64,000 nucleotides of DNA from Desulfobacterales bacterium (GTDB lineage: Bacteria; Desulfobacterota; Desulfobacteria; Desulfobacterales; JARGFK01): the NCBI GenBank assembly GCA_029211065.1, contig JARGFK010000004.1, positions 1-64,000 of the forward strand, in the 5' to 3' direction. The stretch's first letter is position 1, and every line of letters starts with the position of its first letter. This document shows, piece by piece, positions 1 to 64,000 of this stretch. A program made the translations under genes and the position numbers. A model generated the notes under the pieces. The model was not told the origin of the DNA. It did no database searches and saw nothing but the letters and a program-made list of their open reading frames with translations.

Positions 1-156
1 AAATTATCACGAATACTCTATTTAACTCAAATATCTACAGGAAATATCCACTTTAATCTGTTCGCCCAGAATTACTGTTTTGACCCGTCGCCTCTTGATT
101 ATTATCAGGTTATATACTATCAACTACAAAATAATCATCGTACCCGTTCAAACTAA
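1..156 (+). CDS. 3' end of an unidentified gene (partial)
   Basis: Frame 1 is open from the first base to a TAA at 154-156, giving about 51 C-terminal residues that contain the stretch FDPSPLDYYQVIYY. No start lies inside the window. The aromatic-rich, low-GC sequence is not recognised. A terminator-like hairpin follows at 187-228, which fits the end of a transcription unit. It could equally be chance read-through of an AT-rich spacer, so confidence is modest. Confidence 0.35.
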   Translation, partial: KLSRILYLTQISTGNIHFNLFAQNYCFDPSPLDYYQVIYYQLQNNHRTRSN

Positions 157-186
157 AGATAAATGGAGGGTTGTTTGATGCCAGCA

Positions 187-228
187 AAAACCCCTTTTCT
201 CCATAATGAGATGAGGGGTTTTGTTTTT
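187..228 (+). terminator. Rho-independent terminator
   Basis: The arms AAAACCCC (187-194) and GGGGTTTT (215-222) are perfectly complementary and are followed by a T-rich run. The hairpin lies between the partial left-end gene and the toxin-antitoxin pair. It also overlaps an 18-codon ORF (178-234) preceded by a GGAGGG ribosome-binding motif, which I do not consider a supported gene. Confidence 0.7.
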
Positions 229-244
229 ATTTAGAATTATTATG

Positions 245-263
245 ATTAACCTATTTGGTTAAT
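245..263. promoter_or_regulatory. Inverted repeat, probable operator of the toxin-antitoxin operon
   Basis: ATTAACC (245-251) and GGTTAAT (257-263) form a perfect 7-bp inverted repeat with a 5-bp spacer, 24 bases before the toxin ATG. Toxin-antitoxin operons of the HigBA type are usually autorepressed by the XRE-domain antitoxin at such palindromes. Binding here is inferred. Confidence 0.5.
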
Positions 264-286
264 TAAACTTGACATTCGAGTTCATA

Positions 287-634
287 ATGGATATCCTGTT
301 TAAAAAACAAAAAGACCGAATCATCTCAAACGACGAATCCAAATTAAAGCAAAAATATAAAGGCAATCCCCGAAGAAGCAAGCTGATCAGGGCCCGTCTG
401 GATGAACTGACTGATGCCGAAAATCTGGCAGTCATGCGCTTTTTACCTCAAGCCTATTGTCATGAACTCAAAGGCAACCGGGCCGGTCAATTAGCGCTAA
501 AGCTCGATCAGGGATACCGGATGGTATTCGAACCGGCCGATAACCCTGTTCCTAAAAAGAAAGACGGAGGCCTGGACTGGGACAGGGTGACTGCTATTCG
601 AATCCTTGAACTGTCGGAGGATTATCATGATTAA
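287..634 (+). CDS. higB: HigB/RelE-like type II toxin
   Basis: A 115-residue basic protein of the HigB/ParE-RelE toxin superfamily, whose members are usually ribosome-dependent mRNA interferases. The N-terminus (MDILFKKQKDRI) and the C-terminal strand (WDRVTAIRILELSEDYHD) match HigB-like proteins. I chose the ATG at 287 over an upstream TTG at 269 because it gives the usual HigB N-terminus. The gene overlaps the next one by 8 bp, the usual toxin-first order of higBA. The inverted repeat at 245-263 is the likely autoregulatory operator. Catalytic residues cannot be assigned safely without an alignment. Confidence 0.8.
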   Translation: MDILFKKQKDRIISNDESKLKQKYKGNPRRSKLIRARLDELTDAENLAVMRFLPQAYCHELKGNRAGQLALKLDQGYRMVFEPADNPVPKKKDGGLDWDRVTAIRILELSEDYHD

Positions 635-1721
635 ACAAATTCAAAACGAATATACGCCCGATGTCGTTACCCCGCCCGGCGACACATTGCAAGAGGTTAT
701 TGATACCACCGGCATGACCAAGGCCGAGTTGGCGGACCGCATCGGCAAAACTCCAAAATTCATAAACGATATCATTAACCATTATGCGGCCATCACGCCG
801 ACAACGGCGATGGAGCTTGAAAAAGTTCTAGGGACTCCCGCGAGTTTCTGGAACAACCGTGAACGACGCTACCGTGAGAGCATTGCCCGCCAGAACGAAC
901 GCAAGCGTTTGCAGAAAGAAATACAATGGCTGGATGATTTCCCGATCAGCCCGATGGTTAAAGCCGGCTGGATCGAAAAACACAAAAATAAAATCAACCA
1001 GGTGGACGCCCTGCTGCGTTTTTTCGGCATCGCCTCTTCCCGGCAATGGGAAAAATTATGGCTTTCGCCGGCGACCGTTTATCGCAAGTCAAACGCCTTT
1101 GCCGCTAAACCGGAAGCCTGCTCGGTGTGGTTGAGAAAGGGGGAACTACAGGCGCAGGAAAGAATTTGCGAGACGTTTGACAAAGAAAAATTCAAGTCCG
1201 CCTTAACAACCATCCGCCATTTAACACGTTCCGAGCCACAGCAGTTTGAGAGCAAAACGATTCAATTATGCGCCGAGTCGGGGGTGGCGGTTGTTTTTAC
1301 GCCCTCGATCAAGGGCGCTCCGGTTTACGGAGCTACCCGCTGGCTGACCCCGGAAAAGGCCATGATCCAGTTAAGCTTACGCGGAAAGTTTGAAGACCTG
1401 CTCTGGTTTACTTTTTTTCACGAATCCGGCCATATCCTTCTGCACGGAAAGAAAGAAGTTTTCATCGAAGACAACGACGGCCGGACCGAGAAAGAAAAAG
1501 AGGCCGACTGCTTTGCCGCAAACTTTTTAATTCCGATAAACGCCTGGCAAAAATTTTTTTCAACCGCCAATTATCAAAGCAAGGCAGCCGTTGAAGACTT
1601 CGCGAAAGAACAGCAGATTTCGCCGGCGATTGTTGTGGGGCGCCTGCAACACGACAATTTAATTCCCCACAATCGCCTGAATGATCTCAGGAGACGTTTT
1701 GAAATTAAAAGAAGTTCTTAA
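627..1721 (+). CDS. higA: HigA-like antitoxin fused to an ImmA/IrrE peptidase domain
   Basis: A 364-residue fusion. Residues about 20-90 form an XRE/HigA helix-turn-helix domain (TGMTKAELADRIGKTPKFIND). The C-terminal half is an ImmA/IrrE-type zinc metallopeptidase with the HExxH motif HESGH at about 265-269 and a downstream EADCFAANFLIP helix that supplies the third ligand. ATG 627 is preceded by CGGAGG, whereas the upstream TTG at 606 has no such site. The domain pairing suggests an antitoxin-regulator whose activity could be controlled by proteolysis, as in ImmR/ImmA systems. It abuts hsdM directly (stop 1721, next start 1722), so it may set transcription of the whole restriction operon. 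Confidence 0.85.
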   Translation: MIKQIQNEYTPDVVTPPGDTLQEVIDTTGMTKAELADRIGKTPKFINDIINHYAAITPTTAMELEKVLGTPASFWNNRERRYRESIARQNERKRLQKEIQWLDDFPISPMVKAGWIEKHKNKINQVDALLRFFGIASSRQWEKLWLSPATVYRKSNAFAAKPEACSVWLRKGELQAQERICETFDKEKFKSALTTIRHLTRSEPQQFESKTIQLCAESGVAVVFTPSIKGAPVYGATRWLTPEKAMIQLSLRGKFEDLLWFTFFHESGHILLHGKKEVFIEDNDGRTEKEKEADCFAANFLIPINAWQKFFSTANYQSKAAVEDFAKEQQISPAIVVGRLQHDNLIPHNRLNDLRRRFEIKRSS

Positions 1722-4436
1722 ATGAAATCTGAAAAAATCACCCTCTCTCAACTCGAATCGTTTCTATTCAAGGCAGCCGATATTTTGCGCGGCAAGATGG
1801 ACGCCTCGGAGTTCAAGGAATTTATTTTCGGGATGCTCTTTCTCAAGCGCTTGTCGGACGAATTCGACCGCAAGCGGGAGAATCTTCGGAAAAAAGACTT
1901 TGCCCACATCAAAGACCCTGCCCTCTTAAAGGAACTTCTTGAAGATAAAACCTCCTATGGCGAGACCTTTTTCGTCCCGCCCCGTGCTCGCTGGCATGGG
2001 TCATGGATCGATGAAAACAGCGATGAAGTCCCCCCGCTCAAGCACCTCAAGCACGACATCGGCAATATGCTCAACAAGGCCATCGCCGCCATTGAAGATG
2101 AAAACGATGTCTTGGCCGGGGTGCTGAAAAACAACATTGATTTCAATGCCGTCAAAGGCAAGACCAAGATTCCCGACCAGAAGTGGAAGGACCTGCTCGA
2201 CCACTTTAACCAGCCTCAATTTGTCCTGGTCAACGACAATTTCGAGTTTCCCGACCTGCTCGGAGCGGCATACGAATACCTGATCAAGTTCTTCGCCGAC
2301 AGCGCGGGCAAAAAAGGCGGCGAGTTCTACACCCCCGCCGAGGTCGTGCGGCTGCTGGTGCAACTCACCAAGCCCGAAGCGGGCAATGAGATCTACGACC
2401 CCACTGCCGGTTCCGGCGGTTTTCTCATTCAGGCCCACCAGTACGTCGAGGAGCAAGGGCAAGACCCCAACGATCTGGCTCTTTACGGGCAGGACTCCAA
2501 CGGCACGGTCTGGTCAATCTGCAACATGAACATGATCCTGCACAACATCAACCGTTTTACCATTGAAAACGGGGACACCCTGGAGGATCCCCTGATTCTG
2601 GAAAACGGACAAATACGAAAGTTCGACCACGTCCTTGCCAATCCGCCGTTCTCCCAGAATTACAGCCGGGCCACCCTGAAGTTTCCCAATCGCTTTCGTG
2701 AATGGTGCCCCGAGACCGGCAAGAAGGCCGATCTTATGTTCGTCCAGCACATGCTGGCCAGCCTCAAATCCGATGGTCACATGGCCACCATCATGCCCCA
2801 CGGCGTCCTTTTTCGGGGCGGCAAGGAAAAGCTCATTCGCGAAATCTTCATCGAGGATGATGTCATCGCGGCCATCATCAGCCTGCCGCCCGGGCTCTTT
2901 TACGGCACCGGCATTCCCGCCTGCGTGATCGTGGCCAACAAGAACAAGCCCGACGCCCTGCGTGACAAGGTGCTCTTCATCAACGCCGACCGCGAATACG
3001 CCGAAGGCAAGGCCCAGAACAAGCTGCGCCCCGAAGACATAGAGAAAATCGATTTTGTCTTTACCCACAAACGGGAGATACCCAAGTACAGCCGTCTGGT
3101 CGATAAGACCGAGATCGTCGAGACCCACGACTACAACCTCAACATCCGCCGCTATGTGGACAATACGCCCGATCCGGAACCCGAGGATGTGCAGGCCCAC
3201 CTCATCGGCGGCGTGCCCGAGGCCGAAGTTCAGGCCAGACAAAATGATTTCTCCAGGTTCGGTATCAAATCAACCGTACTCTTTCAGGCCGAACGACCCG
3301 GCTATCTATCTTTTGTCCCGAAAATCGACGTCAAACCAGCCATCAAGACCACCCTCGAAGCCGCCCCCGAACTCAATAAGACCCTCAGCGCCCACCAAAA
3401 CACCTTGGAAGCCTGGTGGGCCGTGGCCCGCGACGACTTTGCCCAGCTGCGCCAGTCCCGCAACGGGGGCAAAAAGATGCCCGAAGTCCGCCTCGAACTG
3501 CTGATCACCTTAAAGGATAAGCTCATCCCCTTGGGCGTGCTGGACGAGTTTAAAAGTGCCGGGGTTTTTGTCAACTGGTGGCAGCAGATCCGGTATGATC
3601 TTAAAACCATCATATCCACCGGCTGGCACCACAGCCTGATTCCTGATGATTATCTGATCGCCGACTGCTTCCAAGCTGAAGCCGACGCCACCGAAACCCT
3701 CGACGCCCGGATCAGCGAGGCACAGAGCGAACTGGCAGAAGCCTTGGAAACCGCCCAGGAGGTCGCCGGTTATGAACCGGAGGAGGACGAAAAAGTCACC
3801 GCCGCCGTCATCAAGAAAGCCCTAAAAGACCTCATCGACGACCTCAAGGGGAGTGAAGGCAGCTCCGCCCGCAAGGAGTTGAAAAACCTCAAGGCCCAGG
3901 ACAAGGCGATCAAGGCCATCGAAAATCGCATCAAGGATGCCAAGACCGGCCTGAAAACAAAAACCGACGAACTGGCCCTCAAACTCCAGCTTAAACGCCT
4001 GGGCGGCGACGAGTTCAAGGCCGAAAGCCTGGAACTGATCCGGCAGGTGGAGGCCCAACTGGCCGAACTGGATTCAAAAAACAAGGCTGAAAAGAAAAAT
4101 ATCACCGCCCTGAACAAAGACAAAGCGGCCCTGAACGCGCGCCTTGCCAAAACCGACGGAATACTTACGGCCATCGGCGGGCAGCTCACCGAGGCCGAGG
4201 CCCGCGAACTCATCCTGAAAAAGATCTATGATCTGGTGACCAATGAGCTAAACCGCTACCTCAATACCGAAAAACGGCGCCTTATCGCCATGGTGGAAAA
4301 CCTCTGGGATAAATATGCTGTTTCCAGCCGCGAACTGGAAAGCCGCCGGGCCGAAACCTTAAAGACGATAGAGGGGTTTCTCCAAAGCCTTGGTTATTTC
4401 GGAGGAACGATTAAGGGCGAAAGGGGGGAAATTTGA
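1722..4436 (+). CDS. hsdM: Type I restriction-modification N6-adenine methyltransferase (M subunit)
   Basis: The M subunit transfers a methyl group from AdoMet to adenine N6 and forms M2S with HsdS and R2M2S with HsdR. An HsdM N-terminal helical domain (about 1-165) precedes the N6-MTase domain with the AdoMet motif DPTAGSGG (226-233) and the catalytic NPPF motif (307-310). At 904 residues it is much longer than typical HsdM (about 500-550). The extra C-terminal part (about 570-904) is charged and heptad-like, rich in K, E, L and A, and probably coiled-coil. That extension resembles long M subunits seen in other type I systems, but its function is not known to me. The gene starts immediately after the HigA-like stop codon. 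Confidence 0.95.
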
Positions 4437-4437
4437 G

Positions 4438-4518
4438 ATGAGCAAAGACAAAAACCCAAGCTTTAATCCCGTCGAATTCAACGGGATTAAAAAGAAAAGC
4501 GAAACCACAGATGGATGA
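4438..4518 (+). CDS. Candidate 26-codon leader ORF carrying a perfect hairpin
   Basis: ATG 4438 follows a GGGGGG-rich ribosome-binding site inside the end of hsdM. The frame runs 26 codons to TGA 4516-4518 and overlaps the ATG (4511) of the next gene. Its centre is occupied by an 11-bp perfect inverted repeat (4462-4472 and 4481-4491). I do not recognise the peptide (it starts MSKDKNPSFN). It may be a genuine small ORF, a translational coupler or a gene remnant. Confidence 0.35.
   Translation: MSKDKNPSFNPVEFNGIKKKSETTDG
4462..4491. promoter_or_regulatory. Intra-operon hairpin between hsdM and the downstream genes
   Basis: TTTAATCCCGT (4462-4472) pairs perfectly with ACGGGATTAAA (4481-4491) around an 8-base loop. 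No T-tract follows on either strand, so it is not a standard intrinsic terminator. A stable stem here could stabilise the upstream hsdM message or attenuate transcription into hsdS, altering subunit ratio. That role is inferred. Confidence 0.5.
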
Positions 4519-4825
4519 CCTTGTTCAGTCTATCGGCAAAATTGCACGGGCAACCCGGCGGCTTGCGCGGCAAGCTGAAAAACAATATGCTCCTGAGATA
4601 GAGGATATATTGCGAACCCGGTGCCGCGATCCCCAGCGCATCGAACACCTGCTTGACGGCATGCTCGATTTTGGCTTCGACGCAGGGATGGTCCGTTTAT
4701 ATAAAAAACTTTGCTGCTACTACTTCGAAATAGACCCTGAGGCAACCGCCTCATATGTCCGTGCCTATCGGGACATGTGGGATGAAGAAGGTCAGGCGAA
4801 GGGTAAAGAGCGAGGTGTGAAGTGA
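4511..4825 (+). CDS. Small type I RM-associated protein of unknown function
   Basis: A 104-residue, apparently all-helical soluble protein (motif YAPEIEDILRTRCRDPQRIEHLLDG interrupted by short loops, then YVRAYRDMWDEEG). Short proteins of this type recur between hsdM and hsdS in type I operons, but I know of no assigned function. It overlaps the hsdS start by 4 bp (stop 4823-4825, next start 4822), so translation is probably coupled. A role in complex assembly or subunit ratio is a guess from position only. Confidence 0.7.
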   Translation: MDDLVQSIGKIARATRRLARQAEKQYAPEIEDILRTRCRDPQRIEHLLDGMLDFGFDAGMVRLYKKLCCYYFEIDPEATASYVRAYRDMWDEEGQAKGKERGVK

Positions 4826-6033
4826 AGGTTTTGGAAGGTTGGGATAAAAAGACATTGCGGGACCTCGCAACTATCAATTATGGAAAATCACCAATCGAAA
4901 TTTTGGCGCCCGATGGACCATATCCTGTTGTCGGAACAGGAGGGGCTGAACGACTTGGCGACGATTATTTATATGAAGGCGACTCGATTATTTTAGGAAG
5001 GAAGGGAACCATTGATCGAGTTCATTTCGCTACTGGTAGATTCTGGACCATTGATACTGCCTACTATCTTAGCGACTTCGCCGAATCGGTTCCACTATGG
5101 TTGTTCTACTTTCTTCAGACAATCGACCTGCGCCAGATGAATGAAGCGACTGGCGTCCCCAGCCTGTCGCGAGATACACTATACAAAATTGAAGTCTCCA
5201 CCCCTCCAAAGCCCGAACAAACCAAAATCGCCGAGATCCTATCGACGGTGGACCGGGCCATTGAACAGACCGAGGCGTTGATCGCCAAGCAGCAGCGCAT
5301 CAAGACCGGCCTGATGCAGGACCTCCTCACCCACGGCATCGACGAACACGGCAACCTCCGCTCCGAACAAACCCACCAATTCAAAGACTCGCCGCTTGGG
5401 AGGATTCCGGTTGAGTGGGACTGCACGCTTTTGTCACGCTTTGTTCCGTCAGCAGAATATGGCATCTCAACTTCACTTGGTGAGTCTGGAAATCCTGTAT
5501 TGCGAATGAATAATTTTTTCAAAGGGGAGGCTGATATTTTTGACCTGAAATACACCGACCTAAAAGTCCCTGAAAAATTGTGGCTGCGAGATGGTGATGT
5601 ATTGTTCAATAGAACGAATAGTTGGGAACATGTTGGTCGAACTGGCATTTGGCGAGGCCAGGTAGAGAAAGCGACATTTGCTTCGTATCTTGTTCGCTTG
5701 AATCCAGACCCTAATATGCTGCTTTCCGAACTGTTGAATGTCTGGTTGAACTGGGAGCCAACCCAGGTTGCGATGCGCAGACTCGCCACCCCAGCAGTCC
5801 AGCAAGTTAATATCAATCCGACAAACCTAAGAGGCATACATGCGGCATTCCCGAGCAGCTTGAATGAGCAATGCGAGATTGTCAAACGATTCACCAGCAT
5901 GAGAAACACCATCAGTTCATGCTTTGAGAGTTTCAAAAAACTCCGCTCCCTCAAAACCGCTTTGATGGCAGACCTGCTCACCGGCAAGGTGCGGGTCACG
6001 CCGTTACTGGAAAAGAAGGAAGTTGGCGTATGA
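4822..6033 (+). CDS. hsdS: Type I restriction-modification specificity subunit (S)
   Basis: A 403-residue S subunit with the usual two target-recognition domains, each followed by a conserved helical spacer. TRD1 occupies about residues 5-135, and its spacer holds LSTVDRAIEQTEALIAKQQRIKTGLMQDLLTHG. TRD2 covers about 190-355, and the second spacer ends with ALMADLLTGKVRV. The repeated M-x-DLLT-G motif marks the ends of both halves. HsdS sets the bipartite target of the methyltransferase and nuclease. The start codon is GTG 4822, overlapping the upstream gene. A degenerate second copy of its 3' end lies at 7905-7993. Confidence 0.95.
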   Translation: MKVLEGWDKKTLRDLATINYGKSPIEILAPDGPYPVVGTGGAERLGDDYLYEGDSIILGRKGTIDRVHFATGRFWTIDTAYYLSDFAESVPLWLFYFLQTIDLRQMNEATGVPSLSRDTLYKIEVSTPPKPEQTKIAEILSTVDRAIEQTEALIAKQQRIKTGLMQDLLTHGIDEHGNLRSEQTHQFKDSPLGRIPVEWDCTLLSRFVPSAEYGISTSLGESGNPVLRMNNFFKGEADIFDLKYTDLKVPEKLWLRDGDVLFNRTNSWEHVGRTGIWRGQVEKATFASYLVRLNPDPNMLLSELLNVWLNWEPTQVAMRRLATPAVQQVNINPTNLRGIHAAFPSSLNEQCEIVKRFTSMRNTISSCFESFKKLRSLKTALMADLLTGKVRVTPLLEKKEVGV

Positions 6034-6119
6034 TCAGAAAAAAGGCCCACTATCCACATCAAACTCGACGAACGCGATCATATTTGCTTGATATAATTGT
6101 AAAGAACAGGAGATAATCA

Positions 6120-7865
6120 ATGCCTGCAAAACGCGAAATTAAAAGCGAAAAAATTCTGGTCAAGGATATTTTCTCAAATATGTGGTTCCGCATTCCCGAG
6201 TACCAGCGGCCATATATTTGGGGGGCAGACGAAATCAATGACTTGCTGGATGATCTTACATTTGCTCATGCGGAGAAGCCCGATCAGGAGTATTTCCTTG
6301 GTTCTTTCGTTTTTCAGACCAAGCGAGCAGGATCTGCACCAGGGCTAGATTTTGATGAAAACGATTTGTTGGATGGTCAGCAGCGAATGACCACCCTCCT
6401 GATGCTTTTTGGCTGTATTCGTGATTTGTGCACCGACTCTGATGTACATGAAATCTGTATAAGTTCCATTTTTCAAAAAGGGAATAAAATACATAAAATC
6501 CCGGAACGAACGAGAATTATGTTTGCAATCCGCGAGTCAGTTCAGGATTTCGTGAATGAGTTTATCAAGGCTGATGGGGCTACAAAACAAAGCGAGAAAC
6601 TCATAGAGCTGGCAAAAACAAAAGACGATCCTTCGATTCGTAACATGGCCACAGCTGTGTTAGAAATTCATAAATACCTCAGCGATTCAAATAAAAAAAT
6701 TGACTTGGTGGATTTTGTAACCTACCTTTCCAACAATGTCCTTCTGATCTACGTGGCAACAGAAGACCTGGACGATGCATTTCGGCTGTTTACTATCCTG
6801 AACGATCGCGGTGTTCCCCTCCGCAATAGCGATATCCTAAAATCCCAAAATTTAGGTGCTCTTGAGAATGATAAAGAAAAAGCTCGTTATGCAAAGCTGT
6901 GGGAAGAAGCAGAAGGCGAATTGGGCGACGACTTTGACCGGTTCCTGAACCATCTTCGTACAATTCTTGTAAAGGAAAAGGCTCGGCTGAGTTTGCTGGA
7001 TGAGTTTGAACAAAAAATCTATCGTCCTCGCGAAAAGGATAAAACCACGGGGCAATTAAAAGCACCTCTTTTAAAAAAGGGCAAAGACACCTTTGAATTG
7101 GTCGACCGCTATCTTAAATATTATGACACCCTACTCGAAGGCGACAATTACGGACAGACGGGAAACTCTTTCCGTTTTGACAACCTTATTAAAGTGATGC
7201 TCGCCGGGTTGCCCTCTACCGACTGGATACCCCCACTACTTCGATACTACGACCGTTTTGGACATGATAACATTATGCGGTTTTTGGAATTGCTGGATAA
7301 CAAGTTCTCTGGCGATTGGGTAGTACAATACACCCCTACCACTCGTATTGAAAACATGAACGAGATTATACGTGCCGTGGAAATAGCGGCTGATACTACC
7401 GCGATTATTAATAATATCTGCTTCGCTATTGAACAGGACGCATTTAAGCGTGCCATTGATTCGGCAGTGTATGGCAGACGATTTACCCGCTGTCTGCTGC
7501 TGAAACTGGATTATCTGTTTCATGATGACAGCCAACGGATGAGTATAGAGTCTCTTTCGGTGGAGCATATCCTGCCGCAAAACCCTGCGGATACCAGTCA
7601 ATGGAGGAGAGACTTTACAGACGAACAGCGTGCCGAATGGACAGATCGGTTGGGAAATCTGGTTTTAATTACCACTAGAAAAAACACATCTCAGGGGAAC
7701 TTAGACTATGCTGACAAAAAAATACGCTATTTTGAGAAACGGATAAATAGCTGCCCGAATTCACTTAGAGTTTTGAACAAATACTCGTGTTGGACGCCTG
7801 AGGAAGTTGAAGAAAATCATCGAGCAGTTCATAAAGAACTTAGAGATCATTATGGGATTATGTAA
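6120..7865 (+). CDS. GmrSD-like DUF262/DUF1524 (HNH) protein
   Basis: A 581-residue protein with an N-terminal DUF262 domain (IPEYQRPYIW at 25-34, DGQQRMTT at 85-92) and a C-terminal DUF1524 His-Me finger/HNH domain (EHILPQN at 482-488, GNLVLIT near 512). The architecture is that of GmrSD, BrxU and SspE-like enzymes. In that family the DGQQR ParB/Srx-like part hydrolyses NTP and the HNH part cuts DNA, often modified phage DNA. The gene is visibly AT-richer than hsdM and hsdR. It sits between hsdS and a second hsdS tail, which suggests insertion. It probably adds a modification-dependent layer to the type I system. The exact substrate is unknown. Confidence 0.85.
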   Translation: MPAKREIKSEKILVKDIFSNMWFRIPEYQRPYIWGADEINDLLDDLTFAHAEKPDQEYFLGSFVFQTKRAGSAPGLDFDENDLLDGQQRMTTLLMLFGCIRDLCTDSDVHEICISSIFQKGNKIHKIPERTRIMFAIRESVQDFVNEFIKADGATKQSEKLIELAKTKDDPSIRNMATAVLEIHKYLSDSNKKIDLVDFVTYLSNNVLLIYVATEDLDDAFRLFTILNDRGVPLRNSDILKSQNLGALENDKEKARYAKLWEEAEGELGDDFDRFLNHLRTILVKEKARLSLLDEFEQKIYRPREKDKTTGQLKAPLLKKGKDTFELVDRYLKYYDTLLEGDNYGQTGNSFRFDNLIKVMLAGLPSTDWIPPLLRYYDRFGHDNIMRFLELLDNKFSGDWVVQYTPTTRIENMNEIIRAVEIAADTTAIINNICFAIEQDAFKRAIDSAVYGRRFTRCLLLKLDYLFHDDSQRMSIESLSVEHILPQNPADTSQWRRDFTDEQRAEWTDRLGNLVLITTRKNTSQGNLDYADKKIRYFEKRINSCPNSLRVLNKYSCWTPEEVEENHRAVHKELRDHYGIM

Positions 7866-7993
7866 TGAGCAAATCTACAGGTGGTTATCGGATTGACAAA
7901 CGCAACTACGACGAAAAGCTATTACTCGACCTACTCACCGGCAAGATGTGCGTCGCCCCCCTCTTTACGGAACCACAGGAGGCCGGCGCATGA
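7865..7993 (+). pseudogene. Remnant duplicate of the hsdS 3' end
   Basis: A 42-residue frame starts at ATG 7865, overlapping the TAA of the DUF262 gene, and ends at TGA 7991-7993. Its last 21 residues (DLLTGKMCVAPLFTEPQEAG) align with the HsdS C-terminus (DLLTGKVRVTPLLEKKEVGV), and the nucleotide match is strongest around GACCT-CTCACCGGCAAG. Its stop overlaps the start of the next gene as ATGA, the same arrangement a complete hsdS would have had. It is best read as the leftover tail of an ancestral or incoming hsdS gene at an insertion or recombination junction. Confidence 0.7.
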
Positions 7994-9516
7994 GTTCCAA
8001 ACTCCCCATCAATCTCGAGGACCTGCTGCGACAGCGAAAGGTTGAGGGCGACCGTATCGAGTATAAAAAGGGATGGAACCCTGACCCGATCATGCGCACC
8101 CTCTGCGCCTTTGCCAATGACTTTGAAAATCTCGGGGGCGGATATGTCGTAATCGGGCAGGACTGCGACGAAGCCGGGATGCCCGTTTTTCCGCCGGCAG
8201 GTGTGCCTGACAATCAACTGGATGGCATCCAGCGTGAACTTCTGGGATGTTGCAACCAAATCAGGCCGCCCTATTTCCCCCTGCTGAGTGTCGAGCGGTT
8301 CGCAGGCCGCAACCTTGTGGTCCTGTGGGCGCCGGGAGGACAGAACCGGCCCTACAAGGTTCCTAGGTTCGTCACGACCGGCAAGAAGGATTACCGCTAT
8401 TACATACGTCGTTACTCGAGCACGGTCGAGGCGAAAGGCGACGATGAGCGTGAGTTGATCAGCCTCACGGCCAGTGTTCCTTTTGATGACCGTTTTAGCC
8501 AGATCGCAACAATGGATGATCTGTCACCCCGGTTGATGGAAGAATTCCTGAGCGAAGTGGGCAGTGGTCTTGCCGATGAGGCGCGAAACCTCTCGATCGA
8601 AGCCCTGGGCCGACAAATCAATGTAGTGGGGGGACCAACGGAAGCGCCTTTGCCGAAAAACGTCGGCCTCCTCTTTTTCAATGAGCACCCGAAGCGATTC
8701 TTTCCGACAACACAGATCGATGTGCTCTGGTTTCCGGAAGGCGCGGGTGGAAATCGCTTTGACGAGAAAACCTTCGAAGGCCCTCTTGCCCAGATCGCGC
8801 GTGACGCGCTGAACTATATCCAGGCAAATTATCTCAAACAAACCGTCGTTAAACACCCCGACCGGGCCGAGGCCGAGCGTTTCTGGAACTTTCCCTATGC
8901 CGCCATTGAGGAAGCGGTGGTCAATGCCGTTTACCACCGATCCTACGAGATTCGCGAGCCGATTGAAGTGCGAATCAGCCCGGATGACCTGGTGGTTTTG
9001 AGTTTCCCCGGCCCGAACCGTTCCATTCGGATGGCGGACCTGCGGGCCGGCAAAGCTGTCAGCCGCCGCTACCGCAATCGCCGAATCGGCGATTTCCTCA
9101 AGGAGCTGGATCTCACCGAAGGTCGTTCCACCGGGATTTCAAAGGTTCTAAAAGTGATGAAAGAGAATGGCTCTCCACCCCCCGAGTTCGAGACGGATGA
9201 CGACCGCAGCTATTTTCTGATCCGCCTGCCGGCGCATCCGAAGGCAGAATCGGACGAGAGAGCGCACGCCGACACAAAAGAGAAAACGTCGGGGAAAACG
9301 TCGGGGAAAACGTCGGGGAAAACGTCGGGGAAAACGTCGGGGAAAATTATTGAACTGATTTTACAGAACGCTTCCATTACCATTCCTGAAATGGCTTCAA
9401 AAATCGGGATTACAGAGAGATCGATAGAGCGAAATATTCGAAAACTCCAGGCAGAAGGCAAATTAAAACGCATTGGCCCGGCCAAGGGTGGACACTGGGT
9501 TGTCAAGGAGGAATGA
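7990..9516 (+). CDS. AlbA_2/AAA_4-type ATP-binding regulator with C-terminal winged helix
   Basis: A 508-residue protein. The N-terminal AlbA_2 (Schlafen-like AAA_4) domain has the signature EGDRIEYKKGW at 19-29. A C-terminal HATPase-like RecG-related region includes EAVVNAVYHRSY, FPGPNRSI and GRSTGISKVLKVM. A Lys-Thr-Ser-Gly repeat linker follows at about 432-451, and the protein ends in a winged helix-turn-helix (NASITIPEMASKIGITERSIERNIRKLQ, broken by no indel). ATG 7990 is chosen because it overlaps the preceding stop as ATGA. Proteins of this class commonly sit inside type I restriction operons and are thought to regulate or modulate them. No biochemical role is proven for this group as far as I know. 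Confidence 0.8.
   Translation: MSSKLPINLEDLLRQRKVEGDRIEYKKGWNPDPIMRTLCAFANDFENLGGGYVVIGQDCDEAGMPVFPPAGVPDNQLDGIQRELLGCCNQIRPPYFPLLSVERFAGRNLVVLWAPGGQNRPYKVPRFVTTGKKDYRYYIRRYSSTVEAKGDDERELISLTASVPFDDRFSQIATMDDLSPRLMEEFLSEVGSGLADEARNLSIEALGRQINVVGGPTEAPLPKNVGLLFFNEHPKRFFPTTQIDVLWFPEGAGGNRFDEKTFEGPLAQIARDALNYIQANYLKQTVVKHPDRAEAERFWNFPYAAIEEAVVNAVYHRSYEIREPIEVRISPDDLVVLSFPGPNRSIRMADLRAGKAVSRRYRNRRIGDFLKELDLTEGRSTGISKVLKVMKENGSPPPEFETDDDRSYFLIRLPAHPKAESDERAHADTKEKTSGKTSGKTSGKTSGKTSGKIIELILQNASITIPEMASKIGITERSIERNIRKLQAEGKLKRIGPAKGGHWVVKEE
9283..9342 (+). repeat. Five tandem copies of a 12-bp coding repeat
   Basis: Five exact head-to-tail copies of AAAACGTCGGGG lie at 9283-9342 and encode repeated Lys-Thr-Ser-Gly between the ATP-binding region and the winged helix. 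Because the unit is 12 bp, copy-number change would alter linker length without shifting the frame. The perfect identity of all copies suggests recent slippage expansion. Confidence 0.95.
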
Positions 9517-9573
9517 GGAGAAGTTTGAAGATTGAAGTGGGAAGTTTGAAAAAAAGAGGAGAAATCCAAGACG

Positions 9574-9984
9574 ATGAAAAGTGATTTGCCGGATCGGACA
9601 TTTCAATTCGCACAGAGAATCGTGAAGCTGTGTCAGCATTTGGACAGTTCTTCCGGGATATCACGCTCGCTCGCGAACCAACTCCTCCGCTCCGGAACCT
9701 CCATCGGGGCGAATGTCGAGGAGGGGCAAGGCTCACAGAGCGAAGCGGACTTTGTGAGTAAATACAGCATTGCCTGCAAGGAAGCCCGAGAATCACACTA
9801 TTGGCTCCGTTTGATTGCGGCTGCCGAAATGCTTGACTCAAAAAGTCTTGATCCTCTCACTCAGGAATGCGACGAAATTATTGCCATTCTCACGACCATA
9901 ATCAAGCGACTGAAGACGAAGCTTCAATCTGGAAGGGAGAAGGGTAAAATTCGGTCCGGCGAACGAACAGGGGGAGCAACATGA
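9574..9984 (+). CDS. Four-helix-bundle protein (23S rRNA IVS-type family)
   Basis: A 136-residue protein of the four-helix-bundle family first found as ORFs in 23S rRNA intervening sequences. Characteristic strings are FQFAQRIVKLCQHLD, SLANQLLRSGTSIGANVEEGQ and ACKEARESHYWLRLI. Members are small basic homopentamer-forming helical proteins of unclear function, frequently found in defence islands and within restriction operons. A purine-rich leader (about 9517-9573) separates it from the AlbA_2 gene. Its stop overlaps the hsdR start by 4 bp, so it is co-translated with hsdR. A role in RNA or complex binding is speculative. Confidence 0.85.
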   Translation: MKSDLPDRTFQFAQRIVKLCQHLDSSSGISRSLANQLLRSGTSIGANVEEGQGSQSEADFVSKYSIACKEARESHYWLRLIAAAEMLDSKSLDPLTQECDEIIAILTTIIKRLKTKLQSGREKGKIRSGERTGGAT

Positions 9985-12900
9985 CGTCAAACTGCACCCG
10001 TCAAACTTCACTCTTGAGAATAGACGAGCGCAACCACGTCGAAAAGCCGCTGCTCGATCAGCTTGACGGCTTGGACTGGGAGATCACCGACCTCGATAAT
10101 AAGCAGCATCCAGCCGACAGCTACCGGGATAGCTTTACCGAGGTGGTGATGCCGGCGGTGCTGCGCGAGCAGTTGAAGGTCATCAATGCTTGGCTGGAAG
10201 ACGACCAGGTGGAAGAGGTGATCAAGCAGCTCACCGCCGGTTTTCCCGGTACCAGCCTGATCGAGAACAATCGCCATGTCCTGAACCTGCTGTTGGAAAA
10301 CACCAGCGTCAGCGAAAACCGAAAGACAGGCGAAAAAAGCCCAACGGTACATTTTATCGATTTCAAGCACCGGGTCAAAAACCGCTTTATTGCGGTCTGC
10401 CGGTTCAAGGTGCGCATTCTGGGCACCGAGCACCACATTCTTCCGGACATCGTGCTTTTCTTAAATGGCCTGCCGGTTGTGGTGATCGAGTGCAAATCGC
10501 CCAAAGTCAAGGAGCCCATGGCCGAGGCCATTGCCCAGATGCTGCGTTACAGCGAGCAGCGCGGGGCCAAGGGCGAAGGCAGTGCGCCGCTGTTTTATTA
10601 CAACCAGTTCATGGTCGCCACCTGCCGCCAGGAGGCCAAGTTCGGCACCATCACTACCCACAGCGAGCGCCTCTTTTTCCGCTGGGCGGACCCCTATCCC
10701 CGCAGCGTGGAGGACCTGGAACATGGCGCCAGTGGTCCCAACGACCAGCAGCGCCTGGTGGCCGGCATGCTCGACCGCGACAACCTGCTCGATCTGATCC
10801 GTACATTTACCCTCTTTTCCACCAACGACAAAGGCGAGACCATCAAGATAGTCGGTCGCTACCAGCAGTTTCGTGCGGTAAAGCTGGGGGTGCAGCGCCT
10901 GCTTGACGGCCGCAACCCCCGCGAGCGCAGCGGTATTATCTGGCACACCCAAGGCTCGGGCAAATCGCTGACCATGATGTTCATGGTGCGCGAGATGTAT
11001 CGCCATCCGACCCTTTCCAAGTGGAAGGTGGTCTTTGTCACCGACCGCACCCAACTGGAGCAGCAGCTTTCGGAAACCAGTCAGAGTATCGGCTTTACCG
11101 TCAAGGTGGCCGACAGCATCCGCACCCTGAAAGACCTCTTGCGCTCAGATTCTTCGGATCTGGTGATGGCCATGATCCATAAGTTCCGCGAAGCGGACTT
11201 GACGCAAACCTTTCCGGAGTTAAATCCCAGCCCGCATATACTGGTGATGACCGACGAAGCGCACCGCTCCCAGTACGCCATGCTCGGGGCCAATCTGGAC
11301 AAGGGGATCCCCAAGGCGGCCCGAATCGGCTACACCGGCACCCCCATCGACAAGACCGAGCGGGTCTTTGGCGATTATATCGACAAATACACCATGCGCC
11401 AATCCATCGAGGACGGTGTAACCCTGGAGATTGTTTACGAAGGCCGCACCCACAATGCCGAGGTGGCGGACCAGCAAGGCATGGACACCGCCTTTGCCGA
11501 TGTGTTCAGCGAATATAACTTGCAAGAGCGCATGGAGATCCTCGGTTACGGCTCCCGTGACGCCTATCTTGAAGCCAAATCCACCATCAAGGCCAAGGCC
11601 GGAGATATGGTAAAACACTACCTGACCCACGTCTTTCCCAACGGCTACAAGGCCCAGGTGGTGGCTGTCTCACGGGAAGCAGCCGTACGGTATAAGACCT
11701 ACGTCGATGCGGCTATCGTCAAGGCCATCGCCGCCCTTGAAAAAGACAATCCGAACTGCATCGATCTGGACCGGCTCAAAAAACTGCAAGCCGATGTGAT
11801 CATATCCGGAGGGCACAACGATCTGCCGCATATTAAGGCGTATGCGGATAAGTCAAGGCACGAAACGAGCATCAAGAGCTTCAAGCTTCCTTTTGACGGC
11901 GAAGATGAGGGAATCACCGGCGACATGGGTATCGTCATCGTCCGGGATATGCTGCTCACCGGTTTCGACGCACCGGTGGAGCAGGTGATGTATCTTGACA
12001 AGGTGGTCGTTGCCCACAACCTGCTGCAGGCCATCGCCCGGGTGAATCGGGTCGGCGGCGAAGGGAAGGACAAGGGATTCGTGGTCGATTACGTCGGCAT
12101 CGGCCACCATTTAAAAAAGGCCATCGAAATCTCCGACGAGCGCGAGCAGAAGGACGTTCTCGATGCCCTGAGCTTTCCGGAAAAAGAGCTGGATGATTTG
12201 CGGGCCGTCCACCGGTCGATTATGGCGTTTTTTGAAAAGCACGGCTTGACCGACCTCAACGACCATGACGCCTTTTTCGACCTTTTTTACGATGAAGATG
12301 TGCGCTTTGAGTACTTGCTGGCATTTAAAGGATTCACCAAGAGCCTCAACCTCGTTTTCCCGGCCAAGGAAGCGCTCGACTTCATGCCGGATTACCAGCA
12401 CCTCTCTGAAATCAACGTACTGGCGGGAAAACATTTCCGCGACGCGCGTTTGAGCATGAAAGGGATTCCGCCCAAGCTCAGGGGGATTACAGATACGTAT
12501 CTGAAATCCAAGGGCATCGACCTCAAAGTCGCCCCCATCTCGATTCTGGACCAGGACTTTGAAAGTCAGGTCGGAAAACGAAAACGGACCAAAACCAAGG
12601 CTGCCGAGGTCGAACATGCCATCCGTCACCATCTTGAGGTGGACCTTGATGACGATCCCGATCTGCAAGCCTCCTTTGCCGCGGCCTTGAAGAAAATCCT
12701 GGAGGATTTTCAAAAAAATTGGAAAATGATTTACGAGGAGCTGGAAAAACTGCGACAACGCATCATCAATGCCCGCAAGGAGCCGACTTACGGCCTGCAC
12801 AGGAAAAAACAGATGCCGCTGTTTCGCATGTTCAGGCGGGAAATTTTCGAGGCCGGCGGCCTGTTTTCAAATGCCCAACCCGGGACTGCGGAAACCCAGA

Positions 12901-13169
12901 AAGCTTTCGGCATGACCGAGGAAGACAGGACCTGTCTGCTGGTGGATTTGACGCAGAACACTTTTCTGGCAGTGGAACGGGAATTGAAACTCACCGGGTT
13001 CTGGGAGAGCATCCCGGCCCGCAACAAGCTCAAAGGGGATTTGCAAAAAATTCTGCTGGCAGAGGAATTTGTCAGACTTCCCGATCTCATCAAAAACCGC
13101 GCTCATATCATTTCCAGGATTATGGAGATTGCGGAAAAAAACAACGACACCATCCTGTATGCGGAGTGA
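9981..13169 (+). CDS. hsdR: Type I restriction endonuclease/translocase subunit (R)
   Basis: A 1,062-residue HsdR. The N-terminal PD-(D/E)XK nuclease has D156 and E170-C-K172 (ILPDIVLF...VVVIECKSP). SF2 helicase motifs follow, with Walker A TQGSGKS at 323-329, DEAH at 425-428 and motif III-like GYTGTPID downstream. The C-terminal helical domain binds the M/S core. The enzyme translocates DNA with ATP and cuts at distant collision sites. The chosen ATG overlaps the four-helix-bundle gene. The first ten residues could be dispensable, since many homologues begin nearer ERNHVEKPLLDQL. Length and motifs look intact, so the type I system should be functional. Confidence 0.96.
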   Translation: MTSNCTRQTSLLRIDERNHVEKPLLDQLDGLDWEITDLDNKQHPADSYRDSFTEVVMPAVLREQLKVINAWLEDDQVEEVIKQLTAGFPGTSLIENNRHVLNLLLENTSVSENRKTGEKSPTVHFIDFKHRVKNRFIAVCRFKVRILGTEHHILPDIVLFLNGLPVVVIECKSPKVKEPMAEAIAQMLRYSEQRGAKGEGSAPLFYYNQFMVATCRQEAKFGTITTHSERLFFRWADPYPRSVEDLEHGASGPNDQQRLVAGMLDRDNLLDLIRTFTLFSTNDKGETIKIVGRYQQFRAVKLGVQRLLDGRNPRERSGIIWHTQGSGKSLTMMFMVREMYRHPTLSKWKVVFVTDRTQLEQQLSETSQSIGFTVKVADSIRTLKDLLRSDSSDLVMAMIHKFREADLTQTFPELNPSPHILVMTDEAHRSQYAMLGANLDKGIPKAARIGYTGTPIDKTERVFGDYIDKYTMRQSIEDGVTLEIVYEGRTHNAEVADQQGMDTAFADVFSEYNLQERMEILGYGSRDAYLEAKSTIKAKAGDMVKHYLTHVFPNGYKAQVVAVSREAAVRYKTYVDAAIVKAIAALEKDNPNCIDLDRLKKLQADVIISGGHNDLPHIKAYADKSRHETSIKSFKLPFDGEDEGITGDMGIVIVRDMLLTGFDAPVEQVMYLDKVVVAHNLLQAIARVNRVGGEGKDKGFVVDYVGIGHHLKKAIEISDEREQKDVLDALSFPEKELDDLRAVHRSIMAFFEKHGLTDLNDHDAFFDLFYDEDVRFEYLLAFKGFTKSLNLVFPAKEALDFMPDYQHLSEINVLAGKHFRDARLSMKGIPPKLRGITDTYLKSKGIDLKVAPISILDQDFESQVGKRKRTKTKAAEVEHAIRHHLEVDLDDDPDLQASFAAALKKILEDFQKNWKMIYEELEKLRQRIINARKEPTYGLHRKKQMPLFRMFRREIFEAGGLFSNAQPGTAETQKAFGMTEEDRTCLLVDLTQNTFLAVERELKLTGFWESIPARNKLKGDLQKILLAEEFVRLPDLIKNRAHIISRIMEIAEKNNDTILYAE

Positions 13170-13170
13170 C

Positions 13171-13854
13171 ATGGACTTAGATTACACCATCGTAAGGTCG
13201 CCCAGGCGGCGCAAACTGACCATCACCGTCGAACGGGATCGTTCCGTGGTCGTGCATGCACCGGAATCGACATCGGAGGAAAAGATCCATCAGGTGGTGC
13301 AGGCAAAGCGCCAATGGATTTACGAAAAAATGAATCACCCCCAAAAGTACCGGGATCTGCCCCATCCCCCGGGAAAGGAGCTCGTCAACGGTGAATCCGC
13401 CCTTTACCTTGGGCGACACTACCGCATTGAAGTGGTCAAAACGGGGCTATCCGAGATTCGGTTCAACCAGCGCTTTTATATCCCTGCCGCCCACGCCGGA
13501 AAACGCCGGGAGGTTTTGCAGGAATGGTATATACAGCAGGCCGAGGCCAAGATCATCGCCCGGGTGAAACATCACGCCCGCAAACTTGGTGTGGCCTTTT
13601 CAAAAGTCAAAATAGTCGACAACCTTTATCGCTGGGGTTCCTGCACCGTGAATAACAATCTCAATTTCAACTGGCGCCTGATCAAAGCGCCTATGGTTGT
13701 CATTGATTACGCCATCGTTCATGAACTGGCCCACCTCATCGAGGCCAATCACACCTCAAGATTTTGGAATATCATCTGCGCACAGTCCCCAACCATGGAA
13801 AAGGCAAGAGCCTGGTTGAAAGAAAACGGACAGTTGTTGGAACAGGCCATATGA
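13171..13854 (+). CDS. YgjP-like (DUF45/M48-type) zinc metallopeptidase
   Basis: A 227-residue protein of the YgjP/DUF45 family with the zinc motif HELAH at 184-188, a third His at 194 (ANHTSRFW) and the upstream RWGSC signature of this family. These putative zinc peptidases are very often the last gene of type I restriction operons. Their substrate is not established. ATG 13171 follows the hsdR stop by one base, which marks co-translation, and replaces a longer out-of-phase possibility from 13069 that would overlap hsdR. Confidence 0.88.
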   Translation: MDLDYTIVRSPRRRKLTITVERDRSVVVHAPESTSEEKIHQVVQAKRQWIYEKMNHPQKYRDLPHPPGKELVNGESALYLGRHYRIEVVKTGLSEIRFNQRFYIPAAHAGKRREVLQEWYIQQAEAKIIARVKHHARKLGVAFSKVKIVDNLYRWGSCTVNNNLNFNWRLIKAPMVVIDYAIVHELAHLIEANHTSRFWNIICAQSPTMEKARAWLKENGQLLEQAI

Positions 13855-14209
13855 GTGAGATCAGAATCTATTCTTAATATTGATAATAGCGGGGGGTACG
13901 GAGTGATTAAACATGGCGACCCGGACTACTGTGTTGACTTGGCCAGGCCAGGCAAGCTGAAAGGCCGGCTCAGCGGCATGCCTCATATTCCACTGAAAGG
14001 TGTTCCTCCCATAAGATTGTCAGGTCCGTGCAGCCGGATACTTAAGCAGCTGGCAAAATCATGAAATCAGGGTTGAAAACTATAAAAATGATCCCTGTTG
14101 GAAAATTGGAGGTCGCAAATTGCGACATCCAATCCTTTTGTGTGTCTGTCTCGATAGCTCCAAAACTCGCACCATTGGCACGATAAATTAATTGAAGGAA
14201 ATAATTACC
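13855..14209. other. Intergenic spacer without a supported gene
   Basis: This 355-bp spacer separates the restriction operon from the pRiA4b-like gene. A GTG-started frame of 69 codons (13855-14064) is open, but I recognise no family in it, it lacks a clear ribosome-binding site, and its composition is unremarkable. No strong terminator or promoter was seen. It may be a decayed gene. Confidence 0.5.
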
Positions 14210-14806
14210 ATGAACGAAAGACTTTATTTGCTGAAAATCAGACTGCTTGAAATTCAGCCTGAAATTTGGCGGCAGTTTGTCGCGCCTGCCGGCATTACCC
14301 TGGACCGGCTGCATGATGTCATTCAGATTGTGATGGGTTGGACCGACAGTCATTTGCATGAATTCACGATCGGAAATAAACGTTACACGGAATTTCCTGA
14401 ATCAAAAGAACAAGGTTTTGAATGCGGGAGATATCGCCTGGGGGATCTGGTTAAACAAAAAGACCGCACCTTCAGCTATCTGTATGATTTTGGCGACAGC
14501 TGGGAGCATGAAGTCATTCTTGAAGACAGTCGCTATTTCAACCCGAAACTTCAATCTGAAATCGAGTGCCTGGACGGCGTCCGAGCCTGTCCGCCTGAAG
14601 ATGTCGGCGGTGTCCCGGGATATTATGAATTTTGTAAGGCTTTGAAAGATCCGCACCATGAAGAGCACGAGAGCTATAAAGAATGGATCTCTGGTTTTCC
14701 TTATTTTGAGAGTGCCTTCGACAGCGAGCGATTCGAAACCGAAAAGGTGAATCATGAGCTCTTGAAATATCTGAGGTGGTCGCGGGATAGGTTCAGGCCG
14801 TGGTAG
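14210..14806 (+). CDS. Plasmid pRiA4b ORF-3 family protein
   Basis: A 198-residue protein of the pRiA4b ORF-3 (IS1096 TnpR-like) family, recognised by YLLKIRLLEIQPEIWRQF, the LHDVIQIVMGW segment, the DFGDSWEHEVILE motif and the ACPPEDVGG box. The family is widespread on plasmids and in genomic islands and has no firmly assigned activity. ATG 14210 is preceded by GAAGGA and gives the canonical N-terminus. It heads a group with the helical-repeat gene and the DUF6398-like pseudogene. pRiA4b and DUF6398-type domains often co-occur, so the three probably travelled together. Confidence 0.85.
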   Translation: MNERLYLLKIRLLEIQPEIWRQFVAPAGITLDRLHDVIQIVMGWTDSHLHEFTIGNKRYTEFPESKEQGFECGRYRLGDLVKQKDRTFSYLYDFGDSWEHEVILEDSRYFNPKLQSEIECLDGVRACPPEDVGGVPGYYEFCKALKDPHHEEHESYKEWISGFPYFESAFDSERFETEKVNHELLKYLRWSRDRFRPW

Positions 14807-14888
14807 CAGAAACCGTAAGCACGGGTGGAAAAACAAACCTGTGCAGACGACGGAAGCGGCATAGTTTTCAAATGAAGGGGAGCACTAT

Positions 14889-16142
14889 ATGGCAAAAAAA
14901 CCGAAAAAAACGGATGTCCTGGCTGAGTTGCTGGCGGTTGCTTCGTCCAGGGTATTAACAGATCTGGTTCTAAAGCTTGCAGCGGGTCGGCCCGATGTCC
15001 GTCGGGAATGCCTCGATTTTCTGAAAACCCATGTTTCTGTTTCAAAAGCACTTGAAAAACGATCTGAAGGTGAAATCGTGTTGGCCCTATGGTCCGAGCT
15101 GGCGCTTGATCTGGGAGATCTGGATGAGTACGGCGGTGGCGATTATGCCACCGAGGATCATGTGGCTGAGCTTTTGGACCAGATTCGGACCCAACTGGAT
15201 TCTAAAAATGTTGATTCAGACCATCGGCGCGAAATTCTTGATAGCGTTTTGCCCTATATTGAAAGCGGCAATGCCGGTATGGACGATCTGCTTTATGATG
15301 TCGCCTATGCCGCATGCTATGACGATCTCGACCTGCGCGAGCTGGCGGAGGCCTTCGAGTCGATGCCGGGTGATTGGAAAGCGGCCAATGCCCGTTGCAT
15401 TTACCGCCAGATCGGAAATCAGGAAAAATATCTAGAGTTGCGTATGGGGCAGATGGAATACGGTGCGGATTACCATGACTTGGCGACATTTTATTGGGAG
15501 TCCGGGGAAAAGGAAAAGGCCCTGCAGGTGGCTGAGGAGGGTTTGCGCAAAGGGAAGGGAAGAATGGAAGAGTTGCGCATGTTTGTTGCCGATCGAGCTG
15601 AAGAATCGGGCGACCGCGAAAAGTATCTGGCGCTTCAATTCGACCAGGCTACGGATGGCCTGACGCTTGCAAAATACAAGGCTTTTAAGAAGATATGCAC
15701 AGCAGCCGAATGGGCACGGTTCGAACCCAAAGTGCTTGCCCGGATCAAGGACGCCTGGCGCGCGGAACAGCTTAAAATTCGCATGCATCGCAAAGAGTAC
15801 GCTGAGGCCATGGCCATTTTGACCAAGGGGCGATATCCGATGACGGACTGGGATTCAGATGATGAAATCCGGACAGCCAAAAAGCTTGAAACGCTCTACC
15901 CCGAAGAGATTCTCAAATACTATTTTTCGGGGGTCGGCGATTTAACGGTTAACGCCTCGCGAAAGGAGTATGCCCGCAAAGCCAAGGTGATGGCCAAGGT
16001 GCGGCATTTGCTGGTTGAGGTGATTGGCGAAGAAGCGCGCTGGAAAAATTATGCGGCTAAAGTCAAACAGGACAATATCCGGCGTCCGGCTTTTCAGGCG
16101 GAGTTTGCCGGGGCGCTGCCGGGCTGGCGGGAGTTGACCTGA
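14889..16142 (+). CDS. Helical-repeat protein, resembling DUF6880/SWIM-associated C-terminal proteins
   Basis: A 417-residue, apparently all-helical protein with TPR-like repeats (for example YWESGEKEKALQVAEEGLRKG and RMHRKEYAEAMAILTKG) and a lysine-rich N-terminus. It resembles the C-terminal helical region of SWIM zinc-finger proteins and DUF6880-type proteins, but the CxCxnCxH zinc finger itself is absent. I infer a scaffold or RNA/protein-binding role only from the fold. It lies 82 bp downstream of the pRiA4b-like gene with a GGGGAG ribosome-binding site. A short fragment resembling another DUF6880 N-terminus follows at 16144-16326. Confidence 0.65.
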   Translation: MAKKPKKTDVLAELLAVASSRVLTDLVLKLAAGRPDVRRECLDFLKTHVSVSKALEKRSEGEIVLALWSELALDLGDLDEYGGGDYATEDHVAELLDQIRTQLDSKNVDSDHRREILDSVLPYIESGNAGMDDLLYDVAYAACYDDLDLRELAEAFESMPGDWKAANARCIYRQIGNQEKYLELRMGQMEYGADYHDLATFYWESGEKEKALQVAEEGLRKGKGRMEELRMFVADRAEESGDREKYLALQFDQATDGLTLAKYKAFKKICTAAEWARFEPKVLARIKDAWRAEQLKIRMHRKEYAEAMAILTKGRYPMTDWDSDDEIRTAKKLETLYPEEILKYYFSGVGDLTVNASRKEYARKAKVMAKVRHLLVEVIGEEARWKNYAAKVKQDNIRRPAFQAEFAGALPGWRELT

Positions 16143-16143
16143 A

Positions 16144-16326
16144 CTGGACGCGAACAGAAAAAAGCTAACCGATTTGGGTCCGGAAGCCCTGGCCGACGCA
16201 TTGGGCGAAAAGAAAATGGTTTCAGACCTCTTTGAAAAAGGGGGAAATATTAATCATACCTTGCATAGCAAACCACGACCACTCAGCAAGACTGTGCCGA
16301 TGATATCGCACAAAGGGAGTAATTAA
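16144..16326 (+). pseudogene. Start-less fragment resembling a DUF6880 N-terminus
   Basis: A frame without an early start codon reads LDANRKKLTDLGPEALADAL near its beginning and continues to TAA 16324-16326. The segment LTDLGPEALADAL is like the N-terminus of DUF6880-type proteins, which would fit the preceding helical-repeat gene being one of them. It may be a displaced N-terminal exon-like remnant or chance. The evidence is one motif. Confidence 0.3.
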
Positions 16327-16331
16327 AAGAA

Positions 16332-16934
16332 ATGGCGATAAATGAAAATTTTTTGGAAAAAAAGCAACGACTCGAACAGATCAAAGAATTGGTAAAGGAC
16401 TTTTGTATGGCGCACATGAACGAGGAGTTGACGGGCTATGCCCTGAAACTGTGTGAGACCTTGGGTCGCAAGCGAAATATTTCTCTTGTGCGAGGGGAAA
16501 AGGAGATCTGGGCGGCGGCAATTGTTTATGTGATTGCCCGCCTTAATTTTTTGTTTGACAGGGACAATGCCTTTTAACTTTCGCCGGATACGATCTGTGA
16601 TTTTTTCGGGACAAAAAAATCGACAACCGGCAACAAGGCATCCCAAATAGAGAAAACCTGCAACCTGCCAATGGGCGCCGAAGGTTTTTGCAGCCCGGAC
16701 ATTACCGATGCGCTGACGCTGGTTGAGTTGCCGAGCGGGATTGTGATTCCAAAAAACATGATGCCTAAATTTCAGTTTTCTTACGAAATAGAAAGCGATG
16801 AACAATCCGAAGAGCGGGAACGTCTGCCGGCTGAAAAAGAAAAATTCACCGTCCAGACTAAACAGAAACGCATGGCTGCCAAGAAAGAGGAAAACGACAA
16901 ACAGCTCACCTTGTTCGACGATTTTGAGGCCTGA
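16332..16934 (+). pseudogene. DUF6398-like gene interrupted by an in-frame TAA
   Basis: The frame from ATG 16332 encodes 81 residues typical of DUF6398 (VKDFCMAHMNEELTGYALKLC, EIWAAAIVYVIARLNFLFD) and stops at TAA 16575-16577. The same frame continues immediately with the expected next part of the domain, DTICDFFGTKKSTTGNKASQI, and runs to 16934, ending with QLTLFDDFEA. No frameshift is needed, so a single nonsense codon splits what would be a 200-residue protein. TAA rules out selenocysteine or pyrrolysine decoding. It is most likely a recent pseudogene, although a truncated N-terminal domain could still be made. It follows the pRiA4b/helical-repeat pair. Confidence 0.75.
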
Positions 16935-16993
16935 AGAACTCCGCCGTGAAAATATCCATACGGCTTGCTTTTTTAGCTTTCCACCTTTTCCAC

Positions 16994-17022
16994 TTGACAA
17001 TACACTTTAGGTGTATTAAAAA
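16994..17022 (+). promoter_or_regulatory. Promoter with embedded palindromic operator
   Basis: A perfect -35 hexamer TTGACA (16994-16999) is followed at 17 bp by a weak -10 (TAAAAA, 17017-17022). The spacer is filled by a 7-bp perfect palindrome, AATACAC (16999-17005) and GTGTATT (17011-17017) with a 5-bp centre. A repressor bound there would block RNA polymerase. The regulator is not obvious nearby. The site lies 70 bp upstream of the ATPase start. Confidence 0.65.
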
Positions 17023-17091
17023 TTATCCAAAACGGTTTAATCATTAAAGTGTAAAAATAATGCGTTACGCAGTCTACCCATGAGGGAAACG

Positions 17092-18219
17092 ATGCAAAAT
17101 CCATTTGCCTACAGCAACTATGTTACCGGAGAGTCTTTTTGCAACCGCCGCCAGGAACTGTCCCAGCTGCTGAACTATATAAAAGCATCTCAAAATGTAC
17201 TTTTATTTTCCCATCGCCGATTCGGTAAAAGTTCTTTGATTCGGCAAGCTTTCCAGGAGACCAAGAAAAAAAAACTCAATGTCGGAACAATGCATGTCGA
17301 GTTATATGGAACGATATCTGAAAAGGATTTCATCACCCGAACGTTTCAAAGCTTAAATCAACTGGAATCAAACCTTGACAGGCTTCTGAAAACCGTCGGC
17401 GCGGCCTTAAAAAATATAAGGCTGAATGTAAGCATCGATCCGGCGACAGGGACGACTTCAGTCGCACCGTCTTTCGGGGCGATTAATGAAAAAACACTAC
17501 TTGAAGAACTGATGGATATTCTTCAAAAATATTCACTAAAACATAAACTGGTCGTTGCTTTTGACGAATTCCAGGAAGTTGCCAATTATTCAGAAGAAGG
17601 TTTTGAAAAAAGACTGCGTTCGTTTATTCAGCGACATGCAAATATTTGTTATATTTTTGCAGGCAGCCAGCGCCATCTGATAACCGATATGTTTAATTCA
17701 ACCAAACGGGCATTTTATAAATTGGCAGACAGTTTTCCGCTAAATAAAATTGATACCGAACATTACATCCCCTGGATTCAAAATTTGTTCAGAAAAAAAG
17801 GGATGGAGCTTGATGCAAAATTTATAGAGGAAATTATTGAGAGATTTGAAAATCATCCCATGTATATCCAGAACTTTCTGTTTCATTTATGGGATGAATC
17901 AGGGGAAAAAGGATTCACCCCTGAAGTTGTCGATAAAATCGAAAATTCGATCATCGAAAAAAGCAGTCTGGAATACACCATGCTATGGGAAACCTTAAGT
18001 CTCAATCAAAAGAAAACTCTAAAACTGATCCTGCTGAAGGATGGTTCAAACCTGTTTAATGCCGACGCCTTAAGATCAGTTAATTTAAAAACCGGGTCTT
18101 TGGTTACAAAAACCCTGTCAAGTCTCATCACCAAGGAGATTATCGTAAAAAATGGGAAATACATGATTCAGGATGTTGTTTTTAAAAAATGGCTGCAAAA
18201 AAATTTATCACTACCTTGA
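17092..18219 (+). CDS. Archaeal-type AAA ATPase (STAND-like)
   Basis: A 375-residue ATPase of the archaeal ATPase (pfam01637-like) group. Its P-loop is of the RRFGKSSLI type (HRRFGKSS near residue 40) and the Walker B is VVAFDEFQEV. A sensor-like FAGSQRHL follows, then a C-terminal winged-helix region (VNLKTGSLVTKTLSSLITKEI). Members act as single-gene NTPase switches in mobile or defence regions, with no assigned substrate. ATG 17092 is preferred over ATG 17080 because GAGGG at 17082-17086 is correctly spaced from it. Transcription is probably controlled by the palindromic promoter at 16994-17022. Confidence 0.75.
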   Translation: MQNPFAYSNYVTGESFCNRRQELSQLLNYIKASQNVLLFSHRRFGKSSLIRQAFQETKKKKLNVGTMHVELYGTISEKDFITRTFQSLNQLESNLDRLLKTVGAALKNIRLNVSIDPATGTTSVAPSFGAINEKTLLEELMDILQKYSLKHKLVVAFDEFQEVANYSEEGFEKRLRSFIQRHANICYIFAGSQRHLITDMFNSTKRAFYKLADSFPLNKIDTEHYIPWIQNLFRKKGMELDAKFIEEIIERFENHPMYIQNFLFHLWDESGEKGFTPEVVDKIENSIIEKSSLEYTMLWETLSLNQKKTLKLILLKDGSNLFNADALRSVNLKTGSLVTKTLSSLITKEIIVKNGKYMIQDVVFKKWLQKNLSLP

Positions 18220-18250
18220 TATTCGTGCGTCTGTCGCCCCACTCGCAAGA

Positions 18251-18550
18251 TCACACCACCGTCTTTTTCGTCTTGATGTATTCATCCCATTCCATCGGCA
18301 ACAAATACTTCTTTTTGTTGTTACATTCTTTGCAGCACGGGACCAGATTGCCCTTGGTGCTCCTGCCGCCGCGTGAGATGGGAACGATGTGATCCATGGT
18401 AAGTTCTTTTGGTGATATCCGGCTGCCGCAATAATAACAGACCCCCTTTGCCAGGCGGCGTTTCCACCATTGCGACCCCCGGAGCTCTCTGGCCTTTTGA
18501 CGCTCTCTTTTTAGGTCCGACTCCTCTAAATGATACGCAAATGGGTCCAT
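18251..18550 (-). CDS. HNH endonuclease
   Basis: A 99-residue stand-alone HNH nuclease of the McrA/5-methylcytosine type fold. Zinc-binding pairs C38/C41 and C73/C76 frame the ββα-metal motif with DH at 53-54 (TMDHIVPISRGG) and N68 (GNLVPCC). It is short but the domain is complete. Such small HNH proteins are often encoded on mobile elements and may be homing-type or phage-packaging nucleases. It lies convergent to the ATPase gene, 31 bp from its stop, and next to an inverted-repeat element at 18605-18750. Confidence 0.85.
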   Translation of the reverse strand: MDPFAYHLEESDLKRERQKARELRGSQWWKRRLAKGVCYYCGSRISPKELTMDHIVPISRGGRSTKGNLVPCCKECNNKKKYLLPMEWDEYIKTKKTVV

Positions 18551-18604
18551 GGTTTCTTCTTCCGTTTTTGCTGGCAGGTGAAGTTTTTAAAATCCTAAGC
18601 TTTT

Positions 18605-18750
18605 AGCAGGCTGTTGAAAAACAAAAATCAGGTCGTCAGACAAGGCGCACGGCGATTCGACAAGCGCAGCATATTAGGCATATGTGAGCATTGGCGAGAG
18701 CCGTGCAACGCTGTATGACGGCATCAGGCGCAGTTTTTCAACAGCCTGTT
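18605..18750. repeat. MITE-like element with 16-bp terminal inverted repeats
   Basis: CAGGCTGTTGAAAAAC (18607-18622) is perfectly complementary to GTTTTTCAACAGCCTG (18733-18748), enclosing about 110 bp with no ORF. The internal sequence is GC-richer than the ends. The right terminus supplies the TGA stop of the minus-strand ATP-grasp gene. It looks like a non-autonomous transposable element or a REP-like palindromic unit. Confidence 0.75.
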
Positions 18751-19601
18751 AAAGACTTGCCCAACCCGGCAAGCCATTTCTCAACTTCGCTCCGGAGCAG
18801 TGCATAAAATTTTTCACTCCCGCCCAGCCCTTTTCGGCCGAAAAAATAATTGATTTCAAGAAACAGCGGCTCTCGTCGATCTTTTTCGGTTTCAGATAAA
18901 GTTGAAAAGATCAAATCAAAACCGGCCAGATTAATACCGGTTTCAGTGCAAAACTGCTTGACGGCTCTTTCGGCGGCCTTCCGCCGAATGGAATCGGAAA
19001 CAGCATCAACTACGGCGCCCTTTGCCAGGCTGGAATAAAACCGCTCTTTTTTATGCTGGACCCGCCAGTAGGAAACGATCGTTTGGCCGACCACGACAAC
19101 CCTCAACGTCTTTCCGTCTGCCGGAATGCATTCCTGTAATAAAAATCCTTTGAGCCCGCTCCGTTCATATGCAATTGCTTGTTGCATTATCCGGTCAAGG
19201 TCGTCGGCAGAGCGAATCAAATGAACGGATTCGCCTTCACCGCCCCAGGAAAACTTAAATACAAAAGGATAACTAAAATCACCCCCGGGCTGTTTGCCGC
19301 CATACCGGCTTGTGTATGTGTGGATATCCCGGAAAGTTTCGGTTTTGGGATGCGGCGCCTTGTTTTTTTGAAACAGCTCGATCTGCCCGGTTTTGCCCGG
19401 GTACCGAAACTTCCCGTCCAAATTAGGAAAAACATTCCCGCAGTGATTGCTTGCCATTTCATACAATACCCGACTGCAACCCTGGGATAGAATAACGGCA
19501 TGGGCGGCCTTGATCGCTTTTAGATCTTCATTGTTCGGACTGCGGCCGGCACAGGTAATATTCCGGTCCCCTTCGATACAGGGATGAAACGATACAATCA
19601 T
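18738..19601 (-). CDS. ATP-grasp family ligase (RimK-like)
   Basis: A 287-residue ATP-grasp protein. Recognisable parts are the nucleotide-binding strand FVFKFSWGGEGESVHLI, the LLQECIPADGKTLRVVVVG central strand and the metal-binding FLEINYFFGRKG near the C-terminus. ATP-grasp enzymes form amide or thioester bonds through acyl-phosphates. The substrate here is unknown. It starts 6 bp after the era stop codon on the same strand, so the two are probably one transcript. Its last codons and TGA stop come from the inverted repeat at 18605-18750, so the original C-terminus may have been slightly altered by insertion of that element. Confidence 0.75.
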   Translation of the reverse strand: MIVSFHPCIEGDRNITCAGRSPNNEDLKAIKAAHAVILSQGCSRVLYEMASNHCGNVFPNLDGKFRYPGKTGQIELFQKNKAPHPKTETFRDIHTYTSRYGGKQPGGDFSYPFVFKFSWGGEGESVHLIRSADDLDRIMQQAIAYERSGLKGFLLQECIPADGKTLRVVVVGQTIVSYWRVQHKKERFYSSLAKGAVVDAVSDSIRRKAAERAVKQFCTETGINLAGFDLIFSTLSETEKDRREPLFLEINYFFGRKGLGGSEKFYALLRSEVEKWLAGLGKSLTGC

Positions 19602-19607
19602 GATGAC

Positions 19608-20516
19608 TCAATACCCAAACCTTCTAAGGGCCTTCGTATCCTTGCTCCAGTTTTTTTGAACCCGGACGAAAAGCTTTAAAAACACCTTGGCGCCCACCAT
19701 CTTTTCGATTTCTTTTCTGGCCGCTGCGCCAATTTCTTTCAGTTTGGCGCCGTTTTTCCCGATAATTATTCCTTTCTGGGAATCGCGCTCCACATGAATA
19801 CTGGCGTCAATCTTTACCAGCGATGTTTCATCGTCCACCTGAAACAGATCGACGGTAACTGCCGTGGCATAGGGGATTTCCTGGCCCGTCAGGCGAAACA
19901 CTTTTTCACGGATCATTTCCGCGGCAATAAATCGCTCCGGCAGATCCGTTAGACTTTCCGACGGGAAAAAGGGGGGCCCCTGGGGCAGAAGCGCCTCCAT
20001 GGTTTGAACCAGCGCATCTATCCCGCTGCCATGTTTGGCAGAAACCGGAACTACTTTTTCAAACAGGTACCTGCCGGACGCCTTCTCAATTATTTCAGAA
20101 TGCTGTGATTTTTTGATTAAATCGATTTTGTTGAGAACCAGCAGAACCGGCCTGTTTTGATTGTGCAGTTTGTTTATTAAAACCGCTTCCGATTCTGAAT
20201 CCGGTTCGGATGCATCGGCCACCAGCAGGATCAGATCCACATCGCCAAGAACCGACAGGGCTGTATCCACGATCCGGATGTTCAGCGGGCTCCTGGCTTT
20301 GTGAATGCCGGGGGTGTCTATAAAAACAAGCTGGGCATTGGGACGGTGCAGGACGCCCAGAATGCGATTGCGGGTGGTTTGCGGCTTACTGGAAGTAATC
20401 GAAATCTTTTCTCCCAGTATCCGGTTCATCAGCGTGGATTTTCCCACATTGGGGGCGCCGGCAATCGCCACAAATCCGGATTTAAAGGTGACTGTATTAT
20501 CCTCTGTTCTTACCAC
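19608..20516 (-). CDS. era: GTPase Era, 16S rRNA/30S assembly factor
   Basis: A 302-residue Era. The G1 motif GAPNVGKS is at 20-27, the G3 motif DTPG at 67-70 and NKID near 133-136. A C-terminal KH domain follows (IIIGKNGAKLKEIGAAARKEIEKMVG) that binds the 3' end of 16S rRNA. It couples 30S maturation to growth at the membrane-ribosome interface. The start is GTG at 20514-20516 and gives a normal length. It lies directly upstream of the ATP-grasp gene. This housekeeping gene interrupts the accessory region. Confidence 0.96.
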   Translation of the reverse strand: MVRTEDNTVTFKSGFVAIAGAPNVGKSTLMNRILGEKISITSSKPQTTRNRILGVLHRPNAQLVFIDTPGIHKARSPLNIRIVDTALSVLGDVDLILLVADASEPDSESEAVLINKLHNQNRPVLLVLNKIDLIKKSQHSEIIEKASGRYLFEKVVPVSAKHGSGIDALVQTMEALLPQGPPFFPSESLTDLPERFIAAEMIREKVFRLTGQEIPYATAVTVDLFQVDDETSLVKIDASIHVERDSQKGIIIGKNGAKLKEIGAAARKEIEKMVGAKVFLKLFVRVQKNWSKDTKALRRFGY

Positions 20517-20707
20517 TAAAAAATCCTCAAAGATATTTCTGCGTTTAAAACTACACGGTTTTTTGTCGGCGCCTTGCTGTCTGCAATATCAGATCCTATA
20601 TTTTCTTTCCATTGAATTATTTTAAATATTGTCCTTTTCTCGTCTAAAAAAATTGATCATAAAGGTGTCTTTTAGCTTGTTATTTTATAGTACAGGCGGT
20701 TAGTTTG

Positions 20708-20736
20708 GCCTGCCCCCGTTCACCAGAGTGGCAGGC
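20708..20736. promoter_or_regulatory. Hairpin just after the giant NTPase gene
   Basis: GCCTGCC (20708-20714) pairs with GGCAGGC (20730-20736) around a 15-base loop, immediately beyond the minus-strand stop of the NTPase gene. There is no poly-T tract, so it could be a weak or factor-assisted terminator. The spacer to era (20517-20737) holds no other feature. Confidence 0.4.
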
Positions 20737-20737
20737 G

Positions 20738-23700
20738 TTAAGTCCCGGAAATGTCAACGACAACAACGCGCAGTCTATGGCGATCTACTTCCGGGATGAG
20801 CGATTCGAGCATGCTTTTCAGTTCGGCTGCGTTACTTGGACGTTTAAGACCATTCGGAATCTTCGGCATTTTTCTCCCCCTTGTCTCGCCTGACCAGAGA
20901 ACGAGATAGATGCCAAGTCCACCTGCCTTTGCATCGCGTGTGTATAGACGGTCAAGTTGGGTATGCCATGCGGTCCAAAGGTCACGGTTATAGTGGTGTT
21001 TAACCTCAATCGGCAACAGTCGTTCGGTTCCCTGTAAAACTGCTATGTCGCATTCCTTGTCTGCAACCATGTGGTGTTCCACAGTTACGATAAGATTTTG
21101 AACCCGCATTCTGTTCTGAAGATCCTCTGCCAACAATCCTGAGCAAACTTCTTCGCGTTTCGGTTTTACAAGATTGTGTTCATTCTCGTTCCAGAATGCC
21201 CGGTATCTTTCTCTTTGTGTTCGTGTTATTTCGCGTGATAGAATATTTAAGTGATCGATTATGAAGGCAAGGAGGTCGTGTGGAGTGGCCGGGGCACGAT
21301 TCTGAATCGCTTCTGCCACTTGTTGAGGCAATGCGAATTCAAAATTTAATTCACGCTGATGCTTTTCATACTGGGCCCTTTGATGCCTGATAAAGTCGTG
21401 AAAACTTGCCAAGCCGTCGTCACCCTCCAACCGTTCAAGTAAGGTACCGGCACCCGTTGAACCATCAGCAGCCAATAGCCTGACCTGGTTGGTGATGAAT
21501 TCTGAGGCATCCCAGGGATGACGGCTGCCCCACCCGCCGGAAGGATGTCCAACATTGGAAAATCTCTTTCCTATTACCGCAACAATTTCTGCACGTTGTG
21601 CCGATGTAAGATTGACAGATTCTCTGTTTTCATGTCGTCTACCCCTGATGGTTTCAATAGCACTCCATAATGCAGCATCAGCTTCTGACATAAGGGTTCT
21701 CCAAGAGTCTAAATACTTTTTCGGATCAATTACGAATAGGGTTGTGCTCCAGATGGTTCGAACTTCCGCTGACAAATCATTTCGAGAAAGTTCGATTTCA
21801 CCGATTTCAAGAAGGGATTGTTGGTCATTGAGAAGAAGAACCGACACCAGTTTGTCAATGATGTTATGATTTTCATTGATCCCGGCCTTTAGAACATCAG
21901 CTGACAAAGATACGAGAAATTTTTGAGAAGCAGAATCCTCTCTAAGAATATAAAACCCCGGTAAATCTCCTTGTTTCTTTTCCGCGCCTAAAATCCACAT
22001 TTCCTTTAAAACTGATTTCGCAATGTTTGGATTTTGGTGCACTACGTGAAGAATCCATGCTGAAAGCGTTTTATCATAATCCGGCACCTTATAGCCGGAG
22101 AAGGCAGTGACCGCTGCTGCGATACAATTCGGCAGCGCCTCCTTAGGAACATTCAACCCCTTCCTGTGTCGTAAAAAAACCGACAAGCTCAACAAGATGT
22201 GAGTGCGGGGAATACCATTCGCCAGCCAGCTCTCGATGACTGAGTCCTTTCTCGGAATATTTGGATTTTCTGCGTAAAGAATAAACCCCTGAACAAGGGC
22301 ATCGGCGATCTTTTCATTTGTCACGCTGATAAGGCGGTCGCGAGGATTTTCAATGTTATTAATTTCGTAGAAAAGCCCTTGAAAGACACAAGCTGCCCAA
22401 GCAAGGATGCGCTCTTCCCTTCCTTGCCGAATGGTCGTTAGTCGAGGTGTTAAGTATTTAATATTCTGGGCGCGATTAACCAATTGTTTGCGTTTTTCTT
22501 TCTCGCGTCTTTTCCCCTCGTCTTTTCGCCATTTATCGATCTTACAGCTTTTCCAATTTCCAAGCACCTTTGCTACATCGGATCGACGATCCAATAAATT
22601 AAGACCTGCCTCAGCAAGAGTTACGGACGCTCCCTCTAATGGAAACCATGAAAGATACATACGGAAGAGATCCGCTGCACGTTCCGTATCGTTCTCATTT
22701 TCGGCATGCATTAAAAAGAATTCACATGGTTGAACCGGCCAGACAGTTGCTGGAAGAAGTTCCCACAGATCATGAGCGATGAACAGCCAGAATGACCGCT
22801 CCTCGTTTGGCACATCGTTTGATAGAAGCTCAAATACTTTTTCAAAGAGTATTTGATCCTCTTTAAATCGTTCTTTCAGAGCCGCCTGGGCTTCCTTAGA
22901 ATAGTGATCACGCCCAAAACGTATGTTTCGAAGCCAACTGGACAGTTGTAAAGGAGTAATTGGAGTCTGACTCTCAAGACGCCGCTTTAACCACTCATTG
23001 AAAATGGACTGAAGCTCGTACCGGCAATCTGTCTTATGCATCAATACCCGAGATGCACCATCAAGAATCACATCCAAATCTGGATCGGATGGCATATCAA
23101 TTAGTGGATAGAGACGGCCTATAGTATGATCTTCCTTTTTGGCAGAAGCAGCTTGTTCCATAATCGAGAGCAATCGCTGAGCCAAACTGCCTGATTTTCG
23201 TGTCAAACGGAGAAGATCGACTCGCACCTCGACGGCGGCAAGATCATTTGTTGCATAAGCAAGTTCACAATCGATACTCTCCAGTTCCGACATGTTGTTC
23301 TGCACTGATTTGGCAAAGGCACCTAAAGCCGTTGATCTAAGCCATGCATTGTCATGCTTTTCCAGCACCATGTCTCTTAAAGTCGCATTTAGCTCAATAT
23401 TTTCAGTGCTGTTGGCAATTGCTTCGAGCACGGCGACCTTCAGATGGACGCTGATTATTGGATCCTGAAGGAGTTCATGTATGATTTTAGCTGTATTTGA
23501 GTTGGCAAGCTCACGGAATGAGCCTCGATCATCCTCGTTTGTGAGAAACCATGGATCGCGGAGTCGCTTAAGGCCATCCCATATTGAGCATTGAGCGTTT
23601 GGTGGCAGTACGCTGGCGTCGCCGTATATAACAATGCCATATGGGTCACGTTCGACGTAATCATCTGAGAGATGTCCGAGCCTGCCCATTAACCATGCGA

Positions 23701-24712
23701 AAAGGCCTCTTAGCGAAGAAACTGGTCTTCCATCAACTCCGCATATCAGCGCCATCACTCGATCAATTGGAAGGCCATTATCGATCCGATCAGAAAGGTC
23801 CTCTGCCGCCAAAAACTCTGCAATTGTGCGATGAATTAACTCGAACCGATCTACTCCCGAGGAAACAAAGAGCCGACGTTTCAAGGCAGCACTAAGATCG
23901 CTCCTGTTTGGATACGGCACAACTGAAATACTAACATAGCCATTTGCGTCCGTTGGCTCTGTACGTGAAATGCCAACCGAGTTGGAAAGTAGTATGATGG
24001 AAGCAGTTGCCCCTGCAGCTTTTCGCAAACTGATAGGATCAGGGTTGTTCACACCGCGCTCAGCATGACAAATATTTGTCTCCTTAAGTAGTTCAGAGAC
24101 ACCTATTTCATATGCTTCGAATTTATTCTTGGGCTTGTTGTCGGTTCCCCAAGCCCGCGCCAAGAGTTCAAGCGTTTGAGGGTTGCCAAGCAGGTTTCCG
24201 AACCCCGCGGATTCTGCTTCATCAAGAAAAACCTTCGGATCTGGCACTACCCCTTTCACAGCATTTAGAATTTCACCCCGTGAGAGGGGACAGAGTTCTA
24301 AAATCACGACTCGTCCGGATGGACTGGCTGCCCTAAGAGCTTCCTGATCCGGTGAGCCGAACCAGTCTGCTGCCCTACATGACAAGCGAAATTTGGGTTT
24401 TTCCAGAGCGCAGAGTGCTTTAGCAACTTCAAAGCTGGCATCTTGCCCGCTTGCAATTGTTCTGTGTTCATCTAAAGCATCAAGGAAAAGTGCCTGCCCC
24501 GGTGCAGTATGAGGATTAATAAGAAAATTTCGAACGGTTGTGTAATTTCCTTTGGCGACATCTTTAAAGAGTGTTGTCTTTCCCATTCCCGGATCGCCAA
24601 GGAGAATTATCGCATCCTCAGCCTCAAATTCTTCAAAGGTGCCGCTTATTTCCCTGCCTTTCCCGGCGCCGTCGTCTCTGACGCGAACTCTGCGTGACAA
24701 TGTTCCGATCAT
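20738..24712 (-). CDS. Giant STAND/NACHT-like NTPase with C-terminal PD-(D/E)XK-like motif
   Basis: A 1,324-residue protein. A P-loop NTPase of NACHT/STAND type occupies the N-terminus, with Walker A GDPGMGKTT at 39-47, Walker B ALFLDALDEH at 74-83 and a sensor-like RLSCRAADW. The middle 900 residues are helical and repeat-like, without obvious motifs. Near the C-terminus D1222 and E1236-V-K1238 (ECDIAV...LPIEVKHH) form a PD-(D/E)XK-like nuclease signature. Avs and bNACHT antiphage proteins are STAND NTPases that sense phage proteins and fire an attached effector. Avs effectors are usually N-terminal, so this order is reversed. It is the last gene of a methyltransferase-endonuclease cassette, 172 bp downstream of the nuclease gene. 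Defence function is inferred. Confidence 0.75.
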   Translation of the reverse strand: MIGTLSRRVRVRDDGAGKGREISGTFEEFEAEDAIILLGDPGMGKTTLFKDVAKGNYTTVRNFLINPHTAPGQALFLDALDEHRTIASGQDASFEVAKALCALEKPKFRLSCRAADWFGSPDQEALRAASPSGRVVILELCPLSRGEILNAVKGVVPDPKVFLDEAESAGFGNLLGNPQTLELLARAWGTDNKPKNKFEAYEIGVSELLKETNICHAERGVNNPDPISLRKAAGATASIILLSNSVGISRTEPTDANGYVSISVVPYPNRSDLSAALKRRLFVSSGVDRFELIHRTIAEFLAAEDLSDRIDNGLPIDRVMALICGVDGRPVSSLRGLFAWLMGRLGHLSDDYVERDPYGIVIYGDASVLPPNAQCSIWDGLKRLRDPWFLTNEDDRGSFRELANSNTAKIIHELLQDPIISVHLKVAVLEAIANSTENIELNATLRDMVLEKHDNAWLRSTALGAFAKSVQNNMSELESIDCELAYATNDLAAVEVRVDLLRLTRKSGSLAQRLLSIMEQAASAKKEDHTIGRLYPLIDMPSDPDLDVILDGASRVLMHKTDCRYELQSIFNEWLKRRLESQTPITPLQLSSWLRNIRFGRDHYSKEAQAALKERFKEDQILFEKVFELLSNDVPNEERSFWLFIAHDLWELLPATVWPVQPCEFFLMHAENENDTERAADLFRMYLSWFPLEGASVTLAEAGLNLLDRRSDVAKVLGNWKSCKIDKWRKDEGKRREKEKRKQLVNRAQNIKYLTPRLTTIRQGREERILAWAACVFQGLFYEINNIENPRDRLISVTNEKIADALVQGFILYAENPNIPRKDSVIESWLANGIPRTHILLSLSVFLRHRKGLNVPKEALPNCIAAAVTAFSGYKVPDYDKTLSAWILHVVHQNPNIAKSVLKEMWILGAEKKQGDLPGFYILREDSASQKFLVSLSADVLKAGINENHNIIDKLVSVLLLNDQQSLLEIGEIELSRNDLSAEVRTIWSTTLFVIDPKKYLDSWRTLMSEADAALWSAIETIRGRRHENRESVNLTSAQRAEIVAVIGKRFSNVGHPSGGWGSRHPWDASEFITNQVRLLAADGSTGAGTLLERLEGDDGLASFHDFIRHQRAQYEKHQRELNFEFALPQQVAEAIQNRAPATPHDLLAFIIDHLNILSREITRTQRERYRAFWNENEHNLVKPKREEVCSGLLAEDLQNRMRVQNLIVTVEHHMVADKECDIAVLQGTERLLPIEVKHHYNRDLWTAWHTQLDRLYTRDAKAGGLGIYLVLWSGETRGRKMPKIPNGLKRPSNAAELKSMLESLIPEVDRHRLRVVVVDISGT

Positions 24713-24884
24713 CTTGTTTATGGAGCCCTATCGAAAGTGCAATAATTGAAAGCCTAAACTGTGAGGATGAAATGCAAAAACTCTCAGCCGTTCCTTGGCT
24801 TTGATCGAGACAAAAGAACGACTGATCACATTTTCATTTTAATCGCTTAGTTGTAAACTACCGCTTCTCGCGAATTCTTGAATC

Positions 24885-25916
24885 TCACTTTGTCTTAAAA
24901 CTCTTGAGCCGGGTGTGTTCAACGAGTTGATCGAGAGTCTTAAGGGTAAAAACCTTGCCCCTGGTTGCGAGGATCATCTTCTTCATGTCTTCGCGGCGAA
25001 CACCAAATCCTCGTCCGCCGATGCAGGCGATCACTTCATACTTGGGATTATTTGCCGAACGTCCGGCAAGGCTCAGTTCGCCGAGGTGCTGAATGCGTGT
25101 GACCTTGTCCCGGGCTGTACCGTCGTCTTCGGTTATCTTTGCTTCGATGATGACCTGAGGATTGAACTCGCTGGGGATGATAAAGTCCGGTGTCTGGTCA
25201 AACCCTTCGATTCGTTCGGCCCGTTTTGTTTTCCGGAAGCTGATCCCAGCCTTGGTTAGAACGTCTTCAATGGCGGATTCAAGGATGTCACCGACCAGTT
25301 CGCTGACCGAATCGCGATGACCTGCAAACGGTCTTCCCAGAAAACGCTCATACAGAAGCATGGCATAGGGCGCACCCATGCCCGCAATATTCTTTATGCT
25401 GTCGATTCCGCGTTTGGTATCTGCTTTATTCAAACGATGAAGCTGATCGTCCTCAACGTGCGGCGCTCCTTTTACAAGCATAAAACAAGCCGTTTCCACC
25501 AGTGCCTTTAGCCTTTCCTTGGTCACACCATTGGCGCTGATCGGCGTTTCCGGCGACATTCGCACTTTTCTATCGAGGGACCTGATGAATCCCTGAGTCA
25601 CGCTTACCCCGGTCCGCTGGGTCGTCAGGTAACCCCATTCAGGCGGCGTAAAACCGAGCATTGTGCGCAGAACCACTATGGAGATGGGTTCTGTCAGCGT
25701 TACAGAAAGTACCTTGGCAGGTTCCAGTTCTGAAAATCCTCTGGTTGCGGTTTTCAACGCTTCGTATCCCCGTTCGAATATTGGATATTCAATGAAGCCT
25801 GCGCCCTTGGGCATTATCAAGAATTCAGACTCCAGGCATGAAAAAACAGCATCGATGTATCTTTCCGAGTCTTTCAGAATTTCATCAAAGGATGCTTCAA
25901 AAGGATACTTCGGCAT
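24885..25916 (-). CDS. PD-(D/E)XK restriction endonuclease partner of the methyltransferase
   Basis: A 343-residue protein. The N-terminal two-thirds are helical (MLGFTPPEWGYL is recognisable). The C-terminal domain carries a PD-(D/E)XK active site with D244 (TPDFIIPS) and E258-A-K260 (VIIEAK). The start codon lies 20 bp inside the 3' end of the methyltransferase gene, the usual coupling of a cognate restriction-modification pair. The target is unknown. I infer cleavage of DNA lacking the partner's adenine methylation. Confidence 0.8.
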   Translation of the reverse strand: MPKYPFEASFDEILKDSERYIDAVFSCLESEFLIMPKGAGFIEYPIFERGYEALKTATRGFSELEPAKVLSVTLTEPISIVVLRTMLGFTPPEWGYLTTQRTGVSVTQGFIRSLDRKVRMSPETPISANGVTKERLKALVETACFMLVKGAPHVEDDQLHRLNKADTKRGIDSIKNIAGMGAPYAMLLYERFLGRPFAGHRDSVSELVGDILESAIEDVLTKAGISFRKTKRAERIEGFDQTPDFIIPSEFNPQVIIEAKITEDDGTARDKVTRIQHLGELSLAGRSANNPKYEVIACIGGRGFGVRREDMKKMILATRGKVFTLKTLDQLVEHTRLKSFKTK

Positions 25917-28107
25917 AGGCGGCTCCGTATTTATCCTGATTTTCTTTCACCGCAAACAAAGGGGCATCATGGAATCGGTCTTCCGGTTCACTTAAATAAT
26001 TTTCGATTTCAGTCCATCCGCCAAACTCCAAAAGCCAGGAAGAAACAACCGACAATCGCTTGCCGATGTCCAGGTTTTTGTTCCATGTCTTACGGAGGTT
26101 CCATATGGCCAAACGGATAAGATGCCCATAGGCAATGCACCGCATGTCGCCGGCGGTCGGATTGACATTTCCGGCACGAAGTTTGGCCAAGTCATCTTTG
26201 ACAAGCTCGGCAACGCCCTCTAATGAATCGACCAGCCATCTTCGGGAGACAATGCCGGTTGATCGGCACACAAAAACGGTGTCGATGATGGATGAGCCGG
26301 TTCCATTGATATGAATAGAGGCTCCCATTTCCGCCGGGCAGGGCAGGGAAGCCGAGCAGGTCAAAGCGGCGTCAAGGATAGCGACGGCAATCGGATAGTA
26401 AGCCTCTATATTATTATGGTGATAGGTGAAAGCAAGCGGCGAACCGGGCTTAAGGGCTTTAGCCATCTGCTGAAAAACATTTGAGATGCCTTGGGCAAAG
26501 TGATCCAGTCCCCGGCCCATGTCTTCATTGCCGGTCAACTCCTGGGGGTTGCGTGTTGAAGGATTTTTAAAAGCATGGTCTTTGCTTTGTAAGAGACGGC
26601 GGAGCCAGACATAACAAAAATCCATCAGTTCCGCATATTGGACGTTTCCGAAATACGGTGGATCCGTGAGCACCGCATCCAATGTTGCCGGAGATAGAGT
26701 TGCTGTGGCAGCATCATGGCAACGAAGCCTAACACTTCGCTTTTGATCTTTGTGCTTGCCGTTTGGCTTGTCCCCGATCCATTCTCCATTTATGGGTACG
26801 ATTTCTTTTTTTCGGCCTTGATGTCTGACTTCAAAGGGATTGTCGCAATAGGCTTTCGCCTTGCGAAACTTTTCGATGATGTTCGCCCATCCCCCGCTGC
26901 CGATACAGGTGTTCTTTTTGGGATCTATGATTCCAAGAAAGTTGGACTCGCAGTGAATAAGCCCCACCGGGAACCCATGAACCGAGAAAATATCAAGAGA
27001 TTTCAAGGCGGTGGAATCATAGCGACAGAGCATGTTCTGATAGCGCAACAGGTCTGAGAGATTGGTTGCCAGCGCGTTGCGAATGCGCTCGTTGTCTGTT
27101 TTAGCAATCATCAGAGCGGACAACTCCAGGCATAGGAGTTGCCGGGAGTTGAACATTTCGTGGTAACGGGTATACCCCCAGCGGTGAAGTCGGTTGGTCT
27201 CGTCGCCGCTGGGAATTTCGTCGTCCGGAATGTAATTTGGTCGAATCCCTACCAATTGTCCATCAGCCTCGCGCACCATTGCCAGGTCCCTGTCATCGGG
27301 GGCCTTAAAAAATCTGCCTCTGTGACGGCTCCTGCACGAAGGGCAGAAATATTCAATGGCAAAAAGCCGGTGCCTTGGCGCACCCAATGCCTTGTTCGGA
27401 AAAGTATTGATGGTGCCGCAGCTGCGGCATTTGCAGCGGCTGCGCCTGGCAGGACCTTCTATTGCATGTTCAGCGCCGCAATGTTTGCAATCGCCCGGCT
27501 TTTTTCGGTCTGCTGTCTCCGTCAATTGACCGCAGGCATGACAGACAAAGACGTTCCTGGGATGCCGGGAGTCGGAAGCCAGCAGGTAGCCGGGGAACAA
27601 GTCAATGGATTCGTTGCATTTTCGACAAGAAATGGTTTTCACCCAGAGGAAATACTTTACATGTGCATTTCCCTCGCCACAGAAAACACAGGTGGTGCGG
27701 TGAAACTGTCCGATGTCCTTTTCCAACTGCATGCGCAGTGCATTTGCGGCTGCAACATACGCATCCAGATCCAGATGCTCAATCTCCTGCTTGACGACCC
27801 AATAGGACATCGGATTGATGTCGTACCCGATAACATCACACCCCAAACGATTGGCTTCAATTAAAGGAGTCCCTCCCCCCATGAAAGGGTCGGCTACTTT
27901 AATTCCTTTCAAATGATTGGACTGATAAAATGCCTCGGAAAGGGGTTTATTAAGAAACTCTGAGAGGAGCAAACCGCGGAACAGTGTACCGGGCCTTCTA
28001 GCGAACCACTTGTGCACTGCAATAATCGGCCGGTAATTTTGCTGGATTTGCTTTTCACGCAGGGCAAGGTCGGCAATAAATGAGATGTCGAAGTTTTTTT
28101 CAATCAT
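25897..28107 (-). CDS. Zinc-ribbon adenine-specific DNA methyltransferase (COG1743/DUF1156-like)
   Basis: A 736-residue methyltransferase. The N-terminus has the DUF1156-like pattern (LREKQIQ...VHKWFARRPGTLFRGLLL). The AdoMet motif is DPFMGGGT at 73-80 and the catalytic DPPY at 482-485. Between them lies an array of CxxC pairs (C140/C143, C161/C164, C189/C192, C207/C210, C227/C230, C255/C258) forming several zinc ribbons, which probably read the target sequence. DPPY enzymes methylate adenine N6 or cytosine N4; adenine is the expected product for this family. It heads the minus-strand cassette with the nuclease and the giant NTPase, and likely protects host DNA. Confidence 0.85.
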   Translation of the reverse strand: MIEKNFDISFIADLALREKQIQQNYRPIIAVHKWFARRPGTLFRGLLLSEFLNKPLSEAFYQSNHLKGIKVADPFMGGGTPLIEANRLGCDVIGYDINPMSYWVVKQEIEHLDLDAYVAAANALRMQLEKDIGQFHRTTCVFCGEGNAHVKYFLWVKTISCRKCNESIDLFPGYLLASDSRHPRNVFVCHACGQLTETADRKKPGDCKHCGAEHAIEGPARRSRCKCRSCGTINTFPNKALGAPRHRLFAIEYFCPSCRSRHRGRFFKAPDDRDLAMVREADGQLVGIRPNYIPDDEIPSGDETNRLHRWGYTRYHEMFNSRQLLCLELSALMIAKTDNERIRNALATNLSDLLRYQNMLCRYDSTALKSLDIFSVHGFPVGLIHCESNFLGIIDPKKNTCIGSGGWANIIEKFRKAKAYCDNPFEVRHQGRKKEIVPINGEWIGDKPNGKHKDQKRSVRLRCHDAATATLSPATLDAVLTDPPYFGNVQYAELMDFCYVWLRRLLQSKDHAFKNPSTRNPQELTGNEDMGRGLDHFAQGISNVFQQMAKALKPGSPLAFTYHHNNIEAYYPIAVAILDAALTCSASLPCPAEMGASIHINGTGSSIIDTVFVCRSTGIVSRRWLVDSLEGVAELVKDDLAKLRAGNVNPTAGDMRCIAYGHLIRLAIWNLRKTWNKNLDIGKRLSVVSSWLLEFGGWTEIENYLSEPEDRFHDAPLFAVKENQDKYGAAYAEVSF

Positions 28108-28156
28108 TTGCCGTTATCCTGCCATGGGCAAGCAGATAGGTCAACCGGTAATCATC

Positions 28157-28298
28157 GAGACTTTTGCAAAACACCCCCTTTTGCCCAATTTCGGCGTCAG
28201 GCTCAAATTTTAATCCTCGAAATACTCAATGTATTCCTGTGGTTAAAATTATCGCCTTCCTTGAACTTGAACAAAATTGGGCATTTTTCAAAGGTCTC
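28157..28298. repeat. MITE-like inverted-repeat element upstream of the methyltransferase gene
   Basis: The ends GAGACTTTTGCAAAA (28157-28171) and TTTTTCAAAGGTCTC (28284-28298) are inverted with few mismatches. Just inside them a second pair, TTGCCCAATTT (28181-28191) and AAAATTGGGCA (28274-28284), is also inverted. No ORF is present. The element lies between the methyltransferase cassette and engB and could form a long imperfect hairpin in RNA. Confidence 0.7.
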
Positions 28299-28319
28299 TC
28301 ATCATATGACCGACTATCC

Positions 28320-28898
28320 TCACAGCAATCCTTCAATGGCCTCCCAGGCAGCCGTGCGCCCCATGCGCGTTTTCGTGGAAAATGGAATCAGGCCGTTTGT
28401 ATCAACGCCAAGGGTTTCTGCAATCACAACCCTTTGCTGGGCCTGCTTGGATTTAGAGAGTTTGTCGGCCTTGGTCAGCACCAGAACAGGCGGGATGTTA
28501 TAATGGCTCAGCCAGTCCATGAACGTCTTTTCTTCCTGTCGCGGTACGCGGCGGATATCAATCAGCAAAACCACCCCTTTTAAGTTTTCACGGTCCTTCA
28601 GATAGGTTTCTATCATGGGGCCCCAGGTTTTTTTTATAGACACCGGAACCCTGGCATACCCGTAACCCGGCAGGTCCACAAATGCAAAAGCCCCGTTAAC
28701 CATGAAAAAATTGACCAGTTGGGTGCGGCCGGGGGTGGTGCTGGTCTTTACCAGCCGCTTGCGGTTGACGAGGGTATTGATCAGAGACGATTTGCCCACA
28801 TTCGAACGGCCGGCAAAAGCAATCTCCGGTATGTCCGCCGGCGGATACTGGGACGGCTTGACAGCGCTGGTGACAAATTCGGCTGATTTGATAATCAT
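28320..28898 (-). CDS. engB: GTP-binding protein EngB/YsxC, ribosome assembly
   Basis: A 192-residue TRAFAC GTPase of the YihA/YsxC/EngB family. The G1 motif is AGRSNVGKSS (near 29-38), G3 is DLPGYG, and the TKADKL box is the G4 motif. The protein helps assemble the 50S subunit and is essential in many bacteria. Length and motifs are normal. It is transcribed on the minus strand alone. The spacer to the aminotransferase is filled with repetitive DNA. The neighbouring inverted-repeat element (28157-28298) begins 22 bp after its stop. Confidence 0.95.
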   Translation of the reverse strand: MIIKSAEFVTSAVKPSQYPPADIPEIAFAGRSNVGKSSLINTLVNRKRLVKTSTTPGRTQLVNFFMVNGAFAFVDLPGYGYARVPVSIKKTWGPMIETYLKDRENLKGVVLLIDIRRVPRQEEKTFMDWLSHYNIPPVLVLTKADKLSKSKQAQQRVVIAETLGVDTNGLIPFSTKTRMGRTAAWEAIEGLL

Positions 28899-29241
28899 TA
28901 TTTCCTGTATACACCCAATCCCGGCAGGGTCGTTTTTGGTCCAATCTCAGAGTGCACTATTCAAACAAATTCCATCGAAAAACCCGAAATACGAATATCG
29001 AAATACGAAACGGTTCGACGGGCTCACCGCCCTGAGTCAAGTCGAAGGGCAAATTCAAATATCCCAATGACAAAAGGAAAATACTGAATTGCGCTGTTAG
29101 ATCTACCGATGGTTTGGATCATTTGAATTTTGGTCATTTCGAATTGTTTCGAATTTTGGCATTCGTGCTTCGTATTTAAATTCATAGGACAGAAATTTAA
29201 GGCTCTGAACCGGTCCTGAGGACCGGGTTCCCGTGCCGGGG
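28899..29241. repeat. Repeat-rich intergenic spacer with a REP-like palindrome
   Basis: This 343-bp spacer holds no gene. Around 29012-29049 a palindromic unit of the GTTCGACGGGCTCA...TGAGTCAAGTCGAA type recalls the REP-like hairpins scattered through many proteobacterial intergenic regions. Low-complexity blocks made of AATACGAA/TCGAAAT-type words flank it (about 28985-29010 and 29125-29190), partly in inverted orientation to each other. It is probably a decayed repeat cluster. Confidence 0.55.
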
Positions 29242-30384
29242 TCAGGATCTCCCGCCCAGGTATCGCTCCAGCCGGTTGAGTCCCTCGGCAATGTTTTCCA
29301 TGGAATTCGCGTAAGAAAACCGCAAGTAGCCTTCGCCGTGTTTCCCGAAATCAATGCCGGGCGTTACACCGACATGGGCTTTTTCCAGGATATCAAAGGC
29401 CAGGCGGTAGGAGTCGCCGGATATGTGTTTAACATTGGCAAAAACATAAAACGCCCCGGTGGGCTCCCGGGCAATCCCCAAACCCATTTCCTTTAACCGG
29501 CGGATCATAAATCGCCGGCGCTCATCATAAATCGCCTTCATCCGTTTGACATCTTCACCGGCCAGTTTAAGAGCGGCAATCCCGGCTTTTTGAACCATGG
29601 CATTGGCTGAAATAAAAAAATTCTGTTGGACTTTCTGGATCGGCCGAATAAAGGGTCTGGGCGCGATCAGGTAGCCGAGCCGCAGTCCGGTCATGGCATA
29701 CAGTTTTGAAAAGCCGTTTAATACAAACGCGTTTTCCGTAAATTCCAGTATGGAGTGCTCGGTGCCCTCATAGACCAGACCGTGATAAATTTCATCCGAA
29801 ATAATATAGGGAGAAAATTGCGCGATGCGTTCCATCCGTTTTTTCGAAAGCAGATTCCCGGTGGGATTCGAGGGTGAATTGATAAAAATGGCCCGTGTCT
29901 GGGCGGTTATCTTTTTTTCAATATCTTCAGGCTTGTATTGAAAGCCGTCTTCTTCAAAAACCGGCACGGTGACCGGTTCGGCTTGCATGAATTTAATAAA
30001 ATTGGGATAACAGGCATAATGCGGGTCGGAAATAATGACCTGATCGCCCTCCTCCAATAGGACCGCGAACAGCGAAAACATGGCCGGCGAGGTGCCGGAG
30101 GTTATGACAACCTGGTCGGGATGGACCGATGCCCCATAGGTGTCGTGGTAGTATTCACAAATGGCTTCCCTGAGCTCAACCATGCCCATGCTATGGGTAT
30201 AATGGGTATAGCCATCGTCCAAGGCCTTGCAGGCGGCTTCCTTGATGCACGCCGGGGTGTCAAAATCCGGCTCGCCCACTTCCAGATGAATGATGGAAAT
30301 CCCTTTGCGTTCCATCGCATGGGCTCTTTCCAGAACATCCATAACAATAAAGGACGTAATATCTTTCATTCGCTTTGTGATCAT
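29242..30384 (-). CDS. PLP-dependent class I/II aminotransferase
   Basis: A 380-residue fold-type I aminotransferase of the AspB/AlaA-like subgroup. The N-terminal HLEVGEPDFDTP is substrate-binding, SNPTG is at 172-176, and K227 (NGFSKLYAMTG) forms the Schiff base with PLP. The C-terminal substrate-binding Arg sits in YLRFSYA. It transfers amino groups from an amino acid to a 2-oxo acid; the exact pair cannot be read from sequence. It starts 20 bp after the hisG stop and is likely co-transcribed with hisI-hisG. A HisC role is possible but the sequence looks more AspB-like than HisC-like. Confidence 0.88.
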   Translation of the reverse strand: MITKRMKDITSFIVMDVLERAHAMERKGISIIHLEVGEPDFDTPACIKEAACKALDDGYTHYTHSMGMVELREAICEYYHDTYGASVHPDQVVITSGTSPAMFSLFAVLLEEGDQVIISDPHYACYPNFIKFMQAEPVTVPVFEEDGFQYKPEDIEKKITAQTRAIFINSPSNPTGNLLSKKRMERIAQFSPYIISDEIYHGLVYEGTEHSILEFTENAFVLNGFSKLYAMTGLRLGYLIAPRPFIRPIQKVQQNFFISANAMVQKAGIAALKLAGEDVKRMKAIYDERRRFMIRRLKEMGLGIAREPTGAFYVFANVKHISGDSYRLAFDILEKAHVGVTPGIDFGKHGEGYLRFSYANSMENIAEGLNRLERYLGGRS

Positions 30385-30403
30385 TCAGTCTGCCTCATGC
30401 GGG

Positions 30404-31279
30404 CTAAACCACCTTATTCAGGGGATACTCGATAATTCCTTCGGCTCCTTTTTTCAGCAGCTCCGGTATCAGTTCTCTCACGACATTGGTGCCTACAACG
30501 GTTTCAACCGAGAACCAGTCTGACTGGTACAAAGATGCGATGGTCGGCGCATTCAGGCTGGGAAGCAGCTTCACGATCGTTTCAAGGTTTTTTTGGGGCA
30601 CATTCATCTTCAGCCCCACCAGCTTCTCCCCCAGCAGCGCGCCTTTGAGCAGGAGCGCAATTTGCTCGATTTTTTCCCTTTTAAAAGGATCCTTCCAGGC
30701 TTTGCGGTTGGCGATCAACTGGGTGTTGGTCTGCATCAGCTCATGAATGATTTTAAGCCCGTGGGCCTTGATGGTGCTTTCGGTTTCCGTAACCTCCACA
30801 ATCGCGTCCGCCAGCCCCGACACAACCTTTGCTTCCGTGGCCCCCCAGGAAAATTCGATCTGCACATCTATTTTGCGTTCGGAGAAATACCGCTGGGTAA
30901 ATTGAACCAGTTCCGTCGCGATTTTCTTGCCCTTGAGGTCCTCAAGCGTTTTAATCTCCGAGTCGTACGGCACTGCCAAGACCCATCTGGCCGGCCGTGA
31001 GCTCACTTTTGAATAAACCAGATCGCTGACAACATGAACGTCTGATTTGTTTTCGGCAATCCAGTCCTTGCCGGTCAGGCCGGCATCCATCGTGCCGTTT
31101 TCAACATAGCGTGACATCTCCTGGGCCCTGCAGATGGCGCACTCAATATGCTCATCATCTATTTCAGGAAAATAGCTCCTGCCGTTGATGTTGATCGTCC
31201 ATCCGGATCGCTTGAACAATGCAACGGTCGCAGCCTGTAAACTTCCTTTGGGAATTCCCAATTTCAGCAGCTTTTTCAC
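30404..31279 (-). CDS. hisG: ATP phosphoribosyltransferase, long form
   Basis: A 291-residue HisG catalysing the first step of histidine synthesis (ATP + PRPP to phosphoribosyl-ATP). The length and the C-terminal ACT-like part ([23 protein letters not shown]) identify the long, histidine-regulated form, so no HisZ partner is needed. The PRPP-binding region includes [19 protein letters not shown]. It overlaps the hisI stop by 4 bp (ATGA), which indicates translational coupling. Confidence 0.95.
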
Positions 31280-31662
31280 TTCTTATAAACCTCCCTGGGA
31301 TCAAAAACGGGTTTGCCGATAATTTTAATGGTTCCGTCTTCAACTTTTTTAAAAAAACAGCTCCGGTGCCCGGTGTGACAGGCGGCCCCACCCACCTGTT
31401 CCACCAACAACAATATCGTATCATCATCGCAGTCGATTCTAATCTCCTTGACGATTTGTTCATGACCGGACGTTTTGCCCTTCACCCAGAGCTCCCGCCG
31501 GGTACGGCTGTAAAAAGTCGCTTTTCCGGTTGAAAGGGTTGCCTCCCACGCTTCCGGATTCATAAATCCGAGCATTAAAACGTCTTTTGTGTGAAAGTCC
31601 TGCACGATCGCAGGCACCAGGCCGTTTAACTTATTAAAATCAAGTTCTATCATCCGTGGCAC
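31276..31662 (-). CDS. hisI: Phosphoribosyl-AMP cyclohydrolase
   Basis: A 128-residue HisI without the HisE domain. It opens the adenine ring of phosphoribosyl-AMP in histidine synthesis. The metal-binding region is [13 protein letters not shown], and the C-terminal cysteine motif is [14 protein letters not shown]. The N-terminus [21 protein letters not shown] is typical. It is first of the hisI-hisG-aminotransferase unit on the minus strand. Confidence 0.95.
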
Positions 31663-31781
31663 TGCTCCACTTTAATCATTTGGGTGTTTTGTTGCGTCTC
31701 ATAAATTTCAAATATTATTTAGTAACCCCATCACGATATAAAGTCAATTTTTTTAGAGAAGATTTTAATCCCCGCCCCTTT

Positions 31782-31946
31782 TTACTTGACATATTCCCAT
31801 GATTTTTTTAAGGATATCACACAATTTAGCATCTGAAATTCCTCACCTGTATTTGGATGCTTAAAACCTGCTTTAAAGGCAAAGTGATTTTCTCCATCTG
31901 CGCTGCCACAGTAACGGTTCGGCACCGAATCTGTTGGAGAAAATCC
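31782..31946 (-). pseudogene. Start-less coding remnant of an unidentified gene
   Basis: On the minus strand an open frame of about 54 codons runs from 31946 to TAA 31782-31784 and contains the protein-like stretch CGSADGENHFAFKAGFKHP followed by NTGEEFQ. It is preceded in frame by a TAA and lacks a start codon. Amino-acid composition looks coding (Cys, His, Phe, Lys, Gly in a patterned order). I do not recognise the family. It is probably the 3' remnant of a lost gene. The rest of the 31663-32108 spacer shows only AT-rich sequence and the cstA ribosome-binding site. Confidence 0.4.
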
Positions 31947-32108
31947 TTAATAGATAAGCGTTAACCATTACATCCGGATTTTCACGCCCTAAAATAAACG
32001 TTTAAAGGGGGTGATAAAACTCCATTTTCACATCAGTGTTCCTGGCGACAAATCATTTTCCAATTGTCACATGCTGTTATGTATGTAACCACAAAGGGAG
32101 GATTTGTT

Positions 32109-33827
32109 ATGAATTCATTAATTTTAGCAATTGGTGCGGGTGTGTTGTATGTGGTCGCCTATCACACCTACGGCAAGTTTCTGGGCAGTAAAATATTTAA
32201 ACTCAACCCGGAAGCCGTCTGTCCCAGCAAGGAATTCCAGGACAATGTCGATTTTGTGCCCACCCAGAAGCCCATCCTTTTCGGCCATCATTTTACCTCC
32301 ATCGCCGGCACCGGCCCCATTGTCGGTCCGGCCATCGCCATCATCTGGGGGTGGGTACCGGCCCTGGTGTGGGTCCTGCTCGGTTCGATTTTCATGGGGG
32401 CCGTACATGATTTCGGCGCCATGGTGGTTTCCCTCAGAAATCAAGGCCGCTCCATCGGCGATGTAGCCGCCGATTTGATCAGCAAGCGGGTCCGCACCCT
32501 GTTTCTCCTGATCATATTCTTTGAGCTCTGGATCGTGGTGGCCATCTTCGGCGTGGTGATAGCGGTTATTTTCAACATGTATCCCCAGTCGGTCATCCCG
32601 GTCTGGCTGGAAATCCCCATCGCCGTCTGGCTGGGTCACATGGTTTATAAAAAAGGGGCTGCGCATCTGCCCATGAGCATCGTCGCCGTGGTGCTGATGT
32701 ATGTTACCGTCGTCATCGGCGCCTATGTGCCCATTAAAATGCCCGCCATGTTCGGGCTCGATGCAGTAGCCCTGTGGGTGATTATACTCCTGATCTATTC
32801 CTATATCGCGTCAACCCTGCCGGTTCAAACCCTGTTGCAACCCCGGGACTACATCAACTCGCACCAGCTTTTCGTCGCCCTGGGCCTGCTTACGCTGGGA
32901 GTGCTATTTGCCCATCCCACCATGGTTGCGCCGACAGCCAATTTTTCACCTTCCGGAGCGCCGCCCATCTGGCCGATGCTGTTCGTGGTAATTGCCTGCG
33001 GCGCAATTTCCGGTTTCCACTCCCTGGTTTCTTCCGGCACCTCTTCGAAACAGTGCGACGCCGAAAGCAGCTCCCTGGTCATCGGTTACGGCAGCATGCT
33101 CATGGAGGGAATGCTCTCCGTTTTTGTCATTATCGCATGCGGCGCGGGATTGGCCATTGGTTTGACCAAGGGCGGCCAGATCTTTACCGGCGTTGAAGCC
33201 TTCACCCAGAACTATACCAGTTGGGGCGCTGCCGCCGGTTTGGGCACAATGATCAGTTCCTTTGTGGTGGGCTCTGCCAATATGATTGAATCAATTGGAA
33301 TCCCACATAACATAACCATCACCATCATGGGCGTGTTTGTGGTTTCCTTTGCCGGCACCACCCTGGATACCGCCACACGTCTGCAGCGCTACATCGTTGC
33401 CGAACTTGCAACAGCCGTAGGCTCACCGGCCCTTGCCAAAAAGCACCCGGCCACCCTGATTGCCGTCGTCACCGCCTTTATCCTGGCCTTTTACAACGGC
33501 AGCGGCAAAGGGGCGCTGACCCTCTGGCCCCTTTTCGGTTCCGTGAATCAGCTTTTGGCCGGGCTGGCGCTGCTGGTGATCACCGTGTATCTTGCCCGCA
33601 AAAAAGCCCCGCTGGTCTACACCCTGATCCCCATGATTTTCATGCTGTTCATGACCGGCTGGGCCATGCTGATTAACCTTGGAGACTTTTACGGCAAGGC
33701 CAACTGGCTGCTCTTTTTTATCGGGCTGGCTGTTTTTATATTGGAAGTGTGGATGGTGATTGAAAGCGTGATTGTTCTCAAGAAGGTTTACGGTGCTGAG
33801 ATAGAACCGGTTGCTCAAATGCGCTGA
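32109..33827 (+). CDS. cstA: Carbon starvation protein CstA-type membrane transporter
   Basis: A 572-residue polytopic membrane protein of the CstA family, peptide or pyruvate transporters induced by carbon starvation in enterobacteria. It has the N-terminal GKFLGSKIFKL segment, the GHHFTSIAGTGPIVGPAIA motif, the SGFHSLVSSGTSSKQ motif and over a dozen hydrophobic helices. ATG 32109 is used because GGGAGG precedes it, whereas a start at 32064 would add a non-membrane leader. It is shorter than E. coli CstA (about 700). The transported substrate is unknown. It is a single-gene unit closed by a strong terminator. Confidence 0.92.
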   Translation: MNSLILAIGAGVLYVVAYHTYGKFLGSKIFKLNPEAVCPSKEFQDNVDFVPTQKPILFGHHFTSIAGTGPIVGPAIAIIWGWVPALVWVLLGSIFMGAVHDFGAMVVSLRNQGRSIGDVAADLISKRVRTLFLLIIFFELWIVVAIFGVVIAVIFNMYPQSVIPVWLEIPIAVWLGHMVYKKGAAHLPMSIVAVVLMYVTVVIGAYVPIKMPAMFGLDAVALWVIILLIYSYIASTLPVQTLLQPRDYINSHQLFVALGLLTLGVLFAHPTMVAPTANFSPSGAPPIWPMLFVVIACGAISGFHSLVSSGTSSKQCDAESSSLVIGYGSMLMEGMLSVFVIIACGAGLAIGLTKGGQIFTGVEAFTQNYTSWGAAAGLGTMISSFVVGSANMIESIGIPHNITITIMGVFVVSFAGTTLDTATRLQRYIVAELATAVGSPALAKKHPATLIAVVTAFILAFYNGSGKGALTLWPLFGSVNQLLAGLALLVITVYLARKKAPLVYTLIPMIFMLFMTGWAMLINLGDFYGKANWLLFFIGLAVFILEVWMVIESVIVLKKVYGAEIEPVAQMR

Positions 33828-33847
33828 TCGGTTGTGACGGCACCAGG

Positions 33848-33894
33848 CCGCCCGGGTCTTAAAATTTATTCTGAGACTCGGGCGGTTTTTTTTT
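33848..33894 (+). terminator. Rho-independent terminator of cstA
   Basis: CCGCCCGGGTCT (33848-33859) pairs with AGACTCGGGCGG (33874-33885) with one G-T mismatch, followed by nine T residues (33886-33894). It is one of the clearest terminators in the window and separates cstA from the dsr promoter. Confidence 0.93.
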
Positions 33895-33938
33895 GCTCGC
33901 TGGTTGGCCCTTGTATCCATCGATTTTTCTTTTATTCC

Positions 33939-33967
33939 TTGACATGATTTTTGACTTTGATTATAAA
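33939..33967 (+). promoter_or_regulatory. Sigma-70-type promoter of the dsr operon
   Basis: A perfect -35 TTGACA (33939-33944), a 17-bp spacer and -10 TATAAA (33962-33967) lie 105 bp upstream of the RsbRD-like gene. This near-consensus promoter would give strong constitutive transcription of dsrMKJOP, as expected for a central energy-metabolism complex in a sulfate reducer. Confidence 0.75.
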
Positions 33968-34071
33968 AAATTTTCTTTTGGTCTTCTTTACCGCAAAGGA
34001 ATTACAACACTTTTTGATTAAAAGATGCGACAAGAGACATAAATAGTTTTTGTTTTGGAGCCATCCCGAAT

Positions 34072-34602
34072 ATGCAGATTGAAAATCTATTGGAACAGCG
34101 TAAAGCTGTGATTGTAAAAAAGTGGTTTGACTTGGTGATTCAGACCTATCCCACCGACACTTCAAAATTTTTCAAATCCCAGAAAGATCCCTTTGCAAAC
34201 CCCGTAGGCCAAACGGTTTTGCGTGGGCTGGAAGCCCTTTTTGACATTCTTCTGCAGGGCCCTGATACGGATACCATTTCGTCTTTCCTTGATCCCATCA
34301 TCCGGATCCGGGCGGTGCAGGATTTTACACCCAGCCAGGCGGTTGCTTTCATATTTTCCCTCAAACAGGTCATACGGGACAATTTAACCAAAGAATTAAA
34401 GGACGCCGCCACGGGTATAGATCTGTTGAACCTCGAATCAACCATTGATGATCTCGCGTTGATCGCTTTTGACATTTATGTGGAATGCAGGGAAAAGATC
34501 TACGAATTAAAGGCCAATGAAGAAAAAGACAGAACATTCGCGGCTTTTAAGCGGGCGGGACTCATTTGCGAGACACCGGCCGCTCAATCAGATCCCGAAT
34601 AA
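34072..34602 (+). CDS. RsbRD N-terminal domain protein
   Basis: A 176-residue protein matching the RsbRD N-terminal (RsbT co-antagonist) domain: LLEQRKAVIVKKWFDLVIQTYP at the N-terminus, DPFANPVGQTVLRGLEALFDIL and PIIRIRAVQDFTPSQAVAFIFSLK in the globin-like helices. In sulfate reducers such a gene commonly precedes dsrM. Its role there is unproven, but a sensory or regulatory function for the Dsr membrane complex is plausible. It lacks the STAS domain of full RsbR. The gap to dsrM is 26 bp, with a GATGAGGTAAAGG ribosome-binding region. Confidence 0.85.
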   Translation: MQIENLLEQRKAVIVKKWFDLVIQTYPTDTSKFFKSQKDPFANPVGQTVLRGLEALFDILLQGPDTDTISSFLDPIIRIRAVQDFTPSQAVAFIFSLKQVIRDNLTKELKDAATGIDLLNLESTIDDLALIAFDIYVECREKIYELKANEEKDRTFAAFKRAGLICETPAAQSDPE

Positions 34603-34628
34603 TTAATTACATGATGAGGTAAAGGTCA

Positions 34629-35630
34629 ATGAATGTAAATTATATGGTTTCCCTCATTGCGGTTATCGTGCTTTTTCTACTCGCCTATGTGGGTGTTGAG
34701 GCTGCGGGGCTTCAGTTTCTCTTCGGAATTATCGTCCCCTATCTGGCCGTCATTGCCTTCATTGGCGGGGTGATATACCGTATTGTCGACTGGGCGCGCT
34801 CGCCGGTGCCGTTCCGGATAACCACCACCGGCGGCCAGCAAAAATCATTACCCTGGATCCAACCGGCTCAATTCGACAATCCGTCCACCACCGCCGGGGT
34901 GATTGTCCGCATGGCACTGGAAATCCTTTTTTTCCGCTCCCTGTTTCGCAACACCTCGGCCCACCTGGATAAAGCCGGCAAGTTGTCGTACATCTGGGAA
35001 AAATGGCTGTGGCTGGGGGCCCTTGCATTCCACTATGCATTTTTGACCGTCCTGGTGCGGCACCTGCGTTTTTTTACCGAACCGGTCCCGCTTCCCGTCA
35101 AACTCCTGGAAACACTGGACGGCTTTCTCCAGATCGGAATCCCGGTGATCCAGCTGTCGGGCGTCGTTCTTTTGGCCGCCGCCCTTTTTCTGTTATTGCG
35201 CAGGGTGCTAATTCCCCAGGTTAAATATATTTCCCTTGCGGCCGACTTTTTCCCGATTTTTCTCCTGATCGGAATCGCCCTTACCGGAATTCTGATGCGG
35301 TATTTTACCAAAATCAATGTAATCGCCGCCAAGGAACTGGCCATGGGCCTGGTGACGTTTCACCCGTCTATCCCCCAGGGGGGAATCGGCGGTATTTTTT
35401 ATGTCCACCTGTTTTTTGTCTGTATCCTCCTGGCTTATTTTCCTTTCAGCAAGCTCATGCACATGGGCGGAATCTTTTTAAGTCCCACCCGAAACATGCC
35501 CGGCAATACCCGCGCCATCAGGCATGTCAACCCGTGGAATTATCCCGTAAAGGTTCATACCTATGAAGAATATGAAGATGAATTCAGGGAAAAAATGATA
35601 GAGGCTGGATTGCCGGTGGAAAAGGAGTGA
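34629..35630 (+). CDS. dsrM: DsrM, haem b membrane subunit of the Dsr complex
   Basis: A 333-residue NarI-like cytochrome b. About six hydrophobic helices are visible, beginning with LIAVIVLFLLAYVGV and including LGALAFHYAFLTVLVRHLRFF, where the His residues are candidate haem ligands. DsrM oxidises the quinone pool and passes electrons to DsrK. The C-terminus carries a soluble tail (NPWNYPVKVHTYEEYEDEF). The dsrK start follows 3 bp after the stop, so the pair is co-translated. Confidence 0.95.
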   Translation: MNVNYMVSLIAVIVLFLLAYVGVEAAGLQFLFGIIVPYLAVIAFIGGVIYRIVDWARSPVPFRITTTGGQQKSLPWIQPAQFDNPSTTAGVIVRMALEILFFRSLFRNTSAHLDKAGKLSYIWEKWLWLGALAFHYAFLTVLVRHLRFFTEPVPLPVKLLETLDGFLQIGIPVIQLSGVVLLAAALFLLLRRVLIPQVKYISLAADFFPIFLLIGIALTGILMRYFTKINVIAAKELAMGLVTFHPSIPQGGIGGIFYVHLFFVCILLAYFPFSKLMHMGGIFLSPTRNMPGNTRAIRHVNPWNYPVKVHTYEEYEDEFREKMIEAGLPVEKE

Positions 35631-35633
35631 GTA

Positions 35634-37268
35634 ATGTCAGATCTTCCAAAATCAGATGACCTTTTATCAAAGATAGATCCCCGTCCGCCGGCCAAAAGCT
35701 GGATGGACACTCCGGTCAACATTCGCAAGGGCATGTACTGTTACGCCTCAAATCCCAAAAGCGTGGAATATGTCGGCCTACCCCATGCCCGGGCCTGGAA
35801 TCCCCTTGAGGAAGACTGGAATCTTCCGGAAAATTGGAAAGAAATCATTTATGAGGGTTTCCGGGAACGCCTGGATAAATTCAGATCGTTTAAGGTGTTC
35901 ATGGATATCTGCGTGCGCTGCGGCGCCTGTGCGGATAAATGCCACTTCTTCATCGGGACGGGAGATCCCAAAAACATGCCGGTCCTGCGGGCCGAACTGC
36001 TGCGCTCGGTTTACCGCAACGATTTTACCACTGCCGGCAGGATTATGGGAAAGATGGCCGGCGCCCGGGAGATGACGGTCGATGTCCTCAAAGAATGGTG
36101 GTATTATTTCTTTCAGTGCACCGAGTGCCGGCGCTGTTCGGTTTTTTGCCCGTACGGCATCGATACGGCCGAAATCACCATGATGGGTCGGGAGCTATTG
36201 AACCTCCTGGGCCTGAATATCGACTGGATCGCAACCCCCGTGGCCAACTGCTACCGCACCGGCAACCATCTGGGAATTCAACCCCACGCTTTTAAAGACA
36301 TGATCGACTTTTTCGTGGATGACATCGAAGAGATCACGGGTGTCCGGGTCGAACCGTCCATTAACAAAAAAGGCGCCGATATACTCTTTATCACCCCTTC
36401 CGGGGACGTTTTTGCCGATCCGGGCACGTATACCTGCATGGGATATCTGATGCTGTTCCACTTTTTAAAGGAAAAATACGGCTTTGATATCACCTGGAGC
36501 ACTTATGCCTCCGAAGGCGGCAATTTCGGCTCCTTCACCTCCCACGAAATGATGAAACGGCTGAACGCCAAAATGTTTGCCGAAGCCAGGCGGCTGGACG
36601 TAAAATGGATTCTCGGGGGCGAATGCGGACATATGTGGCGGGTCATCCATCAGTACATGGACACCCTTAACGGCCCGGCCGATTTTCTGGAAGTGCCGGT
36701 TTCCCCCATTACCGGCACCCGGTTTGAAAATGCCAAGTCCACCAAAATGGTGCATATTGCCGAGTTTACAGCCGATCTCATCAAGCATGGCAAGCTGGAC
36801 CTGAATCCCGGTCGCAACGACAATCTGAGGGTGACCTTTCATGATTCGTGCAACCCTTCCCGGGGGATGGGAATGTTCGAAGAACCCCGCTATATCATCA
36901 AGAACGTGTGCAATTATTTCCACGACATGCCCGCCAACACGATCCGGGAACAAACCTTCTGCTGCGGCAGCGGCGCCGGCCTGAACGCCGGGGAGGACAT
37001 GGAGCTTAGAATGGTGGGCGGGCTTCCCAGGGCCAACGCGGTCAAACATGTACACGAAAAATACGACGTCAATATGCTGGCCTGTGTCTGCGCCATTGAC
37101 CGGGCGGCATTGCCGCCGCTGATGGAGTACTGGGTCCCTGAGGTCGGTGTAACCGGTCTCCACGAACTGGTCGCCAATGCCCTGATCCTGCCGGGTGAGG
37201 GGGAAAGAACAACCGACCTGCGCGGAGAACCACTGCCGGGAATGGAGGGTGATGATGCCGAGGAATAA
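35634..37268 (+). CDS. dsrK: DsrK, HdrD-like iron-sulfur catalytic subunit
   Basis: A 544-residue cytoplasmic subunit. Two 4Fe-4S motifs (CVRCGACADKCHF and CTECRRCSVFCPYG) are followed by two CCG-type cysteine-rich domains (CNPSRGMGM with an earlier GGECGH, and CCGSGAGLNAGED) that carry the non-cubane 4Fe-4S centre of heterodisulfide reductases. DsrK is believed to reduce the DsrC trisulfide made by dissimilatory sulfite reductase. It overlaps the dsrJ start region. The protein looks complete. Confidence 0.96.
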   Translation: MSDLPKSDDLLSKIDPRPPAKSWMDTPVNIRKGMYCYASNPKSVEYVGLPHARAWNPLEEDWNLPENWKEIIYEGFRERLDKFRSFKVFMDICVRCGACADKCHFFIGTGDPKNMPVLRAELLRSVYRNDFTTAGRIMGKMAGAREMTVDVLKEWWYYFFQCTECRRCSVFCPYGIDTAEITMMGRELLNLLGLNIDWIATPVANCYRTGNHLGIQPHAFKDMIDFFVDDIEEITGVRVEPSINKKGADILFITPSGDVFADPGTYTCMGYLMLFHFLKEKYGFDITWSTYASEGGNFGSFTSHEMMKRLNAKMFAEARRLDVKWILGGECGHMWRVIHQYMDTLNGPADFLEVPVSPITGTRFENAKSTKMVHIAEFTADLIKHGKLDLNPGRNDNLRVTFHDSCNPSRGMGMFEEPRYIIKNVCNYFHDMPANTIREQTFCCGSGAGLNAGEDMELRMVGGLPRANAVKHVHEKYDVNMLACVCAIDRAALPPLMEYWVPEVGVTGLHELVANALILPGEGERTTDLRGEPLPGMEGDDAEE

Positions 37269-37665
37269 TAACAAGATGTATAATAAAGGAATAATTGTCG
37301 CCGGGCTGGCTGTTTTTATCGTCCTGGCAACATTTCCTTTCTGGTATAACCTGGGAAAGGCCGCGCCGGCGCCGGAGCGCATCCTGACAGCCCAGGCAAA
37401 AGCCGCCAAGGAATGCATCCTTTCGGCTGAATTGATGCGGACCGAACACATGCAGATGCTCAATGACTGGCGCGATATGGTGGTGCGGGACGGCACACGC
37501 CTGTATGTAGGCAGCAGCGGCAAAAAATTCGAGATGAGTCTTTCAAACACCTGCATGGAATGCCATTCCAACAAAGCCGAGTTTTGCGACCGCTGTCACA
37601 ATTATGCCGCAGTTACCCCCTACTGCTGGGATTGCCATATTGATAACCCGAAGGAGACAAAGTGA
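37255..37665 (+). CDS. dsrJ: DsrJ, tri-haem periplasmic cytochrome c
   Basis: A 136-residue protein with an uncleaved-type N-terminal signal anchor (GIIVAGLAVFIVLATFPFW) and three CxxCH haem sites (CMECH, CDRCH, CWDCH). DsrJ is the periplasmic cytochrome of the Dsr complex, with one haem known to have unusual His/Cys ligation. ATG 37255 follows GGAGGG by a proper spacing; ATG 37252 is an equivalent choice. The gene begins inside the 3' end of dsrK and overlaps the dsrO start by one base. Confidence 0.93.
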   Translation: MPRNNNKMYNKGIIVAGLAVFIVLATFPFWYNLGKAAPAPERILTAQAKAAKECILSAELMRTEHMQMLNDWRDMVVRDGTRLYVGSSGKKFEMSLSNTCMECHSNKAEFCDRCHNYAAVTPYCWDCHIDNPKETK

Positions 37666-38462
37666 TGAAACGCAGCAGAAGAAGCTTTCTGAAAATAGCG
37701 GGTATTTCTGCACTGGGTATCGGCTCCAAACCGATATTAAATGCATTTTCGGCATCCGCGCCCCAGGGGGATACCCCTCAACCCGCCGTCATGCGCAAAC
37801 CGGAAGCGTTAACCGCCAAACACTGGGCCATGGTCATCGACACCACCAAATTCAAATCCAGAGATGATTTCAAGCCGATTATCGAGGCCTGCCACAGCAT
37901 CCATAACGTTCCTGAGTTAAAGAACAAAAACCATGAAATCAAATGGATCTGGGAGGAAGGCTACAAGCATGCCTTCCCGACCCTGGAAAATCCCTATTTT
38001 GAGGAAAAAGTCAAAGATTTGCCGTTTCTGGTCTTGTGCAATCATTGCGAAAATCCGCCCTGTGTCCGGGCCTGTCCCACCAAGGCGACTTTTAAAAGGG
38101 AAAGCGACGGCATCGTCCTGATGGATTTTCACCGCTGCATCGGCTGCCGGTTCTGCATGGCCGCCTGCCCTTATGGCGCCCGCAGTTTTAATTTCAGGGA
38201 CCCCCGCCCGTTTATAAAAGAAGAAAAGATCAATCTCAAATTCCCGAGACGCACGAAAGGGGTTGTGGAAAAATGTAATTTCTGTGCCGAAAGGCTGGCC
38301 GTCGGACAACTCCCGGCCTGTGTGGAGGCTGCCAACGGCGCCATTATTTTCGGAGACCTTGCCGATCCCGATTCAGATGTCCGAAAACTTGTCAGTACCA
38401 ATTATACCATTCGACGTAAACTTTCACTGGGTACTTCACCGTCGGTTTACTACATCGTATGA
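37665..38462 (+). CDS. dsrO: DsrO, periplasmic ferredoxin-like subunit
   Basis: A 265-residue iron-sulfur protein with a twin-arginine signal (KRSRRSFLKIAG) and several 4Fe-4S motifs (CNHCENPPCVRACPTKA, CIGCRFCMAACPYG, CNFCAERL). It is the HybA/DmsB-like electron-transfer subunit next to the NrfD-like DsrP. ATG 37665 overlaps the dsrJ stop (ATGA-type junction); a GTG three bases upstream is possible. The Tat signal places it in the periplasm. Confidence 0.95.
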   Translation: MKRSRRSFLKIAGISALGIGSKPILNAFSASAPQGDTPQPAVMRKPEALTAKHWAMVIDTTKFKSRDDFKPIIEACHSIHNVPELKNKNHEIKWIWEEGYKHAFPTLENPYFEEKVKDLPFLVLCNHCENPPCVRACPTKATFKRESDGIVLMDFHRCIGCRFCMAACPYGARSFNFRDPRPFIKEEKINLKFPRRTKGVVEKCNFCAERLAVGQLPACVEAANGAIIFGDLADPDSDVRKLVSTNYTIRRKLSLGTSPSVYYIV

Positions 38463-38469
38463 GGTGGTT

Positions 38470-39627
38470 ATGCTTGAATTAGCGCTAAAAGGAAGCAAAA
38501 AATATTACGGATGGATGACCCTGCTGCTGGGTGTTATCGGCGGGGGGTTCGTCTTTTATCTGTGGCAGTTTAATTTCGGCCTGGGGATCACCGGCATGAG
38601 CCGGGATGTTTCCTGGGGATTTTATATTGCCCAGTTCACCTTTCTGGTCGGGGTCGCCGCCTCGGCCGTTATGGTGGTTCTGCCGTATTATCTGCACGAT
38701 TACAAGGCGTTCGGCCGGATTACCATTCTAGGTGAATTTCTGGCGGTGGCGTCAGTCACCATGTGCATCCTGTTTATTTTTGTGGACCTTGGCCAGCCCA
38801 TGCGGGTCGTCAATGTCATCCTGTACCCGACGCCCAACTCGGTTCTTTTCTGGGACATGATCGTGTTAAACGGCTACCTGTTTCTGAACATCATCGTGGG
38901 CTGGAAGGTGCTGGAGGCCGAACGCAACGGGATCGCTCCGCCCGCCTGGGTAAAGCCCCTGATTTATTTGTCGATCCCCTGGGCCGTGAGCATTCACACC
39001 GTCACCGCTTTTCTGTACTGCGGCCTTCCCGGCAGAGGCTTCTGGCTCACTGCCATCCTGGCGCCGCGCTTTCTGGCCTCGGCCTTTGCCGCCGGCCCGG
39101 CTTTTCTGATCCTGCTGTGCCTGCTGATCCGCAAGCTCACAAAGTTCGACCCGGGCAAAGAACAGATTCAGTCCCTTGCCAAAATCGTTACTTACGGCAT
39201 CCTCATGAACGTTTTCTTTTTAGTGTGCGAGGTCTTTGTCGTTTTTTACAGCCAGATCCCGGAACACATGGACCATATGAAATATCTCTTTTTCGGCCTC
39301 CACGGCCACGGCGTCCTGGTGCCCTGGATGTGGACCTCTGTCGGCCTGATGCTGCTGGCCATTATCCTGCTGGTCAATCCGATAACCCGCCAGAATGAAT
39401 CCGTCCTTGCAGTGGCCTGCCTGGCGGTTTTCGCCGGCACCTGGATCGACAAGGGGCTCGGCATGATTTCCGGCGGGTTTGTGCCCTCGCCGCTGCACCA
39501 TGTGAATGAATACGTGCCCACCATCCCTGAAATCATCATCACCCTGGGGGTGTACGCCACTGGTTTTCTGGTCCTGACCGCCCTGTTTAAAATCGCCGTG
39601 TCCATCAAGGAGGAAATAGCCGCCTGA
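38470..39627 (+). CDS. dsrP: DsrP, NrfD-like membrane subunit
   Basis: A 385-residue polytopic membrane protein of the NrfD/PsrC family with roughly ten hydrophobic helices (for example WMTLLLGVIGGGFVFYLWQF, FLLNIIVG-type helices and IIITLGVYATGFLVLTALF). It forms the second quinone-interacting module of the Dsr complex with DsrO. I use ATG 38470, seven bases after the dsrO stop with AGGTGG upstream; an upstream in-frame start would lie deep in dsrO. A terminator follows. Confidence 0.95.
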   Translation: MLELALKGSKKYYGWMTLLLGVIGGGFVFYLWQFNFGLGITGMSRDVSWGFYIAQFTFLVGVAASAVMVVLPYYLHDYKAFGRITILGEFLAVASVTMCILFIFVDLGQPMRVVNVILYPTPNSVLFWDMIVLNGYLFLNIIVGWKVLEAERNGIAPPAWVKPLIYLSIPWAVSIHTVTAFLYCGLPGRGFWLTAILAPRFLASAFAAGPAFLILLCLLIRKLTKFDPGKEQIQSLAKIVTYGILMNVFFLVCEVFVVFYSQIPEHMDHMKYLFFGLHGHGVLVPWMWTSVGLMLLAIILLVNPITRQNESVLAVACLAVFAGTWIDKGLGMISGGFVPSPLHHVNEYVPTIPEIIITLGVYATGFLVLTALFKIAVSIKEEIAA

Positions 39628-39652
39628 TCTTTTTCATTAAATAAAACACAAT

Positions 39653-39687
39653 AGGGCTTCTCCTTTAGAGGATAAGCCCTTTTTTTT
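39653..39687 (+). terminator. Rho-independent terminator of the dsr operon
   Basis: AGGGCTTCTCC (39653-39663) pairs with GGATAAGCCCT (39670-39680) with one mismatch, followed by a run of T residues. It ends transcription after dsrP. Confidence 0.9.
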
Positions 39688-39756
39688 ACTGCCCGTATCA
39701 CGGCCTGGATATCATAACGGTAGCACAGTCTTTTTAAATTGCCGAAAAATACACAT

Positions 39757-39867
39757 GAACCCATCTCAAAATATGGATGGGGTTCGAGGGCTCCGCCTTT
39801 GGCGGAATGAGCAAGTCCTTTTTTGAAGCGGCAGATGACCCGGACCCCCAATGTCAGATGGGTTCTA
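39757..39867. repeat. Short inverted-repeat element at the 3' end of the cytochrome gene
   Basis: GAACCCATCT (39757-39766) is perfectly inverted as AGATGGGTTC (39856-39865), about 110 bp in total. Inside, GGCTCCGCCTTTGGCGGA forms a further small palindrome. The right end overlaps the TAG stop (39865-39867) of the minus-strand cytochrome gene. It looks like a MITE-like or REP-like unit, distinct in sequence from the other three in this window. Confidence 0.6.
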
Positions 39868-40383
39868 GTTCCCGAACACTGGCCCCCTCGGTCCCAAGTG
39901 ACATGAATAGCAGCCGAATCCGGTGCGGGTGATGATACTGAAAGTCTTCAGGCCAAGGGCCTCAGCCATCTCCGGCACCAGGCGATTCAGCTTAAGCCGG
40001 GTGGTATCCGGATGCTTTTCAAACTCAGGCCCCAGGAGCAGTTCCCCGCTGAGCCGGGGAAGGTGGGTCGTGGGCATATCAAAATCACCCCTCTCCGCCC
40101 CCTGGCCGTGACACAGGGTGCAGTCCACACCGGCAAAGCGTGCGGGGCGCCAAGCGCGAAACACGTCTCCCGCCCGCGGCAGAACTTCTTTTCTCATATG
40201 CGCCATGCGCTGCTCGCGATTCATCGCGGCCCAGGTCAGCTGCTTTCCGTCAGTGCCCGGAGATCCCACAGCCTTTGGATAGCAGCCCCAGAACGCAAAT
40301 GCGATTAAAAGCGTTATCCCGAACGTTTTGGTACTTCTTTGATGGGTCTGTAATATGGGGTATTGTCGCTGCTTATTGTTCAA
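39865..40383 (-). CDS. Di-haem c-type cytochrome, probably exported
   Basis: A 172-residue protein with an N-terminal hydrophobic segment (FGITLLIAFAFWGC) whose Cys suggests a lipoprotein, although the lipobox is not perfect. Two CxxCH haem-binding sites are CTLCH and CYSCH. The interval between them has no recognised domain. It is convergent with dsrP and separated from it by the terminator and an inverted repeat. A periplasmic electron carrier is inferred, but a link to the Dsr complex is only positional. Confidence 0.72.
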   Translation of the reverse strand: MNNKQRQYPILQTHQRSTKTFGITLLIAFAFWGCYPKAVGSPGTDGKQLTWAAMNREQRMAHMRKEVLPRAGDVFRAWRPARFAGVDCTLCHGQGAERGDFDMPTTHLPRLSGELLLGPEFEKHPDTTRLKLNRLVPEMAEALGLKTFSIITRTGFGCYSCHLGPRGPVFGN

Positions 40384-40495
40384 AATAAAAAAGATCCTTT
40401 GTCAGCTATAAATTCGTATTGCCCCCATAAGGAAGTTTTTATTGCCGCTAATTATGGCCTAAAATCAGGGGTTCGAATATAACCCTGTATATCAC

Positions 40496-41293
40496 TTATT
40501 TCAAGCGCTCTTCACCGCAAAATATCAGGAGTCCGGAATCATCGCCCGGACTTGCCAGGGTCATGTTCAGCTTGGAGGCCAGTTCAACGGCAAGGGAGGT
40601 GGGGCGGGAGATGGCCAGGATGATGGGGATGCGGGCCCGGGCGCTTTTCTGGACCAGTTCATAGCTGATGCGGGAAGAGAGCGTCAGAAAGGCGGCGTCT
40701 TTGAGTTTGTGATCCATAAACAGCGTGCCCACCACCTTGTCCAGGGCATTATGACGTCCGACATCCTCGGCTGCGGCCAGCAGTTTGTAGTTTGAATCAT
40801 ATAAAACAGCCGCATGGGCGGCCCGTGTTTTTTTGCGCAGGTGTTGAAGGGCGGAAATATTCTCCAGGCAATCCACTGCCTTTTGAATGTCTAAAGGGGC
40901 GTTATCGGTTATGGGGCGGATGGTCTGGTAAAGATCTTCAACGATTTCTTTGCCGCACAAGCCGCAGCTCGTCTGGCTGATATAGCCGCGGCGTTCGAGA
41001 ATTTCGGGTATGGTCTTTCGGCGCGTTTCCTTCAGGGTCACGGTGACAACGTTGGTATCCTCCCCGTCGCAGAAAGCGATGCCGACAAAATCTTCAGGGG
41101 ACTCAACAATCCCTTCCGCCAGGCAAAATCCGGCCACATGCTGAATTTCATTGCCGGGTGTCCGCATGACCACCGCATAGGGATTCCCCTGGATCCGGAT
41201 CGACAGCGGTTCTTCCCGCAAAAGATCATGTTTTTTAGCGATACGGGAGCCTTTGTCCCAGTGTACGATCGACTTGTTCGATAAGGCGCTCAC
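40496..41293 (-). CDS. fdhD: Formate dehydrogenase accessory sulfurtransferase FdhD
   Basis: FdhD transfers sulfur from the IscS persulfide to the bis-MGD molybdenum or tungsten cofactor of formate dehydrogenase. The catalytic motif SCGLCG has Cys110 and Cys113; EDVGRHNALDKV and SRPTSLAVELA are further signatures. I choose GTG 41293 (265 residues) because GAGGAG lies 6 bases upstream, overlapping the MOSC gene's stop. The ATG at 41329 would overlap that gene by 26 bp. No formate dehydrogenase gene is in the window. Confidence 0.93.
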   Translation of the reverse strand: MSALSNKSIVHWDKGSRIAKKHDLLREEPLSIRIQGNPYAVVMRTPGNEIQHVAGFCLAEGIVESPEDFVGIAFCDGEDTNVVTVTLKETRRKTIPEILERRGYISQTSCGLCGKEIVEDLYQTIRPITDNAPLDIQKAVDCLENISALQHLRKKTRAAHAAVLYDSNYKLLAAAEDVGRHNALDKVVGTLFMDHKLKDAAFLTLSSRISYELVQKSARARIPIILAISRPTSLAVELASKLNMTLASPGDDSGLLIFCGEERLK

Positions 41294-41303
41294 CAGTATC
41301 TCC

Positions 41304-41741
41304 TCAGGATAATATTTCCACCGCATCACCGCAGCGGATCACGCCGCCTTCGAGCACCCTGGCAAAGACCCCTTCCCGGGGCATGATGCAGTCGCCGGCC
41401 TGATAATAAATCGCGCAGCGGTTGGTGCATTCCTTGCCGATCTGGGTGATTTCAATCAAGGCTGTGTCCCCCAGCCGGACCCGGGTCCCCACGGGTATCG
41501 CTTTCCAGTCGGCGCCGGTGGTGGCGATGTTTTCGGCAAAATCGCCGAAGGTCACATCCAGCCCGCTGCTGCGGGACGCTTCGATGCTTTCGGACGACAG
41601 CAGGCTCACCTGCCGATGCCACGCGCCGGCATGGGCATCGCCTTCAAGGCCGTGTTCTTTTACCAGTTTTGCTTCATCTACGATTGTTTTACGGGTCCCT
41701 TTTTTTCTGCTGACTGCAAGGGATACAATTTTTACATCCAT
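41304..41741 (-). CDS. MOSC-domain protein
   Basis: A 145-residue MOSC (molybdenum cofactor sulfurase C-terminal) protein. The GDAHAGAWHRQVSLLSSESI motif and the ENIATTGADWKAIPVG segment identify the domain, and CTNRC...REGVFARVLEGG carries the likely Cys. MOSC proteins bind or sulfurate molybdenum cofactor, so coupling with fdhD fits a molybdo/tungsto-enzyme maturation unit. It lies just upstream of fdhD with 10 bp between stop and GTG start. Confidence 0.85.
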   Translation of the reverse strand: MDVKIVSLAVSRKKGTRKTIVDEAKLVKEHGLEGDAHAGAWHRQVSLLSSESIEASRSSGLDVTFGDFAENIATTGADWKAIPVGTRVRLGDTALIEITQIGKECTNRCAIYYQAGDCIMPREGVFARVLEGGVIRCGDAVEILS

Positions 41742-41800
41742 TCAACACCTTACCCAGTTTATATGTTTAAAAAATCCGTCCGACTGTCTCCGGGACCTAC

Positions 41801-42892
41801 TCAGGTAGCTGCGCTGCTGCAAGCACAAGGCTCGCTTTTTCTAAATCCTTTTAAAACACTGTATCCGATCAGACCTGCCAGCACAATGGCGGCCGTAAAT
41901 TCAACGGATACAGGAAATATTTCGGCCGCCTTGCCCGCTACTGCCCGGGCTGAAATGCCTAATTTTGAATACACCAGATCCGTCAAAAAACCAAGCACTA
42001 ACGAACAAGATGAAATCGCCCCCAGATAGATGACAAGGGATCTTTTTCCCATGAGCTTAGAGACCATGCTCAAGGACGCCATATTTGTTGCCGGCCCGGC
42101 CAGTAAAAACACCAGGGCGGCGCCGGGGCTCAGCCCTTTCAGAATAAAGGCGGCCGCAATCGGCGTTGAAGAAGTGGCGCAGACATACATGGGAATCCCG
42201 ACAATCAACATCAAGGGCATGGCTATAAAGGGATTGCCCAGATAGGCGTCCGCGAAACGCTCGGGAATCAGATAGGATATCAGGCTGGCCAGGAATACGC
42301 CGAGAATAAACCAGGGACCGATATCACCCATCAGCTCTCCAAACGCATATTTGAGCCCTGCCGCCATTTTATCGTGAAAAGATTCTTTTTCCCTTAACAC
42401 AGTCTCCGGTTCCGGTCGGCTATGGCAGCAACAGCTCCCGGCAGCCGGCAGTTTTTGGTCTACGCTGGTGGAGACTTCTTTTTTGCCGTAAAAATTTTCA
42501 AAAATGCCGGCCGCCGAAGCGGTAATAAACGCCGATATCGGACGGATTACCGTCATCACCGGGTCCAGCAGCGCATAGGTGATCGGAATGGAATCCACTC
42601 CGGTTTCGGGCGTTGAAATCAAAAATGACAGGGTGGCCCCTTTGCTGGCCCCCTGTTTCTTTAATGCGGCCGCAGCCGGAACAACTCCGCAGGAACACAG
42701 CGGCAGCGGAATCCCGACCAGCGCCGCCAGCATCACCGACTGCGCGTCGCCCTTTCCGAGGTACCTGGCGATTTTCTCCGTTTTTACAAAAGCATACAAG
42801 ATGCCGGCGATAAAAAACCCGAACAGCATGTAAATGGCGGACTGTTGAAATACATGCCAGGCCGCAGCCAGTATTTCTAAAATTATCTGCAT
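41801..42892 (-). CDS. SO_0444-type Cu/Zn efflux permease
   Basis: A 363-residue membrane protein of the DUF318/ArsP-like permease superfamily. Key features are PLPLCSCGVVPAA, SFLISTPETGVDSIPITYALLDP and about eight hydrophobic helices. A cysteine/histidine-rich loop (GSCCCHSRPE, near 150) probably binds metal. The sequence resembles SO_0444 family copper/zinc efflux proteins. The upstream ArsR-type regulator, 19 bp away, forms the typical metal-sensing operon with it. The transported ion is not defined. Confidence 0.82.
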   Translation of the reverse strand: MQIILEILAAAWHVFQQSAIYMLFGFFIAGILYAFVKTEKIARYLGKGDAQSVMLAALVGIPLPLCSCGVVPAAAALKKQGASKGATLSFLISTPETGVDSIPITYALLDPVMTVIRPISAFITASAAGIFENFYGKKEVSTSVDQKLPAAGSCCCHSRPEPETVLREKESFHDKMAAGLKYAFGELMGDIGPWFILGVFLASLISYLIPERFADAYLGNPFIAMPLMLIVGIPMYVCATSSTPIAAAFILKGLSPGAALVFLLAGPATNMASLSMVSKLMGKRSLVIYLGAISSCSLVLGFLTDLVYSKLGISARAVAGKAAEIFPVSVEFTAAIVLAGLIGYSVLKGFRKSEPCACSSAAT

Positions 42893-42910
42893 GTTTGACT
42901 CCCAAACGCT

Positions 42911-43255
42911 TTATTCGACGACATGTTCCAGAGATTGATGCAGCAGAGCGCTGACATGCTGGTCATCCAGCCGGTAGAACATGATTTTACCTTCCCGGCG
43001 GTTGCGAACAATCTTCAAATTTCTTAAAATCCTGAGCTGATGAGAAACTGCCGAATCAGACAGGTTGCAAACCGCGGCAAGATCGCAGACACACAACTCT
43101 TCCAGGGCAAGGGCAAGGACAATCTTGACACGGCCGGAATCGCTTAAGGCCTTGAATATATCTGCCACGCCCTGAAGCGTGTCTTGTTCCGGCAGGCGGC
43201 TGACAACCTTTTTCACTTTTTCCACGTGAATCGCTTTCTCCTCGCATCGATCCAT
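42911..43255 (-). CDS. ArsR/SmtB-family metal-responsive repressor
   Basis: A 114-residue winged-helix repressor. The alpha-3 metal motif ELCVCDLA is the CadC/ArsR-type cysteine pair, and the recognition helix is SDSAVSHQLRILRNL. The C-terminus has HVSALLHQSLEH, candidate alpha-5 histidines. ATG 43255 (MDRCEEK) is chosen over 43267, since the extra residues lack support. It controls the permease gene downstream and probably its own promoter at the palindrome 43275-43294. Confidence 0.9.
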   Translation of the reverse strand: MDRCEEKAIHVEKVKKVVSRLPEQDTLQGVADIFKALSDSGRVKIVLALALEELCVCDLAAVCNLSDSAVSHQLRILRNLKIVRNRREGKIMFYRLDDQHVSALLHQSLEHVVE

Positions 43256-43274
43256 CTTGTACCTCACAGGTAAT

Positions 43275-43294
43275 ATATGAACGTTTGCTCATAT
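43275..43294. promoter_or_regulatory. ArsR-type operator palindrome
   Basis: ATATGA (43275-43280) and TCATAT (43289-43294) form an inverted repeat of the kind bound by ArsR/SmtB repressors, about 20 bp upstream of the repressor ATG on the minus strand. Metal binding would release the repressor and induce the permease. Confidence 0.7.
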
Positions 43295-43378
43295 GTCCAT
43301 ATATTCAATAAAAAATCAAGTTTTTTTCCTTTCCCCCAACCAATTGGGAGTTTATCTAAAAATCTTAACAATTTTTGC

Positions 43379-43406
43379 TTGACAAAAATTATTTATTAAG
43401 TAAAAT
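43379..43406 (+). promoter_or_regulatory. Promoter of the rplU operon
   Basis: TTGACA (43379-43384) and TAAAAT (43401-43406) with a 16-bp spacer lie about 100 bp upstream of rplU. A stem GGTCAGG (43431-43437) and CCTGACC (43471-43477) in the leader could form an RNA hairpin, perhaps an autoregulatory leader of the L21 operon, which is unproven. Confidence 0.75.
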
Positions 43407-43506
43407 TTACCATTTTTAAGGGCATAAGTGGGTCAGGGGTTTCAGGCGAATGTCAACCAATAGCCTTTTTCCTGACCGGTATAAAAATTGAAGGGGGTAC
43501 ATAACG

Positions 43507-43818
43507 ATGTACGCTGTATTATCTACCGGCGGCAAACAATATAAAGTTGAAGAAGGGGATGTCTTAAGAATAGAAAAGATATCCGGTGACGTAGGGGCCT
43601 CGGTCTCTTTTGACAAGGTCCTGATGTTTTCCGACGGAGAAAAAGTCCGTGTCGGCACCCCCCTGATTGACGGCATATCGGTCAGCGGCCATATTGTGGA
43701 GCAGGACAAAGCAAAAAAAATACTGGTATTCAAATATAAACGCCGCAAGAACTATCGACGCAAACAAGGCCATCGCCAGCCTTTCACGGCCATAAAAATC
43801 GACAGTATCTCGGCATAA
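43507..43818 (+). CDS. rplU: 50S ribosomal protein L21
   Basis: A 103-residue L21, complete and typical: MYAVLSTGGKQYKVEEGD at the N-terminus and KRRKNYRRKQGHRQPFTAIKI at the C-terminus. It binds 23S rRNA with L20. GGGGG-type ribosome-binding sequence precedes ATG 43507. It heads the rplU-rpmA-obgE-proB-nadD-rsfS-gpmI operon. Confidence 0.98.
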   Translation: MYAVLSTGGKQYKVEEGDVLRIEKISGDVGASVSFDKVLMFSDGEKVRVGTPLIDGISVSGHIVEQDKAKKILVFKYKRRKNYRRKQGHRQPFTAIKIDSISA

Positions 43819-43979
43819 CGGTTTGTGGCGTAAGTATTTTAATATAAAATTTCAGCCTGTGAATATGGCGCCGGATGTGGTGTATTTTCAAATAACAGGT
43901 GACCCTTTTCAGGGGATAAGCCAGACTGAAATTTTTTGAAACGATTATTTCAAGCTATTAGGATTTTAAGGAGCTTCTC
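43819..43979. other. rplU-rpmA spacer with an inverted repeat
   Basis: The 161-bp spacer contains AAATTTCAG (43847-43855) inverted as CTGAAATTT (43926-43934). This may form a long-range stem between the two ribosomal protein genes. No coding sequence is seen; the rest is AT-rich. Confidence 0.4.
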
Positions 43980-44234
43980 ATGGCACATAAAAAAGCAGGC
44001 GGCAGTTCTAGAAACGGCCGCGACAGCAACGGCCAGCGACGCGGCGTTAAACGATACGGCGGCAACAAAGTAACGGCCGGCAGCATACTGGTCCGGCAGA
44101 TAGGCACCCGGATTCATCCCGGAAACAATGTGGGTATCGGTAAGGATTTTACCATCTTTGCCAAAATCGACGGTGTCGTTGCCTACGAACGGGAGGGCCG
44201 TTCACGTAAAAAAGTAAGCGTCTATGCAGAGTGA
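43980..44234 (+). CDS. rpmA: 50S ribosomal protein L27
   Basis: An 84-residue L27 ([20 protein letters not shown]). It lacks the extra N-terminal extension cleaved in Firmicutes, so the mature N-terminus is encoded directly. It stabilises the peptidyl-transferase centre. GGAG precedes ATG 43980. Its stop overlaps the obgE start by 4 bp. Confidence 0.98.
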
Positions 44235-45232
44235 AATTCATTGATGAAGTAATTATCACCGTTCAAGCCGGAAACGGTGGTCGTGGATGCGTCAGTTTCA
44301 GGCGCGAACGGTTTATCCCCCGCGGCGGACCGGACGGCGGCGACGGCGGTGACGGCGGGTCTGTTATTTTAAAGGCTTCCCCCGGCAAACGCACCCTTTA
44401 TCATTTTCAATTTAAAAGATCCTTCAAGGCCAAAAACGGTGACGGCGGACAGGGCAGCCAAAAAACCGGGAAAAACGGCCCCGACCTTATCATTGAAGTC
44501 CCCCCGGGAAGCATTGTCAGCGATACCGCTACCGGCCAGGTCATAAAAGATTTTGTAGAACCGGACGAAACTTTTGTGGTCGCCCAGGGAGGGCGCGGCG
44601 GCCGGGGCAACCTGCGTTTTAAATCTTCCACAAATCGTACACCCCGTCATGCCCAGCCGGGCGAACCCGGCCAGGCCCTTACCCTTAAAGTGGAACTCAA
44701 GCTGCTGGCCGATGTGGGCATTATCGGCCTGCCCAACGCCGGCAAATCCACCTTGGTCAGCGCCATTACATCAGCCAAACCCAAGATAGGGGCGTATCCT
44801 TTTACGACCCTGACACCCACCCTCGGTGTCGTTAATGCCGGTCGTAGAGAACCGTTTGTCGTTGCCGACATTCCGGGATTAATCGAAGGGGCCCATTCCG
44901 GTGCCGGGCTCGGCACCCGCTTTCTCAGACATATCGAACGGACCCGCATCCTGGTTCATCTCATCGATGCTTCCGGCATCGATCCGTCCGATCCGCTGCA
45001 GGGATACCATACCATTAACAGGGAACTTGCCCAATATAACAAGGACCTTGTTGAAAAACCCCAGCTTTTGGTGTTAAATAAAATCGACCTGCCCGGAACC
45101 CAAGCACTTTGCCAAACGTTTTTAAACGCGCTTAAAGGGCAAAACGTTTTGCTTATTTCAGCAGCGACCGGGGAAGGCCTGAACAAATTAAAGATGCAAC
45201 TTTTTCAACTGTTGGACCGGCGCCATGGCTAA
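44231..45232 (+). CDS. obgE: GTPase ObgE/CgtA
   Basis: A 333-residue Obg GTPase with the glycine-rich Obg fold ([34 protein letters not shown]) and a G domain (GLPNAGKS at 166-173, DIPGLIEGA). It acts in ribosome assembly and stringent-type growth control. No long C-terminal OCT domain is present, which is common outside Firmicutes. The start is GTG 44231 overlapping rpmA. Its stop overlaps proB by 8 bp. Confidence 0.97.
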
Positions 45233-46358
45233 CGACCGTAAAACGCTATTTCATCAAGCCCGGCGGATTATCGTCAAGGTGGGCAGCGGCGTGCTCACCC
45301 GGACCGACGGGTTAAACACAGCGGCGATTCGCTCCATCAGCCGTCAAATCTGCAATCTGATTGACCAGGGCAAGGAAGTTCTGCTGGTCACATCCGGCGC
45401 CATGGCCTCCGGCGTCAAAAAAGTTTCCCTTCCGAAGCGGCCGGATGAACTTCCCAAGCGGCAGGCTGCCGCCGCCGTGGGACAAGCCGGTCTCATCATG
45501 GAATATGAAAAAGCCTTTGGCCGTTTTGGGAAAAAAGTAGCCCAAATCCTTTTGACCAGTGATGATCTCAGCAACCGCAAACGATACCTGAACGCCCGCA
45601 ACACGCTTTATACATTGCTGTCCTGGCAGGTCGTTCCGATTATCAATGAAAACGATACGGTTTCCATTGCGGAAATCCAGTTCGGCGACAACGACAACCT
45701 TGCCGCCATGATCGCCCTGCTCATGGACGCGGATATTCTCGTCAACCTTACCGTTACGGATGGCTTGTATGACAGGGACCCCCGCACGGAAAGCAATGCC
45801 GAGCTGATCCCCCTGGTTTCCACCATCGGTAAAGACATTGAAAAGCTGGCCAACGACATCCCCGGGGCTTTAAATTTCGGCGGCATGCTAAGTAAAATCA
45901 AAGCCGCCAAAAAGCTGACGGCCGTCGGGATCCCCATGCTCATTGCCAATGGCAGCACACCCCATATTCTGACAAAATTATTCGCAGGCAAAGATTTCGG
46001 CACTTATTTTATCCCTAAAACTGAAAAACTGGCCAGCCGCAAATGCTGGATCGGTTTTGCGTTGAAGCCCAAAGGCCTTATTCAACTGGACGCCGGCGCC
46101 GCTGCAGCCGTCCTGACCAGGGGCAAGAGCTTGCTGCCAAGCGGCATTACAGCCGTAGCGGGTGACTTTGATGTCGGTGCGGCAGTGGAATTGGCCAAAC
46201 CCGATCAGGAAATCATCGGGGTCGGCCTCGTTAATTACAGCGCCGGCGATATCCTAAAAATAATGGGCTGCAAGTCCGGCCAGATCAGGGAACGGCTGGG
46301 CTACAAACCCTATGATGAAATCATTCACCGTGACAACCTTGTGATTACAGCGGCTTGA
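45225..46358 (+). CDS. proB: Glutamate 5-kinase
   Basis: A 377-residue ProB: amino-acid kinase domain (IIVKVGSGVLT, SGAMASGVKK, NENDTV, FGDNDNLAA) and C-terminal PUA domain. It phosphorylates glutamate in proline synthesis and is normally feedback-inhibited by proline. Its partner proA is 3.2 kb downstream rather than adjacent, separated by nadD-rsfS-gpmI and an inverted-repeat element. Confidence 0.97.
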   Translation: MANDRKTLFHQARRIIVKVGSGVLTRTDGLNTAAIRSISRQICNLIDQGKEVLLVTSGAMASGVKKVSLPKRPDELPKRQAAAAVGQAGLIMEYEKAFGRFGKKVAQILLTSDDLSNRKRYLNARNTLYTLLSWQVVPIINENDTVSIAEIQFGDNDNLAAMIALLMDADILVNLTVTDGLYDRDPRTESNAELIPLVSTIGKDIEKLANDIPGALNFGGMLSKIKAAKKLTAVGIPMLIANGSTPHILTKLFAGKDFGTYFIPKTEKLASRKCWIGFALKPKGLIQLDAGAAAAVLTRGKSLLPSGITAVAGDFDVGAAVELAKPDQEIIGVGLVNYSAGDILKIMGCKSGQIRERLGYKPYDEIIHRDNLVITAA

Positions 46359-46401
46359 GATTACGAACCATAAAACCATCCCCTTCGGCAAGCGAGGTTT
46401 T

Positions 46402-47070
46402 TTGAAACGAATCGGGCTGTTTGGCGGTACATTTAACCCCCTCCACATCGGGCACCTTTTGGCGGCTGATGAAGTGTGCAAAAAATTTCCCCTGGACCAT
46501 ATTTATTTCATACCGTCCGCCACTCCGCCGCACAAAGAGCCGGAGGTGCTGGCCGGGGCCGATGATCGCCTGGCGATGATCCGCCTGGCAATCGCCGATT
46601 ACCCCCTCTTTAGCGCTTCAGATGTGGAAGTCTCCCGTCCGGGGCCCTCTTTTACCATTGACACGGTCCGGTATTACAAATCGAACCTGCCGGAGGAGAT
46701 CGATCTTTATCTGATTATGGGGTTTGACGCCTTTCTGGAACTCCACACCTGGAAATCTTATCTTAACCTTTTAAAGTTAATTTCATTTATTGTGATGTCG
46801 CGCCCCTGTAAAGCGTTTAGCCAAAGCCCCCGGGGTTGGAAAATACTCGAGGAATATCTGTCTCGGCAAATTTCAGACCGATATCGCTTCTCCCCTGAAA
46901 GGTCGTGTTACGACCATCCTGACAACCCGTCCCTTTTTCTGATGGACATCAATCTGACGGATATTTCCTCAACCCGGATTCGCCGCTCTATCAAAACCGG
47001 CCTGCCCATTGACCGGCAGGTGCCGCCGGTTGTGGACACGTATATCAAAACCAAAGGACTGTATGTATGA
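46402..47070 (+). CDS. nadD: Nicotinate-nucleotide adenylyltransferase
   Basis: A 222-residue NadD, joining nicotinate mononucleotide and ATP in NAD synthesis. The nucleotidyltransferase motif is GLFGGTFNPLHIGHL (HxGH type), and the C-terminal motif is DISSTRIRRSI. The start is probably TTG 46402, since no nearby ATG gives the GGTF motif with the right N-terminus. It overlaps rsfS by 4 bp. Confidence 0.95.
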   Translation: MKRIGLFGGTFNPLHIGHLLAADEVCKKFPLDHIYFIPSATPPHKEPEVLAGADDRLAMIRLAIADYPLFSASDVEVSRPGPSFTIDTVRYYKSNLPEEIDLYLIMGFDAFLELHTWKSYLNLLKLISFIVMSRPCKAFSQSPRGWKILEEYLSRQISDRYRFSPERSCYDHPDNPSLFLMDINLTDISSTRIRRSIKTGLPIDRQVPPVVDTYIKTKGLYV

Positions 47071-47462
47071 CCGACGACCTGGATCTATCTTTGACACCCT
47101 ATGTTCGGGCAGCGCTGGGACGAAAAGCCGCGAATCTGGTCCTGCTGGATGTGCGCGGGCTTTCTTCGGTAGGCGACTTTCTCATCATCTGCAGCGGCCG
47201 TTCCAACCGGCAGGTGTCCGCCATTGCCGATTTTATTCAAATGGACCTTAAAAGCAAAGGCATCCGGCCGCTGAGTGTCGAAGGTAAAAAAGAAGGGCAC
47301 TGGGTCCTGCTGGATTACGGTCATGTGATCCTGCACGTTTTTTATGAACCGCTGCGTGATTTTTATGACCTTGAGAGCCTTTGGATCGACGCCCAGCGGA
47401 TCAATATCGACACCCTTTTTAAAAACGAAAAGCCCCTGGGGGCGCCGGGAGAAACATTATGA
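47067..47462 (+). CDS. rsfS: Ribosomal silencing factor RsfS
   Basis: A 131-residue RsfS (RsfA/Iojap). It binds L14 and blocks subunit joining in starvation. Typical sequence GDFLIICSGRSNRQVSAIADFI and GHWVLLDYGHVILHVFYEPLRDFYDLESLW is present. It overlaps both nadD and gpmI by 4 bp, a tightly coupled operon. Confidence 0.96.
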   Translation: MTDDLDLSLTPYVRAALGRKAANLVLLDVRGLSSVGDFLIICSGRSNRQVSAIADFIQMDLKSKGIRPLSVEGKKEGHWVLLDYGHVILHVFYEPLRDFYDLESLWIDAQRINIDTLFKNEKPLGAPGETL

Positions 47463-49003
47463 AATCCAATAACTGCTGTATGTTGATGATCCTGGACGGG
47501 TGGGGTATTAACCCGTCCCATGACGGCAATGCCGTATATCTGGCCGGAACGCCGAACCTGAACAAACTGATGCAGGAATACCCCCACACGCAGTTGCTCT
47601 GCTCCGGCGAAGCAGTCGGCCTGCCCCAGGGAATTATGGGAAATTCCGAAGTGGGGCACCTCAATATCGGGGCCGGCAGAATTATTTATCAGGATATTCT
47701 CAGAATCGACACGGCTATTCGCGACGGCAGCTTTTTTAAAAACGAGGCGCTTGTCGAACTGATCAATGATGTTGTGGACCATGGCGCGGCACTGCACCTG
47801 ATGGGGCTGGTCTCCGACGGCGGGGTTCACAGCCAGCTGAGCCATCTGCTGGCCTTACTGGACATGACCCGGCAAAAAGGCGTCGGCAAGGTCTTTGTTC
47901 ATGCGATTCTGGACGGCCGCGACACCCCACCGGACAGCGGGGCTGCCTATGTCAAAAAAATCCAGGATCACCTTCAGGCCCATCACCACGGCGCCATCGC
48001 CACCATCTGCGGCCGCTATTTCGCCATGGACCGCGACAACCGCTGGGACCGAACCCAAAAGGCTTACCGGCTGTATGCCGCCGGGGAAGGCATAAAAGAG
48101 CCGGATCCGGTGATGGCGGTTAAAAATGCCTATACCCGCGGTGAAACCGATGAGTTTGTAAAGCCCATCGTCATCACTGCAGATGCCGGCAAAGCGGCGG
48201 GAACCATAAAGGACGGCGACAGCATCATTTTTTTTAATTTCAGGGCCGACCGGGCGCGCCAGATCACCCGGGCCTTTAATGATCCCGATTTTAATGGATT
48301 TAAACGAACCCCGCCGATAAAATTGTCCAAATATGTCACCATGACCCAATATGATGAAACGTTCACATTTCCCGTTGCATTCGGTCCGGTTCACCGGGAT
48401 AAAATTTTGGGCGAGGTGATCAGCCAGGCTGGACTGGAACAGCTTCGAATCGCTGAAACGGAAAAATACGCCCACGTTACCTATTTTTTCAACGGGGGCG
48501 AAGAAAAGCCGTTTCCCCTTGAAGACCGCTGTATGGTCCCCTCACCCCGGGATATCCCGACGTATGATCTCAAGCCGGAAATGAGCGCGCTGAAGGTGAG
48601 CGCAGAAGTGATTTCCAGAGTTCAATCGGACAAATATCGTTTGATCGTTCTTAATTTTGCCAACATGGACATGGTGGGGCATACCGGCGTGCTGGAAGCG
48701 GCCATCTCCGCATGCCAAACCGTTGACCGCTGCGTCCGTGAAATCGTCGATACGGTTAAAGCCCGGGGAGGTGTTGTTTTAATTGCAGCCGATCACGGCA
48801 ATGCCGAAATGATGAGGGAACCCAACGGCAACCCCCACACCGCCCATACCCTTAACCCCGTTCCCTTTATCCTGGTTGATGATACCCGAAAAAATGTGCG
48901 CTTGAAAGAAGGAAAGCTGGGAGATATCGCACCTACGATTCTTGAAATCATCGGTATCGACAAACCGGAACAGATGACCGGGTCATCCCTGATTATCCCA
49001 TAG
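47459..49003 (+). CDS. gpmI: 2,3-bisphosphoglycerate-independent phosphoglycerate mutase
   Basis: A 514-residue GpmI, an alkaline-phosphatase-fold metalloenzyme that interconverts 3- and 2-phosphoglycerate. Motifs include LDGWGINPSHDGNAV, the phosphoserine site GIMGNSEVGHLNIGAGR, and the metal ligands ADHGNAE near the C-terminus. It ends the rplU operon. An inverted-repeat element (49038-49376) begins 35 bp downstream of its stop. Confidence 0.97.
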   Translation: MKSNNCCMLMILDGWGINPSHDGNAVYLAGTPNLNKLMQEYPHTQLLCSGEAVGLPQGIMGNSEVGHLNIGAGRIIYQDILRIDTAIRDGSFFKNEALVELINDVVDHGAALHLMGLVSDGGVHSQLSHLLALLDMTRQKGVGKVFVHAILDGRDTPPDSGAAYVKKIQDHLQAHHHGAIATICGRYFAMDRDNRWDRTQKAYRLYAAGEGIKEPDPVMAVKNAYTRGETDEFVKPIVITADAGKAAGTIKDGDSIIFFNFRADRARQITRAFNDPDFNGFKRTPPIKLSKYVTMTQYDETFTFPVAFGPVHRDKILGEVISQAGLEQLRIAETEKYAHVTYFFNGGEEKPFPLEDRCMVPSPRDIPTYDLKPEMSALKVSAEVISRVQSDKYRLIVLNFANMDMVGHTGVLEAAISACQTVDRCVREIVDTVKARGGVVLIAADHGNAEMMREPNGNPHTAHTLNPVPFILVDDTRKNVRLKEGKLGDIAPTILEIIGIDKPEQMTGSSLIIP

Positions 49004-49037
49004 AGCCAAGTGATGATTGCCTTCCTATTGGTTGCAT

Positions 49038-49376
49038 AATTATTTGAGGGGTCGGGGAGTTTTTCAAACGTTGTCCTGTCAGCCCGGAGACAGCCCCCGT
49101 GGGATGCATAACCATCTTATTGAGGCATGACCGCACGGCAGCGATCCCGCTCAAGTTCCATTGAACCAGCCCCAAAAGGTTGATTCCCACGGCGACGATG
49201 ATCGTCTCTGCCTGTTACCGCTCAGCGCAAAGGCTGGGGGGCGTGTACGGAGCACAGTCACCTTTGGTTACGGCTCCCACGGGGGCTTTCTCCGGGCTGA
49301 CCGTCGACAAACGCTGAAGTGACAAGGGCTTTCCCCATAGGCGCTTGTAACGAAACTCCCCGACCCCTGAATTATT
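49038..49376. repeat. Composite inverted-repeat element (about 340 bp) between gpmI and proA
   Basis: Outer arms: AGGGGTCGGGGAGTTT (49047-49062) is perfectly inverted as 49353-49368, with AT-rich flanks that also partly match. Inner arms: 49078-49104 and 49275-49301 are inverted over 27 bp with a single mismatch and contain CAGCCCGGAGA and GCCCCCGTGGGA. The right arm has about 37 extra bases between outer and inner repeats. No credible ORF was found inside. It resembles a non-autonomous transposable element, but the long nested stem could also be a structured RNA. The rest of the 49004-49574 spacer holds the proA promoter. Confidence 0.75.
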
Positions 49377-49481
49377 TAGACGTCGGCCCGATCTGAAATA
49401 CGGTTATCGCCGGCGTGTTCATTATGTCTATTTCATTCTGATTTCCTTAGTAAATCAGGAAAAAGAAAGTGCGAATAGAAT

Positions 49482-49511
49482 TTGACATTACCTATGCCTT
49501 TCCGATAAATA
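49482..49511 (+). promoter_or_regulatory. Probable proA promoter
   Basis: TTGACA (49482-49487) is followed at 18 bp by TAAATA (49506-49511), about 64 bp before the proA ATG. It fits proA having its own promoter after separation from the proB operon. Confidence 0.6.
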
Positions 49512-49574
49512 TATCCTAAATGGAGCGTTTCAGATTTTAAAATGGGATGATTATATTTCATCAAAGGAATTTTT

Positions 49575-50873
49575 ATGGATATCAAACAACTAGCGAAAAA
49601 AGCCAAAGCGGCATCCCTTCAGCTTGCCGCAGTCGGCAGTGAAACAAAAAACACGGCCCTTGAAAATATAGCGCGCGCGCTGGAACAAAACAAAGCAGAC
49701 ATTGCTTCGGCCAACGCAGCCGATTTAAATAAAGCGGAAAAGGAAAACCTGGCTGCGCCGCTGCTCAAACGCCTCAACTTTGATGAAGGTAAAATACATG
49801 AAGCTGTGGAGGGTCTCAACAGCCTGATCGGCCTTGCCGATCCGGTGGGCCTTACGCTAAGCGCCATGGAGTTGGACAAGGGCCTGGAGCTTTTCAAGGT
49901 GAGCTGCCCCATCGGGGTGATGGGTATCGTCTTTGAATCCCGGCCGGATGCTTTGGTGCAGATATCATCGCTGTGCCTTAAAAGCGGCAATGCCGTCCTG
50001 ATGAAAGGCGGCAGCGAAGCCGCCGGCACCAATCGAATTCTGGCGGACATCATCAACAAAGCAACCACGGCGGCCGGCATTCCGGCCGGCTGGCTGACCC
50101 TGCTGGAAGCCCGGTCGGATGTCACCGAGATGCTGGCAATGGATGCGCATATCGACCTGATCATTCCCCGGGGCAGCAACGAGTTCGTCCGACATATCAT
50201 GGATAACACCAACATACCCGTTCTGGGTCATGCCGACGGGATCTGTCACGTGTATATCGACAAGACGGCGGATATCGACATGGCGGTAAGGATAACGGTT
50301 GACAGCAAGACCCAGTATGTGGCCGTGTGCAATGCAGCGGAAACCCTGCTGGTGCATAAAGATATTGCCGGGAACATCCTGCCGAAGCTCAAAGCGGCCC
50401 TCACAAAAAAAGGGGTTGAACTGCGGGGGTGTGAACGGACCGCCCGATTGATTGATGTCCTGCCCGCCACCGAAAAAGACTGGTGCACCGAATATCTGGA
50501 TTTTATCCTCTCCATCCGGGTTGTGGATTCCCTGGCGGATGCCGTTGATCATATCAATCGTTACGGCTCTCGCCACACCGACGTGATTGTAACCGCCGAC
50601 AAGGTGAGAGGGGGGCGGTTCATGGATTACGTGGATTCAGCCTGTGTATTTATGAACTGCAGCAGCCGCTTCAACGACGGCTTTCGATTCGGATTGGGCG
50701 CCGAAGTGGGTATCAGCACCAACAAAATTCATGCACGCGGCCCCGTGGGCTTGGAAGGACTGGTGATATACAAGTGGCGTCTGATCGGCAACGGCAATGT
50801 GGTAACGGACTATTCCGGAAAGGATGCCAGGGCCTTTACGCACCGGCCGCTTAAAATGGATTTCAAGCTTTGA
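49575..50873 (+). CDS. proA: Gamma-glutamyl phosphate reductase
   Basis: A 432-residue ProA, reducing gamma-glutamyl phosphate to the semialdehyde with NADPH in proline synthesis. Key parts are GVMGIVFESRPDALVQI, LIIPRGSNEFVRHI, the region VAVCNAAETLLVHK with the likely active Cys, and FRFGLGAEVGIST. It is separated from proB and has its own promoter. AAAGGA precedes ATG 49575. Confidence 0.96.
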   Translation: MDIKQLAKKAKAASLQLAAVGSETKNTALENIARALEQNKADIASANAADLNKAEKENLAAPLLKRLNFDEGKIHEAVEGLNSLIGLADPVGLTLSAMELDKGLELFKVSCPIGVMGIVFESRPDALVQISSLCLKSGNAVLMKGGSEAAGTNRILADIINKATTAAGIPAGWLTLLEARSDVTEMLAMDAHIDLIIPRGSNEFVRHIMDNTNIPVLGHADGICHVYIDKTADIDMAVRITVDSKTQYVAVCNAAETLLVHKDIAGNILPKLKAALTKKGVELRGCERTARLIDVLPATEKDWCTEYLDFILSIRVVDSLADAVDHINRYGSRHTDVIVTADKVRGGRFMDYVDSACVFMNCSSRFNDGFRFGLGAEVGISTNKIHARGPVGLEGLVIYKWRLIGNGNVVTDYSGKDARAFTHRPLKMDFKL

Positions 50874-50931
50874 GTTCGGAATCTTATCCCAAATTTACGC
50901 TAATCTTTTGTTTTAGGGAGCAGCAAAACCC

Positions 50932-51765
50932 ATGAAAAAAGTCATCATCACAGCGGCCGTGACCGGTTCCTTTCCCACTAAGGAAATGAACCCGGCCGTT
51001 CCCTATTCACCTGCGGAGATAGCGACCGCAGCTGTGGACTGCTGCCGCGCCGGCGCAGCGATTGTGCACATCCACGTCAGAGAACCCGAAACCGGCCGTC
51101 CGGCATTCAGGCTCGACCTCTTCAGGGAAGTCGTCGAGCGCATCCGGCAGGAGTGCAACCTGATCATCAATCTGACCACCAGCGGCTTCAATATACAGGG
51201 CGATGATCTCATCGCCCAGCGCCTGCAGCCGCTGTCGTTGAAACCCGATATGTGTTCGCTGGATATCGGTTCGATGAACTTTCACGACAGGGCGTTCATC
51301 AATACGCCTGAATGGGGACAGGCCGCTGCAAAAAAAATGCGGGAAGCAGGCGTCAAGCCTGAAATTGAAGTGTTTGATATTGGGCACATCTATCAGGCGT
51401 TGGCGTTTATTGAAAAGGATGCATTCGCGCTGCCGCCTTATTTTCAGCTCTGCATGGGGGTCGGATGGGGAATCGAAGCAACCCCGGAAAACCTCCTTTT
51501 CATGAAAAGCAAACTGCCACCCGGCGTCGAATGGTCAGTCCTTGGGGTGGGGAAATCGCAGCTTGCTATGATCGGCATGTCTCTGATTCTGGGAGGCCAT
51601 GTCCGGGTCGGCTTCGAGGACAACCTCTATATCAGAAAGGGTGAACCGGCCAAAAGCAACGCCCAGTTCGTGGAAATGGCGGCGGAGCTGGCGCATCGTT
51701 TCCAAAGAGACGTGGCGACACCGGACGAGGCCCGCGATATCCTCGGAATAAAAAAACAGGCCTGA
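50932..51765 (+). CDS. Beta-keto acid cleavage enzyme (BKACE, DUF849)
   Basis: A 277-residue TIM-barrel enzyme of the BKACE family. The zinc-binding motif is [12 protein letters not shown] (H46, H48), and [11 protein letters not shown] carries the conserved glutamate. BKACEs condense a beta-keto acid with acetyl-CoA and split it to acetoacetate plus a new acyl-CoA. Known substrates include 3-keto-5-aminohexanoate and dehydrocarnitine, but specificity depends on a few pocket residues I cannot assign. Two CoA-transferase subunits follow, and a dehydrogenase pair converges on them. Confidence 0.88.
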
Positions 51766-51803
51766 TATCGTCATCGACTTCTAAGCGGATCGGCGATCTT
51801 TCC

Positions 51804-52790
51804 ATGAGAAACAAAGTCATGAGTCCCCGGGAAGCGGTTCAACGTTATGTCCAGGATGGGGCTCATATTTCAATCGGCGGTTTTACCATTGTCAGAAATC
51901 CCATGGGGCTCGTCCATGAGATTATCCGGCAAAAGCTCCGAAACCTGCACGTGTATGTCCATTCCCACGGCCAGGCCTTCGATCTTTTGATCGGGGCCGG
52001 ATGCGTTGCTGCCATGGAGTTTGCCTACGGCGGAACGGCCCGGTTTTCGCCTTCAGGCGGCATCCGTTTCCGCAAAGCCATTGAACAGGGCCTTGTCCGC
52101 TTTGAAGACTACACCAACTACCAGATGGTCCTGCGCTTTTTAGCCGGCGCCATGGGGCTTCCCTTCCTTCCCTTAAAGGGCGTCGCCCAGACGGACGTTA
52201 TAGAGAAATGGGGCTTTGACGAAACCTTCCGGTCTCAGAATCCCCGCCTGCCGGACAAAAAGCTGGCCGTGCTTAAAAACCCGTTTGATCCTCCCGGAAA
52301 AGAACGGGAGCTGGTTGCAGTACCCGCCATCCAGCCGGACGTTACGCTGCTCCACGTTCAGAAAGCCGATTCCGAAGGCACCTGCCGCATAGAAGGCCTG
52401 ACCTTCGCGGACGTGGAACAGGCCAAAGCCGCCCGGCACGTGATCGTTTCGTGCGAAGAACTGGTTTCCAGAGAGGAGATCCGCAAAGACCCGGATCGCA
52501 ACCGGATTCCCTTTTTTATCGTGGACGCGGTCGTACCCCTCCCCTACGGCGCCCACCCCACCGCCTGCAACAATTATTATGACTATGACGACGACCATCT
52601 CCTGTTATATGGAAAGTTGGCTGCCGACGACCGTGCTTTTCAGGATTATTTAGATACCTATGTCTTTGAAACCGAGACCCATGCAGACTATCTTGTACAA
52701 ATCGGCGAGAAGGCGCTCCAAACGCTCCGGGCGGACCCCGATCTGGGGTACCGGCCCCGCAGCACTCGAGATTTAGACCATCAAGCCTGA
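51804..52790 (+). CDS. CoA-transferase alpha subunit (GctA-like)
   Basis: A 328-residue alpha subunit of a family I CoA-transferase, most like the glutaconate CoA-transferase branch. Recognisable parts are VMSPREAVQRYVQDGAHISIGGF at the N-terminus and the VVAVPAIQPDVTLLHVQKAD-type segment (here LVAVPAIQPDVTLLHV). It moves CoA between carboxylic acids together with the beta subunit encoded 15 bp downstream. Its natural substrate is probably acetoacetate or an acyl product of the BKACE step, an inference from the neighbours. Confidence 0.85.
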   Translation: MRNKVMSPREAVQRYVQDGAHISIGGFTIVRNPMGLVHEIIRQKLRNLHVYVHSHGQAFDLLIGAGCVAAMEFAYGGTARFSPSGGIRFRKAIEQGLVRFEDYTNYQMVLRFLAGAMGLPFLPLKGVAQTDVIEKWGFDETFRSQNPRLPDKKLAVLKNPFDPPGKERELVAVPAIQPDVTLLHVQKADSEGTCRIEGLTFADVEQAKAARHVIVSCEELVSREEIRKDPDRNRIPFFIVDAVVPLPYGAHPTACNNYYDYDDDHLLLYGKLAADDRAFQDYLDTYVFETETHADYLVQIGEKALQTLRADPDLGYRPRSTRDLDHQA

Positions 52791-52805
52791 GAGGTTGCCA
52801 AAGAT

Positions 52806-53609
52806 ATGTCCCAATTGATGGAATATACTTCCCAGGAAATGATGGCCCTAATGGCGGCCAGAGAAATTCACGATGACGATATTGTCTTTTGCGGCACCGG
52901 CATCTCCATGGTTGCGGCAATGGCTGCCAAACACATCAGTGCGCCCCGGAGCATCATTTTTTTTGAGACCGGCGGCATTGACTGCGAGCTCCGCGAACTG
53001 CCGCTTTCGGTGGGAGATCCGCGGGTCATGGTCGGCACCACGATCAATGCCGGCCTGGCGGAAAGTTTTGCCCTCCTCCAGAATCCCCGTACCGGACCCC
53101 GCACGGTGGCCATCCTGGGCGCCGCCCAGATCGATCCCTTTGGGAACCTGAATTCAACCTGCCTGGGTGACTATCATCGTCCCAGAATGCGCTTTCCAGG
53201 GGCCGGCGGCGCCTCGGATGCGGCCGCCTACGCCGGCCGCGTGATCACCTTTATGGTCCAGGAGCGCCGGCGGTTTGTCCGGCGTCTCGATTATGTTTCC
53301 TCCCCCGGCTGGCCTGAAAACCCCCAGGACCGATTTCGCGCCGGCCTCACGCTTCCGCAAGATTCTCTGGTGATCACCGACAAGGCCGTCTTTCGCTTTG
53401 ATTCCGGCAGCGGCCGGATGTATCTCTCGGGCCACTACCCCGGAATCACGCCCGCAGATGTTGCGGCAGCGGTTGGCTTTGAGATCGAGACCCGTCGCAG
53501 CCGCGAAGTCCCGCCCCCTTCGGCCGCAGAAATTAGTCTGCTGCGTGAAAAAATCGATCCCTTAGGGCTTATCATCAAAAGAATAAAATCTGAAAAGAAA
53601 AGTTTCTGA
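52806..53609 (+). CDS. CoA-transferase beta subunit (GctB-like)
   Basis: A 267-residue beta subunit paired with the preceding gene. The IVFCGTGISMVAAMAAKHI segment and FFETGGIDCELRELPLSVGD contain the region of the catalytic glutamate in this family. ILGAAQIDPFGNLNST is a conserved stretch. The ribosome-binding site is moderate. It completes the BKACE-CoA-transferase operon; transcription converges with the dehydrogenase genes 26 bp away. Confidence 0.85.
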   Translation: MSQLMEYTSQEMMALMAAREIHDDDIVFCGTGISMVAAMAAKHISAPRSIIFFETGGIDCELRELPLSVGDPRVMVGTTINAGLAESFALLQNPRTGPRTVAILGAAQIDPFGNLNSTCLGDYHRPRMRFPGAGGASDAAAYAGRVITFMVQERRRFVRRLDYVSSPGWPENPQDRFRAGLTLPQDSLVITDKAVFRFDSGSGRMYLSGHYPGITPADVAAAVGFEIETRRSREVPPPSAAEISLLREKIDPLGLIIKRIKSEKKSF

Positions 53610-53634
53610 GGCAGGCAAGCTTACTGGAAACACT

Positions 53635-54738
53635 TTATGCTGTTTCAGGATACAACAGAACCTTCAGGGGGGGCTCACCCTGTATTTTTCCACCCACCAG
53701 GCGCAGCGCCTGTTCGGCGTCTTCCAATTTAAAGCGATGAGATATCAGGTCATCAAAGGGATATTTGTTTTGACGAACCATCCGGATCGCGGGCCGCACG
53801 GCGCGAAAATCGTGGGAAAAAACCCCCAGCATCCTGATTTCATTGACCACCGCCCGATTCAGGTTGATCGGAACCCGGCTGTCTTTATAAATTCCGGGAA
53901 GTACCACCGTCGCCCGTTTCCCGGCCAGGGACAAGGCCAGGTCGGCTCCGGCCGGGCTGCCGGATACGTCCATCGCCACATCGGCCATCCTTCCGGCCGT
54001 CATTTCCGTGACAACTTTGACGGGATCCGTTTCTTCGATATCAATGACCCGGTCGGCCCCGAACCGCCGGGCTGTTTCAAGGCGAGCCCTGTCCCGGGCC
54101 AGGCCCGCAACGATGATACATCCCGCGCCCGCCTCCTTTGCCACGGCCGTGGCCGCGATTCCCTGCAGACCGGGGCCGACAATCACAACGGTGTCGCCGA
54201 TGGAAACCCCGCCGATCTGTCGCAGCCAGCGGATCCCGTTTCCGATCACCGCGCAGATCAACACCCCGACTTCCGCTGAGATGTCTTCTCCGATTTTGTG
54301 CACCATGGCCCGCGGATGGATGTAGACAAAATCACTGTAACCGCCATACAGGTGCGGCGGGTCTTGACAGGTTATCATGGAGCCGTAAGTGTAATTTCTG
54401 TCGCACAGGGTATAACCGCCCGACAGGCAGGGGCCGCACTGTCCGCAGCCGAAAGCGTATTCCAGCACCACCCGGTCGCCTTCTGCTACCCCGTGGCGAA
54501 TCTGGGCGGCCTTTCCCATTTTGTAGATCCGGCCCACGATTTCATGGCCTAAAATGATCGGATAGGGGCGGGGCCCGCGGGTAGGCCGGCCCTCAAATAT
54601 CCCGGGATCGGAACCGCAGACCCCGACACATTCCAGCGCCAGCAGCCCGTCGTCTTCACCGGTCTCAGGCAGACCAAAGCGCTGCAGCTCCAGTTTTTGG
54701 GGACCTGTCAATACCATGGCCCGGGAATATGCTTTCAT
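53635..54738 (-). CDS. Zinc-dependent MDR alcohol dehydrogenase
   Basis: A 367-residue medium-chain dehydrogenase/reductase. The catalytic zinc region is CVGVCGSDPGIFEG and GHEIVGRI. The structural zinc site is CGQCGPCLSGGYTLC, and the nucleotide-binding glycine motif is VIVGPGLQGIAATAVA. It oxidises an alcohol or polyol with NAD(P). The substrate is unknown. The 3-hydroxyacyl-CoA dehydrogenase gene lies upstream, 39 bp away, so the two form one unit converging on the BKACE genes. Confidence 0.85.
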   Translation of the reverse strand: MKAYSRAMVLTGPQKLELQRFGLPETGEDDGLLALECVGVCGSDPGIFEGRPTRGPRPYPIILGHEIVGRIYKMGKAAQIRHGVAEGDRVVLEYAFGCGQCGPCLSGGYTLCDRNYTYGSMITCQDPPHLYGGYSDFVYIHPRAMVHKIGEDISAEVGVLICAVIGNGIRWLRQIGGVSIGDTVVIVGPGLQGIAATAVAKEAGAGCIIVAGLARDRARLETARRFGADRVIDIEETDPVKVVTEMTAGRMADVAMDVSGSPAGADLALSLAGKRATVVLPGIYKDSRVPINLNRAVVNEIRMLGVFSHDFRAVRPAIRMVRQNKYPFDDLISHRFKLEDAEQALRLVGGKIQGEPPLKVLLYPETA

Positions 54739-54777
54739 TGAAATCTCTTTTATTTTCAGCGGCGCCAGGCAGAACCC

Positions 54778-55749
54778 TCAAAATTTCAGGGCGATTTTTT
54801 CCCGCGCTATAAATCGTCGCAGCGCCAGAAGCCTGCGATCCCTTTCCTGCAGAATTTCAGCGGTTGAACGGCCTCCATAGGGATAAAAGCCCTGTCCTGT
54901 CTTGACCCCGAGGTTCCCCGCATCGACGCAGGCTTTCAACGACCGGGGGATTGTCTCTTCGTCGGCCGGACGGATGGAAGGGTTTTCGAGAAACTTGAGC
55001 GATATGTCCAGCCCGGTAAAATCATAGCGCCGGACCACTCCCAGAACCGACAGCCGCAAGCCTAAAGACGCCTGCACCGCCTCATCGATTTCTTCAGGTC
55101 CGGCATATCCATTGTCCAGCAGGTAGAAAATTTCCCTTCCTATGGCACGCTGGAGGCGATTAACGATGTAACCCGGAATGAAGCGCTGCATGGTCACCGG
55201 ACGCTGGCCCATCCCACCGAGCACCGTCATCAGGCGGGGCACCACATCGGCTGCGGTTTTTTCTCCCCCCACCACTTCCACCAGTGGGATCAGATAGGGC
55301 GGGGCGTAAAAGTGAGCGATGGCCAGACGCGGCAGGATGTCTTCGGGAGCGATGGAAAAAACATCCAGATAAGAGGTGTTGCTGGCGACGATGCAATGGG
55401 AAGCGATCCGTGGGGCCAGACGCTTAAATAGTCCGGCTTTGACCGTCTCATCTTCGCTGACGGCTTCCAGGATCAGGTCGCAGGCGGCAGCGGCTTCCTT
55501 GAAATCCTGTAAGGGCTTAATGCGATCTAAGACCTGCTGCGGGGATTCAGACCCCAGCTCATCTTCCTGCTGCAGCCATTCCAGTTGGGATCGAATCAGG
55601 ACCTGGGCTTTTGCCAGTTCCGCCGGTTCGGAATCAACCAGAAACACCGGTTGTCCGGCTTTGGCCGCCAGCAGCGCCAGGCCATGCCCCATGGTGCCGG
55701 CGCCCAGCACCATGACTTGAAGCGTCGCGTCGGCCGAAGTGGTGGTCAT
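54778..55749 (-). CDS. 3-hydroxyacyl-CoA dehydrogenase family protein
   Basis: A 323-residue HCDH-fold protein with the NAD-binding motif VLGAGTMGHGLALLAAKAG and the substrate-side motifs SNTSYLDV and AIAHFYAPPYLIPLVEVVGG. Members oxidise 3-hydroxyacyl-CoA, but related enzymes act on L-carnitine or L-gulonate, and the neighbouring BKACE makes a small-molecule 3-hydroxy substrate plausible. The C-terminal domain (GVKTGQGFYPY) is complete. It is the promoter-proximal gene of the minus-strand pair. Confidence 0.85.
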   Translation of the reverse strand: MTTTSADATLQVMVLGAGTMGHGLALLAAKAGQPVFLVDSEPAELAKAQVLIRSQLEWLQQEDELGSESPQQVLDRIKPLQDFKEAAAACDLILEAVSEDETVKAGLFKRLAPRIASHCIVASNTSYLDVFSIAPEDILPRLAIAHFYAPPYLIPLVEVVGGEKTAADVVPRLMTVLGGMGQRPVTMQRFIPGYIVNRLQRAIGREIFYLLDNGYAGPEEIDEAVQASLGLRLSVLGVVRRYDFTGLDISLKFLENPSIRPADEETIPRSLKACVDAGNLGVKTGQGFYPYGGRSTAEILQERDRRLLALRRFIAREKIALKF

Positions 55750-56053
55750 AGACCTTTTATCCTTCCGGGTTTTCAGATTCTATTCTTTTTTCTGAGCCGC
55801 AACAGCGCGCGCATTCCCCGTCCCGCGGCGTCCGGGACTGCAGGGTTCTTCAAGCTTTGCCGCTACACGATTTGCGTCAGATAGATCAGTATTTTTTTTT
55901 GTCTGGGTTGTCAACGCTTTTTAGCGCCGTTCAGGTTCCCATAACGATTCGTTCGCGTTTATGCTTCATTTCAGCTTTTTTTACGCAGCAGCCAAAAGAC
56001 CCCTTTTACATTCTCCCCGAAATTGGTATATTCAGTATCCAGGAGAACATCAG
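55750..56053. other. Divergent intergenic region without a gene
   Basis: This 304-bp space lies between the divergently read 3-hydroxyacyl-CoA dehydrogenase gene and the HSDR_N-type gene. It must contain both promoters, but I find no convincing -35/-10 pair and no palindrome. The only clear signal is AGGAG (56041-56045), the ribosome-binding site of the next gene. Confidence 0.45.
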
Positions 56054-56602
56054 ATGACGGAAAAAGAAAAATTTATCTCGACGGTTATCGACTTTGTGAC
56101 CGGCGAACAGGTGCCGGATATAGGCGCCGAATCGAATCGTCAGGCCCTTGAGCGGATATTGGTGAACACGCTGGGGTATGAAAAAAAAGATGTGGCGGTG
56201 GATGTTGATATCGAAATAGGCATCAGCGGCGAACCCTACCGTTCCCAGATTGATCTGGTGGTTTCCGTGGACGGCGTCCGCTTTATGGCTGTCAAGTGCG
56301 CCGCCGGCTCGCTGGGTTCACGGGAACGGGAAATTTTAGCGGCTGCTCGGCTGCTCGACACCTATCAGATTCCCCTGTCTATCGTCTCCGACGGAAAAAC
56401 CGCCATCATTCTCGATACGGTTACCGGAAAAAAGATCGGCGAAGGATTGCACATGATTCCCACAAAGGCACAGGCCCATGAAACCCTGCAGTCTTCTGGT
56501 CTTCATCCCCTTGATCCTGGTCGGCGGGAACGGGAAAAACTTATTTTTCGCTCCTACGACAGCATGAACGTGAACGTCAGACGCAATTTCTCAGTCCAGT
56601 AA
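56054..56602 (+). CDS. HSDR_N_2-type nuclease-fold protein
   Basis: A 182-residue protein matching the HsdR N-terminal (HSDR_N_2) domain: LVNTLGYEKKDVAVDVDIEIG, SQIDLVVSVDG and FMAVKCAAGSLGSRER. In active PD-(D/E)XK nucleases the last strand reads E-x-K; here it is A-V-K, so the catalytic acid is missing and nuclease activity is doubtful. No other hsd gene is near. ATG 56054 follows AGGAG; longer starts read into non-coding sequence. A terminator follows. Confidence 0.75.
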   Translation: MTEKEKFISTVIDFVTGEQVPDIGAESNRQALERILVNTLGYEKKDVAVDVDIEIGISGEPYRSQIDLVVSVDGVRFMAVKCAAGSLGSREREILAAARLLDTYQIPLSIVSDGKTAIILDTVTGKKIGEGLHMIPTKAQAHETLQSSGLHPLDPGRREREKLIFRSYDSMNVNVRRNFSVQ

Positions 56603-56604
56603 AA

Positions 56605-56635
56605 AAAATCCCCATGAATCGATCACGGGGATTTT
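56605..56635. terminator. Bidirectional terminator
   Basis: AAAATCCCC (56605-56613) and GGGGATTTT (56627-56635) are perfectly inverted with a 13-base loop and A/T tracts on both sides. It can serve the plus-strand HSDR_N gene and the convergent minus-strand zinc-ribbon gene. Confidence 0.8.
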
Positions 56636-56695
56636 CAAAAATATTATTCAGTTTATACCGGCTTTATCCGGCGGTGAAATAAAACCCTAATTTCA

Positions 56696-57373
56696 TTATT
56701 GACCGGCAACCTCCCGGCTGCAATGCTTGCAAATATCGGCCCGTTTTTTGATGATTTCCGCGCAGAACGGGCATTCCCGGGTAAAATATCTTTCATGTAT
56801 CTTTTTAACAGCCTCGTTGACTCTGGTCTGAAGAACATCATTGCCGAATTTTTGGTTCCGGATGGGTTCAATCGCATCCAGCTCGCCGATGTCTCCGACG
56901 ATTTCGGCGGCCTTTACCCGGACCCGGACCGGCTGGGTCGGGTCCATCAACAGGCTCAGTGTCGTAGACCAGTCCTTTTTGACGTAAGTCTCGGCCAGAA
57001 CTGAAAACCCCTTTTTAATGGCTTCCTTAAGAACCTCCTGCTGGGCGACAACCTGCTCGTCGATGATTTGAGCTGTCCCCCCCATGGAACTAAAGACCGG
57101 CATGCATTCAAACGTGTCCGTACCCGGATAACACATGCAGCGGTATGAAGAGGTATGACCGTAATTTTCTTGAATATTTTTCCATCCCTGGATATAAAGC
57201 GGACAGTCGTCATTGAAACACAAATATAAATACGGGGTCCCCCAGCCGAGACCGTCGCTGAAGGCTACCGGCGGGACTTCCCAAAGTTTCATTTCTTCTT
57301 TGCAATGCGGACAAACCGGTCGTTCCTGGGCTATGATCTTTTCCAATACCTGTTCTTTGGTTTCAAAAGCCAT
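56696..57373 (-). CDS. Zinc-ribbon protein with a HEAT-like middle
   Basis: A 225-residue soluble protein. The N-terminal zinc ribbon uses CPHC (near 21-24) with CFNDDCP further on. A central helical part (VRVRVKAAEIVGDIGELDAIEPI) resembles a HEAT repeat. A second zinc ribbon closes the protein (CPFCAEIIKKRADICKHC). Function is unknown; a scaffold or adaptor binding nucleic acid or protein is plausible. The lipoprotein gene lies 16 bp upstream of its start. Confidence 0.65.
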   Translation of the reverse strand: MAFETKEQVLEKIIAQERPVCPHCKEEMKLWEVPPVAFSDGLGWGTPYLYLCFNDDCPLYIQGWKNIQENYGHTSSYRCMCYPGTDTFECMPVFSSMGGTAQIIDEQVVAQQEVLKEAIKKGFSVLAETYVKKDWSTTLSLLMDPTQPVRVRVKAAEIVGDIGELDAIEPIRNQKFGNDVLQTRVNEAVKKIHERYFTRECPFCAEIIKKRADICKHCSREVAGQ

Positions 57374-57389
57374 TGACTTCCTCCATTTC

Positions 57390-58121
57390 TTATAAGCTAA
57401 AATTCAGCACATGGACCTTACCGGTATCTTTTTCAAGCAGTTGCAGCCGCAACTGCTTGGCTGAAAGGGCCTCTCCGGGGAAAAAGATAAATCCATGGGC
57501 CAAACCTTTTGGTTCAACCGCTTGATTTTGTAGAGATTTGTCGCGCAGATCGTTTGTTATTTTCCTGCGGGCATCGTTGGATCCGTAGCCGCCGGCCCCG
57601 CCGATAACCGCACCGGCGGCCCCGCCCACGGCAGCACCTTTTCCGGCAGTAGCCGCCACGTTATCGCCTGTCACGATTCCGATGGCTGCGCCGACGATGG
57701 CGCCTGCGGCTGCCCCCAGGAACCCTTTTTGGGCGCCTTCTGAAAATATCTGTTTGGTCTGGGCGTATTTAGTGGCGCGCTCATAGGCCATTTCCCGGTT
57801 TAAAATCGGCCAAAGATTGCCGTCATTGTCTTCCAGGAAAGTCTGCTGGCCGTTTATTTCCAGCGGATGGGTTCCCTGGTTGTCGAATATCACCTGAACC
57901 GGAAGCATGCCCGCGCTGCGAACATCAAAGCCAAAGGCCGCTTTGGCTTCGGCCGGGTCGGCATATGCCTTGGCGGCCACCTGTGCGCCGGCGGCTTCAA
58001 CAACGTTTTTAAAGGATGTCGGCGTCTTGAACGGCAGGGGTTTTGCTTTATATGTACTGGAGCAGCCGGTTGAAAAGAAAAGACTGACACTAATTAGAAA
58101 GATCATAACTCGTCGATACAT
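57390..58121 (-). CDS. Outer-membrane-type lipoprotein with glycine zipper
   Basis: A 243-residue lipoprotein. The signal peptide ends in the lipobox FFSTGC. The middle (GFLGAAAGAIVGAAIGIVTG and AAVGGAAGAVIGGAGGYG) is a glycine-zipper membrane segment of the type found in small outer-membrane lipoproteins. Flanking regions form beta-rich domains. The role is unknown; association with the envelope is inferred from the signal. It lies upstream of the zinc-ribbon gene and may be co-transcribed with it. Confidence 0.75.
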   Translation of the reverse strand: MYRRVMIFLISVSLFFSTGCSSTYKAKPLPFKTPTSFKNVVEAAGAQVAAKAYADPAEAKAAFGFDVRSAGMLPVQVIFDNQGTHPLEINGQQTFLEDNDGNLWPILNREMAYERATKYAQTKQIFSEGAQKGFLGAAAGAIVGAAIGIVTGDNVAATAGKGAAVGGAAGAVIGGAGGYGSNDARRKITNDLRDKSLQNQAVEPKGLAHGFIFFPGEALSAKQLRLQLLEKDTGKVHVLNFSL

Positions 58122-58246
58122 ATTGAGCCTCCATCAAAAAAAGTTGCGCTAAAACTGCTGATAAACATTTTTTTGTACAATTTTTGTCTTTTAACATAAG
58201 ACTGCCAAGCCGCACATGCAAATCACAATATCAAAATAGGGAGCCC

Positions 58247-59272
58247 TTATCGATGGGACTGGAAAAAAAGAAGCAGGCTTTGTACCAGTCGAGCCATGAA
58301 GTTAAAATCCAAGGTTTCCATTGAATCCGATAACAGGTGATAGTGAGGATTGCGGTAAAATGCCGAATCGGTAATCATCACGGCCTTAAACCCCTCATCC
58401 CAGAAGGATGCATGATCGCTGAGTCTGACAGACGGCAGTATCCAGCCGCTTAAAGGGACCGTCAGCTTGACCACGGGAAGTTCCGGATTGTTCAGAAACG
58501 CCTGTGTCAGCCCCCGGGCAAATCGCCGGGATTTAACATTTCCTACAATTCCAATGAAATTTCCCTTTTCAGGATAGCCGAAATACATCAGGGGAAAAGG
58601 GTAGTCCTGACAGCCGGGCTGCTGGCAGGTATACCCGACCATTTCCAGGCAGATCATACCGTCAATTTTTTCTTTGGTTTTTTTGGCGTTGCGGGCATAG
58701 ACCCGACTTCCCATAAAGCGTGTGCCGTAAACCGGCGGCTCTTCCAGGGCGAATGCGACAAATTTTACTGCAATATCAGGGGAATGATCTGTTTTCAGCG
58801 CCGCCAATTGCCGGGCAGTTTCAAGGAGCACTGCCACAGCGCTGGCATTGTCATCCGCCCCGACCGTTCCGGCAACCGAATCATAATGCGCTCCTACAAC
58901 ATATCGCTTTGAGGGACTGTCGCCGAATGAAACTTCGGCTTCAATATTGGCCACCTCCATTTGTTCATACTGATAGGTTTGGCTGCGGGGATCCAGGCCG
59001 ATATCGCGAAATGTCGAACGGATATAATCTTCGGCCTTTTTTAGATTTTCAGGCCGGTAGACACTACGCTCCCCGATGGTCCGGGTCAGTACGGTAAGAT
59101 GCGCTTTCAGGCGTACGGTCGTATGTTGAATATCCACCATAATGCGGTCCTTGTCTGCGGCTATCGCCCGGAGCGGCATCAACCCCAGAAGCAGAATGAC
59201 GATCCCCGGCAACACTAAAAATAGATGCCAAAACCTGGAGCCTTTGGTTGACAAAAATAAACCCGAGAACAA
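58247..59272 (-). CDS. M28-family zinc aminopeptidase, membrane-anchored
   Basis: A 341-residue peptidase. An N-terminal hydrophobic segment (FLVLPGIVILLLGLMPL) may anchor or export it. The M28 zinc site includes VVGAHYDSV (His and Asp), GADDNASAVAVLLE and FALEEPP (the Glu pair). Such enzymes remove N-terminal residues from peptides outside the cytoplasm or modify glutamine termini. The start overlaps nothing; the ADP-ribosylglycohydrolase-like gene lies 4 bp upstream on the same strand, indicating one transcript. Confidence 0.82.
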   Translation of the reverse strand: MFSGLFLSTKGSRFWHLFLVLPGIVILLLGLMPLRAIAADKDRIMVDIQHTTVRLKAHLTVLTRTIGERSVYRPENLKKAEDYIRSTFRDIGLDPRSQTYQYEQMEVANIEAEVSFGDSPSKRYVVGAHYDSVAGTVGADDNASAVAVLLETARQLAALKTDHSPDIAVKFVAFALEEPPVYGTRFMGSRVYARNAKKTKEKIDGMICLEMVGYTCQQPGCQDYPFPLMYFGYPEKGNFIGIVGNVKSRRFARGLTQAFLNNPELPVVKLTVPLSGWILPSVRLSDHASFWDEGFKAVMITDSAFYRNPHYHLLSDSMETLDFNFMARLVQSLLLFFQSHR

Positions 59273-59276
59273 TCTT

Positions 59277-60194
59277 TTATTTCCCTTCTGAATCTATCCG
59301 GTCCAGCCACTGCATGATGGTTTCACGGTTTTTTAAATCGGAAAGCCAATCTGCCGGAATCGCCGCCATCCCCAGATAGGCTCCCAGAATCATGCCGGTA
59401 ACCATGCCCCTGGCAGCAGAATCACCGCCGGCCATCACATTTTCCACCAATGCTTCTTCTAAGTTTTCTTCGTATCGGGCCAGGAGGTGAATCACGGCAG
59501 GAAACGCCGCTCCAATCTCACACATTTGTCCGAACCCTGATATGGCTGCGCGCGTTTCCAAGTTTGCGCTTGCGAACCCCTCGGATACCCACAGATTATA
59601 GGGAGCTTTATTAAAACTTTCATCCACAACCGATTTTATGGCTGTTTTCAGAGGGGTTCTGTGGAGCACTTTAAAGGCTGCCCGTGCAAAAAATTCGGCG
59701 CTGTCGATAACCTGTGGCTGGTTATGCGTCATGGCCGTTTGGGCCCGGGAAGCGGCAACAAGTCCTTCCAGGTCGTCCCGGTAAAGATATACCAGGGGGC
59801 TGATTCGGGCGGCCCCACCCAGGTCCGATGACGGTGACCCGGATTCACGCGGCCCTTTTCCCTTTTGGAAGTTTTCCAGCGTCTTGCGGGTGGCCTGGTC
59901 CTTATACCCCTGATAGGTTTTAAAAAAATCCTGCCAGTTTTGGGCAAAATCTTCAAGGTTAAACCCCGAACCCCCTGAAAGTGTGTCCAGCAGCTTCAGG
60001 GCTTGATCCCCATAATGCGTAAATTCGCCCCGCTCCTTGGTGGGATGATACGATTCCCCGGACGGCTTCAGAAAATGCGTCACACGACCGTGCTGTTTAT
60101 CCAAAAGGGCGGTATCATAGATCCAATGAACGCCCAGGGCCAGTGAATCCGCAGCAAAAGTTGCCAGAACCATTGCTTTTGCGTTTTCCTGCAT
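59277..60194 (-). CDS. ADP-ribosylglycohydrolase (DraG-like) family protein
   Basis: A 305-residue protein of the ADP-ribosyl-glycohydrolase fold. The N-terminal metal region is FAADSLALGVHWIYD and the C-terminal metal motif is GGDSAARGMVTGMILGAYLG. Classical DraG has GDxxG and GGDTDT; both are changed here, so catalytic activity on ADP-ribosyl-arginine is uncertain. The substrate may differ. It leads a transcript with the M28 peptidase gene. GGAGG precedes its ATG. Confidence 0.78.
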   Translation of the reverse strand: MQENAKAMVLATFAADSLALGVHWIYDTALLDKQHGRVTHFLKPSGESYHPTKERGEFTHYGDQALKLLDTLSGGSGFNLEDFAQNWQDFFKTYQGYKDQATRKTLENFQKGKGPRESGSPSSDLGGAARISPLVYLYRDDLEGLVAASRAQTAMTHNQPQVIDSAEFFARAAFKVLHRTPLKTAIKSVVDESFNKAPYNLWVSEGFASANLETRAAISGFGQMCEIGAAFPAVIHLLARYEENLEEALVENVMAGGDSAARGMVTGMILGAYLGMAAIPADWLSDLKNRETIMQWLDRIDSEGK

Positions 60195-60544
60195 AACGAC
60201 CTCCTTTCAGGAGTTTGAATACGTTCGGACCTGTTTCCTGAATAAACTTTTGGTAAAATCTTTTATTAATGCCTCTATGGCAAATTCTTTTTAAAATATA
60301 AGAAACCGTTCCGTATCCGTCAAGAAATGCGCTTTATCCCCCAGCCGTCGGAACGGAAGGAAGCTCCTTGACACTAAACAAAGAATACCTAATACTGGAA
60401 AAGAAAATTCAGCATGAACTTTTACAGACAAGGACTGAATAGAAAGCCGGTTGAAACGGAATTGCCCGGCAACTGAATCGGAACGTGATGTTGACAACAG
60501 CGATAACATCCCACACTTTTCAATTGAAATAATGGGAGGCGAGC
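60195..60544 (+). promoter_or_regulatory. Spacer with the rubrerythrin-like gene's promoter
   Basis: This 350-bp divergent spacer contains a good promoter on the plus strand: TTGACA (60368-60373), a 16-bp spacer, and TAATAC (60390-60395). A 20-codon ORF starts at ATG 60414 (MNFYRQGLNR) in the leader, with no strong ribosome-binding site; I do not call it a gene. AATGGGAGGCG (60531-60541) is the ribosome-binding site of the rubrerythrin-like gene. Confidence 0.65.
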
Positions 60545-61011
60545 ATGGAAGACAAAAAAATTTCTGAAGTCATCGACTTGGCTATCCAACGAGAAGAAGA
60601 CGCCATTACGTTTTACAGAGAACTCAGCAATAAGCCCTTTGACCAAATCACCAAAGATACCCTTGAATGGATTACCGGCGAAGAAAAAAAACACAAAGCT
60701 TTTCTCGTCAACTACCGGGAAGGCCGCCAGGGAACGGATGCCTTAACAATGCGGGCGGCGGTTAATTACAACATTGCCGAGCATCTGGAAGAACCCCCAA
60801 TTGAAACCGTTATGGACGGTGCGAATATTTTCCTGCTGGCTTCTCACCGAGAGCTGAAATCATACAAATTTTACAGCGAGCTGGCCCACCTGCACCCGGA
60901 AGGCAAACTTCGAACAACCCTGTTCAAAATGCCAGTGAGGAGCTGGCCCACAAGGAAAAAATGGAATACCTATACAGCAATTCCGCCTTTCCTCAAACTG
61001 CCGGGGGTTAA
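60545..61011 (+). pseudogene. Rubrerythrin/ferritin-like gene with a frameshift near its 3' end
   Basis: The frame from ATG 60545 encodes a ferritin-like di-iron protein (IQREEDAITFYRELSNKPF, ITGEEKKHKAFLV: an EExxH motif) up to about residue 129. There the annotated frame continues into unrelated sequence ending at 61045. In another frame, starting at GCC 60931, the protein continues as ASEELAHKEKMEYLYSNSAF and stops at TAA 61009-61011. It restores the second di-iron motif EELAH. A single missing G in ATGGCCAGT, now ATGCCAGT, explains it. The gene is probably inactive, or the frameshift is an assembly error. Related proteins protect anaerobes against peroxide. Confidence 0.8.
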
Positions 61012-61186
61012 TTCTTCGACTCGGTTATCTACAACGCACGAGTAAATAAAACGCGGCAGCCATTGTAATCCGATTCGGAGCGTTTGGCTGTCTGATGGTT
61101 CACCTCATTTTAAGCTCTTTTGGGGCTATCCCCTGACAAGGGCCTTTACCTTCTGGAACCATACGCTGCGGTCCTCCGCTGACGGT

Positions 61187-61405
61187 TTACTTTGAAAAAC
61201 CTTTCAGGATCTTTAGCAGCAATATAATACTTGGCGCCAGATGAAAAAAAAGATCAAAAATATCGATGGGCCGGTTCAGTGCACCGTTTTTTAACATGAT
61301 GAATTTTTCGACCACGTGCGGCATGGGGCTGAAAGGCGCCAGCAGCATCAGGATTGCCGCTACAATTAGTATCGAGTATGGAATGGCGTCAAGAAAGTTC
61401 CACAT
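61187..61405 (-). CDS. Small membrane protein, sometimes annotated RND-transporter-like
   Basis: A 72-residue protein with two hydrophobic helices (ILIVAAILMLLAPF and FFHLAPSIILLLKIL). The region MPHVVEKFIMLKNGALNRPIDIFDLFFHLAPS resembles short proteins annotated in Desulfobacterota as RND transporter fragments, but nothing in it supports transport. ATG 61405 (MWNFLDAIPYS) is the usual N-terminus. It lies next to another small membrane gene on the same strand. Confidence 0.6.
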   Translation of the reverse strand: MWNFLDAIPYSILIVAAILMLLAPFSPMPHVVEKFIMLKNGALNRPIDIFDLFFHLAPSIILLLKILKGFSK

Positions 61406-61511
61406 ATTTTTCCCCTTTTCAGAGATCCGCCATAGAAAGAACAAGCCTGGCCCCGAAAAGTCCGGTAAAAAACACGAACACCATCATGTAACAAAGTGTG
61501 CGCCGAAATTT

Positions 61512-61811
61512 TCATGAAATATCCGGAGTGGCTTGAGGCGCCTTCTTCGGCACATCCAATAGCTTTCTGGCTTTCTCCCTTTTCTTTTTGACGATGAGAA
61601 AACAGACCGTAACGGTAAAAAGAATCATCATGGGCAAAAAGAGCTCTGCCAGCATTAAATGACCCTCGCCCGGGGCGGCGCCGGCCGATTCAATTCGGGT
61701 AATTTCGTCTTTTTTTTCGAACCTGGTATGAATCGTAAGCGCAACGGCACCAAGATAAACAATCACAAAAACAAAGGCCAAAACACATAATCTTTTTTCA
61801 ATCCGGCTCAT
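61512..61811 (-). CDS. Small two-helix membrane protein, unrecognised
   Basis: A 99-residue protein with two hydrophobic segments (LCVLAFVFVIVYLGAVALTI near 8-27 and LFLPMMILFTVTVCFLIV near 57-74) and a basic C-terminal tail (KKKREKARKLLDVPKK). No domain is recognised. It is probably co-transcribed with the small membrane gene at 61187-61405. The role is unknown. Confidence 0.55.
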   Translation of the reverse strand: MSRIEKRLCVLAFVFVIVYLGAVALTIHTRFEKKDEITRIESAGAAPGEGHLMLAELFLPMMILFTVTVCFLIVKKKREKARKLLDVPKKAPQATPDIS

Positions 61812-62173
61812 CTTAAAATTTTGAATAATTCTCCTTAAATTTTATTCAGCATGGTTAATAATATGGCCCCATTATAAAAAAATCAAATTAAATGTGCCTT
61901 TCAACCGTCGAGATAAGGGCTTCTTAAATGCTGATCGCTGATTTTGCACGTGGCTGCTGCCGTCCGCGCTGATGATATGTAAATTCCTCTTGACCCATCA
62001 GCCGACCTCATTTACTAATGAGGGCATCTTTACCCTGTTGTTCCAAAAGTCGAGGATGCCCCGGACCTTGTCATGATCTTTATACAACCGCTGGGTTTAT
62101 TGCGAACAACCATAATTTGCTGAAACAAGAAGGCCGGCGGCCTTACAGCCGGCCCCGGCCAATAGAGGCATGA
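61812..62173. other. Intergenic spacer with hairpins, no gene seen
   Basis: This 362-bp spacer contains CCTCATT (62006-62012) inverted as AATGAGG (62017-62023) with a 4-base loop, and a GC-rich self-complementary stretch of GGCCGGC type about 62130-62160. Neither is followed by a T-tract. No ORF of protein-like composition was seen. The divergent orientation means both neighbouring promoters should lie here. Confidence 0.4.
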
Positions 62174-62596
62174 ATGCTCTGGTTTGGTAATGGCACCAAA
62201 AAAATAAAATTTAAGAAAGAAATCAAGGCCATCGAAAAGGAAATCAGTCGATCAAAACGGTTCGGCTTCCATTTCGGCGTACTGGTCCTTCAGGTGGACA
62301 ATTCCGTTCCCAAGGGATTAAGCAAGACCTTGCCCGGCCGGACCATTTCATATCACATGGTGGAAAGCCATCTGCGCTATTGCGACAGCATCATGCTTGG
62401 CAACTTTTTCAGGACTTACTATATTATCCTTCCGCAAACCCCCAGGCTCGGGATAAAGGCTGTTAAAGGGCGGCTAAGCCGAGTTGCCCGGGAAAAGAAT
62501 TGGGGTCCGATAGCGGTGGGGGCCGCCTTTTATCCTGAAGACAGCGATGACCCCCGGGAACTCATCGAATTAGCGGTTGAAGATGTCTGTTCATGA
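62174..62596 (+). CDS. Degenerate GGDEF-domain protein
   Basis: A 140-residue protein with the nucleotidyl-cyclase fold of GGDEF domains: EIKAIEKEISRSKRFGFHFGVLVLQVD (first strand region), LRYCDSIMLGNFFRTYYIILPQTPRLG where the GGDEF loop should be, and VGAAFYPEDSDDPRELIELA at the end. The catalytic GG(D/E)EF motif is replaced, so it cannot make cyclic-di-GMP; it may bind a nucleotide or act as a scaffold. ATG 62174 is used. It lies 188 bp upstream of etfB. Confidence 0.6.
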   Translation: MLWFGNGTKKIKFKKEIKAIEKEISRSKRFGFHFGVLVLQVDNSVPKGLSKTLPGRTISYHMVESHLRYCDSIMLGNFFRTYYIILPQTPRLGIKAVKGRLSRVAREKNWGPIAVGAAFYPEDSDDPRELIELAVEDVCS

Positions 62597-62783
62597 CGTC
62601 AACCCTTTTTGCGCAGCATAAACAGCAAACACATCCGGGAAAAAGAAGATCCGGTTCGGCCCCACGAAGCCTGGTCCTGAGTTTTTCACGCTTTATTCGG
62701 GGATGATCCGCCGGGGTTTCGATTGCCTTGTGTTAACATTGCCCTACGCAATCAGCGCGGAATGAAAGCCTTAAGGAGAAAAA

Positions 62784-63554
62784 ATGCAGATATATGTTTG
62801 TGTCAAGCAGGTTCCGGATACGGCCGCCAGCATCACACTCTTGGGTCCTCGGATATACGATGACACGGTCAAGTTTGTGATGAATCCGTTTGACGAATTT
62901 GCTGTTGAACAGGCCATTCAAGTTAAAGCGCAAACCGGAAAGGGGGAAGTGGTCATCGTTACCGTCGGCCGGGAATCAGCCGAGTCAATGGTGCGCACCG
63001 CCCTTGCCATGGGTGCCGACCGCGGCATTCTTGTGATTGCCGACATTCGGCAGATCGACAGTATCACCACCGGCCGGGCGCTGCATCAGGCTATCGCCCG
63101 GGACGGTTCCCCTGATCTGATTTTCACCGGCAAACAGTCGGTTGACAGTGAAGGGATGCAAATTCCCTATCGCCTGGCAGCCGCTTTCAACATGCCCATT
63201 GTGAATGAAGTGGTACGTTTTCTGCTGAAAAACGAAACCGTTACGGTTGAAAGGGAGATCGGGAGCGGAATCCGAGAAGCCATCGATCTGACGCTGCCCT
63301 GCGTGATCGGCGCCACCAAGGGGCTCAATGAGCCCCGCTATACCCGACTGCCTGAAATCATGAAGGCCAGAACAAAAGAATTGAAAAAAATCGATATCAA
63401 TGAACTAAAGCTTGCCCCGGCCGCCGGCAAGCTGGAACTGCTTGAGCTGTTCCCGGAAGCTGAGCGGGGCCAGGCCGTGATGCTCCAGGGGTCGGTTCAG
63501 GAAATGACGCGGCAACTGATTGACTTGTTGAAAAACAACGAACAAATACTTTAG
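62784..63554 (+). CDS. etfB: Electron transfer flavoprotein beta subunit
   Basis: A 256-residue EtfB. Typical motifs are VCVKQVPDT, MNPFDEFAVEQAI, ALAMGADRGILV and FTGKQSVDSEGMQIPYRLA. With EtfA it carries electrons from acyl-CoA dehydrogenases, and in anaerobes it can be part of bifurcating complexes. GGAG precedes ATG 62784. EtfA follows 12 bp downstream. Confidence 0.95.
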   Translation: MQIYVCVKQVPDTAASITLLGPRIYDDTVKFVMNPFDEFAVEQAIQVKAQTGKGEVVIVTVGRESAESMVRTALAMGADRGILVIADIRQIDSITTGRALHQAIARDGSPDLIFTGKQSVDSEGMQIPYRLAAAFNMPIVNEVVRFLLKNETVTVEREIGSGIREAIDLTLPCVIGATKGLNEPRYTRLPEIMKARTKELKKIDINELKLAPAAGKLELLELFPEAERGQAVMLQGSVQEMTRQLIDLLKNNEQIL

Positions 63555-63566
63555 AGGTAACCCCTT

Positions 63567-64000
63567 ATGAAGATCGGCATTCCCATTGAAACCGCTCTCA
63601 ATCAATTAAAACAAACAAACTTGGGCGTCATTTCCGCCGCCTGTCAGGACGGCGCCAATGAGCTCTATGCCCTGCTGTTTGCGGGCAGCGTCGAAAACCA
63701 TCAAGAGATCTTACAATCCTACGGCATCAATAAGATTGTAACCATATCCGTTGCCGGCGCCGACGTCCACCGGAGCCCTGAACTGAAAACCCGGGCGATC
63801 ATCGGCGCAATGAACGCGCTGAAAATAGACGCCCTCCTGGGAATCAGCAGCACGGACGGCCGCGACCTTTTGGCGCGGATTGCAGCCCAATTGGATGCGC
63901 CCCTGGCCCTGGACTGTGTCGGCGTGGATTTTACTGACCGAACGGTCATCAAGTCCCAATTCAGCGGTAAAATTCTTGCCAAATTAAAACTATGGGGAAC
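63567..64000 (+). CDS. etfA: Electron transfer flavoprotein alpha subunit (partial)
   Basis: ATG 63567 opens a frame that runs off the right end of the window, encoding the N-terminal 144 residues of an EtfA-like protein, including GVISAACQDGANELYALLF and LLGISSTDGRDLLARIAAQL. It starts 12 bp after the etfB stop with AGAGGT upstream, the standard etfBA order. The C-terminal FAD domain is outside the window. Confidence 0.9.
   Translation, partial: MKIGIPIETALNQLKQTNLGVISAACQDGANELYALLFAGSVENHQEILQSYGINKIVTISVAGADVHRSPELKTRAIIGAMNALKIDALLGISSTDGRDLLARIAAQLDAPLALDCVGVDFTDRTVIKSQFSGKILAKLKLWG

Follow-up and report, generated by a model that had tools for sequence, protein, structure and literature searches.

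A probable MITE copy between gpmI and proA of a Desulfobacterales bacterium, with inner hairpin arms that covary from copy to copy

Results and discussion

The locus between gpmI and proA

Within the window, the stretch of 64,000 nucleotides that was analysed here, a short element lies in the gene order obg, proB, nadD, rsfS, gpmI, element, proA. Pfam supported the assignment of proB and gpmI and the aldehyde-dehydrogenase fold of proA, while obg, nadD and rsfS are named provisionally, in line with the conserved order in relatives. The element proper comprises 324 bp (49046–49369) and is framed by perfect 8-bp direct repeats AATTATTT at 49038–49045 and 49370–49377; we annotated these as target-site duplications, since the two 8-mers are identical and other copies carry 8-mers of their own. 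By convention, the + strand of this copy is the strand of its core. The left terminal inverted repeat AGGGGTCGGGGAGTTT (49047–49062, +), which is common to copies in several genomes, is perfectly complementary to the right one (49353–49368, −) over 16 bp. Further inside, a left arm (49078–49114, +) and a right arm (49265–49301, +) of 37 nt each are 89% complementary around a spacer of 150 nt, with a single mismatch in their first 27 nt. The spacer holds a conserved core (49135–49252, +), an 80% match to a core query of 119 bases that we delimited by eye. Between the right inner arm and the right terminal repeat lies a long asymmetric outer segment (49302–49352, +), and the alternation of a long and a short outer side recurs in other copies. 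A previous sequence-only reading had described a nested hairpin over 49038–49376 with outer arms of 16 bp, inner arms of 27 bp with one mismatch, and unpaired bases that fall into this long segment. Both pairs of arms were confirmed and the hairpin is real, except that the outermost AATTATTT is a direct repeat and lies outside of it.

RNA folding of 49038–49376 gave energies far below those of 100 dinucleotide shuffles on both strands (z = –10.3 and –9.1). Two ORFs within the element (53 and 65 aa) had no Pfam match, which bears out the earlier remark that no ORF fits. Rfam returned no match at the gathering score in the whole window, and only sub-threshold hits with E values up to 5 around the element. 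The stop codon of gpmI is located 42 bp ahead of the element, a position that would suit a gpmI terminator, or else a chance or purely local inverted repeat. The element contained no terminator-like site, however, and the same structure is dispersed in many places, as described below, so that these copies already refute a local origin and leave it a next to negligible probability.

It had also been proposed that the element separates proA from the operon of proB. Among the 29 loci compared from relatives, 21 have proB next to a 41–47% identical proA. The proA of the window (49575–50873) is divergent: it shares 66–71% identity with four relatives' loci and about 44% with the rest, and belongs to a ProA group other than the one adjoining proB. 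Among these four closest loci, one has proA before proB and three lack proB within the flank covered; the carrier genome G016, introduced below, had no match to the proA of the window. Judged from gene order and sequence comparison, proA has evidently been moved or replaced, because most of the relatives' loci keep proB and proA adjacent and the proA of the window is of another group. The element is not what separates the two genes, and the proposed split does not hold, as nadD, rsfS and gpmI already stand between proB and the relocated proA. A promoter scan at proA found weak consensus sites only.

Copies in the same genome and in relatives

A search for further copies, as suggested by the sequence-only reading, was successful in the same genome, in G016 and in other relatives. 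In the source genome (G000, 269 contigs), blastn detected 20 matching stretches. Interpreted by reading, these contain five full copies (contigs C4, C35, C167, C16 and C55), one copy that is split over the first bases of contigs C16 and C113, which share the 8-mer AACTAAAC, a deletion derivative without the centre on C67 (L010) and a truncated copy on C39. Complete and incomplete ones taken together, the genome thus has no fewer than seven copies besides that of the window. Flanking 8-mers, compared by eye, agreed fully in C4, C167, C16/C113 and C67 and at seven of eight positions in C55 and the second C16 copy, while C35 had none.

Among 58 genomes searched, the source genome included, three matched, namely the source genome itself, G016 and G008, the last with a short end match only. 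G016 yielded 82 pattern matches, compared with none in the control. Only 9 of the 291 genomes searched from the order matched the 119-base core query, so the family is patchy. When one genome per species was searched for an exact 20-base end pattern, 12 stretches were recovered, all of them in records that bear the names Deltaproteobacteria, Desulfobacteraceae or Olavius-associated symbionts; the named carriers of the family are Deltaproteobacteria and Desulfobacteraceae MAGs. Shorter elements with the same end repeat were present as well, with lengths judged from hit spacing of about 121–124 bp in G187, 154 bp in G117 and 275 bp in G211. A plasmid collection searched with the element gave no match. 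A scan of viral contigs for the end repeat produced one hit, apparently within coding sequence, that we judged to be due to chance.

For quantitative comparisons we collected 100 core matches, of which 94 had arms of at least 30 bp; 49 of these had both ends within five mismatches. The six matches omitted from the arm counts were L052, which has no true core, and L090, L097, L155, L164 and L168, which have no 30-bp arm. The divergent copy C16b (L004) of the source genome escaped the core pattern and is outside this set, and the copies from G080 and from MAG CSMAG_1936, whose contigs have equal lengths, appear to come from one genome and are not independent.

Evidence for transposition

The flanks of the 49 two-ended copies were informative. 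Their 8-mers agreed at seven or eight of eight positions in 19 copies, while shuffled partners gave a mean of 2.4 such copies and a maximum of 8 in 2000 shuffles. When the left flank was moved by 1 to 3 bases, 0 to 4 copies with this level of agreement remained. Targets preferentially had A at positions 1 and 5 and T at positions 4 and 8. In 23 of the 49 copies four or fewer bases matched, a finding that counts against the explanation we favour. None of the 44 copies with sufficient flank was situated inside an ORF of 150 aa or more. Terminal inverted repeats, a target duplication of fixed length (8 bp), a size of 324 bp without a transposase gene and dispersed copies are the features by which MITEs are recognised, and the proposal that the element is a non-autonomous transposon is thus supported by its copies, ends, duplications, intergenic location and lack of coding capacity. 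A transposase would presumably have cut and joined the AGGGGTCGGGGAGTTT ends and duplicated an 8-bp AT-rich target, as the direct repeats show; in the window, the element would have landed between gpmI and proA. As a separate observation, copy L064 is flanked by inverted rather than direct 9-mers (CAAATAGTT on the left, AACTATTTG on the right), which could mean that the element as a whole, or one of its flanks, has been inverted.

An autonomous partner with the same ends was not found in the draft assemblies by a search that covered few transposase families and was not exhaustive. PF01609 gave 14 matches in four of five genomes, none of which had the end repeat within three mismatches in its locus. 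CAGGG ends combined with 8-bp duplications were taken as a lead to an ISAs1-derived element. This candidate was rejected, as the ISAs1-type transposase PF13808 was absent from all 10 carrier genomes, while the control set was positive in 3 of 14. Likewise, inspection by eye of the starts of the longest ORFs in 20 stretches beside apparently lone end repeats revealed a transposase in none; some of these stretches proved to hold the partner end or a decayed element.

Matching and covariation of the inner arms

Within copies, the inner arms were almost perfectly matched, with 162 mismatches in 4116 positions (94 copies). In the 49 two-ended copies, the two arms of a copy were 96.2% identical, compared with 73.5% for arms of different copies. 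Copies that are nearest neighbours by core differed by 8.9% in the core and by 14.1% in the arm, compared with 3.8% between the arms of one copy. The covariation check that had been proposed for the stems was carried out with an alignment (A2) of 28 sequences without an inserted base, spread over genomes and taken from 72 listed; it excludes variants with symmetric insertions as well as the copy of the window. A previous alignment of 36 sequences (A1) was not used to count pairs, as one inserted base puts it out of register. In A2, 97.6% of 1225 cells paired (shuffled mean 80.5%), and 33 of 44 arm pairs had changed on both sides (shuffled mean 18.9). Cells with two-sided changes numbered 204, a value that none of 500 shuffles reached (mean 54.6), and one-sided changes were few. 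Pairing fell to 35–46% when the partner was slid by one to three columns. The inner arms thus covary strongly. In the 49 two-ended copies, the terminal repeats behaved differently, with 18.2% mismatches per site versus 4.6% in the arms.

Such strong covariation, together with the folding on both strands, is what a structured non-coding RNA gene family would exhibit if its long stem were kept by selection on RNA base pairing, and an RNA had been offered as an alternative by the earlier reading. The conserved core, in which a small hairpin is exchanged for another hairpin in some copies, would also be in agreement with an RNA. Selection on RNA, however, is expected to tolerate G–U more than A–C. 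Arm mismatches that would be G–U in an RNA of the core strand (38) were no more frequent than those that would be G–U only in the opposite strand (47; p = 0.39). Transversions made up 77 of the 162 arm mismatches, and the ratio of transitions to transversions in the arms (85/77) equalled that of the core (684/548 in 79 nearest-neighbour core pairs; p = 0.50). Since transcripts from either strand would enrich transitions and no enrichment was observed, the palindrome is apparently maintained as DNA, and this also applies to copies whose target duplications are not recognisable. The scarcity of one-sided changes next to 204 two-sided cells, the presence of target duplications and inverted cores, and the absence of an Rfam match also speak against an RNA family. 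Moreover, RNAalifold on 77 cores revealed almost no common structure, namely one 5-pair helix of –7 kcal/mol; with 28 sequences it proposed short core helices, mostly invariant or with variation on one side only. Of the RNA proposal, the stem covariation stands, but a G–U-tolerant signature is missing on either strand, and we consider an RNA family very unlikely. Even when 33 of 44 pairs covary, covariation by itself is no proof of an RNA; G–U must also be weighed against A–C intermediates, and transitions against transversions.

Proposed template switching between the arms

Core orientation relative to the long outer side provided a second indication of how the arms are kept. Both orientations were present among the 49 two-ended copies (30 versus 19), and C55 represents an inverted-core case in the source genome. 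According to published work, template switching between inverted repeats makes their arms alike and flips spacers (PMC8604942), and it yields multibase compensatory changes in RNA genes (PMC8794818). Homogenisation by template switching, combined with spacer inversion, is the best explanation of the arm and core pattern. In the proposed course of events, inverted arms of about 44 bp, which enclose the conserved core of about 120 bp, would pair within one strand during replication, and the polymerase would switch template between them. One arm would be copied onto the other, so that mutations reach both arms and the core is sometimes inverted. We infer replication as the cause of both arm matching and core inversion. 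The outer inverted repeats do not show the homogenisation seen in the inner arms, which counts against this explanation unless the mechanism, as we assume, is governed by the length of the arms or their spacing.

Alternatively, it might be selection, not neutral switching, that maintains the inner palindrome, with a DNA hairpin or cruciform serving, for instance, as a binding site for the transposase or for a protein of the host. In the comparison of G000 with G016, core and arms were indeed conserved above the outer segments, and L121 and L122, whose arm sequences are unrelated, still have the stem and both kept the core; L122 has no recognisable GGGGTCGGGG end. Yet a pure requirement for mobility predicts poorer arm matching where target duplications are gone, and matching was no lower there: of 42 positions, 1.4 were mismatched in 23 copies with a poor duplication versus 2.3 in 19 copies with a good one (p = 0.07). 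Inverted spacers, furthermore, are a by-product of template switching according to PMC8604942. We regard selection for a DNA hairpin as unlikely. We consider it probable that the feature represents a single member of a MITE family from Desulfobacterota-like bacteria in which template switching keeps the arms matched. In a deletion derivative, L073 (also seen in G117), the core is gone and the inner stem is near-perfect.

Relation to known elements

The kind of element is well known. Bacterial MITEs such as Chunjie of Geobacter uraniireducens and QMITE1 and QMITE2 of Coxiella burnetii are, according to a review (PMC10969869), shorter than 500 bp, have terminal inverted repeats and flanking direct repeats, are intergenic and noncoding, occur in many copies of varied size and form strong stem-loops if transcribed, and the element resembles them in these respects. 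In contrast to these descriptions, the present family bears a nested second inverted repeat that is homogenised per copy and a core in either orientation. With template-switched inverted repeats, as described in PMC8604942 and PMC8794818, it shares arms that match each other while changing over time, and spacer inversions. The cases reported there are inverted repeats of yeast genes and stems of RNA genes, whereas here about 80 dispersed places in one genome are concerned. No description of this MITE family emerged from literature searches on the end sequence and on elements of this type, within the listings and sections of text that they covered. A homogenised, flipping inner hairpin with a conserved core is an unusual variant. 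In this family, nature has recorded how palindromes are repaired and flipped when DNA is copied: with some 80 copies of a single palindrome, one carrier genome offers a replicated natural measurement that could gauge how often bacterial replication copies arm onto arm and flips a spacer.

The core and alternative ends

Between G000 and G016, identity amounted to 69.9% in the core, 49.1% and 54.5% in the outer segments and 83.0% in the terminal repeat. This conservation makes a function of the core likely, and it may, as a guess, be a binding site. A coding core was rejected, as the indels in the alignment are not multiples of three and no Pfam match was obtained. In many G016 copies (e.g., L085, L098, L110 and L154), a small perfect hairpin, either GGTCCGCCTNAGGCGGAC or GGTCTGCCTGAGGCAGAC, takes the place of the core segment GGCAGCTATCTCGCTG.

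Among the 45 copies without both standard ends, 30 had other, asymmetric ends: the same arm-plus-core module is flanked by a TTTTCATGCCCGACTGGGCACAACGAAGCATGAAA hairpin at one end and by GATTGAAAAACGACTGTTTGTTTCTAATGAATAT at the opposite end, and the two core orientations numbered 16 and 14. Of these, 29 belong to G016 (L060, L065, L067, L070, L110 and others) and one, L116, to G147. The hairpin of arms and core might be a module of its own, with a conserved DNA core, that is passed between unrelated end types, the near-perfect palindrome with its arbitrary arm sequence being kept for a protein of the cell or of the transposon that has to read the hairpin; the end types would be the GGGGTCGGGGAGTTT ends, the asymmetric ends of the 30 copies, and L122 with its lack of a recognisable end. 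Such a module appears quite unlikely to us. Finally, at the left of L133 and L138, one element end is replaced by another palindrome that is common to both copies, GTGGTTGTAG...CGATAACGGAACGTTTT...ACAACCACTA, perhaps a second mobile palindrome.
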